Program-made: the position numbers and the translations under genes
The notes under the pieces: model-generated
Databases searched by the model: none
The model's input: only the letters and a program-made list of their open reading frames with translations
What the model was told of the DNA's origin: nothing
Assembly (NCBI GenBank): GCA_025617375.2
Contig: JAMYGW020000002.1
Coordinates: 1,860,001-1,924,000, forward strand
Reading direction: 5' to 3'
Source: Acarospora socialis
Lineage: Eukaryota > Ascomycota > Lecanoromycetes > Acarosporales > Acarosporaceae
Length of the DNA stretch: 64,000 nucleotides
In this document: positions 1-64,000 of the stretch, piece after piece
Layout of the letters: each line of letters opens with the position of its first letter
Numbering within the stretch: the first letter of the stretch is position 1

Positions 1-2310
1 TTCCCTCTCCCGCTGCCATTGTTTTTGACGCCTTTCGCTATAAGTGCTCGCTACTTTCCCGTTGAATATATTCTGACTGGAGACGGAGTCGGATAGGCTC
101 GGATTCGGCGCTTTGACAGGCGTATCTACCTGCCAGTCCATCTCATCTTCTTCTCTCTCACTTCGCTCAGGGCTTAGAAGCTGCTCTGGTTGTAGTGAAG
201 GATACTCAATCACTTGGTGAGAAGCAATTGCGGGCGCAGGTACAGCGAGTGCATAATCGTCCTTGTCTTCCGGCGTTGGCAGTTTTGGATGGCCCGTATC
301 GTTCGCCGCCGTAAACACATCGTCCTCAGTTGCCACCACCGCAGAGGGCTCCCCGACCTGTTGCGCATGGGCTGCCAGTTTGTGTCGTCTGGCCAACTCT
401 TCACCAAGTCTCAGGCCTGCACGTAGCTCTCTCCTCGTACCGGCACTAAACCCCTCAAATAGATCGTCAAGGCGTTCCTTGGGACTCTTTCCGGCTACAA
501 TGTTAGAGGATCCCTTGTTCGCAGGGCTGACATAAGGGCTTTTGAGCGATGACGCTCGCGCATTGGTCTCGCGCGCGTTGCTGTCTAATACACCCTGCAG
601 AGCAATAGCTGCCCGAACAACACGCGATAGTTTGGGCGTATCCCGCTTGGGTTCACTTGTAAGGTCTGTTTTTTTCAGTGGAGCTCCCTGCTGAATAGGA
701 GGTGGCACTTTTGGGGTTGGCTGAACTTTGACAGGGGTCTTTTGTTGAGCAGGCTGTATCTCTATGGGAGATCCTATTGGTACCAATGCTTGGCGAGCAC
801 TGGCTTCCGAGAAGTCCGGCTTTATAACATGATTCTGGGCCGAGAATGAAACGCTCTTTCCAATATTGTGTTTGGGCTGATGCGGAGAGGATGTGTTCCT
901 ACTATCCCCACCGGATTTTGAATGTTGCAAGTCAGAGTCGACAACCCTGGATTTTCCACGCCCGAGATCGGCCTCCTGCTGAATATTGACTATTGCGCCA
1001 TTTCGAACAGTGTCGGCCGCTGATGGAGAACGCGTCTCTGGTGCCTCATCACCTAGTCTAGGAGGACGTAGAGCCGGATCCGTAAGGAAATCTGTCTTTG
1101 TAGACTTGGCTTCCGACGGGAAGTTTCGGTTCGTAATGCCGCTCAGATTTTGTCTTGCCGATTCAATCGACTCCAGAGAAACCATACTGAATCCTTCGCT
1201 CTCTAGAATAGAGTCAAATTCCCGATGATCGTTTGTTGGGTCTGCAAGCATTGCCTGATCATTACCGATGGAGTCATCATCCGCGACCGCCGTATTAAGT
1301 AACGGATAGCCCGGATTGCTTAGTGTTGCTGAGTGCCGCGTTTCCTTCTCCGGGTTGTTCGGATCCTGTTGAGATGGGAAGTTCAAGGAGTCACGAGAAG
1401 GTGCAGTTTGGGAGACGGCTGTTGGGTGTGAATGGGCGGCTGACACCGCCTTCCGCGGCGAGCCTGACAAGGACCTATTCGGTGATGTCTCACCTAGAAC
1501 GACAGAAGAGTGGCGGATCCGACGTTTCCCCCTCCGATCAAACACGTCTCCATCAAGATCCTCATCTACCGCGATATCCACCGGACTAATAGCCTTCCTC
1601 TTGCCTCTAGCCTTCTTTGCTCGCGGTGTCGCCGCAGGCTTAGATTTTTCTGCCTCTTCCTCCATCATGACCACGTCTTCATCATCAATGACTGGCAAAC
1701 TCTTCCTTGGTCTCCCACGCCCGCGCTTCCCTGGCGTCGCGCCAACAGACAAGTCCCTGCCCGCATCATTCTCATCCGTTGTCGTCCGGCGTCCTCTCTT
1801 CCTGACCAACGCAGCGACTCCACCTCCCTTTATAGGCGACGATCCGACGTCGGACTTCCTCGATCGAGTACTCTTCCTACTCGCCGGCGGTGGAGACGAA
1901 TCTTCTAAACCTTTCAACGGTACCAGTGTCGTAGTAGTCCGCCCAGCGCCCTTCTTAGTCACTGACCTTCCATCCCTCTCGCTCGTTCGACCACCCGCAC
2001 CCTTCTTATCCTCATCCCTCTCCGCCTCAACCGTGACGCGAATTCGCCAGGGACTAAGCAGATTTTCCGTCTTCGCGGTCGATTTCGTGGGCGACTGAGC
2101 TCTTCTGAGAAGCCCAGCAGGAGGCGTCTTCAAGATGAAATCTTGTAGTTTGATATTGTTGGTGGAATTCTTGATGGGCGTTGTTGCCTTGTTGATAGGT
2201 GTTCGGCGCACGGCAGGTTTGGTGGGTGACAGGAATGGTGCTTCGGCCAATGATGAGTTGCCGAGGGGATCAGGCGATGAAGGGACTGATGTGTCAACAT
2301 CTGGAGGCAT
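1..2310 (-). CDS. AT-hook DNA-binding protein, C-terminus beyond window
   Basis: The minus strand is open without a stop for 770 codons from an ATG at 2310 to base 1, so the gene is cut by the window edge. The protein is rich in Ser, Pro, Lys and Arg. Near residue 200 it has a textbook AT-hook core (KRGRGRPRK), with acidic patches and a basic KKARGKRK stretch after it, typical of a nuclear protein binding the minor groove of AT-rich DNA. Earlier it has a TPIN..TTPIK segment and the motif SPWRIRVTVEAE, which I associate with fungal proteins annotated only as AT-hook proteins. Towards the edge lies a charged segment (KERLDDLFEGFSAG). Reading frames on the other strand here are only shadows of its composition. 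The start is the first ATG of the open frame; a small upstream exon is possible. Role in chromatin or transcription is inferred. Confidence 0.8.
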   Translation of the reverse strand, partial: MPPDVDTSVPSSPDPLGNSSLAEAPFLSPTKPAVRRTPINKATTPIKNSTNNIKLQDFILKTPPAGLLRRAQSPTKSTAKTENLLSPWRIRVTVEAERDEDKKGAGGRTSERDGRSVTKKGAGRTTTTLVPLKGLEDSSPPPASRKSTRSRKSDVGSSPIKGGGVAALVRKRGRRTTTDENDAGRDLSVGATPGKRGRGRPRKSLPVIDDEDVVMMEEEAEKSKPAATPRAKKARGKRKAISPVDIAVDEDLDGDVFDRRGKRRIRHSSVVLGETSPNRSLSGSPRKAVSAAHSHPTAVSQTAPSRDSLNFPSQQDPNNPEKETRHSATLSNPGYPLLNTAVADDDSIGNDQAMLADPTNDHREFDSILESEGFSMVSLESIESARQNLSGITNRNFPSEAKSTKTDFLTDPALRPPRLGDEAPETRSPSAADTVRNGAIVNIQQEADLGRGKSRVVDSDLQHSKSGGDSRNTSSPHQPKHNIGKSVSFSAQNHVIKPDFSEASARQALVPIGSPIEIQPAQQKTPVKVQPTPKVPPPIQQGAPLKKTDLTSEPKRDTPKLSRVVRAAIALQGVLDSNARETNARASSLKSPYVSPANKGSSNIVAGKSPKERLDDLFEGFSAGTRRELRAGLRLGEELARRHKLAAHAQQVGEPSAVVATEDDVFTAANDTGHPKLPTPEDKDDYALAVPAPAIASHQVIEYPSLQPEQLLSPERSEREEDEMDWQVDTPVKAPNPSLSDSVSSQNIFNGKVASTYSERRQKQWQRERE

Positions 2311-4083
2311 GATGCCGCCTTGTTCGTAGAGAATGACGCGCTTGATTGGAGCTCGTACTTAGGCAATCTAACAGCTGAAAAAGGTCTGGTTATCAATTAC
2401 CCAAATAGATAGAGATTTCGCAATGATCTAGACCCGCAAGGTGTTTGTGGTGGTTGGTGCTCAAGCAGATGTGCTGTAGCAGCGTGTGTTGGTGTTGTGG
2501 TTGAGGAACGGGGCATTGTTTACAGTAATTACCTAAGGTAGGTAGTGAGTGACTCGAGACCTCCGCTAGTCTGCTTCAGTAATAGTGTTTGCTTAGTCAT
2601 ACAGGCCCCTTTACCTTAAACTCCCAAGGTAAGGCTCCGAAACTGGGAGAACGATCCAGGTCGAATTGGGACTTGATTGCATAACATTGGCAGCCCGGTG
2701 TGTCATCTGGAAGGCCTGTACTTGCTGACTGCAGCATGCGATACTCGTACAGAAAAGAGCTTGTCCATTCCTCTGATCGTCTGCTTTCAGATATGAGCTG
2801 GCAGCCCTAAGGTGCCAGTGCGTTCTAAAAGCCTTCCACAATTGCATCTGTCAGGAGCAGAAAGCCGCTCACTGGCTGGGATGGATCCAGGTCTCGTCCG
2901 AGCCAGCCCTGCAACGGTTTCCTGTCTTGGGATCGTCATCATCGTGCAGATCGTTGGAGAGAGATAAGCGCCATAGCGCCAGTTGTTTACCCGCTGCCGT
3001 TCAAATCGTGGCTCACCCACACCCACCGTGTTTTCACCTGAACCTTATAGAGTATGGTGCCCTCTAATACCCCGACTGGAGACTGGACCATTTACTAGTC
3101 TCAGCTTTTCTGATCAGGGTGTCGCCACCCCCGGATTTCGGACGGACTCCTCCTGCAATAGGGATCAGGCGTGGTATGGCCAGAGCACGGATCCAGCCAG
3201 ACCCTCCATTTTGGCTCGTAAGGAGGCCGTCCCGCCAATCTTGGAGATGAGACTACTTCGCGCCCAGACTACGGGATAGGTATACGACTGAGAATCAGGG
3301 AAAGGTAGGGCTTCACGACGCATCTTCGTCTCTGTTGGCATTCTCGGGTTGGGCTAGCCATTGCAGTCCGAGCTTCGGAAAACGGCACTGTTTATGGCTA
3401 CTTCTTCTTAACGATGTTTGTCAGGCAGGCTATTCAACGTCATACACCCTCTGAAGAGAATTCCAATTTGATTAGGACCTAAGGCGACGCTTACTAATCA
3501 TGATTTTGTCCTTTCTTGAGCGGAATTACCCTGAGTGGCTTGACGATGCAGAAGCGACTCAATCAGGATGCAAGCATCATGACAGGAGATGTGGGAAGTG
3601 GCTACACTAGTCCACCCTACCAACAACAGATTATCTTCAGCCGCCAACCTACCCCAGATTACTACTAAGAGAGTGGCGGAAAACTGTTCGATAACAACAT
3701 GAGATCGACATTCTGGCTCGACGTGGCTTCTCGAACAAATGTCCGTCGGCAATCTGTGATCGGCGGCATAATGCTCCTGTCATATAGGCGCAAGCCAGGC
3801 AACAACCAATCCGCATCCGTTCCCCTTCAGCGGGAAGCCTCTGCAGCGGACCTTTCGCGGGTAGCAACGTGGTCTAGGGTTGTTATAGATCTGTCGCGTG
3901 TCAAATGAGTTGGTCGGTGCTGGAGATCCACATGGCGCCATGCCACAATTGTGGCTCTAACGGACTATATATCTCTTTTCTCCTGCCTCGAACTGTCTAA
4001 GTAGAGCTATCCATACATGGAATCACACACGAGCTTGCTTTACCTATAACTCATACTGATCTCTTTTCGGCCGTTGTGCCTCC
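2311..4083. other. intergenic region between divergent genes
   Basis: This stretch separates the divergent AT-hook and Pth11-like genes and should hold both promoters. I found no frame with recognisable protein content; the small frames overlap on both strands with no domain signal. It contains one example of the short palindromic ACCTAAGGTAGGTA motif (about 2530) that recurs between genes in this window. Confidence 0.5.
3966..3972 (+). promoter_or_regulatory. candidate TATA box of the Pth11-like gene
   Basis: A TATATAT run lies about 110 bases before the ATG at 4084, followed by a pyrimidine-rich stretch, the usual arrangement of a fungal TATA promoter. Position is the only support. Confidence 0.4.
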
Positions 4084-5579
4084 ATGGAGATGAGTTCAGC
4101 AAACATTCCAGGTCAAGTCGTCCGTCCTCACGATGACAGAGGCGGCCAGATTGCCGCTGTTATTTCGGTCATGATCGGGCTGGCTACTATTGCGGTGGTT
4201 CTACGGCTGTTCACTAGGTGGTTAATAGCAACATCATGGAAGATTGACGACTTTGGAATCATAGTGGCGTTGGTAAGTATCCAGTTGATGATCCTGACGA
4301 AGTCGACAATTGGCAGCACTTACCCGGGCCAGGTTCTTGATTACGGTTTGTTTATCACGCAGATCGTTGGTACGGAATCAAAGACTGTCCCTTACCAAAC
4401 CGCCGGCGAGCATCGTTGACTCCTGTGTCTTTCTAGGCATTCAGTACGGAGCTGGGAAGCACGCAGCAGACCTGAACTCTGAGACAATCAACCGAAATCT
4501 TAAGGCAAGTAACACCCGTCACCTTCAACTCCAGTAGGTTTGAGATGACCATGAGCTGATGTGATTCTTATAGGTCTTAATGGCTTGCGACTTGATTTAC
4601 GTCACATGCTTGTTCGCGATCAAGATCTCTATTCTAGCTTTATACTACCGACTATTCAGCACCTTGAGCCGGAAGTTCAATATAGCTGTATATATTGTGG
4701 CAGGTCTGACAGTCGTCGGTTGGATCACCGCCTTCCTCATCTTTCTTTTTCAATGCAAGCCCTTCGCATACGCCTTCGACAAGTCCATCGAGGGCTATTG
4801 CGCCGACTTCAATACCATATGCGTTGTTACGTCTGTCATCAATGTTGTCATCAACATCGTTCTCCTCACCCTACCTTTACCGGTCGTGTGGCATCTTCGC
4901 GTTTCAAAGGCGCGGAAGCTTGCCATATCCGGAATGTTCTTGCTCGGTGGCTCGTATGTTGCCCATCCTCTGCGGGGGTAAAACACTTTTCCAGAAGCTA
5001 ATGTTTATCCTTAGTGTTGTTGTCGTCAGCATTATTCGTATCCCAATCCTCACGGCAATGTCACCTACCAACATCACACGTACGTCAAACCCAATCACCT
5101 TTTAACCACAAACTAACGCATCCACAGGGACGGAATACGGCGTCGCCACATGGTCTGTTGTGGAAGTCAGCATCGGCATCTTCAGCGTCTGTCTCCCCGT
5201 CATGCGACCCCTTCTCCAGCGTTTTATCCGCCCCACGGCGGTCGAAGAATCTCACTCGATGCATACTACCTGTCTTCCCGCGAGCTCGAACGGACAAACC
5301 TCTCCAGACCAACACCCGGACACCGGCACGCAGCAGCAGGCTTGCCAAAACAACAACGGTACCATTAAACCCGCAGCACCGCAACGACCCAACAGCAACG
5401 AGAGCGTCATGTCCATCAATCAGTGGCGCGACCCGGAAAACATGCATCCCGGCGATCTATGGCATGTCTACAACTCGTCGCACGGGACCGCCAAGGCGTT
5501 CAGGGACGGAGACGTCAAGTCTCCAACGGCGACGACTACGACAAGGGAGGTGAGCTATTCGATCTGGCCTGCGGATTGA
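4084..5579 (+). CDS. Pth11-like seven-transmembrane receptor (fungal rhodopsin domain)
   Basis: Six exons fit: 4084-4272, 4333-4369, 4437-4504, 4574-4953, 5015-5079 and 5128-5579, giving 396 residues in frame. Intron 3 uses a GC donor (AAG|GCAAGT). The protein has the layout of the fungal rhodopsin-like family: a first membrane helix (IAAVISVMIGLATIAVVLRL), the W-K-DDFGIIVAL motif, YGAGKHAADL, a helix with LFAIKISILALYYRLF, an extracellular loop with Cys before FNTICVVTSVINVVIN, and LLTLPLPVVWHLRV. The tail after PLLQRFIRP is hydrophilic and Gln/Asn-rich, as expected for a cytosolic C-terminus. There is no N-terminal CFEM domain, so this is the CFEM-less subgroup. Relatives act as plasma-membrane sensors of surface or host cues; ligand and role here are unknown. 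Confidence 0.85.
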
Positions 5580-6721
5580 TGTTTTGCTCCGTCGTCTCTT
5601 GCGTGCTCAGCCAAAATGTTCTCAGTCTTTCACATCACCGTTCCATTCTCCGCGCGATCGGTTGGAATTGTTTGTATTTCTATGCTGCGCCTTCGGTTCT
5701 GCTTCTGTTTCTTTCTGCGCTACATTTCAGCGGATACATATGTACAAGTACATGATCTTTACGTCACGAACACGAAGCAAAGCGAAGGGAAAGGAGGGGT
5801 TGTGCCTGCTCTGTTTTGGGAGTTGCAAAGGTACATACTCTCGAATTCGGGCAGGGGTGGTCTTGAAAATGTGCGGTTTGTTTCGAGGATCAGGTCAGGT
5901 CGATGTTACTCTATTAGGATCATAGGGTTCAGGATTGGTCGGATAGGATGGAAATAGGATGGGATGGGATGGGATAGATATTAATTTAAGTCTGTATTGT
6001 TGCCATACATAGCCAGCCTATCATCGCCGGTCGTCTAGATCTTTATGCTGCCCTCAACGCACTTTTCTCCTCCGCCTACGGCGTTGCTACGCATGTGGGC
6101 GTCGGGTCTCGCTGTAGGTTAATCTGAGCGGGTTTCTGGATTGATCCTGTAGGAACTTGAAGCCATTCTTTGGGCTTCCATCTGTTCTTTTAATCGATAG
6201 CCTGATTGCTGGTAGTTGCGTCCTATGCCGTTTCGTCCCAGCCGTGGCATTCAAACGCGCCCCTCGTACTCATATTGGGTTGGAATGACGAGGCGTGCGT
6301 GGATTGAGATACCTAAGGTAGGCGCTTGTGATGTAAGGGGCACGGGTCCGCTTTCCAAGTATGAAGAGCCTATTTCTGCACCGGGAGAGTAATTTCGTTA
6401 GGGAGGGTATTCATGACGGGTGTTGAGGAGGGAGAGAGGTGGATATCGACTTGCTGGATGCGTTGGGACCGATAGGGGTGTCGTTAGTTATAACGAGGAC
6501 ATGTGCGACAGTTGGGGAGCAGTCACATTGAATCACTCGCTGCATCCCTTCCCGCAACGAAGGGTCGGACGATCGGTTGACAAATGCATAGAAAGTGGTG
6601 TAAATCATTTCAGATGACTCCATCGCATACTCAACATCCCCAAGCCCAAACCAAACTTCCACACCAAACATCCAACAAACACAATAGCTGCCCACCCACC
6701 ATCACCGCTCAAAAACCCAAC
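5580..6721. other. intergenic region
   Basis: This is the shared 3' region of the convergent Pth11-like and CmcJ-like genes. It holds a short GATGG-type microsatellite near 5955-5976 and one ACCTAAGGTAGG motif near 6310. I see no supportable coding frame. Confidence 0.5.
5955..5976 (+). repeat. short GATGG microsatellite
   Basis: A five-base unit (GGGAT) is repeated about four times in the 3' region of the Pth11-like gene. It is a simple sequence repeat with no further function implied. Confidence 0.7.
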
Positions 6722-7633
6722 CTACCCAAAAACCAGCGCCCTCACCTCAATACTCTCCCGCCCCCTCGCCCCCTCCGGCGTGCGCGGATCGACAAACGCA
6801 CTATGCGGCACGCGCCCCCGTCCGCCAACCAGCTCATCGCTATCGAAGCACTTCAACAACAAGCGCTCCCCGCCGTCCATGCCGCTCCAATACCACCACT
6901 CCTGGCGCTCATTGAACCGCACCCCGGCCGTCTCCCCGTTGCGATCGGGATAGCGATGCTCGATGCCGACGAGATCCTCGTCGGCCACCGTGCGCGAATC
7001 CGCAACGGCCAGCGGGAACGACTGCACGGGCCCGTTGAGCGGCCGCCAGACGTTGACGATGCGGTAGCGGCCCCTTAGCAGCGCCTCGGCCTCCACGGCG
7101 TCGGGCACGTGGTGGCGGACGCGCGCTTCCGCCGACGCGGGCGTCTGGTCGATGTGCACGCGCGTGACGGGGGCGCGGGCCGCGGCGGGGACGGCGCGGC
7201 GGATGGTGTGGTCGAAGAGCAGGACGCGCGTGGCGCCGGGCATGTGCGCGAGGAGGAGGCGCTCGACTTCGGGGTAGTAGACTTTTCGGATGTGGGCGTC
7301 GTCGGCGAAGTCGTGCTCGGCGCTGGGCGGGAGGTGCGAGAGGGCGGCGAAGGCGTTGCCGTCGAGGGTGAAGTCGGACTCGTGCCCGCGCATGTCGTGG
7401 ATGGTGACGGCGTGGTCGGCGTCGCCGAAGTTGCGTTGCGGCTGGCCGGCTGGCGGCGTCTCGACGTAGTTGAACGGTCGGCTGCCGTCTGCTGGGGGCG
7501 AGTAGAATTTCAGCGAGGCGGTGACGGGGCCGCGGGGGATGTAGGATGCGTCGTGGGTGTTGTTGGTGGTGGTGGTCGTTGCGCCGTTGGCTTTGGAGGC
7601 GCCGTTGGTGAGGGTCTGAGTAGTAGTGGCCAT
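6722..7633 (-). CDS. CmcJ/NvfI-family oxygenase-like protein
   Basis: A single exon encodes 303 residues. Family signatures appear in order: VLLFDHTIRR (about residue 140), VHIDQTPASAEARVRHH, INVWRP-like text (VNVWRPLNGPVQSFPLA), DLVGIEHRYPDRNGET, and WWYWSGM followed by LLLKCFDS. These define the fungal and bacterial family that includes CmcJ of cephamycin synthesis and fungal members such as NvfI and AsaB, acting as non-haem iron/2-oxoglutarate-type oxygenases or hydroxylation/methoxylation partners in secondary metabolism. The His of the VHIDQT motif is a likely metal ligand. Length is normal for the family, and the Thr/Asn-rich first 35 residues are probably disordered. No other biosynthetic gene sits beside it, so it looks solitary; substrate unknown. 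Confidence 0.85.
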   Translation of the reverse strand: MATTTQTLTNGASKANGATTTTTNNTHDASYIPRGPVTASLKFYSPPADGSRPFNYVETPPAGQPQRNFGDADHAVTIHDMRGHESDFTLDGNAFAALSHLPPSAEHDFADDAHIRKVYYPEVERLLLAHMPGATRVLLFDHTIRRAVPAAARAPVTRVHIDQTPASAEARVRHHVPDAVEAEALLRGRYRIVNVWRPLNGPVQSFPLAVADSRTVADEDLVGIEHRYPDRNGETAGVRFNERQEWWYWSGMDGGERLLLKCFDSDELVGGRGRVPHSAFVDPRTPEGARGRESIEVRALVFG

Positions 7634-8425
7634 TGTGGCTTTGGTGGATGTGTTTGGTCTGTTAGATATTTGAAGGGCGAGCTCCGACGTGTGGCTCCGA
7701 CGATTCTTTCTGGTTGGGATGTGGAGTTTGGATAAAGTATTGAGATCTGAAGAAAGCGAATGCTATGTAGAGAAGGCTATATATAAGAAAGGGCACTACT
7801 GAAGATCTTTCTGGAATGAATTACAATGTAATTGATATTGTAATCCGAAACTAAATCGAAAGGAGAGTGTAGATAGGGTAATCGTTTGCCTTCACGTCAT
7901 ACCGGTACCTTATGGTGAGGGTCCTCCCCGCCGGGTAAACGGCCGAGGCAGTGTTGGTTGTCGGGAAGGGTTCGTCAAATGAAAAGGCAAGCACGCCATG
8001 GACTGCTGACAAAGCAGCGGTTCATACCCTAGGTGCTTGTACAAAGACCACAACTGCTTTTACAAATTCCCTAGGTACTATGTTCACTCAGAGCAAAGAC
8101 GTGACTTCATTGAAAGGCTAAAAACATTACTCTGCTCTATCGATGTGGTGTACTGGAAATTTCTCGGGGTTCAGGTCTATGAAGCCTACAGTTTGACACA
8201 GTTCGGAACACCGGCATGTGAAGCCTACTATTTCATTGTCTAAGTTATCATATCAGCGCGCTTCATATCGCCCTGTCGGAAATGCTATAGATGCAAACCA
8301 ACACCCTTGCCATCCAAAGCAGACCAGGTCCCAGCAAACGCCGCAACGGTGACAACCTTATCCACACCCCATAAATCATGCCATGTCAGACACATTATTG
8401 AGCTACCACCCAGACTCCCTTCCCA
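7634..8425. other. intergenic region
   Basis: Upstream region of the CmcJ-like gene and 3' side of the Sds3-like gene. A 68-codon plus-strand frame at 8037-8243 has no domain or composition support. Nothing else recognisable beyond the TATA-like site listed separately. Confidence 0.5.
7777..7787 (-). promoter_or_regulatory. candidate TATA box of the CmcJ-like gene
   Basis: The minus strand reads CTTATATATAG about 145 bases upstream of the ATG at 7633, a strong TATA match in the expected position. Confidence 0.5.
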
Positions 8426-10292
8426 TCACCGACTCCTAATCCTCTTGCCCCCCTCACCATTCACAAACCCCGCTCCACTCGCGCTCCTCTTCATCGTCCC
8501 ACCAACACCCACGCCCACGCCCCTCGAACTCCCATTCTCGTTCCGGCTCATCGTGACGCCACCACCAACATCGCTGATGCCACCGACACTGCTCTGCGCG
8601 CTCATCGCCACACCACCTAGACACGCGACCGGCGCGGCAGACAGTGTCCGCGCTGCAGCCGATGGAATCGTGACGGTAGAACCAGCGAGGGTGGGAGGAG
8701 GGTTGCAGAGTTTGCGGTGCGCTTGCGAGCCGAACGGAGCACAGAGGACGTCGACGAGCTTCTCGTCCACGTAGCCCGGTGGAGCCGGGCTGTTCTCGTC
8801 GAAAAGGGAGGCGATTCGAGCGAGGTCGTCGTCGGCGTCGTCGTTGGGGAGCGGTGGCGGGACGGGCGCCCAGCCATTCTTGATGTTGCCCGTGTTGGGA
8901 AGGATGATGGGGAGGTTCGTGGGTAAGGCCGAGCTGCGCTCTGCGAGGTCGCCCAGCAGGTTCAGGGCCGATGTGCCGTTGTGATTGTTGCGGGTCGAGC
9001 GCGTGGCGTGAAAGGACTGGTTGCCGTTGCGGTCCATTTCCGGCGCGACGGCTGCTGCGCCGTCTTCGTCTGCCTCCGCTTCGGGGCCGGCGGTGTCCTC
9101 GCCATCCGTGTTCTGTCCGTTTGTCGCCGTGCCTTTCACGCTGCTGGCTTTCGCTTGAGCTTTCTCGGCGGCGAAGAAGTGTGCGGTCGCTAGCGCAGCG
9201 GTGTTGAGATGCATAGCTAATTCTTTTTCTGTAAAGAGGCGGTCCACTGAATACGCTGGTGCAGTCATTTGATGATAAATCATTTTTCCTTGCGACTCTT
9301 TCCAGGGTGAGGCAACTCCGGGATCAACGAATCTGGCCCCAGGCCCTGGTGATCCGTTCTCTTCCTCCACGGGAGCTTTTCTCTTGCGCTTATGGCTTCC
9401 ATCAGCAGACGATATGATGGTGCCAAGATCATCCATTTCCAACCGGTGTCGTGTATGTCGCGTTTTGCGGTTGCTCTGTGCCCCTCCCGGGCTGGCCGGG
9501 TGTGTGATGCTGAACTGGCTTGGATGTAGAAGCAGAGCATTACTGTCTGCGACATCTAGATGTTCCTTTTCCTTCATCAGGCGATTTTTCCGATGTGCGA
9601 TGGACTGAATCAGCCGTTCACGGATTGTGTGTGCAAGCTGGTGATGCTCGTCTTGGGCCAGGCGGACTTTGTATCGATTCTCCTGTTGCAGGACTGCTAA
9701 CGTACGTTGATGCTTTTGCTGGGAGACGTACACGTTAGCAGCTGTCGCTGAACAAACGTCACTGACGCTTGGTATACTCTGTGACAGAGTCTCCGCGGCT
9801 TGAAGCCCTGACTTTGGCAGTAGTAAGCGCATGGCTTACCTCAAGTAGCGTCAATTGAGCATCTCGGTTCTCCTGTGCGTCATTGATTTCCTCCACAAAC
9901 TTCTGGTACCATTTGCCAGCGTACGGAGCAGCGTCGTTCTCCGCCCTGCGATGGCCGCCGTGACCACCACCGTGAATGTTCGCCCCAACAGTTGTACCGA
10001 CCAATTCAGCTATCTCATCTGGGTGATCTCCAAGGGGATGTTCTTTGTATGGATCCGCCCGCATCATTAGGTTCATATCGATCTGAAGTGACTGGAGTTG
10101 TTTGCGAAAGTGGGCATCGCGGTTTCTGGTGAACTGATTGGTGAGATCACTGAGGCGTTCGGAGAGAGCGTTGCGCCGCTTGTCGCGCTTGGAGAGCTGC
10201 TGTGGAGGGGGGGTTGCGGAAAGGCGACTGATGTGAGGTGCGCTGCCAGAGGCTACCGTGGGAGAGATTTGTGGCGAGGGCGAGTACGCCAT
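8426..10292 (-). CDS. SDS3: Sds3-like subunit of the Rpd3L/Sin3 histone deacetylase complex
   Basis: Two exons, 10292-9840 and 9718-8426, join in phase (GAG|GTAAGC donor, CCCAG acceptor) to give 580 residues. The N-terminal third is the Sds3-like region: a basic start (SKRDKRRNALSERLSDL), a helical RDAHFRKQLQSLQIDMNLMMRADPY segment, DEIAELV, and GKWYQKFVEEINDAQENRDAQL. Across the intron follow a coiled coil with QDEHHQLAHTIRERLIQSI, HRKNRLMKEKEHLDVADSNA and the fungal block HPSQFSITHPASPGG with RKTRHTRHRL. In yeast Sds3 holds the Sin3-Rpd3 deacetylase complex together and is needed for its activity in nuclear repression. The C-terminal half is low-complexity and acidic, usual for filamentous-fungal members. 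Confidence 0.8.
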
Positions 10293-11094
10293 GGTTTCTG
10301 CGGAGGGGCTTGAGCCCGTCGTATAAACGATCAGTGCCTAGAGGGCTATGGAACATATGAATATCAGGATATTGAATGTGACTTCATCGCCAGCGACTTC
10401 AGTGTCGGGTTTCTCACTGGAGTCTTTCGAACTCGAGGTAAGAGAGTAGTTCGCTGTGGAGAACGGGGTTTTGTCTTCTGTGGTGGCCCAGAGGGAGCCA
10501 CTTTTGGATCTGAAAGACAAGATTTGGGTGTCTGATAATGCGACCGAATCAAAGTACTGAAATGCAAGTCAGAAGATCCGGATGAGCTGTGATATTGATA
10601 TCCATCAATGAGGTTGGGGTACGTGAAATCGCTCTTCTGGTGTAACATCATCGGGCAAAAGAAACGCCGAGTTCCCGCTCCCATTGTCATATTACCGACT
10701 AGCTTGTGTGGGAACCCCGAGGTTCTATTGTGACAAAACCGCCTTGTTATACCAGATCAACGGTTGATAACGAGTATATATCTTTCTTCATTTCACTATA
10801 TGAGGTATGGAATACCTGAATCAAGCTACCTGCCCTTCCTCAAGCTAGCACGACGCCTACGGTGCGGTGATCGAATCTCTCTTCCGAATCGATTGCATGC
10901 CTTGCCATTCAGGTCCATTACAATTACTCACGTGCTCTGATATTTTCCCTCCAAAGAACCTTCGCGTGTATAGACATTGAACCATACAAGAAAAAACCGC
11001 CACGGTAAAAAGGAGAGCCATGCCGACCTGACAATGATACGTACAACCGCTGCTTTGAAAGGTTCCCGACTTGACGATGCCCGCTGTGCTGCGT
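10293..11094. other. intergenic region
   Basis: Promoter side of the Sds3-like gene and 3' side of the next gene. A 108-codon minus frame at 10364-10690 has no recognisable domain and is probably untranslated leader. Nothing else seen. Confidence 0.5.
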
Positions 11095-13116
11095 CTACGA
11101 GGCTCTTTGGATGACAAACACTCCAACTTCCACACCTGTATTCGGCGCTGGTGCATCCCCATATGGTCTTGACATGACTCCATCGAGAATTTCCCGGACC
11201 AAGACGGCCGAGGTAATGTCCGTATCTTCAGGCAGCCGTTGAGCTCTCTTGAAATATTTTCCCATAACGTCTCTGATACGTAGGGTTTCCTGCTGCGCCC
11301 ACCAGTCCGTCCATACCTTCCGGTCGAGAGGGACGTCTTGCGTTCCAGAGTAGACTAGGTTGTAGGACCCTTTGAAGCTCGCCGTGGCTGGGCCACTGGT
11401 TTGCGAGACATTACCACGACTAAGTTTGCGCAGAAGAACGTTGATCTTCTTCTTCATCATCTCAAAGTCGACCATATACTCAATGGCGGCCATTTTGCCC
11501 AAAGCCAGACCCACATCCGCGGATAGCTTGTGGAGGACGACGATGCTGCGTAACAAAGGATCAAGGATGGGCCCGAGATACTCGGTCGCGAATGTGAGAG
11601 CGCCCCGCTTGGTTGGATAGATGAATAACATGCTTCCTCCATCGGAGGAAAGCTCCACCAACCGGTCGACAAGCACGGATGGTCCGGTTGCCGATGAGAG
11701 ATCCAGATATTCTTGTACCGAACTAGGCGGGATATACCGCTCCACCAGGGCGACATGGACACTCGCCGGTGGTACGATTGGGCATGGCGACGAAGGTGCC
11801 GGACTGCTCGTCAATCCTCTGCCGGTATCGTGGTGATCAATGACTGGGACTGCGCTGGCAAATACAGTCATATTGAAATAATCTTCACCGCCCTGGGCAA
11901 GATTGGGAGTGCCTGGCGGCGAGGAGGGCAAGTTCGTCAGGCTGAACCTAGAGGGTACCGCGTGGTAGACATTGATGTATGGTCTCTGATTTGGTTGTAG
12001 TTCGGCTTGGATAGCGGTTATTATGTTGTTGAAGGTCGACGCTGCCGAAGGGCTTGTATCTGAAGTCGGACATGGAAGAGCGTGGGATAGAACCCGTATA
12101 CCATAACCGGAGTTACTGGACGCAGAAATACCGGATACTGCTCTATTCAGCGAAATGATCTGATCTCCTTTCCAAGGTTCACGCTCACCTGTGATGCTGA
12201 TGGCTTGCTCTATCAGAGACTGGTCAATGGAATTCCCGTCGTCGGTCTGAGAGGGTGGCAGCTCATTGCTGTCCGTACCCTCCTCCCCATGAAGTTGTGC
12301 GCGCGCATCTGAAGGTTGGTCGCCTTCGGAAGAGCCAGGGTGCGTTGCAGTAACAATTGTGGCGCCTTGTTGGGTTGACATGGCGCGTAAAGCCGTGTCG
12401 GGGGTTAGTTTGGTGGAGTCGATTGCAGGAGTCGAAGGTTTCCAATCAAGTATGCCGCTGTCATCTGGTGGTGTAAGCATCTGTAAGGCAGCCTGATTCG
12501 GTCGTCTGTAGTCCTTGTTGCCAAATTCTGTGGATTTGTGAAAACCGAGCCCTGCAGCGTCTTCAGGTTCTGGGTATGAATGCGGAGGATATGTCGTTTC
12601 TGAAAGATGTGGTCGCGTGCAGAAGTTATCAGGATGAGGTGCGGCGATGCCTAGGGTTTGGAAAGGCGGGAGCTGGGGTTTGTGACTCGTTTTTGCGTCC
12701 GTGGATGCTCTTCTCACGAACGGCTCGGCCAGACTTTCTGATAGGTCCGAGTTTTGAAAAGCTTCGCACGAGCGCGCAATGGAGGTCCCGCTCGTCTTCG
12801 AACGTGCGTTAAGCATTTGTCTCGGTGCTGTTTTCGCCAACATGCAACGTCGGATTGATGAGCGTCCTAAGGAGCCATCCTTTCGATCCACGCTACTGTT
12901 CATCGATGACGCTCCTTGGTATCCTCGCAAATTATGCAGGCTTCTCCTCTCAACCAGGCCGGACGCCACCGTTATTGACACTGCCGTGTCCATGCCATCA
13001 CGGAGACCAAAGTTCGAGGTGGAAAAGGTCGGGTTTGCTGAATTGCTCATGCGTTCCACGTTACAACGGTAACAATTCTCCGAGCGATGGCTAAGGCTTG
13101 GAACCAGTTTCAACAC
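11095..13116 (-). CDS. conserved fungal protein of unknown function
   Basis: One 673-residue frame. The first 270 residues are Ser/Pro-rich and look disordered. From about residue 330 the sequence becomes ordered, with blocks such as GYGIRVLSHALPCP, YINVYHAVPSRFSL, VERYIPPSSVQEYLDL, DGGSMLFIYPTKRGALTF, EYLGPILDPLLR and a helical ending with WTDWWAQQETLRIRDVM and SAVLVREILDGV. This resembles uncharacterised ascomycete proteins, but I cannot attach a named domain. There are no membrane segments or signal peptide. The start is the first ATG; MSNSANPTFS about 23 residues in is an alternative. Confidence 0.65.
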   Translation of the reverse strand: MLKLVPSLSHRSENCYRCNVERMSNSANPTFSTSNFGLRDGMDTAVSITVASGLVERRSLHNLRGYQGASSMNSSVDRKDGSLGRSSIRRCMLAKTAPRQMLNARSKTSGTSIARSCEAFQNSDLSESLAEPFVRRASTDAKTSHKPQLPPFQTLGIAAPHPDNFCTRPHLSETTYPPHSYPEPEDAAGLGFHKSTEFGNKDYRRPNQAALQMLTPPDDSGILDWKPSTPAIDSTKLTPDTALRAMSTQQGATIVTATHPGSSEGDQPSDARAQLHGEEGTDSNELPPSQTDDGNSIDQSLIEQAISITGEREPWKGDQIISLNRAVSGISASSNSGYGIRVLSHALPCPTSDTSPSAASTFNNIITAIQAELQPNQRPYINVYHAVPSRFSLTNLPSSPPGTPNLAQGGEDYFNMTVFASAVPVIDHHDTGRGLTSSPAPSSPCPIVPPASVHVALVERYIPPSSVQEYLDLSSATGPSVLVDRLVELSSDGGSMLFIYPTKRGALTFATEYLGPILDPLLRSIVVLHKLSADVGLALGKMAAIEYMVDFEMMKKKINVLLRKLSRGNVSQTSGPATASFKGSYNLVYSGTQDVPLDRKVWTDWWAQQETLRIRDVMGKYFKRAQRLPEDTDITSAVLVREILDGVMSRPYGDAPAPNTGVEVGVFVIQRAS

Positions 13117-14056
13117 CTGTATGGGATGATAATACTGCTACTGAACGATGAGAGGATATTGGGAAGAGTGTTTGCGGTCGGAGGGGATCTGTTTGTGATG
13201 GAGATAATCTGGAAGGGTTCGTAAGCAGCAACGTGTAGAGTAAGGTAGTATGTGGGCAGCAGAGAGTTGAAAGTTGCCCGTTAGAGAAGCCCAGGTCAAA
13301 ACTCACAGGGGCCAGACCGGCCCATGTTAACTTACATAAGTTTGGTGAGGTAACGTTACGAGTCTATAAAGGTGGGTAGAGTAACTTTCAAATGGTGGAG
13401 CAGAGTTCATGTAACTTAACCAGATGCGAGAAAGAAGTGGCAGATCGTTACACTACCGCACCTACCGTTTTCCACATGAGTGCTAAGTCTTTGAAGGGGT
13501 TGTGCGAAGTGCATGATATTCCCCACATGGGCCTCCGTTGTCAAGATTGACTGAACGAATCTCTGTTGCTCGACAGGAATGAATTCTATCAGGGCATGAA
13601 AGTCAACGGCAGAGGATTGTCGAATGAAAAGATTCAGGATCTGAACTTCGACGCATGAAATGTAGCGAATGTATATTACACTGTTTCCCTACAGTATCTT
13701 ATGCTGGCCCTCATCATCGTACGAACACAGCCCCAATAGCTCGGTATCGGTGTTTTCACATAATCATAATCACAAACACAAGTTGCAAGGGAAAACCAGG
13801 TAAAGTCGATCAGTGGACTCATATGTCGTTCCTTAGAGGCTTTGCAACCAAGAAGCTACCGCAGAATTGGCCTGAGATCTACAAGTACAGATTTAGCCAA
13901 AAGGATATATCGAGCCACATTATTGGCAACGCTCGTCAGAGAGAGAGGAACATGCCTGTCCACGTATGAGTACGTCTTACCGTCTCCGACTATGCAACTC
14001 ACCTGACAGTTGGCAAAGTGGCACCCAATGATCGCGCAGCTGTCATGAACGAACGA
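13117..14056. other. intergenic region
   Basis: Upstream of the conserved unknown gene. Only short unsupported frames are present, the longest 104 codons at 13655-13969 with no domain signal. Confidence 0.5.
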
Positions 14057-14330
14057 CAGCGAAGAGATAGAATCTACTCGTACTCATACAGCGTTCAACT
14101 GTGGCGTTGCAGGCATTTGTTGTCCTCCATTGAGTATTCTACCTGGATAATTGATTTTGATCAGTTTACATATTGATGATATCTTAGTCAGTATATGCAC
14201 AGGTACCTAGAGTGTCCGTACCTACCTAGGTAGTTGTACTCCGTACTCTTGGTATCTTTATCTTTTGCCACCGTGTGGCGCCGTTGGCGTCTCACTGCAA
14301 TTACCCACCCTAGCCTAGGTAGTGAATAAT
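14057..14330 (+). repeat. diverged direct repeat, left copy
   Basis: This copy matches 17169-17440 in the same orientation, with shared blocks such as GTGGCGTTGCAGGCATTTGT and TTTTGATCAG/CTTTGATCAG, and a shared order of sub-blocks through GGCGTC..CTGCAATTAC. Identity by eye is about 75-80% with small indels. It lies just downstream of the DUF4246 pseudogene. Confidence 0.75.
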
Positions 14331-14702
14331 TCTGAATCAGAACCGGTACGAAGTACATGCAGGTAACCTCGGCAGCGGCGGATCAGATAAGAGGGAGCCC
14401 TAACTCTCAACTGCGCTGGACCAGTTTTAATCGTTTGTCTCTCTTCTCTGGTCATCTGAATTTCTTACCAACACTGTCACGACATATCAGCTGCTTCTAC
14501 GAGAACCAAGCTGGGCTCTTTTCCGTCTTTCGTTCCCGTTTACAAGCATGACAGGTACTAGTAATAGCCCATCTCTTCCTCGTGCCTTCGAGCCGCAGTC
14601 ATCAAATTGAACTTCTGCTGCATCATCGCTTCCGTATGTTTGCGCGCGCTTCGAATAATATGTCAGTCTAATTTACCCCACCCACGATCCAGTGAAGAAG
14701 AA

Positions 14703-16736
14703 TTACAACTCAGCTCTCTCCGCCAGAAACTCCCGTCTCATGTTATCGGCCTCGTGGAGCGAGATCGGAAAGTCTTGCACCAACTGCTCCATAAGTAAGC
14801 ATCTAGTCAATCACTGGAGAGGATGGAGATCTAGAACATCAATTATCCTGTCGAACAATTCCAGGGGCAAGCTCTTGAACACATCCACTTTCTTGCGGAG
14901 CTCTCTGGCCCACCAGTCCCGTCTTTGACAGGGAACTGTGGCCGTCGATATGATTCGCCGCCTAGGATCAACCAGATGGAGAGTCAGAAACTTGCAATGG
15001 CCTGTGCGTGATCTGTCCTGGAGATGAAGTGAATTAAACCTAATCTGAAAGGTCTTCTTCTTGTTAGCCTGGCTGATGGTGAGGTAGAGGGTTCAGTACA
15101 TTGGGGAAACAAATGACTCGATCTTGTCGGACTGTTACATCACCCAACACTTGTAACGTTGGCTCGCCATCCTTGATCCCGTATATGTCCTCTGTGTCCG
15201 AAGTGGTTTCTGCAATAGTGTTCAGATCCATGGGCTCATCGTTGGAAACCCTTTGGCGGAATGATATTGATCCTTCTTGAATGTTGTCACAATCGTAAAA
15301 GTAGAGGACAGTAGCGCAAATACGTTCATTCTGGGTTGAGTGTGACCAGTAAGACTTCCGCGCCATGGCTGAACAGGGCAGGGTCATATACCAATTGACC
15401 TTGGACATGCCACTCTTCGCCTGGGTGTTCCGGCATCTCTGGCCGCAGAAAATATACTTGAGATCTCGACAATGAATTGGACACCAGTAGTCCCGAAGTC
15501 TTTTCGTAAATCCACAGAGACTCTCTCGTGAGACTTCAGGTATTGCGGTTTTGTTCTTGCTTCTGGTGCTCGACATTCTCCAGGCTCTCGATTGGGCACA
15601 TTGCCACTTCCTCTACTTTCGACAGAGATACGGGGACTGAAGAACCTCGACGGCGTCTCGATGCTTGTGAGAGACCTATTGAACAATGGAATTGTCTCAT
15701 CAAGGAGCATTTCAACAGCGGGATAGAATCCACGATGTAGAACGGGGTGGACGTTATTGATATAACTGATGATGCTAAAAGATGGCCAGTCAGCTAAACC
15801 GTGATTGGACGAGGCAAGGTAGTAGAACAAGCGTACCGGGTTGAGGTCGTGTTTCCATCAAATTGTACTTCGAAAGGTAACCATTGATACTTCAGGGACC
15901 AAGCTTTATCGTTGGCGTAGCACCCATGGCCCCTGAGTGAGCCGTTACGTTGTCCTTCAGAATCTTGAGGCAAACCGGCAATCTGACCTTTACCGCATTG
16001 ATCTATACAGTCATGGCGGCCAACGGTACTTCCTTTTAGGCACCTTGATCTCTGAAAGGAGAAAGGGAATAGGAAAGGGTCCACAGTCCTAAGGCATCCA
16101 TGGGGCTTTGCGGACAAGCTTCCACGACCGCGCGACTCGTATTCCAAGTGGAACGCTGCCTGGGAAATATTCTCTTTCTGGGTCAATGTCACGAGATCGT
16201 CTGTCTTGAAAATACCTCGATCCAACACAGGGATGATATGGCTTTCCCCGAAATCATTTGCATACTGCTGCACCTCACATATACACTATACGACGGTTAG
16301 CAAGTTTCCATACTAGAACTGTATCCGAACATCAACTGACCCAGTCTACCATCCGTTGCGTTACACCATCCTGCGACAACGTCGTGCTCTTCCAGCCGTC
16401 AATGAAGCTTTGTTCAAAGACCCTCTGATCCCAATTTGCCGTATCCGTAATCTCACTCATTAAAGACAGCATGCGACGCTCCGGAACAGTCAATGGCTCA
16501 GCTCCTCGACCGCTGTGTTCGCTTTAGCAGTTGTGCATATCAACCCCAATGTAGTGGTGCCTGTACTCATCTTCGGATCCATCTAGAGCAGAGGCGAAAA
16601 AAGGATTGTGTGCGTGCTGGATCCAGGCGTTTTCATCATCATTGTCTTGCTGCCATCTGAGAGCCTTCCCGAAACCTGGCGCGGTGTTGTAGTCCATCTG
16701 ATTCTTCGAGTTGTGGACGGTGGATGGCCGAGGCAC
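14703..16736 (-). pseudogene. DUF4246-family gene with stop and frameshift
   Basis: Six-frame reading recovers most of a DUF4246 protein in order: APGFGKALRW near the start, ERRMLSLMSEITDTANWDQRVF, MVDW|CICEVQQYA, FLFPFSFQRSR..VGRHDCIDQCGKGQ, YQWLPFEVQFDG, IISYINNVHPVLHRGFYPAVE, IPLFNRSLTSI, RPEMPEHPGEEWHVQGQL|NERICATVLYFYD, QVLGDVTV..DRVICFPNV, TGHCKFLTLHLVDPRRRI and RRDWWARELRKK. Introns with good ends fall at 16340-16286, 15836-15775 and 15391-15331. Two lesions break it: an in-frame TAA at 16526-16524, and a one-base shift in the four-T run at 15449-15452 (minus strand) between EISSIF and LRPEMPE. The splice downstream of FPN also looks damaged. DUF4246 has no established function. Sequencing error is possible but less likely with several lesions. 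Confidence 0.8.
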
Positions 16737-17168
16737 CAGATCAGGCCAGAGCGAAAGCGAAGCTCAGCTGAGGACGACGAACTATATCCAGGAGCGTTCT
16801 TCGCCACAGAGATGTGCTCGAGCTATGGGCGAGGAACGTCGGTCAGACCTTATTTTGACCTCAAAGTAACAACCTGAAAGTCCGACGACTCTCCTTGACT
16901 TGCTGGACATAGAGAATGTTCAAAGTAGGGTCAGCTTTGAATCAGAATGCGGCACATACCAGTCCTCCTGCAATAAATGTGGGGGTAGCTCCGTAAACAT
17001 ATTTGTTTAATGATGATTGATTATCAACAGAATGAAACAATTTTATATGTAAAGAGTGTGTTTATCAATTTCACGGAAAATCAGTTGAAGAGGTCTGTCA
17101 AGAGATACTAGAAGTATGACTGTTCAAGTTTGCTTAGCATTAGTAGGCTTCATTGACTGCACTCAGGA

Positions 17169-17440
17169 CCGATAGCAAAGTGATAGAACCTACTCCTACA
17201 GCGTTGAACCGTGGCGTTGCAGGCATTTGTTGCTATTCATTGAGAATTGACTTTGATCAGAATACCTACGAGCCTTTGATGAGCGTCTTAGTTGATATAT
17301 CCACAGGTAGAGTATCTGTACGAAGTATTCCGTATGGGTAAATTATCTTTGGTAACTTTACCATATGTAAGTTAACTTTGAACATCGTGCGGCGCTATTG
17401 GCGTCCTCCTGCAATTACTTATCCTACCTTAGTGATATAC
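17169..17440 (+). repeat. diverged direct repeat, right copy
   Basis: Same-orientation partner of 14057-14330. It sits about 370-640 bases before the Hsp31-like start codon, so it may overlap that gene's distal promoter. The pair brackets the DUF4246 pseudogene at a distance of about 3.1 kb. Similarity seems to trail on weakly to about 17520. Confidence 0.75.
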
Positions 17441-17807
17441 TGTGGAAGCCTCCACAGCTCCACCTTGACCCAGAACCAGAGTCCTAACTCCCGAAACCCT
17501 TGCCGGTTCTTTAATTCCGACCGGCTCCGACGGAAGACATGGACGGAAGCATCTCCGTAACCGTGGAAAATGGAAACGAAGCTTCCTTAGCTTCTGCCTT
17601 TAAAACTGAAGGGACCTAAGGTACCTATGGTGGGGCCTTTGCCCCTCGGTGACGTCGAAGCTTTGAAATCGATGAGAACGGTCATCATGACAAAATTTTT
17701 CTCTCTTCTATATTTCCAGGTTTCCATTCCCCTTGCAATTCTTTGATCATACATCAGAACACTTCACAATCTGTACAATCCATCTAATCCCTAAATCAAC
17801 CAAGACT

Positions 17808-18642
17808 ATGTCTCAACCAAAAGTCCTCGTTGTCCTCTCCTCCCACAACAAACTAGGCAACACCGGCAAACCCACAGGCTGGTACCTGGTAATGCCCCAA
17901 CCCATCCTCCACCCTGAACCCTCAGCCTTCAACCCGGAATCGAAACTGACTGAGCTCACCAGCCCGAATTCGCCCACCCCTACAAAGAACTCGCACCGCA
18001 CGCCCAAATCACCGTCGCCTCGCCCGCCGGCGGCGAAGCGCCCCTGGACCCGAGCTCCATCGACAAGAACGACCAAGTATCCATGGACTTCCTGCACAAG
18101 CAGGAACCGCTCTTCAAGCAGACGGAGAAACTCGAGAAGTTCGTCGGCCACGCCAAGGACTTTGACGCCATCTTCTTCGTCGGCGGGCATGGGCGTGAGT
18201 CGCCCGACCCTACTCCCCTGCCCTTTCGGATGCTAACGTTTTAAAACCCAAACCAGCCATGTTCGACCTCGCGACCTCGGAAACCTCGCACGCCCTCATC
18301 CGCGACTTCTGGGAATCCAACCGCATCGTCTCCGCCGTCTGCCACGGCCCGGCCGCCCTCGCCAAAGCCAAGCTTTCCGACGGCTCCTTCCTGATCGCGG
18401 ACGCACCCGTCACGGGCTTCTCGAACGCCGAGGAGGACATGGTGCAGCTGACGGCGGCGATGCCGTTCAAGCTCGAGGACGAACTCGACGCGAAAAGCGG
18501 GGGCAAGTTCGAGAAGGCGGCGGAGCCGTGGGGGGTGAAAGTTGTGACCGCGAAGGGGGGGAGGTTGATTACGGGCCAGAATCCGGCGAGTGCGAAAGGG
18601 GTGGGGGAGGCGTTGGTGAAGGCGCTTTCGGAGAGGAAATAA
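17808..18642 (+). CDS. Hsp31/DJ-1-type glutathione-independent glyoxalase
   Basis: Three exons (17808-17888, 17963-18194, 18257-18642) give 232 residues. The protein has the DJ-1/PfpI fold signatures of the Hsp31 class: KVLVVLSSH at the N-terminus, GWYLPEFAHPY, the glycine motif VGGHGPMFDL at the second splice, and the nucleophile elbow AVCHGPAAL with its catalytic Cys followed by His. A late KVVTAKGGRLITGQNPASA block completes the class. Relatives convert methylglyoxal to D-lactate without glutathione and act as stress chaperones in the cytosol. Length matches yeast Hsp31. Splice phases are consistent, with good donors (GTAATG, GTGAGT). Confidence 0.9.
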
Positions 18643-19038
18643 GGGAGAGAATTCTTGGCTATTGTGATTCGGACGACATTCGTATGTAGAACTATACTCA
18701 GAGATGAACATGGAAGGGGAATATCTCGCACGGGGTATAAATCGTGTTGTGATATTTGCACACACTTACTTACCTATGGGGCATCTCTCACCTCTCGCCC
18801 GCCGAGCAGAGCAGTGCAAACCGACATCTAACAGCTCACGAGGTACGAGTCTCCCCAAGTTCACGCGCCTGTGTCCGGTGGAAAAGCTATTTTACTTCGT
18901 TCTCGCAATGTTGATAATTAGTGGTGGTGGTGGGATCTGAGTCACTACCGTTCCCCTCCCCTCCCCATCGGCAATCGCAAACGCCCAATCAGTCTCAGAG
19001 CACCAAGCCCCAGTCCAACGCCACGACTTGAGTGAGAA
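18643..19038. other. intergenic region, convergent 3' ends
   Basis: Between the Hsp31-like gene and the acidic-protein gene, which converge here. Contains a short GGT microsatellite near 18922. Nothing else seen. Confidence 0.5.
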
Positions 19039-20076
19039 TCAAACATAAAACCGAACCAGACAACTCCCCCTCCCCATCGCCCGCTTGACACTTCTCCATT
19101 CCTCCTCTTCCTCACCATCTCCATCTCCTTCTGTCCCAGCACTTGAGTGACCCTCTCCGTCAACTTTCACTTCACCTTCGATCTCTCCCTCTCGGTCTCC
19201 ATCGTCCTCGCTACGTTCCTCTCCTTCTATCCCGGCTTCTACGCCGTCCATCCCTTCTCCTTCTCCTTCTCCTTCAGCCTCAGCCTCCCCTTCCGCCTCA
19301 TCTTCACCTTCGACTTCATCTTCCCGTTGAGCGTCAAACCCACCCTCTCCCTCTTTCTTCCCCTCATCCATATCCACATCCACATCCGCAAACTCAAAAA
19401 CCGGGACGCCCCCACTCGAGAACAGCGCCGAGAACGACGCGGTTCTTGTCGTGTCGATATCCCGTAAGGACGAACCTGCACCCTCAACCTGAACCCGGTC
19501 TCCACTACCCAACCCCTCCAACCTCTCAACCCCCCGTTCCGGAAGCGCAAAACACATCCACCTCCCTCTCCTGGCCCCACTTCCTCCTTCCCCTCCCCCT
19601 CGCCCTCCTCCCCTTTCCCAAACCACGCTAACAAAAACCCACTTCTCCCCCTCCCCCTCACCAACCATCACGCTCCCACACCTCACCTCCCTCACCCCTC
19701 CCTCGCCCATCACCACCCTCTTCAGCAACCCCTCCCGCCCTATCTCCGGATCATGCATGCTGGGCTTCGTGTCCGTGAACGTGAGCGCTCGCATGGACGT
19801 CGTGGTGCGTGCTGGTCCTGATCCTGGTCCGGAGAGGAGAGCGGGGGTTTGCAGTCGAGCGTAGAGACCGAGAGGGAGGTTGGGTGGTTTGGGAATGGGG
19901 AGAGGGGGAGGGAAGGCGTAGGATGAGGGGTTGTTGAGGCCGAGGTGGGCTTGTAGGGCGATGCTGCTGGTTTGGACCGCGAGGAGGTGCGAGGCGGAGA
20001 TTCGGGAGGTGGAGTGGCTCTGGTGGTTGTTGGTGGAGGAGTGGTTTGGGGGTGGGCTGAGGCGTGGAGACGCCAT
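19039..20076 (-). CDS. acidic low-complexity hypothetical protein
   Basis: A 345-codon frame. The first half has ordinary composition, with segments such as SASHLLAVQTSSIALQAHLG and LPLGLYARLQTPALL, and ESRS-like W/V strands (KWVFVSVVWERG, RWMCFALPERG). The second half is an acidic Glu/Gly/Asp-rich tract of roughly 85 residues with imperfect EGE/EAE repeats. It ends WRSVKRAMGRGSCLVRFYV. No domain is recognised. The repeat tract also creates Leu/Pro/Ser-rich frames on the other strand, which I treat as shadows. The ordered first half argues for a real gene, but translation is unproven. Confidence 0.5.
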   Translation of the reverse strand: MASPRLSPPPNHSSTNNHQSHSTSRISASHLLAVQTSSIALQAHLGLNNPSSYAFPPPLPIPKPPNLPLGLYARLQTPALLSGPGSGPARTTTSMRALTFTDTKPSMHDPEIGREGLLKRVVMGEGGVREVRCGSVMVGEGEGEKWVFVSVVWERGGGRGGGEGGSGARRGRWMCFALPERGVERLEGLGSGDRVQVEGAGSSLRDIDTTRTASFSALFSSGGVPVFEFADVDVDMDEGKKEGEGGFDAQREDEVEGEDEAEGEAEAEGEGEGEGMDGVEAGIEGEERSEDDGDREGEIEGEVKVDGEGHSSAGTEGDGDGEEEEEWRSVKRAMGRGSCLVRFYV

Positions 20077-20683
20077 TTTAGTGGGATGTTTGGATGGGGA
20101 GGTGGTGAGTTGAATATGGTGGTATGGGCGAGCTGAGGATGGCGGCGTGCGTGGAGTCTGATGCGTGGTAGGTGATGTTTGGGCGGAGGTGGATGGGTAG
20201 AGGTGAGGTGTAAGGGCGTATGCTCGTCGCTGATTGAATGCGTTCGAGGTGACTGGGCTGTGGTCGTGACGCGTGTCTGCTGTGTCTGTGTTGGAGGGGC
20301 TGCTGTTCTTGCGTCGAGCTCATGTAGAGCGAGGTGAGAAGAGCTGTCTGCGTTAGACTAGAGGAGGTAGAAGTGTTTGGCAAGCTCTGAGGTGTTAACC
20401 CAATCGAAGCGCAACTGGACAAAGAAGCTTGATGCTGATTGAGTGAGATTTGAATTAGCAATGAGAGGGCTCGCTCATCACTGGGTTGGGATTAGCAGAA
20501 GGGCAGTTTCGTAAAGGACAGAAGTTTCCCTTGTCTTTGCACGTGTGATTAGACAGTTGTCGGTAGGACTGTTGTTAATTCACCATATACTGATCTTGTA
20601 ACAAGTTTCTCTTATTAACATCTATCATGACCTGCTTTTGTAACTCGTGATTAACATGACTAACCCAAATCTCCGTCTTAGAA
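20077..20683. other. intergenic region
   Basis: Between the acidic-protein gene and the epimerase 3' end. A 127-codon minus frame at 20078-20461 is Ser/His/Pro-rich with no domain. It could be an upstream leader of the acidic-protein gene. Nothing else supportable. Confidence 0.45.
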
Positions 20684-21859
20684 TCATGACATGATGCTAA
20701 AATCATACTGAGCAAATACCACCGCAGGCTCCGAATCAACCGTGTAGATCTGATACTGATCTTGACCCCACTCCGGATGATTAATGCCGCCAATCCACTG
20801 CTGCGTCTCGATGACAAGACATCCGTACTTTGGCACGTACGTCGTGCCGTTTCCATGCTGCTGGCTCTGTTTGACCGGAATGGTTCCGTTCATGCCGTTG
20901 CAGCTGTAGATTTGCAGGTTCTGCTGGTTCGTCTGGACATCGAGTCGGATGCCGGTCAGGTTCGAGTACATGGTCAAGACGGTCAGGTCCGTGGCTTCGG
21001 GGGACGAGTAGCGCGGACGGTCCAGGATGAAGGAGTTGTCGTAACCGGTGCAACCGAGACCGCAGGTATCTACAGCCGCTTGTATATCCTGTCCGATCTG
21101 CTTCGGCTTGGTGAAGTCGAGGACGGTGCCTTCGGTGACGCCAATGGTGCCATTTGGGACTAGGATAGTGTCAACCTCGACGTAACGAGACGAGTAAGGC
21201 ATCCACAGCGTGTTGTTTAAGACGGTGGGATTCGATGGGTCCACGAAAGCATCGAGATTCCAGTAGACGTGGTTGGCAAGCATGATCGGTGTTGGCTCAT
21301 CGAGCGGAATCGAGACCATTCGTGCGGTCCATCTTGGCCCGGCGGAAACGGTGTAAGTTGCGTAAGTGATGACGTTTCCTGGGAACCCCTCAAACGCCTG
21401 ATCCAACAGCATGAAGGTAATGGTGGATGTATTGAACGAAGAGACCGTCCAATTCCGTTGATCGTATCCTACATTGCCACCGTGAAGAGTGTCAAGACCC
21501 TTGTTCTCGTTCTCCGGGATATGCGAAGTCACCCCATTGACGGTGAAAGTGCCGTTCTTGATACGATTGGCATAACGGCCAACTATAGGTCCGAAGTAAG
21601 TGTGAGGGCCTTCTGTATCTTTGACGTAATCGGTGGCATTGTCATAACCTAGCACCACATCTTGCGGCTTGCCATTCTTGTCGTTGACAAGCAGGCTGGT
21701 AAGGCGCGCACCATATGAGATGAATGTTGCGTTGATTCCTGGTGCCGATATGGTGTAAGTTTTGAATGGGTCTGGCTCTGAAAATGAGCACGAGGAGTTC
21801 TGAGCAGATACGGTGAAGAAAGCGGCGGAAGCAGCGAGGAATGTGGGGAAAAACATCAT
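20684..21859 (-). CDS. secreted aldose 1-epimerase (galactose mutarotase-like)
   Basis: One exon of 391 residues. An N-terminal signal peptide (FFPTFLAASAAFFTVSAQ) predicts export. The mutarotase fold is shown by YGARLTSLLV, GPIVGRYANRIKNG, LHGGNVGYDQRNW, the catalytic His block ANHVYWNLDAF, and GYDNSFILDR. The probable catalytic Glu lies in YGCLVIETQQWIGGINHPEW near the C-terminus. Such enzymes interconvert alpha and beta anomers of aldoses; secreted fungal forms probably support extracellular sugar uptake. Many N-glycosylation sequons (NGT, NTS, NNT, NGT) fit a secreted protein. It has no clustered neighbours. Confidence 0.9.
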   Translation of the reverse strand: MMFFPTFLAASAAFFTVSAQNSSCSFSEPDPFKTYTISAPGINATFISYGARLTSLLVNDKNGKPQDVVLGYDNATDYVKDTEGPHTYFGPIVGRYANRIKNGTFTVNGVTSHIPENENKGLDTLHGGNVGYDQRNWTVSSFNTSTITFMLLDQAFEGFPGNVITYATYTVSAGPRWTARMVSIPLDEPTPIMLANHVYWNLDAFVDPSNPTVLNNTLWMPYSSRYVEVDTILVPNGTIGVTEGTVLDFTKPKQIGQDIQAAVDTCGLGCTGYDNSFILDRPRYSSPEATDLTVLTMYSNLTGIRLDVQTNQQNLQIYSCNGMNGTIPVKQSQQHGNGTTYVPKYGCLVIETQQWIGGINHPEWGQDQYQIYTVDSEPAVVFAQYDFSIMS

Positions 21860-22986
21860 TAGCTGCGCAAGATTATTGCGACCACGGAGATATGTGAAAG
21901 AGTTGCAATGGAAGCTGTAAGATAGCTTTCTAGAGAGGGAAAACTACTTCGAAGGATTAAATGTAAGGTCTTCGGGGCTGGAACAAGCTTTATAGACAGG
22001 TTTTGGCTTTAGTCTATTGCAAGGTACGAGGACAAGAGACGAGCATGAGACGATCGCAAGAAAAGAATTGGACCCGTTTATGATGCGTTTACGGAGTCTG
22101 ATGAAGTAAGATCAGGCCGCATGCAGCACCACACCACCACATCCACCATCACTCCGCCTTTGCGGAGAAAGACGCATGATTGAATAATAAGTTGGTCCAG
22201 CGGGATGCAACGTCAAGAAGCGAGCTTCAGTGAACGACAGAAGAAAGCGAGATCAATCAATGCTACCACGCAAAGTCTAACTTATTCGTATGTGTACCTT
22301 CGTACCTGTATAGCACCTACCTTGCTTCAGAAACGCCCTGCCGTCTACCTTACCCTCGTAGAGTAGCTCCGAGCCTGTAGTGACTGCGAGCTATGCTGCA
22401 ACAAGGGAGTTCCGGAGGAGTGTACGGACTGATTCCGGAGCACATGATGTGAATGATGAGTGCGGGATCAGATGCACCGAAAGCTTTCAAGCTTACCGGT
22501 GGGGAACCCTGTCCCTCCTCCCCACCGCCGCATAGTGAGGAAGATCACACCTTGTGGCTGGGCGCTACGGCGACGCGGCAACTTCCGAGCCGTTAGAAAC
22601 TCTAGATCCCGTGCCCGCAGGCTCTTGGCCTTCGGTTAGTTGCTAAGAATTGTCGCAACAACAATAGGTACTGAGGGGTACCTTAGTGTACTAACTCATA
22701 CCTCAGCAAGTGCGATTACAGAAGTCACGATGAAAAGCTGGCGTTCGAAGATTCGTACAAGGGTATATTGAGACGTTATTGATTTTAGAGAGCAAGCATT
22801 CGAAGCGGGCCCCTAACTCACCTGTTCCTTCTAAGGTCGCGAGATCTAAGGATATTCTGACAAGAATCCGCCATCCAAAGCACAAAAGCACAGCACCAAC
22901 TCCACTCTTTTCTATATCACGGTCCCAGACAAGCCCGCTAAAAGCAACATATCAAGCCGTAAGGGAAATGCAGACAGACGATCAAG
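21860..22986. other. intergenic region
   Basis: Upstream of the epimerase and downstream of the glycosyltransferase-like gene. Short unsupported frames only. Contains GGTACCTTAGTG-type intergenic motifs near 22676. Confidence 0.5.
21989..21994 (-). promoter_or_regulatory. candidate TATA box of the epimerase gene
   Basis: The minus strand reads TATAAA about 130 bases upstream of the ATG at 21859. Confidence 0.4.
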
Positions 22987-24900
22987 TCACTGGATGATAT
23001 CATTCTCATCCGGCTCGCCTTCAATTAGCTTGCCGAAGGAGTTGTAAACCTTCTTGACGCCATCTTCCTGACCCCAAACTCCTTTGCCGTCTCCAAACAC
23101 CTCTTCCTCGTACCCTCTACATATCTCGCTCCAATCCAACCATTGCGCCGTATCCGTCCACACGCCACCCTTGCCCCCTCGAATGTTCCATGAGCTATCG
23201 CTCCCAACCGCAGCGGCGTGTGCGGCAGAGGGTCCGCGGGTAGACTGCATGTACTGACGGAGGAGGGCACGAGAGTCGGCCTGGTACCACATCCTTGTCC
23301 ACCATGATGAGAGATAGGTCTTGTCGCCGTTGAAGTGGAGGATGGCGGGAACTGACGGGACGTGGGGATTCGTTGCGAGTGGGATGGTAGACCATGAGAT
23401 GTTGGTGGAGATTTGATCCAGGTAGTACGATTTTGACTCACTGCCCGTTCCTTCAGGCTGTTCAGGTGGTTGTGCTGGCACTGGTAGAGTGAAACGTTGG
23501 ATGTCAAGCGGTAGAGAGAGAGAGTGCGGGGATGGGATGTGGTGTTGCTCCTGCACATGAGCGAGAGTTTCGGTGTCGTTGTAATAGAGGAAGTCAACGT
23601 CACCGTGGGAGTGCGTCATAGTCTGGAACAGTTGAGATTCGTAGTCGAGGGCAAGTCCAAACTCGTACGTCTGGCCGGGAACAAAAGTCATGTTGGTCAT
23701 GGTGACATTTGTAGAACCTTCAGAAGTACCTAGAGTTTTCGACAACCAAGAAAGCCATCTGCCACCGGCGTTTTGACGTCCACGACGAACAACTTCTCGC
23801 ACATACTCCTGCTCCCCAAATATTTCACTGAAGACGAACTGATCACCCAGATCACCACGCCCATCCTTCTCAACCTTAGTCGTAGCGCGTTCTAGGATCG
23901 TTCTTAGATCCGAGGCAGGGCCTATTACCGTTCCGGAATTAAGATATCTGGGTCGGTTTCGGAAGCCATGCGGATCCTTGTCAGTGTCTGTACCGTAGGT
24001 GGTTTTGGGTAACGTCGAGAGTGGTACGGCTGCGCAGGCAGGATCCTCCGCCGTGTTTGGCCAGCATAGCTTGTCCGCTGCATATATGACCCTTTGGGAA
24101 TACATTGACATCCGTTCTTTCCGTCCATTTTCTGTCCGCGCCTTGGACTTGAGTGTGCCGTACTGTTTCCTCAGCCGCTCATTTGCTCTTCGGGTAATGC
24201 TGTAGTAGCGCTCAATCAACACTTCTGGTGGCAATTGGAACCAAACGTCATAGCCATCGATAATGAGAACCAGGTCTTGATCGGCGATATGCTTCGCATT
24301 TACAAGGAAGTCATATAACCCACGAATCTTGCCGGTATGCGTACCCTTATCCCAGCTGTCGCCTGTGAAGTCCTTGCCGTAGTTGATAAGTGTCGGAGCA
24401 GGGTAGTTGAGGATGAAGGCCGAGATAATGGTCTTGCAAAGGTTTGCATTGCTCTCGGAAGCGGGAATGACCAGGTGAAAGGAAGGGTTTGTACTCTGCA
24501 GTCCGCTCGCTGCGCTGGCTGTTATAACATCTGAACTGATATTAGATGTTACTTTTGAGGCTGAATCTATGTTATTGCTCAGCCCGGAACCGAAAGGACG
24601 AGAAAAGGTGAAAGGGAATCGATAGCCAGAGAAATCGGGCTTCGTAAAAGTGGCCTTGGGGAAGTTTTCAGCCGTCTACAAGTGTTGAGTTCACTCGCAG
24701 CTTGCACATACATTGCCTGTGCCCCTCAAGAGCAATCCGACCAGAATCACGGATGCAACCAATACTATGACCGTTGTTCTGCTGCGCCGAGCTCTGCCAA
24801 GATGACCCAGGGTACGATTGAAGGTAGTTGTCAGTACCTGTCTTCGCTCAGAAATGCTGTTGAAACGAGCGAAAGATGCCATCAAGAGCCCTATCGTCAA
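22987..24900 (-). CDS. type II membrane protein with PLOD-like glycosyltransferase domain
   Basis: Two exons, 24900-24712 and 24675-22987, give 625 residues with a very short 36-base intron (GTATGT..TTGTAG). The first exon encodes a basic cytosolic tail and one membrane anchor (TTVIVLVASVILVGLLL). The lumenal part has FHLVIPASESNANLCKTIIS, a metal-site-like LVLIIDGYDVWFQLP, ADKLCWPN, YLNSGTVIGPASDLRTIL and DQFVFSEIFGEQEYVREV. This order resembles the glycosyltransferase domain of procollagen lysyl hydroxylases (PLOD) and the galactosyltransferases related to it. The C-terminal 200 residues, including HFNGDKTYLSSWW and a WTDTAQWLDWSEICRGYEEEV ending, seem specific to fungi. A Golgi or ER glycosyltransferase is inferred; donor and acceptor are unknown. 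Confidence 0.7.
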
Positions 24901-24979
24901 TCGACGTTGATGGCCAACTTCTTGAGCATGAAAACAATGATCAAGCTTCTAGGGATAGGGCCTAAGCACGGACCTTCGG

Positions 24980-25069
24980 TACAGTACCGGTCGGTAAGTG
25001 TTTATCCCAGGATGTAGACATTTACTCATTTTCCCCCACCCAGGAGGGATAAACACTTACCAACTAGTA
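24980..25069 (+). mobile_element. MITE (TACAGTA family), left part of a split copy
   Basis: The element opens with TACAGTACCGGTCGGTAAG and carries the inverted arms GTAAGTGTTTATCCC and GGGATAAACACTTAC around a core of about 45 bases. Its right arm stops at CTAGTA and resumes as TACTGTA at 27083-27089, on the far side of the 2-kb transposon. The whole unit closely matches the reverse complement of 56236-56330. The TA ends suggest a Tc1/mariner/pogo-type non-autonomous element. It lies about 80 bases upstream of the glycosyltransferase-like start codon. Confidence 0.85.
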
Positions 25070-26353
25070 CAAAGGCAACTACCATAAGTCCTGCAACACA
25101 CTAGTAGGGGTCAACACCACATGCAGAGATCACTTTAGATGTAAATTAGATGTAAATTATATAGAAATAGTATCAATTGAAACCTCTATTCATTTTCTTC
25201 ACCATTTCTTCATAAATTTGAACTATATACACAGTGTAAACATGTTCTCTATAAACTATAGCATTGTTCAACATACTCAGATTCTTACTCTATTCAAATA
25301 CAGAATTTCTGTCATCAAAGTGATCATTATAACAGAGATCTCAAAGAGTTTTCTCTATCATCTGAGAAAGAAAGCACAGACACAGAAATATAATTCTACT
25401 GTATTCTTCATTTTCAAGAATAAATATATTGTCAATGTTTCTCATACAGATCATTTTAAGAAGATATCAAAGACAGTGAAATCAGACATTCTAAAGAAAG
25501 TCAGAAAGAACAGAGCAAAAAGAAAGAAGACAACTCAGTAATTGACTGTTGATGCAAAGCTGTCAGTCATGACAGTATGATAAATTTTTAAGAAATACAG
25601 TTTTTTTAAGAGAAAATTTAACTATAAGTCAGATTTGATGAACACAATGCAGAAGACTCATCTTCAATTTATTCTCAGACACAAACACTGAATACTGAAA
25701 AACTAAAAGAAGATCATCTGAACAGACAAAATCAACATCATAATGAGACAGCAACAAAGAAACACAAGAATGTGACAGACAATTCAGAAAAGATACAACA
25801 AAATATATATTTATGTATGATGAAAGAAGTCATCAGAGTTCATATTTTGAAGATCTTTTAACTATAATTACAAGAGTTTCTATCATATCTGAAAAAAAGA
25901 AACAGCAAAAGAAAAGAAGAAAGCACAGAAAGAAATTGATAAAATCAATGTTAAAAATAAGTCTGCTGTTAAACTGATTTGAGAGTTAAAAACAGAGTTT
26001 AAAAGACTGAATTTATATAGAAAGACTAAAGAAAGATCTTCACAATGAAAGTATGATGTTTAGCATGAAGTCTGAAAGTAAAAAAAGAACTTTAAAGACA
26101 TAGATGTCTGATGTTATCAGAGTCTTATTTTAAAGAAAAAACTTCTATCTTTTATCATGAAGTGCATGCAGAAACATTTTAACACACTTATTCAAGAAAA
26201 TAAGACTTTCTCTCATGCTTTCAAGCATCAGATTTCAGTATTCAAAGACTTTGAGATGTTTCAACTCTTGTAATCTGACAATTTGTCTGATCTGAATGTC
26301 ATTGAGTCTTGCTGATCATGAATGAAGAGACAAACAATGAAGAATGAAGCTTC

Positions 26354-26358
26354 AAATC
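26354..26358 (+). other. 5-bp target-site duplication, left
   Basis: AAATC immediately precedes the left LTR and is repeated exactly at 26670-26674 after the right LTR. This is the expected 5-base footprint of an LTR-element integrase. Confidence 0.85.
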
Positions 26359-26414
26359 TGTCAAAAGTGGGCACCACACTTTAGCCATGCTAATCGTGGG
26401 TTATATTTCTAACA
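26359..26414 (-). repeat. 3' LTR of the TRIM
   Basis: 56 bases, TG..CA ends, identical to 26614-26669. It follows the polypurine tract in minus orientation, which makes it the 3' LTR. Confidence 0.9.
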
Positions 26415-26613
26415 CTCCCCCTAACCCATGACTGCCGGCAATGCGCTTACATCACTGAGATCCAGCTCCGCACAGGCAGGATTTGTGTGCGCAACGTGTG
26501 TTGAACCTGCAACCTTTGGGCTTACTCTCCACACCCTGGGCGGCCAATAGGCATACGGAATTAACCGCGTTTCTTGTGAGGTTTTTCCACTGCACTAACC
26601 CGGGCTCATAACC

Positions 26614-26669
26614 TGTCAAAAGTGGGCACCACACTTTAGCCATGCTAATCGTGGGTTATATTTCTAACA
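26614..26669 (-). repeat. 5' LTR of the TRIM
   Basis: 56 bases identical to the other copy. The primer-binding site abuts it on the minus strand, which makes it the 5' LTR. Confidence 0.9.
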
Positions 26670-26674
26670 AAATC
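26670..26674 (+). other. 5-bp target-site duplication, right
   Basis: AAATC, identical to 26354-26358. Confidence 0.85.
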
Positions 26675-27082
26675 ATCAATTGATTATGAAAAAGACATAA
26701 AAGAATGCATGAAAGAATCTAGAACAGAATTGAATTCAGCAGTGAATTGAATGAATATTGAGACATATTCATAAAATTATTGAATTGAAGAACAGCAACA
26801 AGTATAGGGAGAATAGGAAGAATGTGAACTTTGAATGAAAGCAATGATGATGAGATTGATGTCTCAAAGACTTGAGAGAAGCAACAACAACAATGTGAAG
26901 ATCTTGAAAACTCAGAAAAGATGTGGGAAGACTGATGATGACATGAGAAGACAGCAACAATGAGGTCAAGATTCTAGAACAATCAATTAGTTCTATTGAT
27001 TCTATTGATGGACAGGGGTCTGCATGTGGCATTTTTAGTATGCATAATTAGTGTGTTGCAGGACTTATGGTAGTTGCCTCCG

Positions 27083-27089
27083 TACTGTA
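27083..27089 (+). mobile_element. MITE, right tip separated by the 2-kb insertion
   Basis: TACTGTA completes the terminal inverted repeat of the MITE that begins at 24980. Joined to CTAG at 25064-25067 it recreates the terminus seen, in complement, at the left end of the intact copy at 56236. Confidence 0.75.
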
Positions 27090-27179
27090 CTTGTGCCACA
27101 ACCTTGTAGCCTCAGAAGCTTATCTGGATTCTATTTGAGGCCTACCATACTCGACCACTACCTAAGGCAACCCGGTCAG

Positions 27180-27600
27180 GCTGCCACCCTATTAATGGAG
27201 TTCAAGCTGGGGTTGCTACAAAGCAATAAGGACCAGCTTGCGCTATTACCGGAAAAGATGACTTATAATGTCGACGAACAAGCTGCCTGGGTCACGAGGA
27301 CCGAGAGGACTTGTCAACCTCCTCCACCAAGGCTCAAGTCAAGCCACGGTCACTAAAGAGACCCATACTACCACCACACACAATACACCTACCAACCAAT
27401 TAAAACCGAACCCCTCTACCAACGGTCCTACCAATAGTCCTGCCTGCAGTAGACCGTGAGTCCCTGAGGCAGAAGTACAGCGTCGACGGACTGCATGACT
27501 TTGCCTCAAATGCGGAGGTAAGAATCATATGATGGCCGCTTGCCTCAAGGGATGCACCCTCTCCAGTCTGAACTCGAACGCATATCCAGCAGGTAGTCAA
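27180..27600 (+). pseudogene. retroelement Gag relic with CCHC zinc knuckle
   Basis: Frame 1 at 27502-27543 reads CLKCGGKNHMMAAC, an exact C-x2-C-x4-H-x4-C knuckle, preceded by AEVQRRRTA and followed by LKGCTLSSLNSNAYPAG. The frame upstream to about 27268 is a Thr/Asn/Pro-rich linker as in many Gag proteins. Stops at 27457 and 27496 are both TGA, each one CpG transition from CGA. An earlier piece in another frame (MEFKLGLLQSNKDQLALLP) may be the preceding Gag region after a frameshift. No protease, reverse transcriptase or LTR was recognised, so this is a fragment. Confidence 0.6.
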
Positions 27601-28162
27601 CTCCTTGCAGATGCGTAAGGTACTCATACGCCTCTGTGTGTATCAGATAAGAACACACTGGGAGACTGGACGAGAACTCGGACGGGTTTTTTCTGAAATA
27701 CTTGGATTGAGCGATCAATTCTTAATCATGGCCTCACAAAGCAGCTTACTGTAGGTCTTATTATTAGCTCACATATCACTCTGCCGTTCCTTGCCTGACC
27801 GACAGGCAAGGTATTTTACGATAGTATCGAAGTTTGCAAATGTACTGACATCCGTACATGTTCCTTGACGACGAGGTATCTTTGTAGTTGGCTTAAGATG
27901 ATAGTCTACCTTCACCATTGTAGTGGCTCAAGCGTACTTTTACTTATTCTTCGCCTGATTGTGGATGGGACCTATGTTAAAGAACTAGCGACGAGCAAAG
28001 AAGTCTCCGGTCTGGGTGGGAATGGTCTGGCTGTCTCCTTATTGGGGCGTTGGAGACGTGCTCCATTCAATGAGGATACTAGCCCCATCAAGCGTTTATC
28101 TATGGTCCGACTTTTGGATATCAGCTCTTGACTTCACGGAAAGCGGCGGGTGATTTATTGTT
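27601..28162. other. gene-free stretch right of the transposon nest
   Basis: No supportable frame. It may contain further decayed retroelement sequence, but I cannot demonstrate it. Confidence 0.4.
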
Positions 28163-29293
28163 TCATTCGAGGTAGATTTCATCGCGTAACCGTTGTAAAT
28201 TCCTGAAGAAGCCTGGGCCTCCCTCTCCATTCGGTTTCGCACTGCGGTCATACTCTGCTGATGGCCTTCCCGACTTTGAAGGGCTTACTGTCCGAGGTCT
28301 CGCCGAAGTGCTCCGGTCGCGCCCGTCTCTCTGCCTCCTCTCCCACGCCTCCCTCTCAAGGGCTTTGGCACGGTCCTCAACCATTTTCGCTAGGCTGTCA
28401 ACAAACTTGGTCCGAGCCTTTTCTTCAGCTGTTCCTTTCCAGACAGTAGTGAGATCCCGGAGCTCCTCAACCCTCTCCTTTGCAGCTTTGACACCCGAGG
28501 GTCCATTGCCATTGCTGGCCAGTGCATCTGAAATCTCATCTCGTAGCTTCTTCGCGACCTCTTTGCCTTTCTGCTCCCGACCTTGGATGTCTGAGCGTGA
28601 TTCAGGTGAGGACACAGAAATGAAAGACGTTGCAGCCGAGGATTCGGACGGGGAGAGGGTCCATTGCATTGCTTCGCCGAAAGTGTTGATGACACTCTCT
28701 AATCGACTGCGGACGAGGGTGAGAGTACGAAGCTGGGTTATATATGGTGGATCAATGGTAGTTTCGGATTCGGCCGGTTGATAAGTTGGGTCTTTAGGAT
28801 CTATCGCCGCTCTCATTGACGAGCTGCGTAGCCGGCTAGGTCGTCCATCACCCTCTTCTTCATGTGACAGGCCGGACACAACACTGCGTGCGTTTGGTAC
28901 CAATTTGCTGACATCATCCCGCAGCCAATCGGTCAAAGCCTCTGTAAGGCCTGAAGTGTCGCCGCGCAGGACCTCAACCTCGTAAGTGAGTCGAGCGCCA
29001 CTCCGCAAGATCTCATCTGTGAGCTGGGTCAAAAGTTCCGAGAGACGCGAGGTCTGCGCGCTGAGCTGTGAGAGTATCGATTGAGTCGTCGTAGATACTT
29101 CAGACAGCGAGAATGTTCGTGGTTGTCTCGTCGCATACGTTGTAGTTGGGGCAAGAGTCAGCGATGGTAAGGTGGCATTGAGATGATCTATTGGATCGAA
29201 CTTGGCTGCTAGAAAGGGTTGTAGCGTTGGGTCTGATCCAATGCTCGATGATGGTCTTGACAGTGTTGAATCAGCTGCTCTGAACGGAGCCAT
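28163..29293 (-). CDS. coiled-coil protein, possibly Golgi-tethering COG7-like
   Basis: One exon of 376 residues. It opens with a short Ser/Pro leader, then FLAAKFDPIDHLNATLP, followed by a long helical segment (TQSILSQLSAQTSRLSELLTQLTDEIL, continuing RSGARLTYEVEVLRGDTSGL). Later blocks are YITQLRTLTLVRSRLESVINTFG, a helical REQKGKEVAKKLRDEIS, and WKGTAEEKARTKFVDSL. The FDP-x-x-HLN opening followed by paired helices resembles the N-terminus of conserved oligomeric Golgi complex subunit 7, but the match is weak and the protein is shorter than animal COG7. If right, it acts in retrograde transport at the Golgi. The C-terminus is a charged Arg/Ser-rich tail. Confidence 0.55.
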   Translation of the reverse strand: MAPFRAADSTLSRPSSSIGSDPTLQPFLAAKFDPIDHLNATLPSLTLAPTTTYATRQPRTFSLSEVSTTTQSILSQLSAQTSRLSELLTQLTDEILRSGARLTYEVEVLRGDTSGLTEALTDWLRDDVSKLVPNARSVVSGLSHEEEGDGRPSRLRSSSMRAAIDPKDPTYQPAESETTIDPPYITQLRTLTLVRSRLESVINTFGEAMQWTLSPSESSAATSFISVSSPESRSDIQGREQKGKEVAKKLRDEISDALASNGNGPSGVKAAKERVEELRDLTTVWKGTAEEKARTKFVDSLAKMVEDRAKALEREAWERRQRDGRDRSTSARPRTVSPSKSGRPSAEYDRSAKPNGEGGPGFFRNLQRLRDEIYLE

Positions 29294-29938
29294 TACATAC
29301 CTTTAGGTAGGTACAGGTAGGAAGAGAAGGTTTAGTTCACTTCATAAGCTTACAGGCGTTGGGATAGCTTCCGCAGCTTAAAGCATCCCCTTGCCGGAGC
29401 TAATGCAGCGTACCGTGGATGCCTTAAGGTACCAGGTTCCTATACCGGTACCTTACCTCTGTACCTCAAGGCAAGCAGCTTGGGATGCTTCCTGGGGTTC
29501 TCCACAGCTTCCATGTTGCTGCCTGGAATGATCTCGTCGCTACGGTGGACAGTTAAAGCACTTACTTATATCCAGGTTGAGGTGAACACCAGGCCGTTCA
29601 AGGCGGCAGTGTCAAGGCTTATGGTTCAATGAATGTATGCTAGAATCTTGAATCCAAGACCAACACATACAAGAATTCATTCACGTCGCTCTGTTACCAC
29701 GCCAAACGTTATAGCTCCTATCACATTTCGCAAGCTTTCAGAGCACATCACACTCTCAAGTCTGGCTGGATTATTCTAAAACCCACGAAGCAAAGAAGGA
29801 ACACTGCACCCCGCTGACCCTACACATGATTTAGCTGGTCGTAGACTCAGTTGTTCCTCCAACGCAGAGCAATCGACACTTACTTCTCGGGCATGACAAG
29901 CAGAGAGTCCACCTCAATAGCATCAGAGATACCTGAAA
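29294..29938. other. divergent intergenic region
   Basis: Shared upstream region of the COG7-like gene (-) and the PARP-UBC gene (+). It has several ACCTTAAGGTA/GGTACC-type palindromic motifs around 29295-29470. No coding frame. Confidence 0.5.
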
Positions 29939-32900
29939 ATGCCTAGAAAGGCTTTCGTGGCAGACCTACAAGAGGCTATCCGAGATAATGAATGCTCAAG
30001 GATATCGGAGCTTAAGACTGGGGACGAGGATGGCTCGTTTACGTTCACTTACACCCTGGTAGGAGACGATGCTCAACAGGTGGCAATCCAGGTTCTGGTC
30101 CCAGGTAAATGGTGGCTACTGCTGTGTTGACGTTTGGGCAACGGCGATGATCAAGCTAATGGCAAGTAGATGTGTCTGAATACCCTTCCAATCACCAGTG
30201 TTTGATCTTCTCCACTTCGGAAAATGTTCCTGCGTATATCAACGAAGCTCTGGAGAGCCTTAGCAGCTCCCTTACTGCGACCAAGCTCGCTACGATGTTG
30301 GCCAAAGTTTCCAGGACTTTGGACAATGCCCGAAGCGGAGACAGCGCCGATGACGCCATGGAAATTGATGACGAGGAAGAAGCGGACTTCTCAGATGGTG
30401 AATATGAAGACATCGACTCTACGGGAGCCTGGTCACCTCGGTCTCAGGAACAAGGCTTAACAAGCCATAAGGCTACTACGAACGTCAAGAGGGCCGGACT
30501 CAGCCATTCAGCCGCAAGAGCTTTCAAATCTAGGGTACGTCATGATCTTCGTATAGCAAAAGAAGCTGGTCTCAAAGTGGGTCATCTTGGTCTCGTATTG
30601 GAGGAAGGCGAAGACTCTTTCGTCTCTATCTCCTGTCGCATATCCAAGCTTGGAATCTCTGACGAGGCTATGCAAGCGTGGCATCTGGACCGGCGGCAAT
30701 ACCTGATCTTTCTCATACATTATACCGCAGGATACAGACCACTGGAGCACCTTGTTGCTAAAGAAGCTTCCCATGACGTTGGAACCATCGAGATGCGTGT
30801 TGGCCTCAGTTACCGCTACAAACCATCGCTCGCCCAAGCCATTGCCGCTTTCAGTCAGATATCGAAAGATACCACCAAACGACCGTTCGGGCAATCCGCG
30901 GATGCATCTGATCAGGATGACAAGCTCAGCAAGGATGAAGATTTCCAAGGCCTTTTCATCGGTAGACCGTTGAATGAGCTCGTCAACAAGCGTTTGATCA
31001 TTATCCTAAGATCACGGATGAGTCTCGGGATAGGATGGGGAGGTGCAGAGGCATTTTACAACGACTGCCAGGGGAGGACAGTCACCAACTCGGATACTAT
31101 AGATGGCAAATACTGGCAGGAAGATGATCCGAGCACTTCGAGCGCTCTTCCGCAGCGCGTCCTCGCGGATCATCTCAAGGACGCTACTACTACTAGCCTA
31201 GGGTCCTCGTTCCCACTTCTCGGCATGCAATTCGTCCTTCGCCACCTCGTACGTTGCACTGAATTCTGCCTAGTCTGCCACTGTAAGGTTGAGGCCGACT
31301 TCGAGGCTCTGAAACCTTACGTGTGCTCCAAGCCTCTGTGTCTGTACCAATATATGACTCTTGGCTTCGGGCCAAGCATCGAGTACGAGATCTTGACTCA
31401 GCCTTACGTGGTGGATTTGCTCGCCAGTTTCTGCTATTCAAGTGCCAAAGGAGGACGCTTGAGGGATTTCCCAGTGGGCATGGGCTTGATGGTTCCGCCG
31501 CCGCATTCTGGCTTACCTTCAGACGTCCAAACGTCCATGACACCCAGTCAGCTCGCTCGTCGGAATGTCCAGCCTCCAGCAGCTGGTAACGGCGTCGATG
31601 GCGCGCCCTCGTCGTCATCGAGTAATTTGGAGGATATTCGAAGCCTCGGTATAGACGCGTTGTGGAAGCCTCACAAGGTGAATTTCGACCACACAAAAAT
31701 GGAGATAGTTCTCACGGATACGACACTAGGAAATCCCCTAAAGAAAGGGGATTGGATTGTGTTAGAAGTATCAGGGACGCTGGTGGAAGACAAGAAGCTA
31801 CATTGTCGAGTTATCGAAACAGCCTACTTCCCTACCGTAAATCTAGCGCGTCCGGTAGTCCAGGCGTCTGGAACAGCGCCCTCATTCACACAGCAATTTG
31901 GTGCCATGCCGAGCCAACACAAGCCTCTGGTCCCTACCCCAGCGACTACTCCACCACCCTCGTCTTTGGCTCAGGCTTCTTTTACCATTTACAATCAGCA
32001 ATTTGACGAGCTGAGTGAGCATGGAAAGCGGAGTGCAATATGTGGCATTCTCGAAACACTACCTACCGTGATGCAAATGAGAGAATATCTCCGTAGCAGG
32101 AAACAGTCTCCGCACCTCGAAGGTTGGGTCGATCGACTCTCTCCAGCTGCGCGGGGAATCTTGCGGTGGATCATTGCGTCCAATCGGTCCTGCATTGTTC
32201 AGGTGGATAAGCTGGATGAAAAAGGTGCAGGATCAGGTATCGCAAGCAATCCTGAGCAGCGAGTCTATGGGATGAGCCAGTGGATGCAGTTTCGCTTCGC
32301 TCAGGGCGCGCCTGACAAGGAGCAGAGATTTGTGAACTCGGTGCGGGATGCCGCTGGGCGTCTTCAATTAAAGTACCCTACAATATTCGCCTGGCACGGA
32401 AGTCCCCTCGCGAATTGGCATGGTATAGTCAGGGAGGGCTTGCACTTCAAAGAAACCTTACATGGAAGGGCACACGGCCATGGATGCTACCACGCCCTGG
32501 ATGCGGCAACGAGCATGTCTTATTCCGGATTTCATACAGGATACAGTGGTACATCCAGTAATAGTTGGCCGCAGAGTCAATTGAAGATTTCGAGCGCTAT
32601 CGCACTAAACGAGATTGTTAACGCCCCAAACGAGTTCATCAGCAGAAGTCCCCATCTGGTTGTCGCTCAATTAGACTGGATCCAATCCCGTTATTTGTTC
32701 GTCAAAAACACAAGTCACACCGTGAACCGCCAGGACACTGTACCCGCACAGGTCTACGAGCAGGACCCTGCATTCACTCCACGAGGGGACACCCAGCAGA
32801 AAATCGTCATTCCTGCCACTGCAGTAAGCAAATCCCGGAGACCTTCCATCAAGATTATCAAACACGGAAACAAGAAGACAAAGGTCCTCGACGGTGACAA

Positions 32901-33642
32901 CCAAGAGACGGTACAGCAAGCAGAAGACGACGCCGGAAGTGTAGACACAGATCCCGAAGACCTCTCTCTTCTCCTCTCTGATACAGAAGAAGAAGAACTC
33001 CCGAAGACTGATTTCGTACCTGGGACGCTTGATCATACTACCCTTCCACTCCTCGAGCCGCCGGCTTACGCGACGACGATGGCATCCAAGTCGCTCCAGA
33101 AAATGCTATCGTCAACTCTACATGTCCAAGAAGCAGAGCCTGCGCATGAACTAGGTTGGTACATCAATCCTGAGCTCGTAAGCAACATCTATCAATGGAT
33201 CGTGGAGCTTCATTCCTTCGAACCCAATTTGCCCATTGCCAAAGACATGAAGGCCAAGGGTCTCAAGAGTGTCGTATTGGAGATGCGTTTCGGGAAGGAT
33301 TATCCAATGAGCCCACCCTTCGTGCGAGTCATCCGTCCGCGTTTCTTGAGCTTCATGGCCGGCGGAGGGGGGCATGTAACTGCGGGTGGAGCACTCTGCA
33401 TGGAGTTACTCACCAGTTCAGGCTGGATCCCAGTATCGCCGATCGAGACGGTGTTGCTGCAGATACGCTTGGCCATGTCCAGCACGGATCCTAAGCCCGC
33501 GCGATTGGAGCCAGGACCTGTGAGGGATTACGGCATCGGGGAAGCAGTGGACGCGTTTGTCCGTGCTTGTGCCGCCCATGGTTGGACGGTTCCGAAGGAC
33601 TTTCATGCCTTCAGCAGTTTCGCTCGTAGTGCCTCGAAATAG
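29939..33642 (+). CDS. PARP-UBC fusion: ADP-ribosyltransferase plus E2-like domain
   Basis: Two exons (29939-30104, 30170-33642; 65-base intron) give 1212 residues. The N-terminal 90 residues end in a VLVPDVSEYPSNHQC block like an RWD/E2-related fold, followed by acidic segments. Around residue 798 is a PARP catalytic motif (FAWHGSPLANWHGIVREGL), then GHGCYHALDAATSMSYSG. The UBC domain lies at about 1059-1196: LEMRFGKDYPMSPPFVRVIRPRF and GGALCMELLTSSGWIPV with the putative active Cys. This E2 style, without HPN, resembles UBE2Q. In the PARP part the usual third-triad Glu position seems to be Pro (SRSPHLVVAQ), suggesting mono-transfer or inactivity. Combined ADP-ribosylation and ubiquitin conjugation is inferred; the fusion itself is known in fungi. 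Confidence 0.85.
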
Positions 33643-34799
33643 ATGACATCACACTTTTAGCCCTGTCTTCGGCTTTGGTGGTGATCTTACGAGGTTCGCG
33701 TTCTATTGTTGTTTATCTCTTTGCATTGCAGATGGAAGCATTGTTTACCGTATCCGGTGGCGGGAAAACTCCAGCAGGCACGCGAATGGTGCCGCACAGC
33801 AGAGCGTTGAGGAGTTGGTGGATCAAGTCCCCGAGCCCTGTGCTTCTGGAGACGGTATCTCTGACTAGACCTAGTGTATGAACACCAATGGATAGAATGA
33901 TACGTTCCAACAAGCCGACATAAACTGGATCGCATACAAAAGATCTAGATGACAGATCTGGAGCATTGTCATTGTCATGCCATACTCATACTGCCGCTTG
34001 CGCATCATGGAGAATCAACATCGCAAAGTCTGCGGCGGTCCTACTTCGGTAGTACATCAACCCTGCCCTTGGTGCGTTTGCAGAGTTGACTGCAGTACGG
34101 TAGCATGAGCTGGTAGAGATATCTCAACTGTCGATGACCTGATGTGACTGTTTCCTCTAATTGGAATGACTGGCACTTTATTACCTTAGTACCTACCTTA
34201 CCTAGGACTCAATGAGTCAGTAATTTCCCTCGTTGCTCCAGTCAAAGTCCGAGAGCCTCCGGATTTACGGTTAACTCCAAGTCACTGTCACAGCGTACCT
34301 ACCTACGTAAATGACTCACATTACTACCTGTAATAAGGGAGATGTACATGCGCTTCCTGTTGATAAAAGTCTTTGTTGAGTGCCGTCTTCCGGATGCTGC
34401 TGTACGAAGTACATACATCTCTTCGCTAAACTAAGGTATCCTGGTATCTTTTCTTAATTAATGCGCCGATAGGTAATCGATTAGGTTTGACTCACAGACC
34501 AACCAATTACGTAGAGGTCAACAGTCTTTTCTCTGGATTACCAATTGCACGGATGCAGGTATCAACATCTCATTCTCCTTAAGTATAATAATATGACGGC
34601 CGTCTTCTAGCACGTCTTGATTGTTAATCCTTTCATAGACCTACCTTAACCCTCTGTCTGTCCTTTGATTTCTCATCTTCTCCCTTCGTACTTACGCTTA
34701 TAAGAAGCTATTTGATCAAACGAACGCTAGAGACATACCCTTGAGTAATTTGCTACACTTTGAGATCGAAGGCACTTCAACTGCAAGGAATTTTCTAAA
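33643..34799. other. intergenic region
   Basis: Between the PARP-UBC gene and the ABC transporter. Several TACCTACCTTACCTAGG-type motifs cluster at 34180-34330. No credible coding frame. Confidence 0.5.
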
Positions 34800-37700
34800 A
34801 TGTGGGGGACTCAGCCAGACGAAATGTACCGGCGAGGTGCTGAACGTGACGGTATACTTTTTCCGATACGTTATGTGGTAGCTTCCGTTTACTTATTGAA
34901 GTAGTTACCAATATCAATTTACACAATCAAGATCTGGCGGCCGGAGGCCTGCCGGAGCGGAGCGAATTGACTGGCGCTACGACCTCTACCGCCGTGCCCA
35001 GCCCGCATGGAAGCTTCAATGAACCACTTGCCGGGACGTGGGGAGAACATGATGCTGGGGGACCCGTCAGTCATCGGATGGCAATGGAGGAATACGAACA
35101 GATGCGGCGAGAGCTCACACAGCTTTCCCACACACGATCCAGATCCACCACCCAAACACGACGAGCCGGAATCCTTCGGACTATCACCGGAAGGAGTACG
35201 AAAAGCAGGCGAACAACTAAAAGCAGAACTCAGAGGACTGGATCCGCCGCCGAAGATGCAAGCGAAACTGAAGAGGAGGATCTCGAGGCTGGGGATGCGG
35301 CGGAGAAAGAGGACGCGTTTGAACTGGGCGATTTCATACGAGACGGGCATTTTGAGAAGAGAACGGAAGAGGGCGCAAGTGCAAAGAAAGTTGGCGTTGT
35401 GTTCAAACATCTTACCGTCAAAGGTGTGGGCGCGTCGGCAAGCTTTGTCAGAACCTTGCCAGATGCGATTCTAGGTATGTCTCACTAACCCACATCATTG
35501 TCGACGTCTTGACATCGATCTAATAGACTGTCTTAGGCACTTTTGGCCCCGATCTATATCGTACAGTCTCCAGCTTCGTACCTGCGATACGGTTCGGAGG
35601 TCGTGGGCAGACGCGAGATATCATACACGACTTCACGGGCATAGTCCGAGACAGTGAGATGATGCTTGTTCTAGGACGACCCGGTAGCGGCTGCTCTACA
35701 TTTCTAAAAGCCATTGCCAACGATCGCGAAAGTTATGCTGAGGTCACTGGGGAAGTCACTTACGGTGGTATTTCAGCAACGGAGCAAAGGAAAAACTTCC
35801 GCGGAGAGGTCAATTATAATCCGGAAGACGACCAGCATTTTCCGACTCTCAATGTCTTGCAAACCCTCAAATTCTCTCTTCTCAACAAAACCAGGAAGCA
35901 CGACAAAGGGGGCATCCCTGTGATCATCGACGCTTTGTTGAAGATGTTTGGGATCAGTCATACTAAGTACACCCTTGTTGGTAATGAATACGTTCGGGGA
36001 ATCTCTGGTGGCGAAAGGAAGCGTGTTTCCATCGCGGAGACCTTGGCGACCAAGTCTACGGTGGTCTGCTGGGATAATTCGACCAGAGGACTTGATGCTA
36101 GCACAGCGTTGGACTACGCCAATTCACTCCGTGTTATGACAGACATCAGTAACAGGACTACATTGGTTACATTATATCAGGCAGGAGAGGACATCTACGA
36201 GCTAATGGACAAAGTACTACTAATAGACGAAGGGAGGATGCTCTTTCAAGGTCCTGCAAGCGATGCGAAAGACTACTTCGTCGACCTCGGGTTCTATTGC
36301 CCGGACAGACAGACTACAGCCGACTTCCTGACTTCAATCACCGATCCTGCTGAGAGACAATTCCGGGAGGGCTACGAAGCCTCCGCACCCAAATCTCCAG
36401 ATGAGCTGGAAAGAGCCTTCAAAAACAGCCACCACTACAAGAGAGTCCTCCAAGATATTGAGGACTACGAGGCTCAGTTGAAACGAACCGAACACGCAGA
36501 TGCTGAAGAATTCAAGCTGTCAGTGAAGGAGTCGAAGTCCAAGACCGTTTCGAAGAGATCGAGCTACACTGTTTCCTTTCTTAGACAGGTTTTAGGTACG
36601 TTATTGCAGAAGGAAGTTCCGTAAAGCATCTCAACTGACTGGGCAATAGCCTGCACGAAACGCGAGTTTTGGCTCATTTGGGGGGATAAAACGTCCCTGT
36701 ACACCAAATTCTTCATTATCATCTCGAACGGTCTCATCGTCGGATCTTTGTTCTATGACCAGCCCGATAGCACCGATGGTGCCTTTTCCCGAGGCGGGAC
36801 TGCCTTCTTCTCGATTCTATTTCTCGGTGAGACTACTAATATCATCCTGACCATGCCTAAATATTCTTGTTGATACTGACTTAATCACAACAGGCTGGCT
36901 CCAGCTTACTGAGCTGATGAAAGCTGTGTCCGGTCGCGTGGTCGTCGCTCGCCATAAGGAGTATGCATTCTACCGCCCTTCGGCTGTCAGCATCGCCCGG
37001 GTCGTGACGGATTTCCCACTGCTCCTACTCCAGGTCGTCATCTTCACCGTCATCATGTACTTCATGACAAACCTTGACGTCGACGTGTCCAAGTTCTTCA
37101 TCTATGCACTTTTCGTTTACACAACCACCATCTGCATCACCGCACTGTACCGAATGTTCGCAGCCTTATCGCCAACGATCGACGACGCAGTAAGATTCTC
37201 CGGTATTGCGCTGAACCTTTTAATCATCTACACTGGATATGTCATACCTAAACCACAGCTTTTGCATCAGAAGATCTGGTTCGGCTGGCTGTACTATGTC
37301 AACCCATTAGCTTACTCCTTTGAAGCTGTTTTGACGAACGAGTTCAGTGGCAAGGTGATGCCATGCGCACCAGGTCAGCTTGTACCTCAGGGGCCAGGCG
37401 TGGATTCACGATATCAAGGATGTGCATTGCCCGGGGCACAAGTGGGTAGAACAAGTGTGACGGGAGAGGACTATCTGTTGACAACCTATCAATAGTGAGT
37501 AGGGAATGAGCCAGTGATAGTGTCACATCAGCTAAATTTGCACTGTAGTACACGTTCCCACCTTTGGCAAAACTTTGGCGTTATCATCGCTTTTACGGTC
37601 CTTTATATTCTGGTCACTGCAATCGCTTCCGAGCTATTCTCGTTCGTTGGTGGAGCGGTCGGAGCCACTGTCTTCAAAAGGTCTAAAAAGGCAAAACAGC

Positions 37701-39946
37701 AGGTCGCTGCGGCTTCGGCCGTTGCTGATGAGGAGAAAGGTGCCGATGCAGGCGCCAATAGCAGCAAGTCGAGTGGCCATACTGAGACTGGTGGCGACGA
37801 GCAGGTTCAGGGGCTTTCGAAAAGCGAAAGTATCTTTACCTTCAGCAATGTCGAATACAGCGTGCCGTACCAGGGTGGGCAGCGCAAGCTTCTAAACAAA
37901 GTCAGTGGCTACGCTAAACCTGGCGTCATGATAGCCCTTGTTGGCGCATCCGGGGCTGGGAAGTCAACTTTACTCAACACGCTTTCGCAACGACAGAAGA
38001 TGGGCGTTGTATCCGGAGACATGCTTGTTGATGGGCGGCCCCTTGGCCCTGAGTTCCAGCGAGGTACTGGATTTTGTGAACAGATGGACCTGCACGACGG
38101 CACAGCGACGATCCGAGAAGCTTTAGAGTTCTCCGCGATTCTCCGGCAGGAGCGTCATGTTCCTCGTGAAGAGAAGCTCGCTTATGTCGACAAGATCATC
38201 GACCTCCTTGAGCTCAACGACATCCAGGATGCGGTTGTGATGTCCCTAGGTGTAGAGCAAAAGAAGAGACTCACCATCGGTGTTGAACTCGCCGCGAAAC
38301 CATCACTACTTCTCTTTCTCGATGAACCTACTAGGTGAGTTCTTGACGTCGCGCTTGCCCTATCGCGGAATCTCGCTAACATATACGGTAGTGGGCTTGA
38401 TAGCCAGTCAGCGTTCTCCATTGTACAATTCTTGAAGAAGCTTTGCCACGCCGGTCAAGCCATTATTTGCACGATACATCAGCCATCTTCCATTCTGATC
38501 CAGGAGTTTGACATGATCCTCGCCCTCAACCCAGGAGGCAATACGTTTTATTTCGGACCGGTAGGCGAGAATGGCAGTGCAATCATCAAATATTTTGCCG
38601 ATCGCGGAGTCGATTGTCCACCGTCGAAGAATGTTGCAGAGTTCATTCTGGAGACTGCGGCAAAGGGAGGCAAGCGTGCCGATGGCAAAAGACTCAACTG
38701 GAACACCGAGTGGAGAAACTCGGCCGAAAAGAAAGAGCTACTTGCTGAGATCGATAGAATCAATTCTGAGCGCAGCAGCAAACCCGGGCCACAGGCGGAT
38801 ACCCAACACGAATTTGCCTCGCCGGTTTGGCTGCAGATTACCACACTGACAAAGAGAATGTTTCGGCAATACTGGCGGGACCCATCCTACCTATATGGCA
38901 AGCTCTTCGTTTCCGTCATCATCGGCATCTTCAACGGCTTCACGTTCTGGAAACTGGGTAATAGCGTCCAGGACATGCAAAACCGGATGTTCACATCCTT
39001 CATGATCCTGGTCATCCCACCGACCATCGTCAACGGCGTCGTGCCCAAGTTCTACCAAAACCGGGCGCTCTGGGAGGCACGAGAGCTGCCGTCTCGAATC
39101 TACGGCTGGGTCGCCTTCTGCACCGCCAACGTGGTGACCGAAATCCCATTCTCCATCATCGGCGGCCTCGTCTACTGGTTGCTCTGGTACTACCCGACCG
39201 GCCTCCCACGCGACTCCGCCACAGCAGGCTACGTCTTCCTCATGACGATCCTATTCTTCCTGTTCCAGACCTCCTGGGGCCAATGGATCTGCGCCTTTGC
39301 CCCATCCTTCACCGTCATCTCCAACGTAAGCCTCCTCCACACCTGCCGCTTCCCCCACACCCACCAAAACAAACCCCTTCTAACACAAAACTACCAGGTC
39401 CTCCCCTTCTTCTTCGTCATATTCTCCCTCTTCAACGGCGTCGTGCGCCCTTACTCCCAACTCTCCCCCTTCTGGCGCTACTGGCTCTACTACCTGAACC
39501 CGTCGACCTACTGGATCGGCGGCGTCCTGTCCGCCACCCTGCCCTCCATCCCCGTCTCCTGCCTCCCCACCGAAGCCGCCCGCTTCGACCCGCCCCCCGG
39601 CCAGACCTGCGCCCAGCACGCCGCAGCCTTCGTCTCCGCCGTCGCGCGCCAGGGCTATCTCCTGAACCCGCAGGCCACGAGCGATTGCGGCTATTGTCCG
39701 TATAGCGATGGGGCGGAGTATTTGCGGACGCTGAATGTGAGGCCGGCGGATAAGTGGAGGGATTTGGGGATTTTTGCGGCGTTTTGTGTGAGTAATTGGG
39801 CGTTGGTTTATTTCTTTATCTATACGGTGAGGGTGAGGGGGTGGAGTTTTGGGTTGGGGAGCGTGTTTGGGGGGTTGGGGAAAATGGTCAGGGTCGTGAA
39901 GGGGTTGGTTATGAAGGTGGGGAGGAGGAGGCGGGGAGGGATGTAG
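34800..39946 (+). CDS. PDR-type ABCG multidrug transporter
   Basis: Eight exons fit: 34800-34851, 34932-35474, 35537-36595, 36650-36826, 36894-37494, 37549-38334, 38392-39325 and 39398-39946, totalling 1566 residues. Layout is the full-size fungal (NBD-TMD)x2. NBD1 has Walker A GRPGSGCST (about residue 244), signature VRGISGGERKR and Walker B VVCWDNSTRGLD. NBD2 has GASGAGKSTLL (about 948), the altered signature LGVEQKKRLTIG and LLLFLDEPTSGLDSQSAF. The Cys for Lys in the first Walker A is the normal PDR asymmetry. Two six-helix membrane blocks follow the NBDs. Such pumps export azoles, plant toxins and other hydrophobic compounds at the plasma membrane. The first coding exon is only 52 bases and is inferred from frame and splice phase; the following exon has no early ATG. 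Confidence 0.9.
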
Positions 39947-40861
39947 GGTTTGGATCGTGAGAAAGCCATTGAAGAGGAGGAGGAGGAGGAGGAGGAACGG
40001 AGAGCTTCGTGGAGGATTAGAGTGCGCTCTGCATTGCTGGTGTTTTTAGCGCTTAGATGGGACGTGGATGGCGCATTTGTTTCTTCAAAAGAGGGATTAG
40101 CCCTTACCTAGAATAGAGAATCTGACGTGCGTAATATTTGACGATAGTCCCATCTATTGCCTTTGTCGTTGAAACATGTAGCTACCGCTTCCTTTCCGCA
40201 TAGCCTTATCCTCATACCCATCCCATGGCGCCTGCTACCATTCGCCCACACGCTTCACCCCTAAGTGCCATAGATTGGCTCGACCTTCTTCTCTACGGTA
40301 TAGCGAGCAACGTAAGTTGAAGCCACCACTCCGACGGTCGATAGAACGACGAGGCCGACGTATTTGCGTGAAGCTCATCTCGACCGTTTGCAGGGGCATT
40401 CATCCTTGGATCTAAGCTTGGTCGCAAATCTCAAGCACTTGCTCAAGTCTTCATGGTTCTTGGTCGTAAATGATTGCATCAGCTTAGTCCCCATGGACCT
40501 GGGCAAACGCAGTCATTTACGACCTGGAACTGTACGTGCAGAGCGTGTTCGTTGACTCTTGCCCTTCGCCGTTTGGGTCGCAGTTGATATGGAAGCCGAG
40601 GCGGAAGGCGCGAAGTTTGAGTTTGGTATTGGGAGGCTTGTTGTGGTGTTTTAGAAAGATCAGATTGGCCTCGGCTGTGCTCTTGGGGATATACCATGTG
40701 GACTGCTGTGGAGATGCCGCATCGGGGCGCTTCAGGCGAACGCAATGGGGGTTTCTGCTTCCGTCATTAGGATAAGCAGGTTACGGTGCTGCACGTATTT
40801 TTGAAACACGTCCGCCACCTTCCAAATGCTAGTTGTCGCCAGAGGGTTGAGTCCGGGTGTG
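39947..40861. other. intergenic region with possible gene fragment
   Basis: 3' side of the ABC transporter and of GPI15, which converge. A GAG-rich trinucleotide tract lies at 39971-39996. On the minus strand at about 40735-40530 one frame reads coherently (STWYIPKSTAEANLIFLKHH, then LKLRAFRLGFHINCDPNGEG) but has no clear start or relative, so it may be an exon remnant. Confidence 0.35.
39971..39996 (+). repeat. GAG/AGG trinucleotide tract
   Basis: About eight AGG units in the 3' region of the transporter gene; a simple repeat. Confidence 0.8.
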
Positions 40862-41690
40862 TCATGATTTCGGCTCATACAGACAAGCTCTCGCGCCCCT
40901 CCATACCTCCTCGACGATCTTCCTCTTCGGCAATAGTTTCTACACTCATATTAGCCCCAACTCTTCATTGGCTCCTCCTACCGTCTATCGGTGAAGGCGA
41001 GAGAAAGGTATCGATGCAGACTCACAGGAAACACAACGACGACCTCCCCTTCGCCTTCCACTATAACTGCTAGGTAAAACCGCACTTCGAACCCCTTGAA
41101 CGCTTCATGGATGAAGATGTCTTGGATCTGGTCGGTCGGTATGAAGCGCGTCGTGGAGGTGGATAGGTAGGTGGGTGAGGAGGTGGAGGTTTGGATGCCG
41201 AGGCCGCGGAGGACGAGGAGGGATTCTTCTGTTGGTAGATTGGGTCAGAGCGCTTTGTGGTCTTTTCGCACGGTAGTAGTAGGAGGGCAAATGTAAGGAA
41301 AGAAAGGAGTTCAGATTCTCGTTTCGGGCGCCAGGGGAGTAAGAGCGTACCGGTGTAGCAGTTCCGGAAAGCAATATAGACGATCGCGAAAGCTGCGGGG
41401 ATGAGGATGCGCCAGCTGATTTTTTCTGCTACAGACGTTACGAAGTGGGCAACGGCACCTCCTAGAAGTTTTGTTCGGTACACACTGACGCCAGGGAGCT
41501 GCGGGCTAGTCGAGACTTTCGCGGTGGTGATTAGAAAAACGGAGAGGCCAAGCAGAAGGCGGAGAAGGATGGTCAGGTAGAAGATCACGCGCGCCGAGAA
41601 AGATGTGCGGAGAGGTGCATTTGAAGCTGTGAACGAAACGGTCGTGGGTGACGGATGACGTGTGGTGAGGTGCGTGGCAGGGTTGAGCAT
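40862..41690 (-). CDS. GPI15: GPI15/PIG-H, GPI-GlcNAc transferase subunit
   Basis: Three exons (41690-41351, 41228-41026, 40939-40862) give 206 residues. Two membrane helices come first (VIFYLTILLRLLLGLSVFLI and WRILIPAAFAIVYIAF). Across the splice follows the PIG-H domain: ESLLVLRGLGIQTST, TTRFIPTDQIQDIFIHEAFK, GFEVRFYLAVIVEGEGEVVV, and the conserved end LPKRKIVEEVWRGARACLYEP. The protein is part of the ER complex that adds GlcNAc to phosphatidylinositol, the first step of GPI-anchor synthesis. The single long frame read through the first intron is misleading; the splice is required to recover the domain. It is divergent from the Hub1-like gene with 185 bases between starts. Confidence 0.9.
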
Positions 41691-41875
41691 TGTGGAAGTA
41701 CGGGGCTGCTTTTTTTGAATGCTTCTGCGCGAAGATCATGATAGAGGTCGGAGATCGGTGGTTGGTTACTCCGTATCGTAGGGCTTAGCGAGGATCGCCA
41801 GCTAAGTTTTGGCGTTGATAAGATTGCTATTTAAGTTGTAGGTAAGATCGGTGACATCCCGACAACTCAGTTACC
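41691..41875. promoter_or_regulatory. bidirectional promoter, GPI15 / Hub1-like
   Basis: Only 185 bases separate the two divergent start codons, so both promoters must lie here. No clear TATA box. Confidence 0.6.
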
Positions 41876-42551
41876 ATGCCAAGTCCGCGATCGAGGTCAA
41901 GATCACCATCGCCGCGCCGGGAAGAACGCAGGAGGTCAAGGTCACCGAGAAGAAGGCGTGATGACGATCGGCCGAAACGTGGAGGAAGAGGTTTCAAGTG
42001 GAAGGAAAAGCGGCAGGACGAGGACGGACGTGGCGAGGAAGGAGAGCGTAGATTAGAGCGAGGTTACAGAGACAGAGACCGAGAACGACCAAGATCTCCA
42101 GCTAGGGCGAAGGTTTCAGAGGATACCATAGAGAAGCCGAAAAAAGACAAGAAGGAGAGAAAGGAGAAGAAAGCTGCGCCCTCATCAGCGCCGACTGGGG
42201 AGCCGATGATTATTGTCAACGTCAACGATCGACTGGGGACCAAGGCTGCAATACCATGTCTAGCGTCGGACCCTATTAGTAAGTCTCTGGCACCGTTCCC
42301 TGTCAGTATCTGGATGCGCGCTCACGTCTCGCAGAGCTCTTCAAAGCACAGGTGGCTGCGAGGATTGGTCGCCAACCTCATGAGATTCTCCTGAAACGGC
42401 AAGGTGAAAGACCATTCAAGGACCAGCTGACACTTGAGGACTATGGAGTCAGTAATGGTGTTCAGCTTGATTTGTGAGCGCCCTACGATTCTGTGGTCGC
42501 AATCAAGGTACTGATATTATACGTGATAGGGAACTTGACACTGGAGATTAG
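41876..42551 (+). CDS. RS/KE-rich protein with C-terminal Hub1/UBL5-like domain
   Basis: Three exons (41876-42278, 42335-42473, 42530-42551) give 187 residues. The first 110 residues are Arg/Ser-rich (PSPRSRSRSPSPRREERRR) then Lys/Glu-rich. From about residue 111 a ubiquitin-like domain begins: MIIVNVNDRLGTKAAIPC, DPIKLFKAQVAARIGRQ, ILLKRQGERPFKDQLTLEDY and GVSNGVQLDLELDTGD. The NDRLG motif and FKD-x-x-L-x-DY text match Hub1/UBL5, a spliceosomal ubiquitin-like protein that binds HIND motifs of Snu66 and Prp38. It lacks the usual double-Tyr end and has a long RS extension, which should add nuclear-speckle or snRNP targeting. A role in pre-mRNA splicing is inferred. Confidence 0.8.
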
Positions 42552-43241
42552 CTGGCCAGGTCTTCATCTGTTCTAGCATCTGAGACTGATACCCTACGTA
42601 TTATGCGAAGTTCGGGATGCACTTTGTGTGTTTCACCTTACTAAGGTATGATAAACAAGCATTGCAGCATATGGCCCTAGTACTGTGGGCTCTGAACCTT
42701 ACTCTGGCGAGCAGCAGATTGTGTTCCTGAAAAGTTTTGGATGCTGTCAATTGAAATGTACAGCGGCTCAAATAGGTAAACCATACCTTACCATCTTGCC
42801 CAGGCACTTCCTATACCTACCTCACTCGTGCCTACCTAGGCAGGTAGGTGGTCTGCAGTAGTTGGATGCGTCATAAGCTGGGGTAAGGGTAAATCTGTTA
42901 TCGATAAGACTATCTAGCTATTTGCGGTCAAGCCCACTGCGTTTCTTCTTTTACCGAGGGCCCGGGTATGTGTTTCAACCTTTTGAGGAATTTTTTATTA
43001 CCGCTCAAGTTGCAGAGTCCCCGCCATTTCAACGCAATACTCAGACTCAATCATGCTCATATCGTCCAAGTCTTTTGACCTGCGAGTGGAAGATTGTCTT
43101 GGCTGACAGCTAGGAAGATATCGCCTTTCAGATCATCGACCGCTGGCTCAAGTCAGATCCTACCGAGGGCTCAAATAGATCGAGAGAGTCGAATCATTGC
43201 AGTAGGCGAACAATCGCCATCTTCAGAGTCGATCTGCCATC
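42552..43241. other. intergenic region
   Basis: Upstream of the PRPP synthetase gene. It holds CCTACCTAGGCAGGTAGG near 42832, a clear example of the recurring palindrome. No credible coding frame. Confidence 0.5.
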
Positions 43242-44696
43242 ATGGTCCGAAACATGGTCGTCTTGGGTGGAAGCTCACATCCTCAATTGAACGAAACCAT
43301 CTGCAATCACCTTGGCATCCCTCCAGCGAACATACTCCTCTCCAAATTCTCAGTCGGAGAGACTAGGGTCGAGATCAAAGAGTCTGTCCGCGGAAAGGAC
43401 GTCTATATCATACAATCGGGGGGTGGAAAAGTCAATGATCATCTCATGGAACTTCTCATCACCATCTCCGCATGCAAAACAGCCTCCGCGAAACGAGTGA
43501 CAGCAGTACTTCCACTGTTCCCGTACTCACGTCAGAGTGACATACCGTACGACAAGACTGGCGCTCCACTTACGAAGTCATCCACTAGACCTAACAAGTC
43601 GGAGTTCACTTTCGACAGCCGTCCAGAAACACCATATCCGGGACGACCCGAGAGCACAGGGCTTACAAATGGCGTCGATGGTCTACACAAGAGCCTTGTC
43701 AAGGTACAGCTCGACGATTCACCTTCAAGTTCTACCAGCCCACAGAGTGCTCGCTATGGCCGTTATACCAATGGTTACCCTAAACGCAGCGACACGATGG
43801 ATTCGACCAAATCGGACACGAGTGGCCGGCAACGCAATACCTCAAACTCTTCGTTAAGCAACGGCATTACACAATCTGATAACGCAACCGCGAACTCCAG
43901 CGCGTCGAAAAGTTCCTTTCAGGCGAGTCCGGGTTACAAGCAATGGGTAGCCCAGGCCGGTACGCTGGTGGCCGACCTGCTCACCTGCGCTGGAGCCGAT
44001 CATATCATAACCATGGATCTGCACGATCCGCAATATCAAGGGTTCTTCGACATACCTGTCGACAACCTGTACGGAAGACCACTGCTCAAAAGATATATTC
44101 AGTACAACATCCCAGACTACCAGCAAGCGGTAATCGTCAGTCCTGACGCCGGCGGAGCCAAAAGAGCTACTGCTATTGCGGATGGGTTGGGGATGGACTT
44201 TGCCCTGATCCACAAGGTACAATGCACCGTTCACTAGTGGGAGGCTTGATACTCAATCACCCATAGGAACGTCGTCCGACCCGTATCACGGATCGCCAGA
44301 ACGCAACCATGATGCTCGTCGGCGACGTTGCTAATCGTCTGGCCATTCTGGTCGACGATCTAGCGGATACGTCGAACACCATTACGCGTGCTGCAAAACT
44401 GTTGAAGAAGGAGGGAGCTACTAAGGTGTATGCTCTGCTCACGCACGGTGTCTTGAGCGGCGATGCCATCGAACGGATCAATGCCAGTGCGCTTGACAAA
44501 GTCGTCGTGACAAACAGTGTGCCTCAAGAGGAGAATAAGAAGCGATGTCCGAAACTAGAGGTTTTAGAGATTGGCACCGTATTCGCAGAGGTAGGGAGAT
44601 AACCTTCCCCTACTGACGTCAAGCTAACCATGTCATTAGGCAATCCGGCGAGTGCATCATGGAGAGAGCATTAGTGTTCTCTTTCAGTACGATTAG
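43242..44696 (+). CDS. PRS1: ribose-phosphate pyrophosphokinase (PRPP synthetase, Prs1 type)
   Basis: Three exons (43242-44216, 44267-44590, 44640-44696) give 451 residues. Family motifs: VVLGGSSHPQL, GETRVEIKESVRGKDVYIIQ, AVLPLFPYSRQSD, DHIITMDLHDPQYQGFFDIP, VIVSPDAGGAKRAT and the PRPP-binding loop LVDDLADTSNTI. Between SDIPYDKTG and YKQWVAQAG an insertion of about 125 Ser/Thr/Pro-rich residues interrupts the conserved core; this non-homologous region is the hallmark of yeast Prs1. The enzyme makes PRPP from ribose 5-phosphate and ATP for nucleotide, His and Trp synthesis, working as a hetero-oligomer with other Prs subunits. The Prs1 insertion is tied to cell-wall integrity signalling in yeast. 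Confidence 0.93.
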
Positions 44697-47490
44697 GGAA
44701 CCGATACGACGACATCAAAATTTTACGCCATCTTCACGAATTTGAGTATACTTGGCGTTCTGGAATATACAAAAGTGCTGACCGCATATCGACCTATTAA
44801 CGAGCTGGACCCTCATCACCATGCGTCACATATACTTTAAAAGAGCCACGCACGGCTGGCATCATTGACTTCATCAGTGGGTCGAAGGGGGACAATGCAA
44901 CTATTTGGTTGGGTGGGGAACAGTTATATGAGTGTACTTTTCATACTGTGTAGTCTTTCATTAATCTAGAGACGCTTGACCAAGTGCTGGTAACGGCGCG
45001 GGAGGCGCATGAAATGCTTGTGCTAGATAGTCAGATACCAAAAATCGCTGCTGTTTGGAAGACAGGACTGCATTACTTCGCTGGTAGCGTGACCTGTATT
45101 TACGTAGAATTCGCAAATGAACGGCATGCTGTATATGGTCTTGGCTTAACTATGGTTTGCTGTTGTGCATGTCATCGACTAAGCCAGTAAGACTCGAGCG
45201 AGTTTCTAATGCACAGTAGACTCTTGCTTCGAATCATCTGCATAGTGCAGGAGACAGTGGATGTATACATCCCTTGGGTTCGTTTCTGGTCTTGGTGCAA
45301 TGAGACCTCTAAAACAAGCCTGTCGCGATATCTCCCCTCCGCTGGCGCTGTACGGAGTTACAGTGGATGGCCATCAATTGTGGTATTTGCGTACATGAGG
45401 CGCTCCTCGCAAATGATGCCTGGGAGCTTGAGATCCTTTGTTTGAGGAGCAATCGCGCGTCCGCTATCAGTTTGACAGGTCCTAGTAAGTATACATCCGT
45501 CTGCGTTGTCATCAGGTTTTAGATATGGACCTGCTGTGCGAGCCGCTGTGCGAGCCGCTGTAGCCTAAACGTGCATTCGGGGAGCGTAAATCCAAGTGTG
45601 CTGTACCTAGCTTGTGCTCAGGTATGCAGTAGTTGGGGAATGTGCCTGTTTGCCTGTGTTGGGGAGTCTCTTTGCTGACAAATCCGGTGTGCAAAATGGG
45701 GTTTAAATATTAAAGTGAAGTGGTTTCTGTCACCAAAGTCCTGGGATGGTCTAGTGGTCCGGCCCACTCGCACCCCCCAGGCCTGAAGCCACCTAAAGAT
45801 ATTGGAATTCGCTCTGTCATATATGGGCGCCCGCCAGTGGCCGCTAATGGCGTCAGTACGGATCGGAAGTAAACGTCCTCACAGAGCCGTTAGGGACAGT
45901 TTCCTATACTAAGACCCTATGAAGTGGTGCGCGCCTCGAGGCCCCGGTTCATAGGCTCTTCTATAGCTTTTGCCATTTTTGGATGTCGAAACCATGGAGT
46001 TGACGGTTCGATTCCTGCGGTGGGCAAACGAATAATTCTTTTTGCTCCTCAGACTTTTAGCACCACCAGCCAGAGCACCTTCCCGCACAGGCCAGTGATG
46101 CTGCGCTTGCTGAATTCGAAATCCAAGCTACCGAAGGCATTAGGTTCATCCGTAACATCGCTACTGTTCTCCACCAGTGTTCCTTGTGTCTTGACTGTTC
46201 TTCCCGTCGCGAAGCACAACATTCACCTCCAACATCCACCATATCCATCAACCTTCCGTACTTCGGCAACTTCTCTCGACACGCCAATCACACAAGGCAT
46301 GAACCGGTGAGAGTATTCGCAACATCGCACCGCATGGTTTTTCCAATACAACGGTGAAGAAATACTTCAGCTAATCGTTCTCGCAGTAAGTATATGGTGT
46401 TTTGAATGTCGCGACGGGCGATGCGCATCTCTGCACCAGCCGTTTCACAGCGGATCGATTCTCCTATACTTCGAGTGCAATAGATTGCTTTTGAACTTAA
46501 TCCGACACACCTAACACCTTACATCCCTCTTGACTAACATGATCCAAAGACACGGCGACCGCAGATCGTATGGACGGCTCGGCCTTCGTCAACCTCTTTC
46601 CGGTACAACCCAAGCAATACAAGCTCTCGAGCTTTTTCAAGCGCTATGACCGGCTCATGTTGTATATTTTTTCCTCCACATATTACGGATATGTCAATGT
46701 CACCCTGATGGCGAGCAACCAATCTTTACAAGCCGCCAGAATATCAGGTGCTCCGGCCGACTCCACCCAGACACAGCCAACGGTGACAGACGAACCCCGG
46801 GTGGTGGTAAGGAATAGATCGAAGGATATACAGGGTCGATGGGGCTCCGGAAACGCTCCGCAACGAACGCTGCTGATGCTCTAACCAGGCAGCAAAGAGT
46901 GCGACCCAGAAGGAACAAACTCCCAGGACAGCGCAGACACAGTCCTAGAACCATCGAAGGCTTCAGGGTCACTTCGAAGCCTGCGAACGTGTACTTCCAT
47001 GGGTTGGAATGGTCCAGCGACAATGGGCTGACGTCTAGAAACGAGGCCGAGGAAAAGTGCAATCCGGACCGAGCCGGGCCTGTTTCACATGCAACTAGCT
47101 GAGAAAGGATTGGTCGCTCTAGGGTTGTGCATTAGGCGGGCAACCGCAAATTCACTATCGCAAGTAATCAACAACAACCGATTTTCAAGGTAATGCGAGC
47201 CCCTGATCGAAGCGCACTGCCTTATTACTACGGCTCCATTACGTTCCTCTGCCACTGTTACGACATTGTGCCGCTTGTAGCACGATTCGGCACTAGAAAG
47301 CTGCTCGTTCGTCATGTGGAAAGCTACGAGGCTACAGCCATGGGAGATATGTCCAGGAAACAGTGTTCATTGTTTATGCTAATCCAGCCACGGTGTATGA
47401 GAAGCCCAGACTCGCAACTCCATGTAGAAGAAAGCCACTACCTAATACAGGGCAAGGAAGGAGACATTATTAGGACTGAAGTGTAGACGG
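44697..47490. other. long gene-poor region
   Basis: 2.8 kb between PRS1 and VMA6 with only short frames. One coherent stretch is listed separately at 46087-46316. A perfect tRNA B-box (GGTTCGATTCC) at 46007 and an A-box-like TGGTCTAGTGG at 45753 are too far apart and do not fold into a tRNA. A tandem CTGTGCGAGCCG repeat occurs at 45535. Confidence 0.45.
46087..46316 (+). other. coherent coding-like fragment, unrecognised
   Basis: In one frame the DNA reads a protein-like stretch (ASDAALAEFEIQATEGIRFI, then TVLHQCSLCLDCSSRREAQ and TISINLPYFGNFSR) with a CxxC..C pattern and an amphipathic helix. There is no convincing start or splice partner, and no family comes to mind. It may be an exon of an unannotated gene or a decayed gene piece. 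Confidence 0.25.
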
Positions 47491-48750
47491 TCAAAACACA
47501 CTAATATAATTCCCGATCCTCTCTTTCTGGTTCTGCGCAATACATTCCGCTATCCAGGTGATGTTTCGGATCTCCTTCAATGCAATTAGTATTTCGTAGA
47601 TAATTCAATTTCTGAAAAACCACTTGCCTGTTCCCTCAACTTCACCCATGCGTAAATTACGGCATGTGTAAACTGTCTTGTGAATGCCAACTTCGAGATC
47701 TCCATTTCCTTCTGGTAGAACATGTCTTCCAAACTTTTGCCGTCGCTACCAGTGCCACCACTCATATTCCCTGCCCCTGACGCACCGACGCCGGTACCTT
47801 GCCCGAGGCCGACCGTATCAAAGTATGTCTTGTAATCGTGGATCCCACTGACCGCGAGCGCGACACCCTCGATATCGTCTGCTCTTGACAGCATTAAAGT
47901 GCCTTCCGGGTAGAGTTTGCCAAACTCCGGATATAGCTTTCGTCTGTCCTGTTTTGACAGCTCGGTGCCGAAAGAGTTCAGCGTGATGTTGATGGCTCTC
48001 CGATCCGCCTCAAATTCTAGCACTTCGGCCATGACCTCCGATGTTGGTGTGTTCTTGAGATCCGGATGCTCGGTAACGAAGCGATAGAAGTCCTCCAGGT
48101 AGTTCTTGTACAAAGTATTTCGTATGATTTCGATGTTGAGTTCGTCCAAGTCCTGGTAGCTTAACGAGCCCTTGAAGTATGGTCCCAACGGCGTTTCTAT
48201 CAGAACCGAGTTGTATAGCTCCTCGATATTTGTCGCCACGCAGAGTACAGGCATCGTCTCAAACCATCCCAAAGGATGACACCGCTCCAACAGCTCCCGA
48301 GTGTCTCGCTCGTGGAGAGTACCGGTAATGAGGAGCGCAACGTTATCGATCATATAGCCGTATGTGAGATATTCCATGAACTTGGCCAGTGACCCAACTG
48401 CTTGCGCCTGCAGATAGCGGAACTCCGCCACCATCTTATCTGTTGTTTTGTTGGCGAGTGCTGAGGTCGATGGATTTGGTGGTAGGGATGCGAGGAAGTC
48501 TCCATAGGCGGGGGACAGTTGGAGTTTGACGTCTACCAAGAAGTCAGTACACCTAGGTATACGTTGCGTCGGACGACCGTACCGTCTATCGTCTGACATT
48601 GCGTGAGATTGCTGTAGTTCTGACCAGTCAACAGGCTGTTGCGATATCCCCGAACGATGCCCTCGATATAACTGCCAGGTCAGTCTGGGACAAAGTGCAC
48701 AGCACATAGCCAACATACCCGCCATTGACGTTAAAAAGAAGCCCCTCCAT
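47491..48750 (-). CDS. VMA6: V-type proton ATPase subunit d (Vma6)
   Basis: Four exons (48750-48719, 48671-48583, 48532-47628, 47574-47491) give 369 residues. The start MEGLLFNVNGGYIEGIVRGY and SLLTGQNYSNLTQC are diagnostic of Vma6, followed by YMIDNVALLITGTLHERD, PLGWFETMP, YKNYLEDFYRFV, FEADRRAINITLNSFGTEL and the C-terminal EIRNITWIAECIAQNQKERI with end YISVF. The last intron has a GC donor (CAG|GCAAGT) and a TACTAAT branch site; reading through it gives a false C-terminus. The protein is the cytosolic d subunit linking the V0 membrane ring to the central stalk of the vacuolar proton pump. A Gly/Ser-rich insert (about residues 275-300) is usual in filamentous fungi. Confidence 0.95.
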
Positions 48751-49007
48751 GTTGAGTTGTTACGATGTTCCCTGCTGGAGTCTTTAATCCTGAGCAACTT
48801 ACGAGTATGCTTGTTCGTGTCATGAGTCGCCTCCAGTCTGATTGGTGTCTGCCGATACCTAAGCTCATGACTAAGCGAGCATTAGCGCACAACCTCGTCT
48901 TTCGAGAAAACTTTCGCAGCTGATTTGCCTAGGGCACAGAGCAGACTCCCTGAAGCGGCTTCTCGAAGCACGAGACCACTCTCTTTTGCGAGCAACTCTA
49001 GGGCAAG
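48751..49007. promoter_or_regulatory. bidirectional promoter, VMA6 / NOP58
   Basis: 257 bases between divergent start codons of two housekeeping genes. No TATA box is evident. Confidence 0.6.
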
Positions 49008-51331
49008 ATGACGCTTTTTATTTTGACGGAGACGAGCGCGGGTTATGCACTACTCAAAGCGAAGGACAAGAAACTTCTCAAGCGGGACGATTTGGCCTCA
49101 GAAACTGAGAGTGCAGAGGGAATATGTAGTTTGTAAGTCTATGTTACGTCCTTATGCACTGAGCTTTCGCTGAAGCTGTTGCGCTCGACCAATTGGGATC
49201 TAGAACTGACACTGCGTTTGTGCCGGCAGGCTGAAGTTGAAGGACTTCCAGAAATTCGATAGTGCAGCAACAGCGTTGGAGGAAGTCTCCGCTTTGGTAG
49301 AGGGGAAGGTCACATCTCGGCTTGCATCATTGCTTGATTCTATCAAAGACGAGAAAAAAGTGTCTCTGGCGGTCGCGGATCCCAAGCTCGGTACAACTGC
49401 AGTGGTTTGGCCGGTTCTACATCATAGGATCTAACACAGTATCAGGCAATGCGATCAACAAACTTCCTCAGCTCTCAATTACACCAATATCCGACTCCAC
49501 GACCAACGATCTCTATCGCGCCATCCGAAATCACCTGCCTTCGCTCATTCCCGGTTTACTACCGCAAGACATCTCGACCATGTCTCTGGGTCTCTCCCAT
49601 TCGCTCTCGAGACATAAGCTCAAATTCTCGCCGGACAAAGTGGATACCATGATCGTACAAGCTATTGCGCTACTGGATGATCTGGATAAGGAGCTAAATA
49701 CCTACGCCATGCGCGTCAAAGAGTGGTATGGTTGGCATTTCCCGGAGATGGGCAGGATTGTGAACGACAATCTCGCGTATGCTAGGGTTATAATACAAAT
49801 GGGAATGAGGACAAACGCCGCAAATTCGGACTTGGCAGAGATATTACCCGAGGAGATCGAAACAGCCGTGAAAGCGGCAGCGGAGGTATCCATGGGTACT
49901 GAAATCACTACCGAAGATCTAGACAACATCCAGGCGCTTGCGGAACAAGTAGTCAGCTTCACGGAATACCGACAACAGCTCTCGAGTTATCTGTCGGCTC
50001 GAATGACCGCCATCGCACCGAATCTGACGACACTAGTTGGCGAGCTCGTCGGCGCACGGTTGATTGCGCATGCGGGGAGTTTGATGAACCTCGCCAAGAG
50101 CCCAGCCAGTACCATTCAGATTCTCGGTGCAGAAAAAGCTTTGTTCCGAGCGCTCAAGACAAAACACGATACGCCAAAATATGGTCTTATCTATCACGCA
50201 TCACTGATCGGACAGGCGACAGGCAAGAACAAGGGCAAGATCGCTAGGATGTTGGCCACGAAAGCAGCACTCGGTCTGCGTGTGGATGCTCTGGCTGACT
50301 GGAGTGCGGAGGGTGAGGGCAAAGGAGATCATGTCACCGAAGAGGAGAAGTCCGCGCTCGGGGTTGAGGGAAGACTCAAGATTGAGAGAAGATTGGCGGG
50401 TCTTGAAGGTAGACCACTACGACCTAAAGGTGTAGCGATTGGGCCAAATGGGTTGGTGGGAAGCACTCCCGGCAAATGGGAGGTGAAAGAAGCGAGGAAG
50501 TACAATGCAGACGCTGATGGTTTAGCTGGCGATGAGCCAGCAGCTGCGGCGCCTGCAGCGAAGAAGACCGGAAAGGAGAAAAGCAAAGACGTGAAAATGA
50601 TCGAGGAAGTTGATGAGAGTGACGGAGGCGAGAAGTCGGAGGATGATGCCTCGGAAAGTGAGGAGGAAGAGACCGACGAAAATGAAGATGTTGAGATGGA
50701 AGACGAACCAACCGCCGAGCCTGCCCCTACACCGAAAGCGGCGCCTCCAGCTGTTGCATCTTCAATTACAAATGGGAGAACCTCCAACGGAGATGATAAA
50801 TCAGACACACTTTCTACTGTATCAGCAGACACACCAGATTCGCCTCCTTCACCCACTCAGCAGGAAACGAACTGGCAATCTTCCATCCTAGGCAACACCA
50901 AAGACGCCAAGAAGGCTCGCAAGAAGGAGCGTCACCAGCGCCGATTGGCCATGTCAGAAGAGAAAAGCAAGAAGAAAGCCATCCGAAACGCCAAGCTCGC
51001 CCGAAAGCTTGACCGGAAAGAACGGAGGCTGAAGAAACAGGCACAAGTAGAGCGAAGGGAAGAGAGGGACGAACAGATGTACGGAAAGCTTGCGAAACAA
51101 GCGGGATTGAGCATTCCAAGGTACAAGCGAAAGCTCGAGAGGGGTGAGATCAAATTCAATGCCGATGGTACACCCGAAGCCATCAGCAAGAAGGAGATCA
51201 AGAAGGCGAAGAAGGAGGCAGAGAAGGCCACAGGTGCAGATGCCGGCGGAAAGAAGAGGAAGCGGGAGGACGATGTGCCTGAGACGGTGGACAAGTCGGA
51301 GAAAAAGAAAAAGAAGAAGATCAAGGAATAA
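49008..51331 (+). CDS. NOP58: box C/D snoRNP core protein Nop58
   Basis: Three exons (49008-49132, 49230-49390, 49446-51331) give 723 residues. The start [20 protein letters not shown] and [17 protein letters not shown] are the Nop58 N-terminal domain. A coiled-coil region and the NOP domain follow: [32 protein letters not shown] and [20 protein letters not shown]. Nop58 is a core protein of box C/D snoRNPs that guide rRNA 2'-O-methylation in the nucleolus. The C-terminus is unusually long for the family (yeast 511 residues): an acidic tract, a Ser/Pro linker, then a Lys/Glu-rich segment with [15 protein letters not shown] and [17 protein letters not shown], ending in the usual KKKKKKIKE. The middle of the tail may be a lineage-specific extension. 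Confidence 0.93.
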
Positions 51332-51699
51332 TCGGTTTAGGTTGCTTGTTATTGCCATGTTTGCAGCTTCTTCTCTATGGCTGATTTGGTAGCTTCCAGT
51401 GCCTCTGGTTGGCAATCTGTGGTATGGCCGACATTTGTGAGATAATCTCAGGCGTAGAAGGGGTTCGGAATGCCTTGCCATAGCTGTTAAATAGTTGCTG
51501 TACAGTCAATCTACTCAGGAAGCTTATATAGTTAATGCCCTACATGAAGTTTGTAGGGTTGGAGGAACTCCACCGCCTTTAAATCTCCGCCGTAGCGTTG
51601 ATTTTCTGCCCAACTTTGTCATAAGCCTCCAGCCTAAGGTATAATTGCCCTGCATATCCACCCATCAGAGATCTCCACGTTCCTACCAGCACTTCCAAA
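51332..51699. other. short intergenic region
   Basis: Between NOP58 and RPC17, both on the plus strand. Nothing recognised. Confidence 0.5.
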
Positions 51700-52319
51700 A
51701 TGAAGGTCTGTTCCCTTCCACAATCCAATCAAGCCAGTTCCACAAAGCAATCCTCTAACGGTACCCACCAGATCCTCGAAACGCAATCCGCGACCCTAAC
51801 AAACTACGAAGTCCTCAAGCACCTCGAAACCATACACTCCACAACCAACCCCACTAGCCCGGGAACCTCCACCAACACACCCTCACCCACTCCCATGAAA
51901 AGCGGAAACCTGGAGACCGTTGTCAAAGAGGTGACTCTTCCCCTCCCTATCCGCCTCCCTTTCCACACCACCCCCCCTCAGACCCCTCCATTCACGACCC
52001 ACAACTAACTCCAACTTCCCACATGCAGCTAACCGACTACCTCCTCCTCACGCCCTCCACGCCCTTAACGCCTCCATCTCCCTACACCGAGTCCACGATC
52101 CGCAACTTACTCGAAGCGCTGAGGGAGTACGAGCTGACGAAGGCGGAACTGGTGATGATCCTGAACTTGCGGCCCGATAACGCGGGGGTCTTGGATTGTG
52201 TGGTGGAGGAGCTGGATCAAAGGTTTAGTGAGGTGGAACAGGAGGCCATTTTGGGGGTCATGAGCGGGGTGCTCGGTGCGCCGCCGGGGGTAGAGGGGGA
52301 GGGGAAGGAGGGGGGTTAG
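51700..52319 (+). CDS. RPC17: RNA polymerase III subunit Rpc17/RPC9 (CRCP family)
   Basis: Three exons (51700-51705, 51772-51930, 52029-52319) give 151 residues; the first exon is just ATG AAG. Spliced, the protein starts MKILETQSATLTNYEVLKHL, then has GNLETVVKE|LTDYLLL and the conserved C-terminal block LLEALREYELTKAELVMILN LRP with a final helical segment (VVEELDQRF). This is the Rpc17/CRCP HRDC-like fold that pairs with Rpc25 in the stalk of RNA polymerase III and contacts the initiation factor TFIIIB. A Ser/Thr/Pro-rich loop separates the two conserved parts. The tiny first exon is supported by frame and splice signals and by the conserved MKI-LE start. Confidence 0.85.
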
Positions 52320-52550
52320 TATTGGGGGCAGGAGGAGATTATTGGTGGGCGATGGAAGGCGACTGAGATGGGGAGGGAAGGCACTACGTTTTTGGATGGT
52401 ATCATGGACGGGCCATATAGCGACGTGTTCGGCATTGCGTGGCGTTGGGGATATGGATGGAATGCATGGCTTGGTTATATACCCTCCTGCTGGATAGTTT
52501 GCGCTGACGAATTGGATTGCCTTGTGGAGGTATCAAGCTATGGACGCTCT

Positions 52551-54393
52551 CTAGACAATAGTACTCGTGGGAGCTTCCCTAGTGGTCCCATTCGCAGTCT
52601 CCAGCCCTTTCCTGGCGGCATACTTCGCATTCACAATACCCACGCTCTCCATCCGCGGCCTTTGCAAGATAGGGACATAGCGACCCGCTAGCCGCGGCGC
52701 GTTGCCGCCATCGAAAATCTTCTGACTGCTTGCCCGCGCCTTGCTGCTCTGCTGCTTAATGGACTGGACTTGGACGTTGTTAGGCGAGTTGCCTTGCCCG
52801 GCCACGACATCGAGCAGCATGCCCGCGAGCACTTCGTCGATTTTTCGTCCTCGCCACACCCTCCATAGATCGTCCACGACACCACCCATCCCGTATTTGC
52901 CTCTCCCAGAGCCGGTCGCGATGCCGTTTTCGGTACCTATCTGGTCCCCAACGTAGACCCAGTCCAGGGCGTCTCTTCGACTGGCGTCCCCTTCGGATGG
53001 GAAGATACAGTCCCATAGAACCAGTGGTGCATCGTCCGCAAGTTCGTACTTCGGTTTTGTCGGATTGTTCTGCACGTCCAGAAGGGCGGGGACTACGGAA
53101 GGCGATTCGAGACCTTGTCCGATGAGGAAGAGGATGGCAGCCATGTGGCGGACTTGATGCCAGAGGAAAGCAGAGCCGTGCACGGTGAAGGTGTAGACTC
53201 GAGGTGTTGAAAATGCTTCTTCCGATGCAGACTCTTTCGAGGTGGGTTCTGAATTGCGAGCCCCTTCAAACATTCGAAAGTCCGGATCCACAATGTACCT
53301 GATGGGACCCATGTTTGGGTCTACAGTCTCGATATCTGCATGAAAGATGCGCCTTTCAAAGTTAGTGATCTGCTTGCTCGCATCCACTTTGCAGAAGTTT
53401 CTGAAGTCGTGCAAGCCCACGAAATGACGTGCTCCCTGACGCATGGCTTCGATATCGAACCACCCTTCTCTCCTCCGCTGGCCATATCGTGGATTGGCTG
53501 GAATTCCTTGAGAGCCGGGCACAGGCGCAAAGGCGGGCTGGGTAAAGAAGTATCGGTAACGGCGCTCTCTACACGAGAAGCGTGCACTGAAACCAGTGGG
53601 CGGGTTAGGACACCAAGCGAGGATTCGGATGTCTTCGGGCAATAGTCGGTTGAGTATCTGGGTGTATGGCAGTTCGTCGTTGATGTCATGAAAGGGGCGA
53701 GCATGGTCATGGTTGGTACCAGGAACGAGCAACTCGCTGGTAAGGTCTTCGTTCGAAGAACTAGAGTCAAGGCGGATGGCATCGATTTGTGTGACCTTTT
53801 CTAGCTCTTGTGCGTGTCTCGATGCTTCGCCAGAACTTTGGTCGTGATCTACCACGTTTTGGCGCACTTGAGGACGATTGCTCCTGACCCTAATACCGAT
53901 GACTTGCCCAAACGCGCTGACACCTTTGTCCGTCCTGCCGCACTTTGAGTACCCGCACCCTTCCCAGCTGACTTCCTCCAGCTGAGACGTATTAGATATT
54001 GTAGGGCTTATTAAGCGCGCCTTCTTCAGAGCCCTCCATAATTCTTCTTCTATCGTTGGAAGAGGCGTCTTACTCTTCGCATGGTGCTCAAAACCATTGT
54101 AGCGCTGTCCAAGGTATGCGAACTTGAGAGCGATGAGACGGGTGGAGTACCTGGTAGGATCGAATTCGCGATCCGCGCGAGGGTTTCTTGGGCGTAAAGG
54201 TGCTGAGGATAGGGCCGTCGGTAATGTCGAGGACGAATTCGCATTGAGTCTAATTATATGTCAACGTTCTCGAACCTATGCGCAAAGCTACCTACCTTAC
54301 TGCCTACCCTTCCAATTGCTGCTCGAGCTGTGTCACCCTCTCGATTAGGCTGTCATTACTCCATTTTGAGTAGTCTGGTTGTTGCACGGCCAT
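52551..54393 (-). CDS. PUS3: tRNA pseudouridine(38/39) synthase Pus3/Deg1
   Basis: Two exons (54393-54308, 54249-52551) give 594 residues. A short N-terminal helix (SNDSLIERVTQLEQQLEG) leads to TRYSTRLIALKFAYLGQRYN. The catalytic Asp is in YSKCGRTDKGVSAFGQVIGI. Further TruA-family blocks are RYRYFFTQPAFAPVP, GARHFVGLHDFRNFCKVD, TFTVHGSAFLWHQVRHM and AAILFLIGQGLESPSVV. The enzyme converts U38/U39 in tRNA anticodon arms to pseudouridine. An upstream in-frame ATG at 54507 would add a basic 38-residue leader, possibly organellar. The gene is divergent from the Rho-like gene and convergent with RPC17. Confidence 0.93.
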
Positions 54394-54646
54394 CCCCAAC
54401 TCAGACTGTGGAGCTGCAATATCTTTTAAGCGCCGAGATAGTGGACGAGACACATAAAGCTCTCTGGCTCTCAGTCCTACTCGCAATATCGAATAGAGTC
54501 TGAACATGCTACCCTAACTGCGATTCTAGAGTCGAGCAACAACAGTGACAACCAAGCTTAGTCATCATCAGAGAAAACACCAAGTACGGAGGACCGTAAC
54601 GGGGACAACTTCTACAGCTTTAGAGACCACGAAGCTTCATGAGCTG
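54394..54646. promoter_or_regulatory. bidirectional promoter, PUS3 / Rho-like
   Basis: About 250 bases between divergent start codons. Part of it may be translated if the upstream ATG of PUS3 is used. Confidence 0.45.
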
Positions 54647-55333
54647 ATGGACGAAATCCCCGCAATCTCCATCCTTCTTCTCGGCGATCCGGACTGTGGT
54701 AAGTCGACCTTCCTCTCGTATGTACTCTTATGTCCACCCCCGACCAGCAGATAGCTTATCAACGTCCAAACAGGCGCCTCAGCCAGGGCAAAGATGGTGC
54801 CCGAACGAAAACCACAAACCTCCATCCACTACGGGACCTAGACCAACCATTCGTCTACGACACCCGTTTATACAACCGTTCATATCGATTCGAGTTCTCC
54901 GACACCGCGTCGCCCGAGCACTATACGCTCCTCAAGCCCGATGTTGTCATACTGTGCTTCGATATCACGGACCGGAGGAGTTTAATCAATGTTCAGGAGG
55001 TGTGGAGAAAGGATGTTATTAGGCATTACGCCTATTCGCGCGAGGATATACCTGTTATACTTCTAGGGTTGAAGAGAGACCTGAGAGTTGAGGATGAGCA
55101 CACGATATATCCGCAGGAGGTATTCGCTCGGGTTCATGAGCCATTCGAGAGCTCTGCGCTGACTTCCTTAGGCGTACCGAATTGCTCAGGAGATGCGCTG
55201 CGATCGCTACGCCGAGTGTTCAGCTGTGACGGGGGAGTTGATGAACGAGGTCTTTGAGGACATTGCTAGGACGGCTGCTATGACTACGACGGAAAGAGGA
55301 GGCTTGACTCAAGGTGGTTGCGCAGTTATGTAG
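54647..55333 (+). CDS. divergent Rho-family small GTPase with CaaX end
   Basis: Three exons (54647-54717, 54774-55119, 55172-55333) give 192 residues, typical for Rho. The P-loop is GDPDCGKST. The switch II motif is DTASPEHYTLLKPD instead of DTAGQE. The following strand VVILCFDITDRRSL and helix are Rho-like. The base-specificity motif is GLKRDLR, lacking the usual Asn/Thr of N/TKxD. The G5 motif is ECSAVTGEL. The protein ends in CAVM, a CaaX box for prenylation and membrane attachment. Loss of the Gly-Gln of switch II predicts weak or absent GTP hydrolysis, as in Rnd-type GTPases; that is inference. The family regulates actin, polarity or signalling. The start is the only in-frame ATG giving normal length. 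Confidence 0.85.
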
Positions 55334-56235
55334 ATCGGCCCCTAGTTCGGACAAGTTTCAGTATGTTGCAACGCCTCTTGACAGATTGTCAGAGGCAGTG
55401 CCTACGTTTGAGTGGATGTTCTTGGATTCCACACAGTGTCTCTCGTTGTGGTAATGGATGGAGTCGGTGGTAGGGTGGTTGTTCCGATTATTACAATCGA
55501 CGTATAGCTCATATCATTAATACGATTATCCTTACTAACATATATTAAGTAAAGTTTTTCAATAGTTAGGGATATCATTCCATTGAGACTTTCTTTCTAC
55601 TGCGTCTGCAAGCGGTTCTGATATCCCTAAGTCTCCCTTCGGGCTCCAATCCAATACAGTCAAATCCAGCATTTATGAGAGTCTCCTCATCGTCTAGTAG
55701 ACACCCACAGTTTCAAACAACTGTTGTGATGACTTGGACTGGATAATGAAGGGAAACGGTGCACCTTCAGTTCTGACTTTGCTCTCAACTCCGCTCAAGC
55801 CTACTTCAGCATCGTTGCCCTTCCCTCCTACACCCTTCACTCAGCATACACAAAAGCCTCGACTGCTCTGCAAGCCTACCAAGCCTACAGCCCCCACCAT
55901 GTTCATTCGTGATACGTCCGTCTATCTCCTACGGCTACGGCCCCGAAAGAAATCCCGGCGGAGAAGCTACTGAAGAGAGCACTGCCAATGATTACAAGCA
56001 GGAGCTTACCAGGTGGAGGATTGCCTTTAAAGACAATATGAAGTATGTGCAATGGACTCTCAAAGATGAGGATTGGGCATTAGGGGGCTATGCGAAGTGA
56101 ATGTAAAACCAGCGATCCTGCTAAAGTCCTCATACTTATGCGGTTGAAACATATGGGTAGACGCCGTTGAAGAACTTCAAACGGCATGTACAGTAATGGC
56201 TGGTTAGTGTTTACCGATCCCAAATCAACCACACA
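55334..56235. other. intergenic region
   Basis: Downstream of the Rho-like gene. Two short plus-strand frames (55734-55973 and 55909-56100, the latter ending DEDWALGGYAK) are weak candidates without domains. Otherwise nothing. Confidence 0.4.
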
Positions 56236-56330
56236 TACAGTACTAGTCAGTAAGTGTTTATCCCTCCTGGGTAGGGAAAAATGAGTAAATGTCCACATCC
56301 TGGGATAAACACTTACCGACCGCTACTGTA
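56236..56330 (-). mobile_element. MITE (TACAGTA family), intact copy
   Basis: A 95-base element with 29-base inverted ends (56236-56264 and 56302-56330) starting TACAGTA on both strands; 25 of 29 bases pair. Its reverse complement nearly equals the split MITE at 24980 (core ACATTTACTCATTTT and flanking CCCAGGA). TA ends suggest Tc1/mariner/pogo-type target use. Too short to encode anything. Confidence 0.85.
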
Positions 56331-56493
56331 TCTTAACAAATCAGCCAAAACATCATAATTTAAAGTGAACGTCATATAGACTCAGTTGTATCTTCTTGAC
56401 CTCAAGCTGTTTCATGCTACGCACTCTTTTATTGACATCTAAACAGTGGAAGTTCATTGAGAGTAGAGTGTATCTATTTGTTGGGCTACAATT

Positions 56494-56558
56494 TAGGGCA
56501 GGTAAACACTAACCGACTAGTACTGTAATTAAACATAAGGTAGTACTGTAATTAACAT
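56494..56558 (+). mobile_element. MITE terminus fragment with small duplication
   Basis: GGCAGGTAAACACTAACCG followed by ACTAGTACTGTA matches one end of the TACAGTA MITE family. TAGTACTGTAATTAA then recurs 23 bases further on, a local tandem duplication. No partner end was found, so this is a solo terminus. Confidence 0.6.
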
Positions 56559-57236
56559 AAAAGACGTCTGTAGGCTTAGGTAGCGCCTTCGGAGAATAAA
56601 TTACTACCACTACCGACAGTCTACCTAGATGTCGGCTGGCTCCGAGGATAGAGGTCGATAGAGGTAGCACCGGTTTACAACCTTGAAGCACATCCTCGCA
56701 ACATCTTAGTGGTTAAGCTCCAGGTCTCGATTTCGAAGCCGATAGCATACAGTGGCGCGGATAAGGCGTTGAGTTCTCACGGGTATGCGAGTACGACAAT
56801 CGGTATCGGTGTTACTACGGTCATCTCTGATTCCTAGTCCAAATCATAGAAATCATTGTCGGGCCAAGTGTGTCTGTACTCGCACGACCTCAAACCGAAA
56901 GCCGTCCGATTAAAGTGATTCATTCTCAGACCGGGGCACGATGGAAACCCGAACCCTCAAACAGTCGGGCAGTGGTCATCCTACATGGACTCCCGAAATG
57001 GCTATCCTGAGGGATCCCGATACCAACCCCGTGCCTGGAATCCAGGGCGAGTATGGTTTCTTGCAACTCTGCTTCCTGCAATTGGTGGACCTCCTATTCT
57101 CTATAACACTGATGCGTCCTCAATGTATTGTCAGAATATCACACTCAGAATATCTTTTATCTCAACGGCACCTCTTGACCTCAACGTTGGTGTCTTAAAG
57201 ATTTGATTGATGGCTTGACTATACTCATAACCTATC
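56559..57236. other. region upstream of the polyketide synthase
   Basis: Presumed synthase promoter. At 56985-57206 one frame reads coherently (RVWFLATLLPAIGGPPILYN, then NITLRISFISTAPLDLN) but without a recognisable family; possibly a gene fragment. No TATA box is clear. Confidence 0.35.
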
Positions 57237-60200
57237 ATGGGCGAATTATGTCACATTTATCTCTTCGGAGACCAAACGTTTGATTACAGCAAGGACCTAC
57301 GTGATCTCGTGCACTTGAACAACGACCCTTTAGTGATCTCCTTCTTCGAGCAGACCTACTATGCACTACGCACAGAAATTGGGAACCTCCCTCAGCGTCA
57401 ACGGCAAGAGTTTGAACGATTTTCGAATTTCTCCGAATTAGTAGCGCTAAATCTTGCTGGGTCTTTACATCCGTCGCTTGACCAAGCCCTGAGCTGCGCG
57501 TATCAGCTGGCCTCCTTTATCAGGTATGCTTCAGATAGTCACTTTGAACACGACTCTTGCCTTTGAAGATATTGCTCACAACGCTTAGTGAACACAGTCA
57601 AGATCGATCCTATCCAAAAGCTACCAGTTCTTATGTCATCGGAGTGTGCACTGGCGCTCTGGCAGCTGCCGCTGTTTGCTCCTCCACCACGTTCTCCAAT
57701 CTACTCCCTGCCGCTGTGCATAGTGTAGTTGTTGCATTTAGAACAGGACTGTGTGCTGTAGAAGTTGGCCGCACGATATGGTCTCCTTCCAGCGACCTCA
57801 TGGACGATTGGTCGGTCCTGTGTCCTGGGTTGACACTCGAGGAAGCCCATGAAGCGATCAAGGTCTTTTCAAAGGCCACAATAAGATCCCTCAACTACAA
57901 CTGTAAAAGCAGTTACTCACTTTGAACAGCATCTTCCAGTCACCTCCCAGCCCTTTGTTAGCGCCTCTTCGGACAACGGAGTAACCATCAGTGGGCCACC
58001 ATCTGCTCTCCTCGACTTGCGCAAGGGTTCGTTTCTGGCCAAATTCAATACTATCCCACTTCCCATCAAGGTTCCATATCACGCGCCGCACCTGTTCTGC
58101 AAAGATGACATCGCATCAATTTTATCAACAACATCACCCGACCGTTGGGCAGGTCACATTGCAGCTATCCCAACAATCTCTAGCGCAACCGGAGAGTTTA
58201 TCTGGGCCGGCAATTTTAGGTCTCTGCTTCTTGCTGCTGTCCATGATATCTTGATAAAGGCGTTGCGCTGGGACAAGCTCAGTCAGCGTCTGAGTTCCAT
58301 TGCCGGTGCGGCGCGAGGAGTACCTGTCATGATGCATCGATTCGCCGTATCTGCTGACGCGACAGTCCGCGCTGCAGTAAAACAACAGGGCTGTGATGCA
58401 CCAATCCTACTGGATCAAAGTCACTCCTCGCCTCAATCCGACTCCTTCAACTTTTCTGCATCGAAGCTCCAGCCTATGGCGAAGACTGTATCCCACGGTA
58501 GCTCAAGCGGGAGGCCTGACAAATCCAAAATCGCGGTTATTGGTGCATCTGGCAGGTTTCCGGACGCTGAAGATATGAAATCATTTTGGGATCTGCTCTA
58601 TCAGGGCCGTGATGTTCACAAGGTGGTGCCACCACAGCATTGGGATGCCAAGACACATGTGGACCCCACAGGCAAGGGCAAGAACACAAGTGCTACACCA
58701 TTCGGTTGTTGGCTTGACCACCCGGAGTTATTTGATGCTAAGTTCTTCAACATATCTCCACGAGAAGCGCCACAGATAGATCCTGCCCAACGCCTCGCCC
58801 TTTTGACGGCCTATGAAGCAATCGAAGAGGCCGGAATCGTCCCTGAGGCAACTCCATCGACACAGAAAGATCGGGTTGGCGTCTTTTATGGCGTAACTAG
58901 CAACGATTGGATGGAGACCAATAGTGCTCAGAATATTGACACTTACTTCATTCCTGGAGGCAACCGCGCGTTTATTCCGGGGCGGATTAATTATTTCTTT
59001 AGATTCAGTGGACCCAGCTATAGTGTTGACACCGCTTGTTCGTCCAGCCTGGCTGCTATCCACGTCGCATGCAATGCTCTCTGGCGCGGCGAAATCGACA
59101 CAGCTATCGCTGGTGGAACCAATGTGTTAACCAACCCTGACTTCACTGCTGGGCTTGATAAAGGCCATTTCCTGTCTCGCACGGGAAACTGCAAAACGTT
59201 CGACGATGACGCTGATGGATATTGCCGAGGCGAGGGAGTCGCCACCGTCATCCTCAAGCGACTTGAAGACGCTATTGCCGATAAAGACCCAATCCAGGCA
59301 CTTGTTTTGGGAGGTTATACAAATCACTCTGCAGAGGCAGAGTCAATAACTCGCCCTCTTGTTGCGGCTCAAAAGGACATCTTTCGCAAGGTCCTAAATA
59401 CCGCAGGGGTAGATCCTCATGACATTGGGTATGTTGAAATGCACGGAACTGGAACACAGGCAGGTGATGCTGCTGAGATGCGGTCTGTTCTGGAGACGTT
59501 CGCCCCTGATTATGCTCGTCAAAAGCGGAGTAGCGAACAGACCCTGTATGTTGGCTCGGCAAAAGTGAGTCAGGCCGCTACAGGACTGTGTTTATGATAA
59601 CGGCTGACATGATTAACAGGCCAACATAGGACACGGCGAGGCGGCTTCCGGCGCCGTTAGCCTTACAAAGTTGTTGCTGATGCTGAAAAACAACATGATA
59701 CCGCCCCATTGTGGTATCAAGACGAAGATAAATCACACGTTTCCCAACGATCTTCAAGAGCGTCAAGTGTTTATTGCGAGCAAACCGACCCCCTGGAAGA
59801 GACCTCGAAATGGTGTTCGTAGAGCATTCCTCAACAACTTTAGCGCCGCCGGCGGCAATACTGCACTACTCCTAGAGGGCGCGCCGATCGAGACTCTCGA
59901 CGAGAGCAGTGATCCTCGTTCCAATCATGTTGTTGCAGTGTCCGCGACGTGCGCTGCATCGCTCCAAGGCAATGTCTCTGCACTCTTGTCCCTCCTCAAC
60001 AACCTCCGACCTGATGAGCTTCCTCAACTGTCTTGGACCACGACTGCTCGTCGTATTCATCACCCTCATCGAGTTATGGTGTACGGCGATGACATAGAAA
60101 AGATCAAAGCAAACCTACGGCAAGCATTCGAAGCAAAGGATGGAGCAACACGTCCGAAATCAGCACCTCACATAGTATTCGCGTTCACGGGCCAAGGAAC

Positions 60201-62175
60201 CGCGTATCCCGGCATGGCCAGACAGCTATTTGAAGAATTCAGCTCCTTCCGGAGTGACATCAATCGTTTCGATCTGACAGCGAGGAATCTCGGATTTCCT
60301 TCCTTCAAATCTTTCTTCGTAGCCACTGGAGGCGACATCTCGGAATACACGCCGCTTGTCTCACAGCTTGCCATTGTCTGCCTAGAGATGGCGTTGGCTC
60401 GGTTGTGGACGTCCTGGGGAATTCTTCCGCGATCGGCTGTGGGCCATAGTCTAGGAGAGTATGCAGCTCTGAATGTAGCTGGGGTAATCTCAGATACGGA
60501 CACGATATACTTGGTTGGGAAGCGAGCGCAGCTTCTGCAAGAACATTGTCATGGTGGCACCCATTCGATGCTTGCGATAAGAGCATCTTTAGCCGAGATC
60601 GAAAGGACGCTCAAAGGCAAGGAATATGAGATTGCCTGTATCAACAGTCCGGAAGACGTCGTCATCAGCGGAAGTTGCGAAGGGATCCGAGATGCACAGC
60701 AGCTTTTGGCTGCTTCAAAAGTTAAGGCAAGCGTGCTAAACGTACCCTACGCTTTCCATTCCACGCAAGTCGATCCCATACTTTCAGAATTCGAACAAGC
60801 CGCGCAGGGTGTTTCTTTCCATGCGCCAGCCATTCCTGTCCTAAACCCTCTATATGCGAGCCTCGTTCGTGAAAAGGGCGTTTTTGGACCGAACTATCTC
60901 TCGCAACATTGCCGTAAGGCCGTCAATATTCTAGGGGCCGTCCGCGCAGCGCAAGAGAGTGGTGATATCACGGAGAAGACCATGGTCCTTGAGATTGGAC
61001 CTCAACCTGTTGTGGCTGCCATGATCAAAGCCACGGTGCCTCACGTACAAGCTTTACCATCTCTTAAATGGAAAACGGATACATGGGAAGTTATCGCCCA
61101 AACAATTTCCACGCTGTACACCACCGGCGCTGACATTCTATGGAGAGAATATCATCGAGACTTCAAGTCGTCCCATAAGGTCTTGCAATTACCTGCCTAC
61201 AGATGGGACCTAAAGAAATACTGGATGCAGTACGTGAACGATTGGTCTCTCCGGAAGGGGGATCCGCCCCTTCTGCAGCATGTCCCCTCTCAGGAAGCGG
61301 CCCGAACAGAGCCAACGTTACCACGTCTTGAAAGTACAACCATACATACAATTGTGGAGGAGATTGTACACGAAAATCAGGGAAGCATCATCGTCGAATC
61401 GGATATCTCTCGCCCTGATCTCAACCCGATGGTGCAAGGTCACAAGGTCAATGGAGTTCCGCTTTGCACTCCGGTGAACAATCTTTTTACCCATTTAGTG
61501 AGCTAATCAGCGCTAACTGTACCATGCACAGTCCGTATATGCCGACATCGCGCTTTCTCTTGGGGAATATCTGCGAGACCGCTACTGGCCTCAGGTGAAG
61601 AACCGCGGTGTTATTATTTCTGACATGGTTATCGTAAAAGCTCTTATCGCTGCACCTCGCGGACCGCAACTCCTTCGAACGACTGTAGAGCTGAATCGAA
61701 ACCAGGACTGCGCTAAGTGTCACTTCTTAACCGTTAAGGTAAATTTCTCAATTTCTTATCCGCTTCCGCGCAAACCGGATCTCGCTGACTTGACCAGGCT
61801 TCCGGTAAGAAAAAAGCAGAGCATGCATCCTGTACCATCCGCTTTCAAGACCCAGGCGAACTTCAAGACCTCCAGCATCAGGTACCTACAGTCAGAGCTC
61901 GAATGGAAAACATGCAGAAAGGGCTTCAAACCGGCAAGACGTATCTATTCAACAAGCCAATGATTTACAAAATGGTCGGAACGCTTGCCCAGTTCGATCC
62001 CAATTACAGAGCCTTGGATGAAATTGACCTCCCCCATTTCGAACAAAAATTTTACAATGGCGGTGATCATCTCTCCTTATGGCTACTTAGGAAGCAGCAT
62101 GCCCTCCAGCTTAGATTAGCCATGTTTATTGCCATCATACTACTTCAGGTACATAAATTCAAATGGTGTTACTAA
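57237..62175 (+). CDS. truncated non-reducing polyketide synthase (SAT-KS-MAT-partial PT)
   Basis: Six exons (57237-57523, 57589-57902, 57940-59564, 59620-61473, 61532-61738, 61798-62175) give 1554 residues. The SAT domain has GVCTGALAAA (Cys near 118). KS starts near 397, with DTACSSSLAAIH (Cys near 565), EMHGTGTQAGD and NIGHGEAASG. MAT has GHSLGEYAAL (Ser near 1017). The product-template domain begins near 1315 and keeps its His motif [20 protein letters not shown]. Similarity breaks off after FDPNYRALDEI (about 1503); 50 unrelated residues and a stop follow. The PT catalytic Asp half, any ACP and any release domain are missing. KS sequence resembles the AptA/MdpG/VrtA (group V) synthases, which form multi-ring aromatic polyketides and use a separate thioesterase. 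Without an ACP it should be inactive alone. Intron 2 (37 bases) is unusually short. Confidence 0.85.
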
Positions 62176-62257
62176 AGGAGATGCATTGATATACGAGTTC
62201 TTCTCCAGACAGCGTGCATCCTGTGATAGACTTCCTCTGAATGATCAAAATGGACGA

Positions 62258-63292
62258 TCAAGCGTGTTCCAGCTCATATATGACCCACAGCGGCGCACAA
62301 GTATCAGTCAGATGCCTCTTCACGCATCGCCATCCGGTCTCAGCGAAGGCATCATCCCATTCATGCATGGATGGGATGTAGGCACCCATCATCGCATGAG
62401 CAAACTCAAATCCCAATGTGAAAACAGGCACATCTGCCTCTGTGATGCCGTATTTTGGGTCCCCACCGTTCAACAGGAGTCTGGTTGTATCTCCGAGGAG
62501 GAAACGACGGACCTTGGGGAAGGACTCGCGCAGTCGCCGCAGCGTTTCAATACAGCTCTCACGTGGCCAGAAATCGTGGCCCATCATGAAACAAGTTAGC
62601 AGGTCGACATCGGCAAACTCGTCGCGATAGGTTAGCTTGAGTACGTCGCCTATGGTGAAAGTAAGTCGGTTGGCAAGACCGTGTTCCGCCGCCTCGTCTT
62701 GGGCTACCTTTGTCGAAGGCACAGCAATGTCGACGCCCAGTCCCTTGACCTCTCGATAGCGGTCAAGAATCTGCATCAAACGTCCCCCACTGCCGCATCC
62801 AAGGTCGACAACTTTCGAGAACGTGAAATCCAGCCCGTCCATAGCCGCCCAAAATGTCGGATCAAGGTACTGTTGATTGATGTCACGGCACGCGTATGAT
62901 ATAGCTGCTGGATCTCGAGTGTAGTACTCTCCTTTGCGATTTTGGTTCCTTAGGGTGTACTGCATCCGCGAGAACAAGTCGCCCTGGCCAAGAGCGATCC
63001 AGTGGAACAGTGACTTGGTCCGGTAGGCCTCTTCAAACAGATTTCCGGCCACTATCTCGTGCTGATCACGCTCCAACACATGAACCGTAGCCAGGGCACT
63101 AGTCAATCCTTGAAGGGAGGGGAGATGCAGGTCGTGCTTCAAAGCATACTCCTTCAGATCCAGATGTTTTTTGTCATGCAACTCATCAAGGACACCAAGT
63201 TCCCAGGCGGCACCGATGGCTGGACCAGCAAGCACAGAGTTGAAGATGTTTGCGACAGCGCGCTTTTCATCATTGGCATAGGAACCCATCAT
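62258..63292 (-). CDS. SAM-dependent methyltransferase beside the synthase
   Basis: The start chosen is MMGSYANDEKRA at 63292, giving 344 residues; the frame extends upstream to 63433, but those residues look like leader. Motif I is VVDLGCGSGGRLMQIL (about residue 160). Later blocks include GLGVDIAVPSTKVA, LTFTIGDVLKLTYRDEF and DLLTCFMMGHDFWPRESC. The N-terminal 100 residues are helical, with a dimerisation/winged-helix character as in small-molecule O-methyltransferases. It ends near VKRHLTDTCAPLWVIYELEH. It converges on the synthase with 82 bases between stops, so it probably modified the same polyketide. Actual substrate unknown. Confidence 0.8.
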   Translation of the reverse strand: MMGSYANDEKRAVANIFNSVLAGPAIGAAWELGVLDELHDKKHLDLKEYALKHDLHLPSLQGLTSALATVHVLERDQHEIVAGNLFEEAYRTKSLFHWIALGQGDLFSRMQYTLRNQNRKGEYYTRDPAAISYACRDINQQYLDPTFWAAMDGLDFTFSKVVDLGCGSGGRLMQILDRYREVKGLGVDIAVPSTKVAQDEAAEHGLANRLTFTIGDVLKLTYRDEFADVDLLTCFMMGHDFWPRESCIETLRRLRESFPKVRRFLLGDTTRLLLNGGDPKYGITEADVPVFTLGFEFAHAMMGAYIPSMHEWDDAFAETGWRCVKRHLTDTCAPLWVIYELEHA

Positions 63293-63589
63293 GATAATGC
63301 TAGATGGTGATTCAACAATAATGGGGAATAAAACTAAGACAGATAAGGAAGAAGGAAAGGATAGATGGCTCGCAGATGGACAAAACACACATGGAGGTAG
63401 TGGCCTACATATTTGAGATTGATGCAAGCTCATCGACAGGCGCCCAAAAGTCAGTCAAACCTACCATCTACAAGGTCTGCCTGCGAGAAGGGTCGAAGTG
63501 TAATCATCAATCAAAAAGTGCTCACAAGAGTACTACTATTTGGGATCGAGAAGCTTTCATTTGCTGTACACCTGCATGGTTACTGCAGG
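63293..63589. other. upstream of the methyltransferase
   Basis: Presumed methyltransferase promoter and leader. Only short frames on the plus strand with no domain. Confidence 0.45.
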
Positions 63590-63597
63590 GATCGGCT

Positions 63598-63669
63598 GTT
63601 TGGCGCAATGGTTTGAAAAATCACTTGTCCATATGACTACCTCTAAGCGAGGTAACGAGTTCAAGTCCC
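63598..63669 (+). other. tRNA-like A/B-box segment (SINE-like)
   Basis: TTTGGCGCAATGG matches the A box and GAGTTCAAGTCC the B box of RNA polymerase III promoters, about 50 bases apart. The stems do not pair, so it is not a working tRNA. It directly abuts the fold-back repeat and may be its tRNA-derived head. Confidence 0.35.
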
Positions 63670-63896
63670 GAGGGAGGATGCAAGATTTTGTTGCACCGAG
63701 GCAGGGTGCAAGATTTCGTTGCACCGCAAATCTCGCGTACTACAATCTTGGCTGCGCTTAGATTTGCGGTGCGACGAAATCTTGCACCCTGCCTCGCACC
63801 ACAAATCTAAAGTATTAAGCGAACACTGCAACTTTTTCGCAGCAAAATTTGTATGTACGTGAGTTTGTGGTGCAACGAGATCTTGCATCCTCCCTC
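63670..63896. repeat. nested fold-back (inverted) repeat
   Basis: Inner arms 63698-63733 and 63760-63795 pair over 36 bases with one mismatch around a 26-base loop. Outer arms 63670-63697 and 63869-63896 pair over 28 bases with two mismatches. All four arms share a module close to GGTGCAACGAAATCTTGCA. All three mismatches are G/A or C/T. A fold-back or MITE-like element, or part of a tRNA-derived repeat, is likely. Confidence 0.8.
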
Positions 63897-63911
63897 ATCC
63901 TGTAGTGTTAC

Positions 63912-63930
63912 GGTTGCGCGCCGCGCAACC
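63912..63930. repeat. GC-rich perfect hairpin
   Basis: GGTTGCGC and GCGCAACC pair around a 3-base loop. Two CATTCACTTA direct repeats and a smaller CTGAC/GTCAG hairpin follow before the window ends. Confidence 0.7.
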
Positions 63931-64000
63931 TGCACATTCACTTATACATTCACTTAGTACCTGACCTCAAAGTCAGGCGGGCCTTTTGCCTTAGTGGTCA

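Follow-up and report, generated by a model that had tools for sequence, protein, structure and literature searches.

A complete 311-bp TRIM of Acarospora socialis, its probable copia partners and the mutation state of its relatives

The element described here, found in a 64-kb stretch of Acarospora socialis DNA (hereafter the window), is very probably a non-autonomous copia-type LTR retrotransposon (TRIM), apparently mobilised by copia. It occupies window positions 26359-26669 on the minus strand and comprises 311 bp, arranged as LTR (56 bp), interior (199 bp), and LTR (56 bp). The 5′ LTR (26614-26669), which contains the palindrome TTAGC-ATG-GCTAA, and the 3′ LTR (26359-26414) have TG..CA ends and are identical (56/56, 0 differences). 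An exact target-site duplication, AAATC, flanks them at 26354-26358 on the left and at 26670-26674 on the right. The internal region (26415-26613) starts with the primer-binding site (PBS) GGTTATGAGCCCGG (26600-26613) and ends with the polypurine tract (PPT) GGTTAGGGGGAG (26415-26426). Since the PBS directly follows the LTR at 26614-26669 and the PPT directly precedes the LTR at 26359-26414, the element was assigned to the minus strand. Five ORFs of at least 30 aa overlap the element, the longest being 63 aa, and no overlapping ORF of at least 200 aa was found. Short direct terminal repeats, a PBS, a PPT, a target-site duplication of constant length, and a short sequence without useful coding capacity, by which TRIMs are recognized, are thus all present. 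The element was inserted into an AT-rich block (25101-26950), in which the observed/expected ratio outside the element is 0.0 for CpG and 0.16 for CpC.

Much of this had been proposed in a sequence-only reading of the window, which placed the identical repeats and the AAATC duplication correctly to the base, recognized a PPT, and saw no coding capacity. Its suggestion of a fungal host fits the gene content of the window (PKS, ABC transporters). Additions to that reading are the strand assignment and, as described below, the hybrids, the mutational condition of the other copies, and the tRNA-like boxes. As a separate observation, an ORF at window positions 30172-33642 encodes a single protein that combines PARP catalytic with ubiquitin-conjugating domains.

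A DNA search of the 31-Mb genome with the TRIM gave at least 29 matches, these counts being lower bounds. They were sorted into 19 two-LTR copies (L007-L021 and L023-L026, the window copy being L009), the displaced end of copy L016 (L033), four solo LTRs (L030, L031, L032, and L035), and five partial or hybrid matches (L022, L027, L028, L029, and L034). L028 was rejected as a full copy, being a 5′ end that passes into unrelated sequence. A 26-base pattern of the LTR 3′ half occurred at 38 places in the genome, versus 0 for the same pattern read backwards as a control. A chance origin of the structure is excluded by the at least 29 matches, at least 19 of them with two LTRs. Exact 5-bp target duplications, every one different, flank 16 of the 19 two-LTR copies; the two sides are two transitions apart in L026, and no matching duplication was found at L018 and L019. 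Of the solo LTRs, two (L031 and L032) are flanked by exact duplications, and the duplications of L030 and L035 show one transition. The LTR subtypes of the family vary around the short palindrome. The sequence-only reading had counted differing target duplications at other copies against the element. They do differ while always being 5 bp long, and this is the expectation for a mobile element rather than a refutation.

In the window copy, the interior begins with 14 bases that are an exact complement (14/14) to sequence in the 5′ half of the host initiator tRNA-Met, reaching through the anticodon loop. The exact sequence GGGCTCATAACCC occurs once in the genome, inside a 73-nt tRNA-Met(CAT) gene (Rfam tRNA, 65 bits) whose T-loop, AUCGAAA, we take as the mark of an initiator. 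The match to the initiator tRNA-Met therefore stands as first read, its length being 14 bases rather than the 12 originally given. In 17 of the other 18 copies, the PBS differs from that of the window copy by transitions only, and L010 has two transversions. From the PBS match and the known practice of copia elements, we infer that the 5′ tRNA half serves as the primer.

A copia-type driver, anticipated from half-tRNA priming, is supported by copia relatives in the same genome. An RVT_2 profile search gave at least 148 matches (150 of 176 candidates scored; pieces of one element are counted separately). Two families, for which we use the working names copia-Y and copia-X, bear on the TRIM. The element with the best RT, a copia-Y at C2:443866-449000 (L036/L076/L077; RVT_2 E-value 3.6e-63), has one in-frame TGA in the RT match, to which the stop scan applies. 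Its LTRs are 184 bp long and 97% alike, and its target duplication is CTATT. This element has a GC content of 49% and was spared by the mutation process described below, among mutated relatives. Its copia RT lies between LTRs that share their start, together with the PBS and PPT, with the TRIM, so that a copia of the kind for which the sequence-only reading proposed to search is present. That reading would have been contradicted by the lack of both other copies and a related copia; since both exist in this genome, the objection failed. The motif AGGGGGAG is common to the PPTs of the two elements, and the copia-Y PBS has 15 bases complementary to the initiator tRNA-Met. The alignment of PPT plus LTR start between copia-Y and TRIM scored 44, and none of 1000 shuffles was as good (mean 15.9, maximum 31). 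The first 294 bases of copia-Y had at least 40 matches in the genome (40 of 60 candidates scored), two of which are its own LTRs. A short palindrome is similarly placed in the TRIM and copia-Y LTRs (TTAGCATGGCTAA; TATGGCTCGCTTAGCCGTA), its loops varying among the TRIM subtypes.

The copia-X family has LTRs of 204-220 bp (five copies measured), and a query consisting of the LTR and 5′ UTR of L027 gave at least 46 matches (40 of 134 candidates scored), one of them being the query itself. The RT of one copia-X copy is 24% identical to that of copia-Y over 229 aa. In the LTR and PPT, one mutated copia-X copy showed no similarity to the TRIM beyond chance (420 of 1000 shuffles as good). At the PBS, 19 bases agree between TRIM and copia-X (six copies compared), of which 13-15 are exact and the rest are transitions, and the next five bases differ. 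This agreement extends 5 bases past the tRNA match, whereas copia-Y departs after 14 bases and lacks those 5. The TRIM may combine a copia-Y-like LTR and PPT with a copia-X-like PBS. The copia-X 5′ UTRs (L067-L072, L027, and L034) also contain imperfect tandem repeats of ca. 40 bp (..CTCAAAGATTGAGCAAAACAA..).

Sequences joining the TRIM to copia-X were found at several loci. In L027 and L034, a TRIM LTR is followed by the PBS and 5′ UTR of copia-X, and L034 extends across the copia-X body and RT as far as the PPT and 130 bp into the copia-X LTR that follows (C3:2239151). Two insertions interrupt the body of L034, namely a complete TRIM (L008; target duplication ATATA) and an inverted copia-X that has both its LTRs, after which the body resumes at the matching copia position; the sequence was read up to either side of a 552-base gap, across which the copia coordinates agree. 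In the opposite direction, L022 consists of a copia-X body and a full copia-X LTR followed by the PBS, interior, and 3′ LTR of the TRIM. The switch of partner thus lies inside the PBS in all three hybrids, and both directions are represented. L027 and L034 look like separate events, since they carry different TRIM LTR subtypes. No right-hand target duplication could be assigned to either of these two; the 3′ LTR of L034 breaks off after 130 bp and the copia part of L027 after about 310 bp. As their right ends are not tied to a target duplication, neither is proven to be a single insertion. At a further locus (L029, on C31), a copia-X-like RT (69% over 429 bases) is joined to a TRIM PPT and LTR. 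We considered this locus as an autonomous copia with a TRIM LTR; however, the RT ends just before the PPT and LTR, and visual inspection of the upstream 2.3 kb showed no clear 5′ LTR, so that L029 was treated as a fusion. The region C3:2226472-2240250 (L034, L008, L017, L080, and L073) is a deep nest, in which the hybrid of TRIM LTR and copia-X lies inside the 3′ part of another copia-X and has in turn received a TRIM and the inverted copia-X, whose RT holds yet another TRIM.

We infer that the hybrid joints arose inside particles containing both elements, when plus-strand strong-stop DNA of one annealed to the PBS copy of its partner, and copackaging of TRIM RNA with copia-X is somewhat favored on this ground. 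These joints could instead stem from recombination at the DNA level or from gene conversion among neighboring repeats, in which case they would say nothing about the driver and the copia-Y family would be the sole driver. The repeats are indeed densely nested, copia-Y alone of the two families has the LTR start and PPT in common with the TRIM, and in L022 a copia body precedes the hybrid LTR, an arrangement that plain plus-strand transfer does not give. On the other hand, all three LTR hybrids are joined in the same PBS and in both directions; plus-strand transfer relies on this homology, which is very short for homologous recombination. The 5 extra matching bases shared by TRIM and copia-X and absent from copia-Y also argue against recombination, as modest evidence because transitions were allowed in the comparison. 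Taken together, we regard the origin of the hybrids by recombination as possible and rather doubtful.

With copia as the presumed driver, the host would transcribe the TRIM from LTR to LTR, copia Gag would package the RNA, and the cleaved 5′ half of the initiator tRNA-Met would prime minus-strand DNA at the PBS. Plus-strand DNA would be primed at the PPT, and copia integrase would insert the product with a 5-bp duplication. What the sequences themselves show are the cis signals, dispersed copies with separate target duplications, solo LTRs, a copia that has its LTR start, PPT, and PBS in common with the TRIM, and hybrids with copia-X that are joined in the PBS. The copia driver is supported in two ways, by the termini shared with copia-Y and by the hybrids with copia-X.

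It was also considered that the TRIM is a TRIMp3-like pol III element, whose RNA is made from a promoter of tRNA-derived A and B boxes immediately interior to the PBS and not from the LTR. Using A-box and B-box motif definitions, an A-box-like sequence TAGTGCAGTGG (26587-26597, minus strand) and a B-box-like sequence GGTTCAACAC (26498-26507, minus strand) were called in the interior, starting 90 nt apart. When the interior was dinucleotide-shuffled 20,000 times, no such pair arose, and it is the sole A/B pair on both strands of the 64-kb window. The B-box columns of the other 18 copies vary by transitions only, and the A-box columns are identical or show only transitions in 14 of the 19 copies; the last A-box base is affected by an insertion in L015, L024, L025, and L026, and L019 has a transversion in the A-box. 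T-arm-like stretches lie between short complementary arms in L015 (GGGTTCGCCCCC) and L021 (ATTCAAGTC), and TTTT is confined to the vicinity of the two LTR ends, which would also suit pol III. However, the strict A-box is present in 2 of the 19 copies (L009 and L015), the strict B-box in one (L009), and the pair in the window copy only, a rarity much of which mutation explains. Moreover, these motifs were chosen after looking, Rfam gave no match within the element in L009 or L015 at E ≤ 5, and the interior sequence was found by DNA search in TRIM copies only. A start at the box distance would also miss the 5′ LTR and yield RNA without the 5′ R. The copia controls have no boxes, a weak argument since copia-X is mutated. 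At curated thresholds, an Rfam scan of the window likewise showed no match within the element. A SINE or tRNA source for the tRNA-like interior was sought and rejected, as the DNA search matched TRIM copies only and a single narrow pattern of tRNA type had no match. The A- and B-boxes within the element are therefore weakly supported, and we consider a pol III element unlikely, LTR-to-LTR transcription being preferred.

The other 18 two-LTR copies differ from the window copy by 1040 C>T/G>A changes, 132 T>C/A>G changes, and 87 transversions. With L009 as the reference and L015 left out (17 copies), the mutated fractions by context were 188/221 for CCC, 93/119 for TCC, and 66/102 for ACG, versus 31/238 for ACA and 6/153 for GCT. 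This use of L009 assumes a near-unmutated state; the zero counts that follow are independent of it. Four 3.7-kb copia-X loci contain 0-1 CC+GG, no CG, and 519-589 CA+TG. Among 21 AT-rich loci for which these dinucleotides were counted, CG is absent and CC+GG is 0-2 in 20; the odd one, L022, has 35 CC+GG and 11 CG, 45 of these 46 being in its first 345 bases, a GC-richer far flank. The GC-rich loci L036 and L029 have CC+GG/CG counts of 414/180 and 385/116, respectively. In 260 low-GC tiles of 250 bp (GC <34%) from the partly overlapping loci L010-L035, the observed/expected ratios were 0.06 for CpC, 0.01 for CpG, and 1.51 for CpA, and in 213 window tiles with GC >46% they were 0.95, 0.94, and 1.08, respectively. 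Near-zero CpC and CpG with abundant CpA were also noted at L055, L056, L060, L065, L073, L078, and L080 and in window 25101-26950 outside the element. The TRIM copies L007-L026 show the same CpC/CpG loss except for L009 and L015, L022 among them being a partial copy.

Counts of CC/GG and CG per TRIM were 45 and 12 in the window copy, 37 and 8 in L015, and 0-12 and 0 in the other 17 copies; the window copy is the least mutated TRIM copy found. CC, GG, and CG are absent within 100 bp on each side of it, and 6 CC/GG occur in 300 + 300 bp. Because these flanks lack the dinucleotides while the copy itself is unmutated, the window copy arrived after its surroundings had been mutated. This bears on the alternative that the family is an inert relic in which every copy is old and the window copy seems young through escape from mutation. 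One copy is indeed unmutated and another (L015) lightly mutated, and, according to PMC9970103, RIP is best evaded by short elements. Against a relic stand the 56/56 identity of the window LTRs, the arrival of the window copy after the mutation of its flanks, and the mutated state of other 311-bp copies, which indicates that size alone gives no protection. An inert relic is thus quite improbable.

The CpA preference of classical RIP was not seen in the sampled repeats, in which the observed/expected ratio of CpA is 1.5. The host may have a repeat-directed mutator with CpC and CpG specificity, of which the TRIM family is a natural recorder, older repeats being brought to essentially zero CpC/CpG while the TRIM persists; we give this reading, which rests on sampled loci, an even chance of being right. 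If so, the TRIM would survive through new copies, supplied by borrowed machinery, that arrive once the most recent mutation round is over. A search with PF00145 gave four matches at three loci on C3, C2, and C8 (L087, L088/L090, and L089), and these DNA cytosine methylase-like loci are candidate mutators. The C3 frame has the methylase domain and a BAH match just below the curated cut-off (29.9 vs 30.8 bits), and it matches PDB 9bap, 'DNA (cytosine-5-)-methyltransferase' (1e-191); the C2 frame has methylase-domain matches only. A kingdom-wide survey of 2025 describes a shared preference of RIP for CpA (PMC12543289), and RIP targets CpG in Microbotryum and CpG plus CpA in Aspergillus nidulans (PMC2621366); further background on RIP is given in PMC11412873. 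We found no report of CpC- or CpC plus CpG-directed RIP in the literature searched. PMC5602860 was dismissed as such a source, CPC being a strain number in the text available. If the pattern is genome-wide, it would show that the base context of a RIP-like defence may be quite different, and the loss of CpC and CpG could escape RIP indices based on CpA.

How a TRIM's dependence on its driver is maintained is said to be unknown (PMC10886601). Two-way hybrids between LTR and PBS would be sequence evidence as to which elements shared particles, and any genome lends itself to this test. Anticodon-loop primers have already been described for fungal TRIMs. The Helenus TRIMs of rusts and some Agaricomycetes have an initiator tRNA-Met PBS at the anticodon loop and inferred copia drivers (Kojima 2024, PMC10886601), and their shortest member is likewise 311 bp. 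Helenus carries tRNA-derived sequence in the LTR, whereas the putative tRNA-like boxes of the present element are interior; no such LTR sequence, which characterizes Helenus and TRIMp3, was seen here, L009 and L015 having no Rfam match in the element. Cassandra and Ajax (TRIMp3, PMC10886601) are likewise short LTR elements with small-RNA-gene promoters; they contain 5S rRNA in their LTRs, in contrast to the element studied here, in which Rfam matched nothing. Among filamentous ascomycetes, as is this host, one TRIM family is listed in a Zymoseptoria tritici library (PMC10652580), and TRIMs occur at ALVi genes of Venturia inaequalis (PMC4646964), both compared by description only; neither a driver nor hybrids are described for them in the available text of these papers. 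The Boletales TRIMs, present in three of five genomes (PMC5689174), are fungal too but from basidiomycetes, and were also compared by description only. TRIMs are mentioned as method or background in PMC13041039 and PMC3562529. Priming at the anticodon region is shared with copia of Drosophila and Ty5 of yeast (PMC10886601), which are autonomous and coding. The RIP of Neurospora and its relatives (PMC12543289, PMC2621366, PMC4522978, and PMC5555474) is alike in the C-to-T loss in repeats, with CpA preferred there and CpC and CpG here. In contrast to the escape of small elements (PMC9970103), 17 of the 19 TRIM copies did not evade mutation. Less expected in comparison with these systems are the putative interior tRNA-like boxes and the RIP-like loss of CpC and CpG with CpA kept, and the evidence on the partners of this TRIM is unusually direct.
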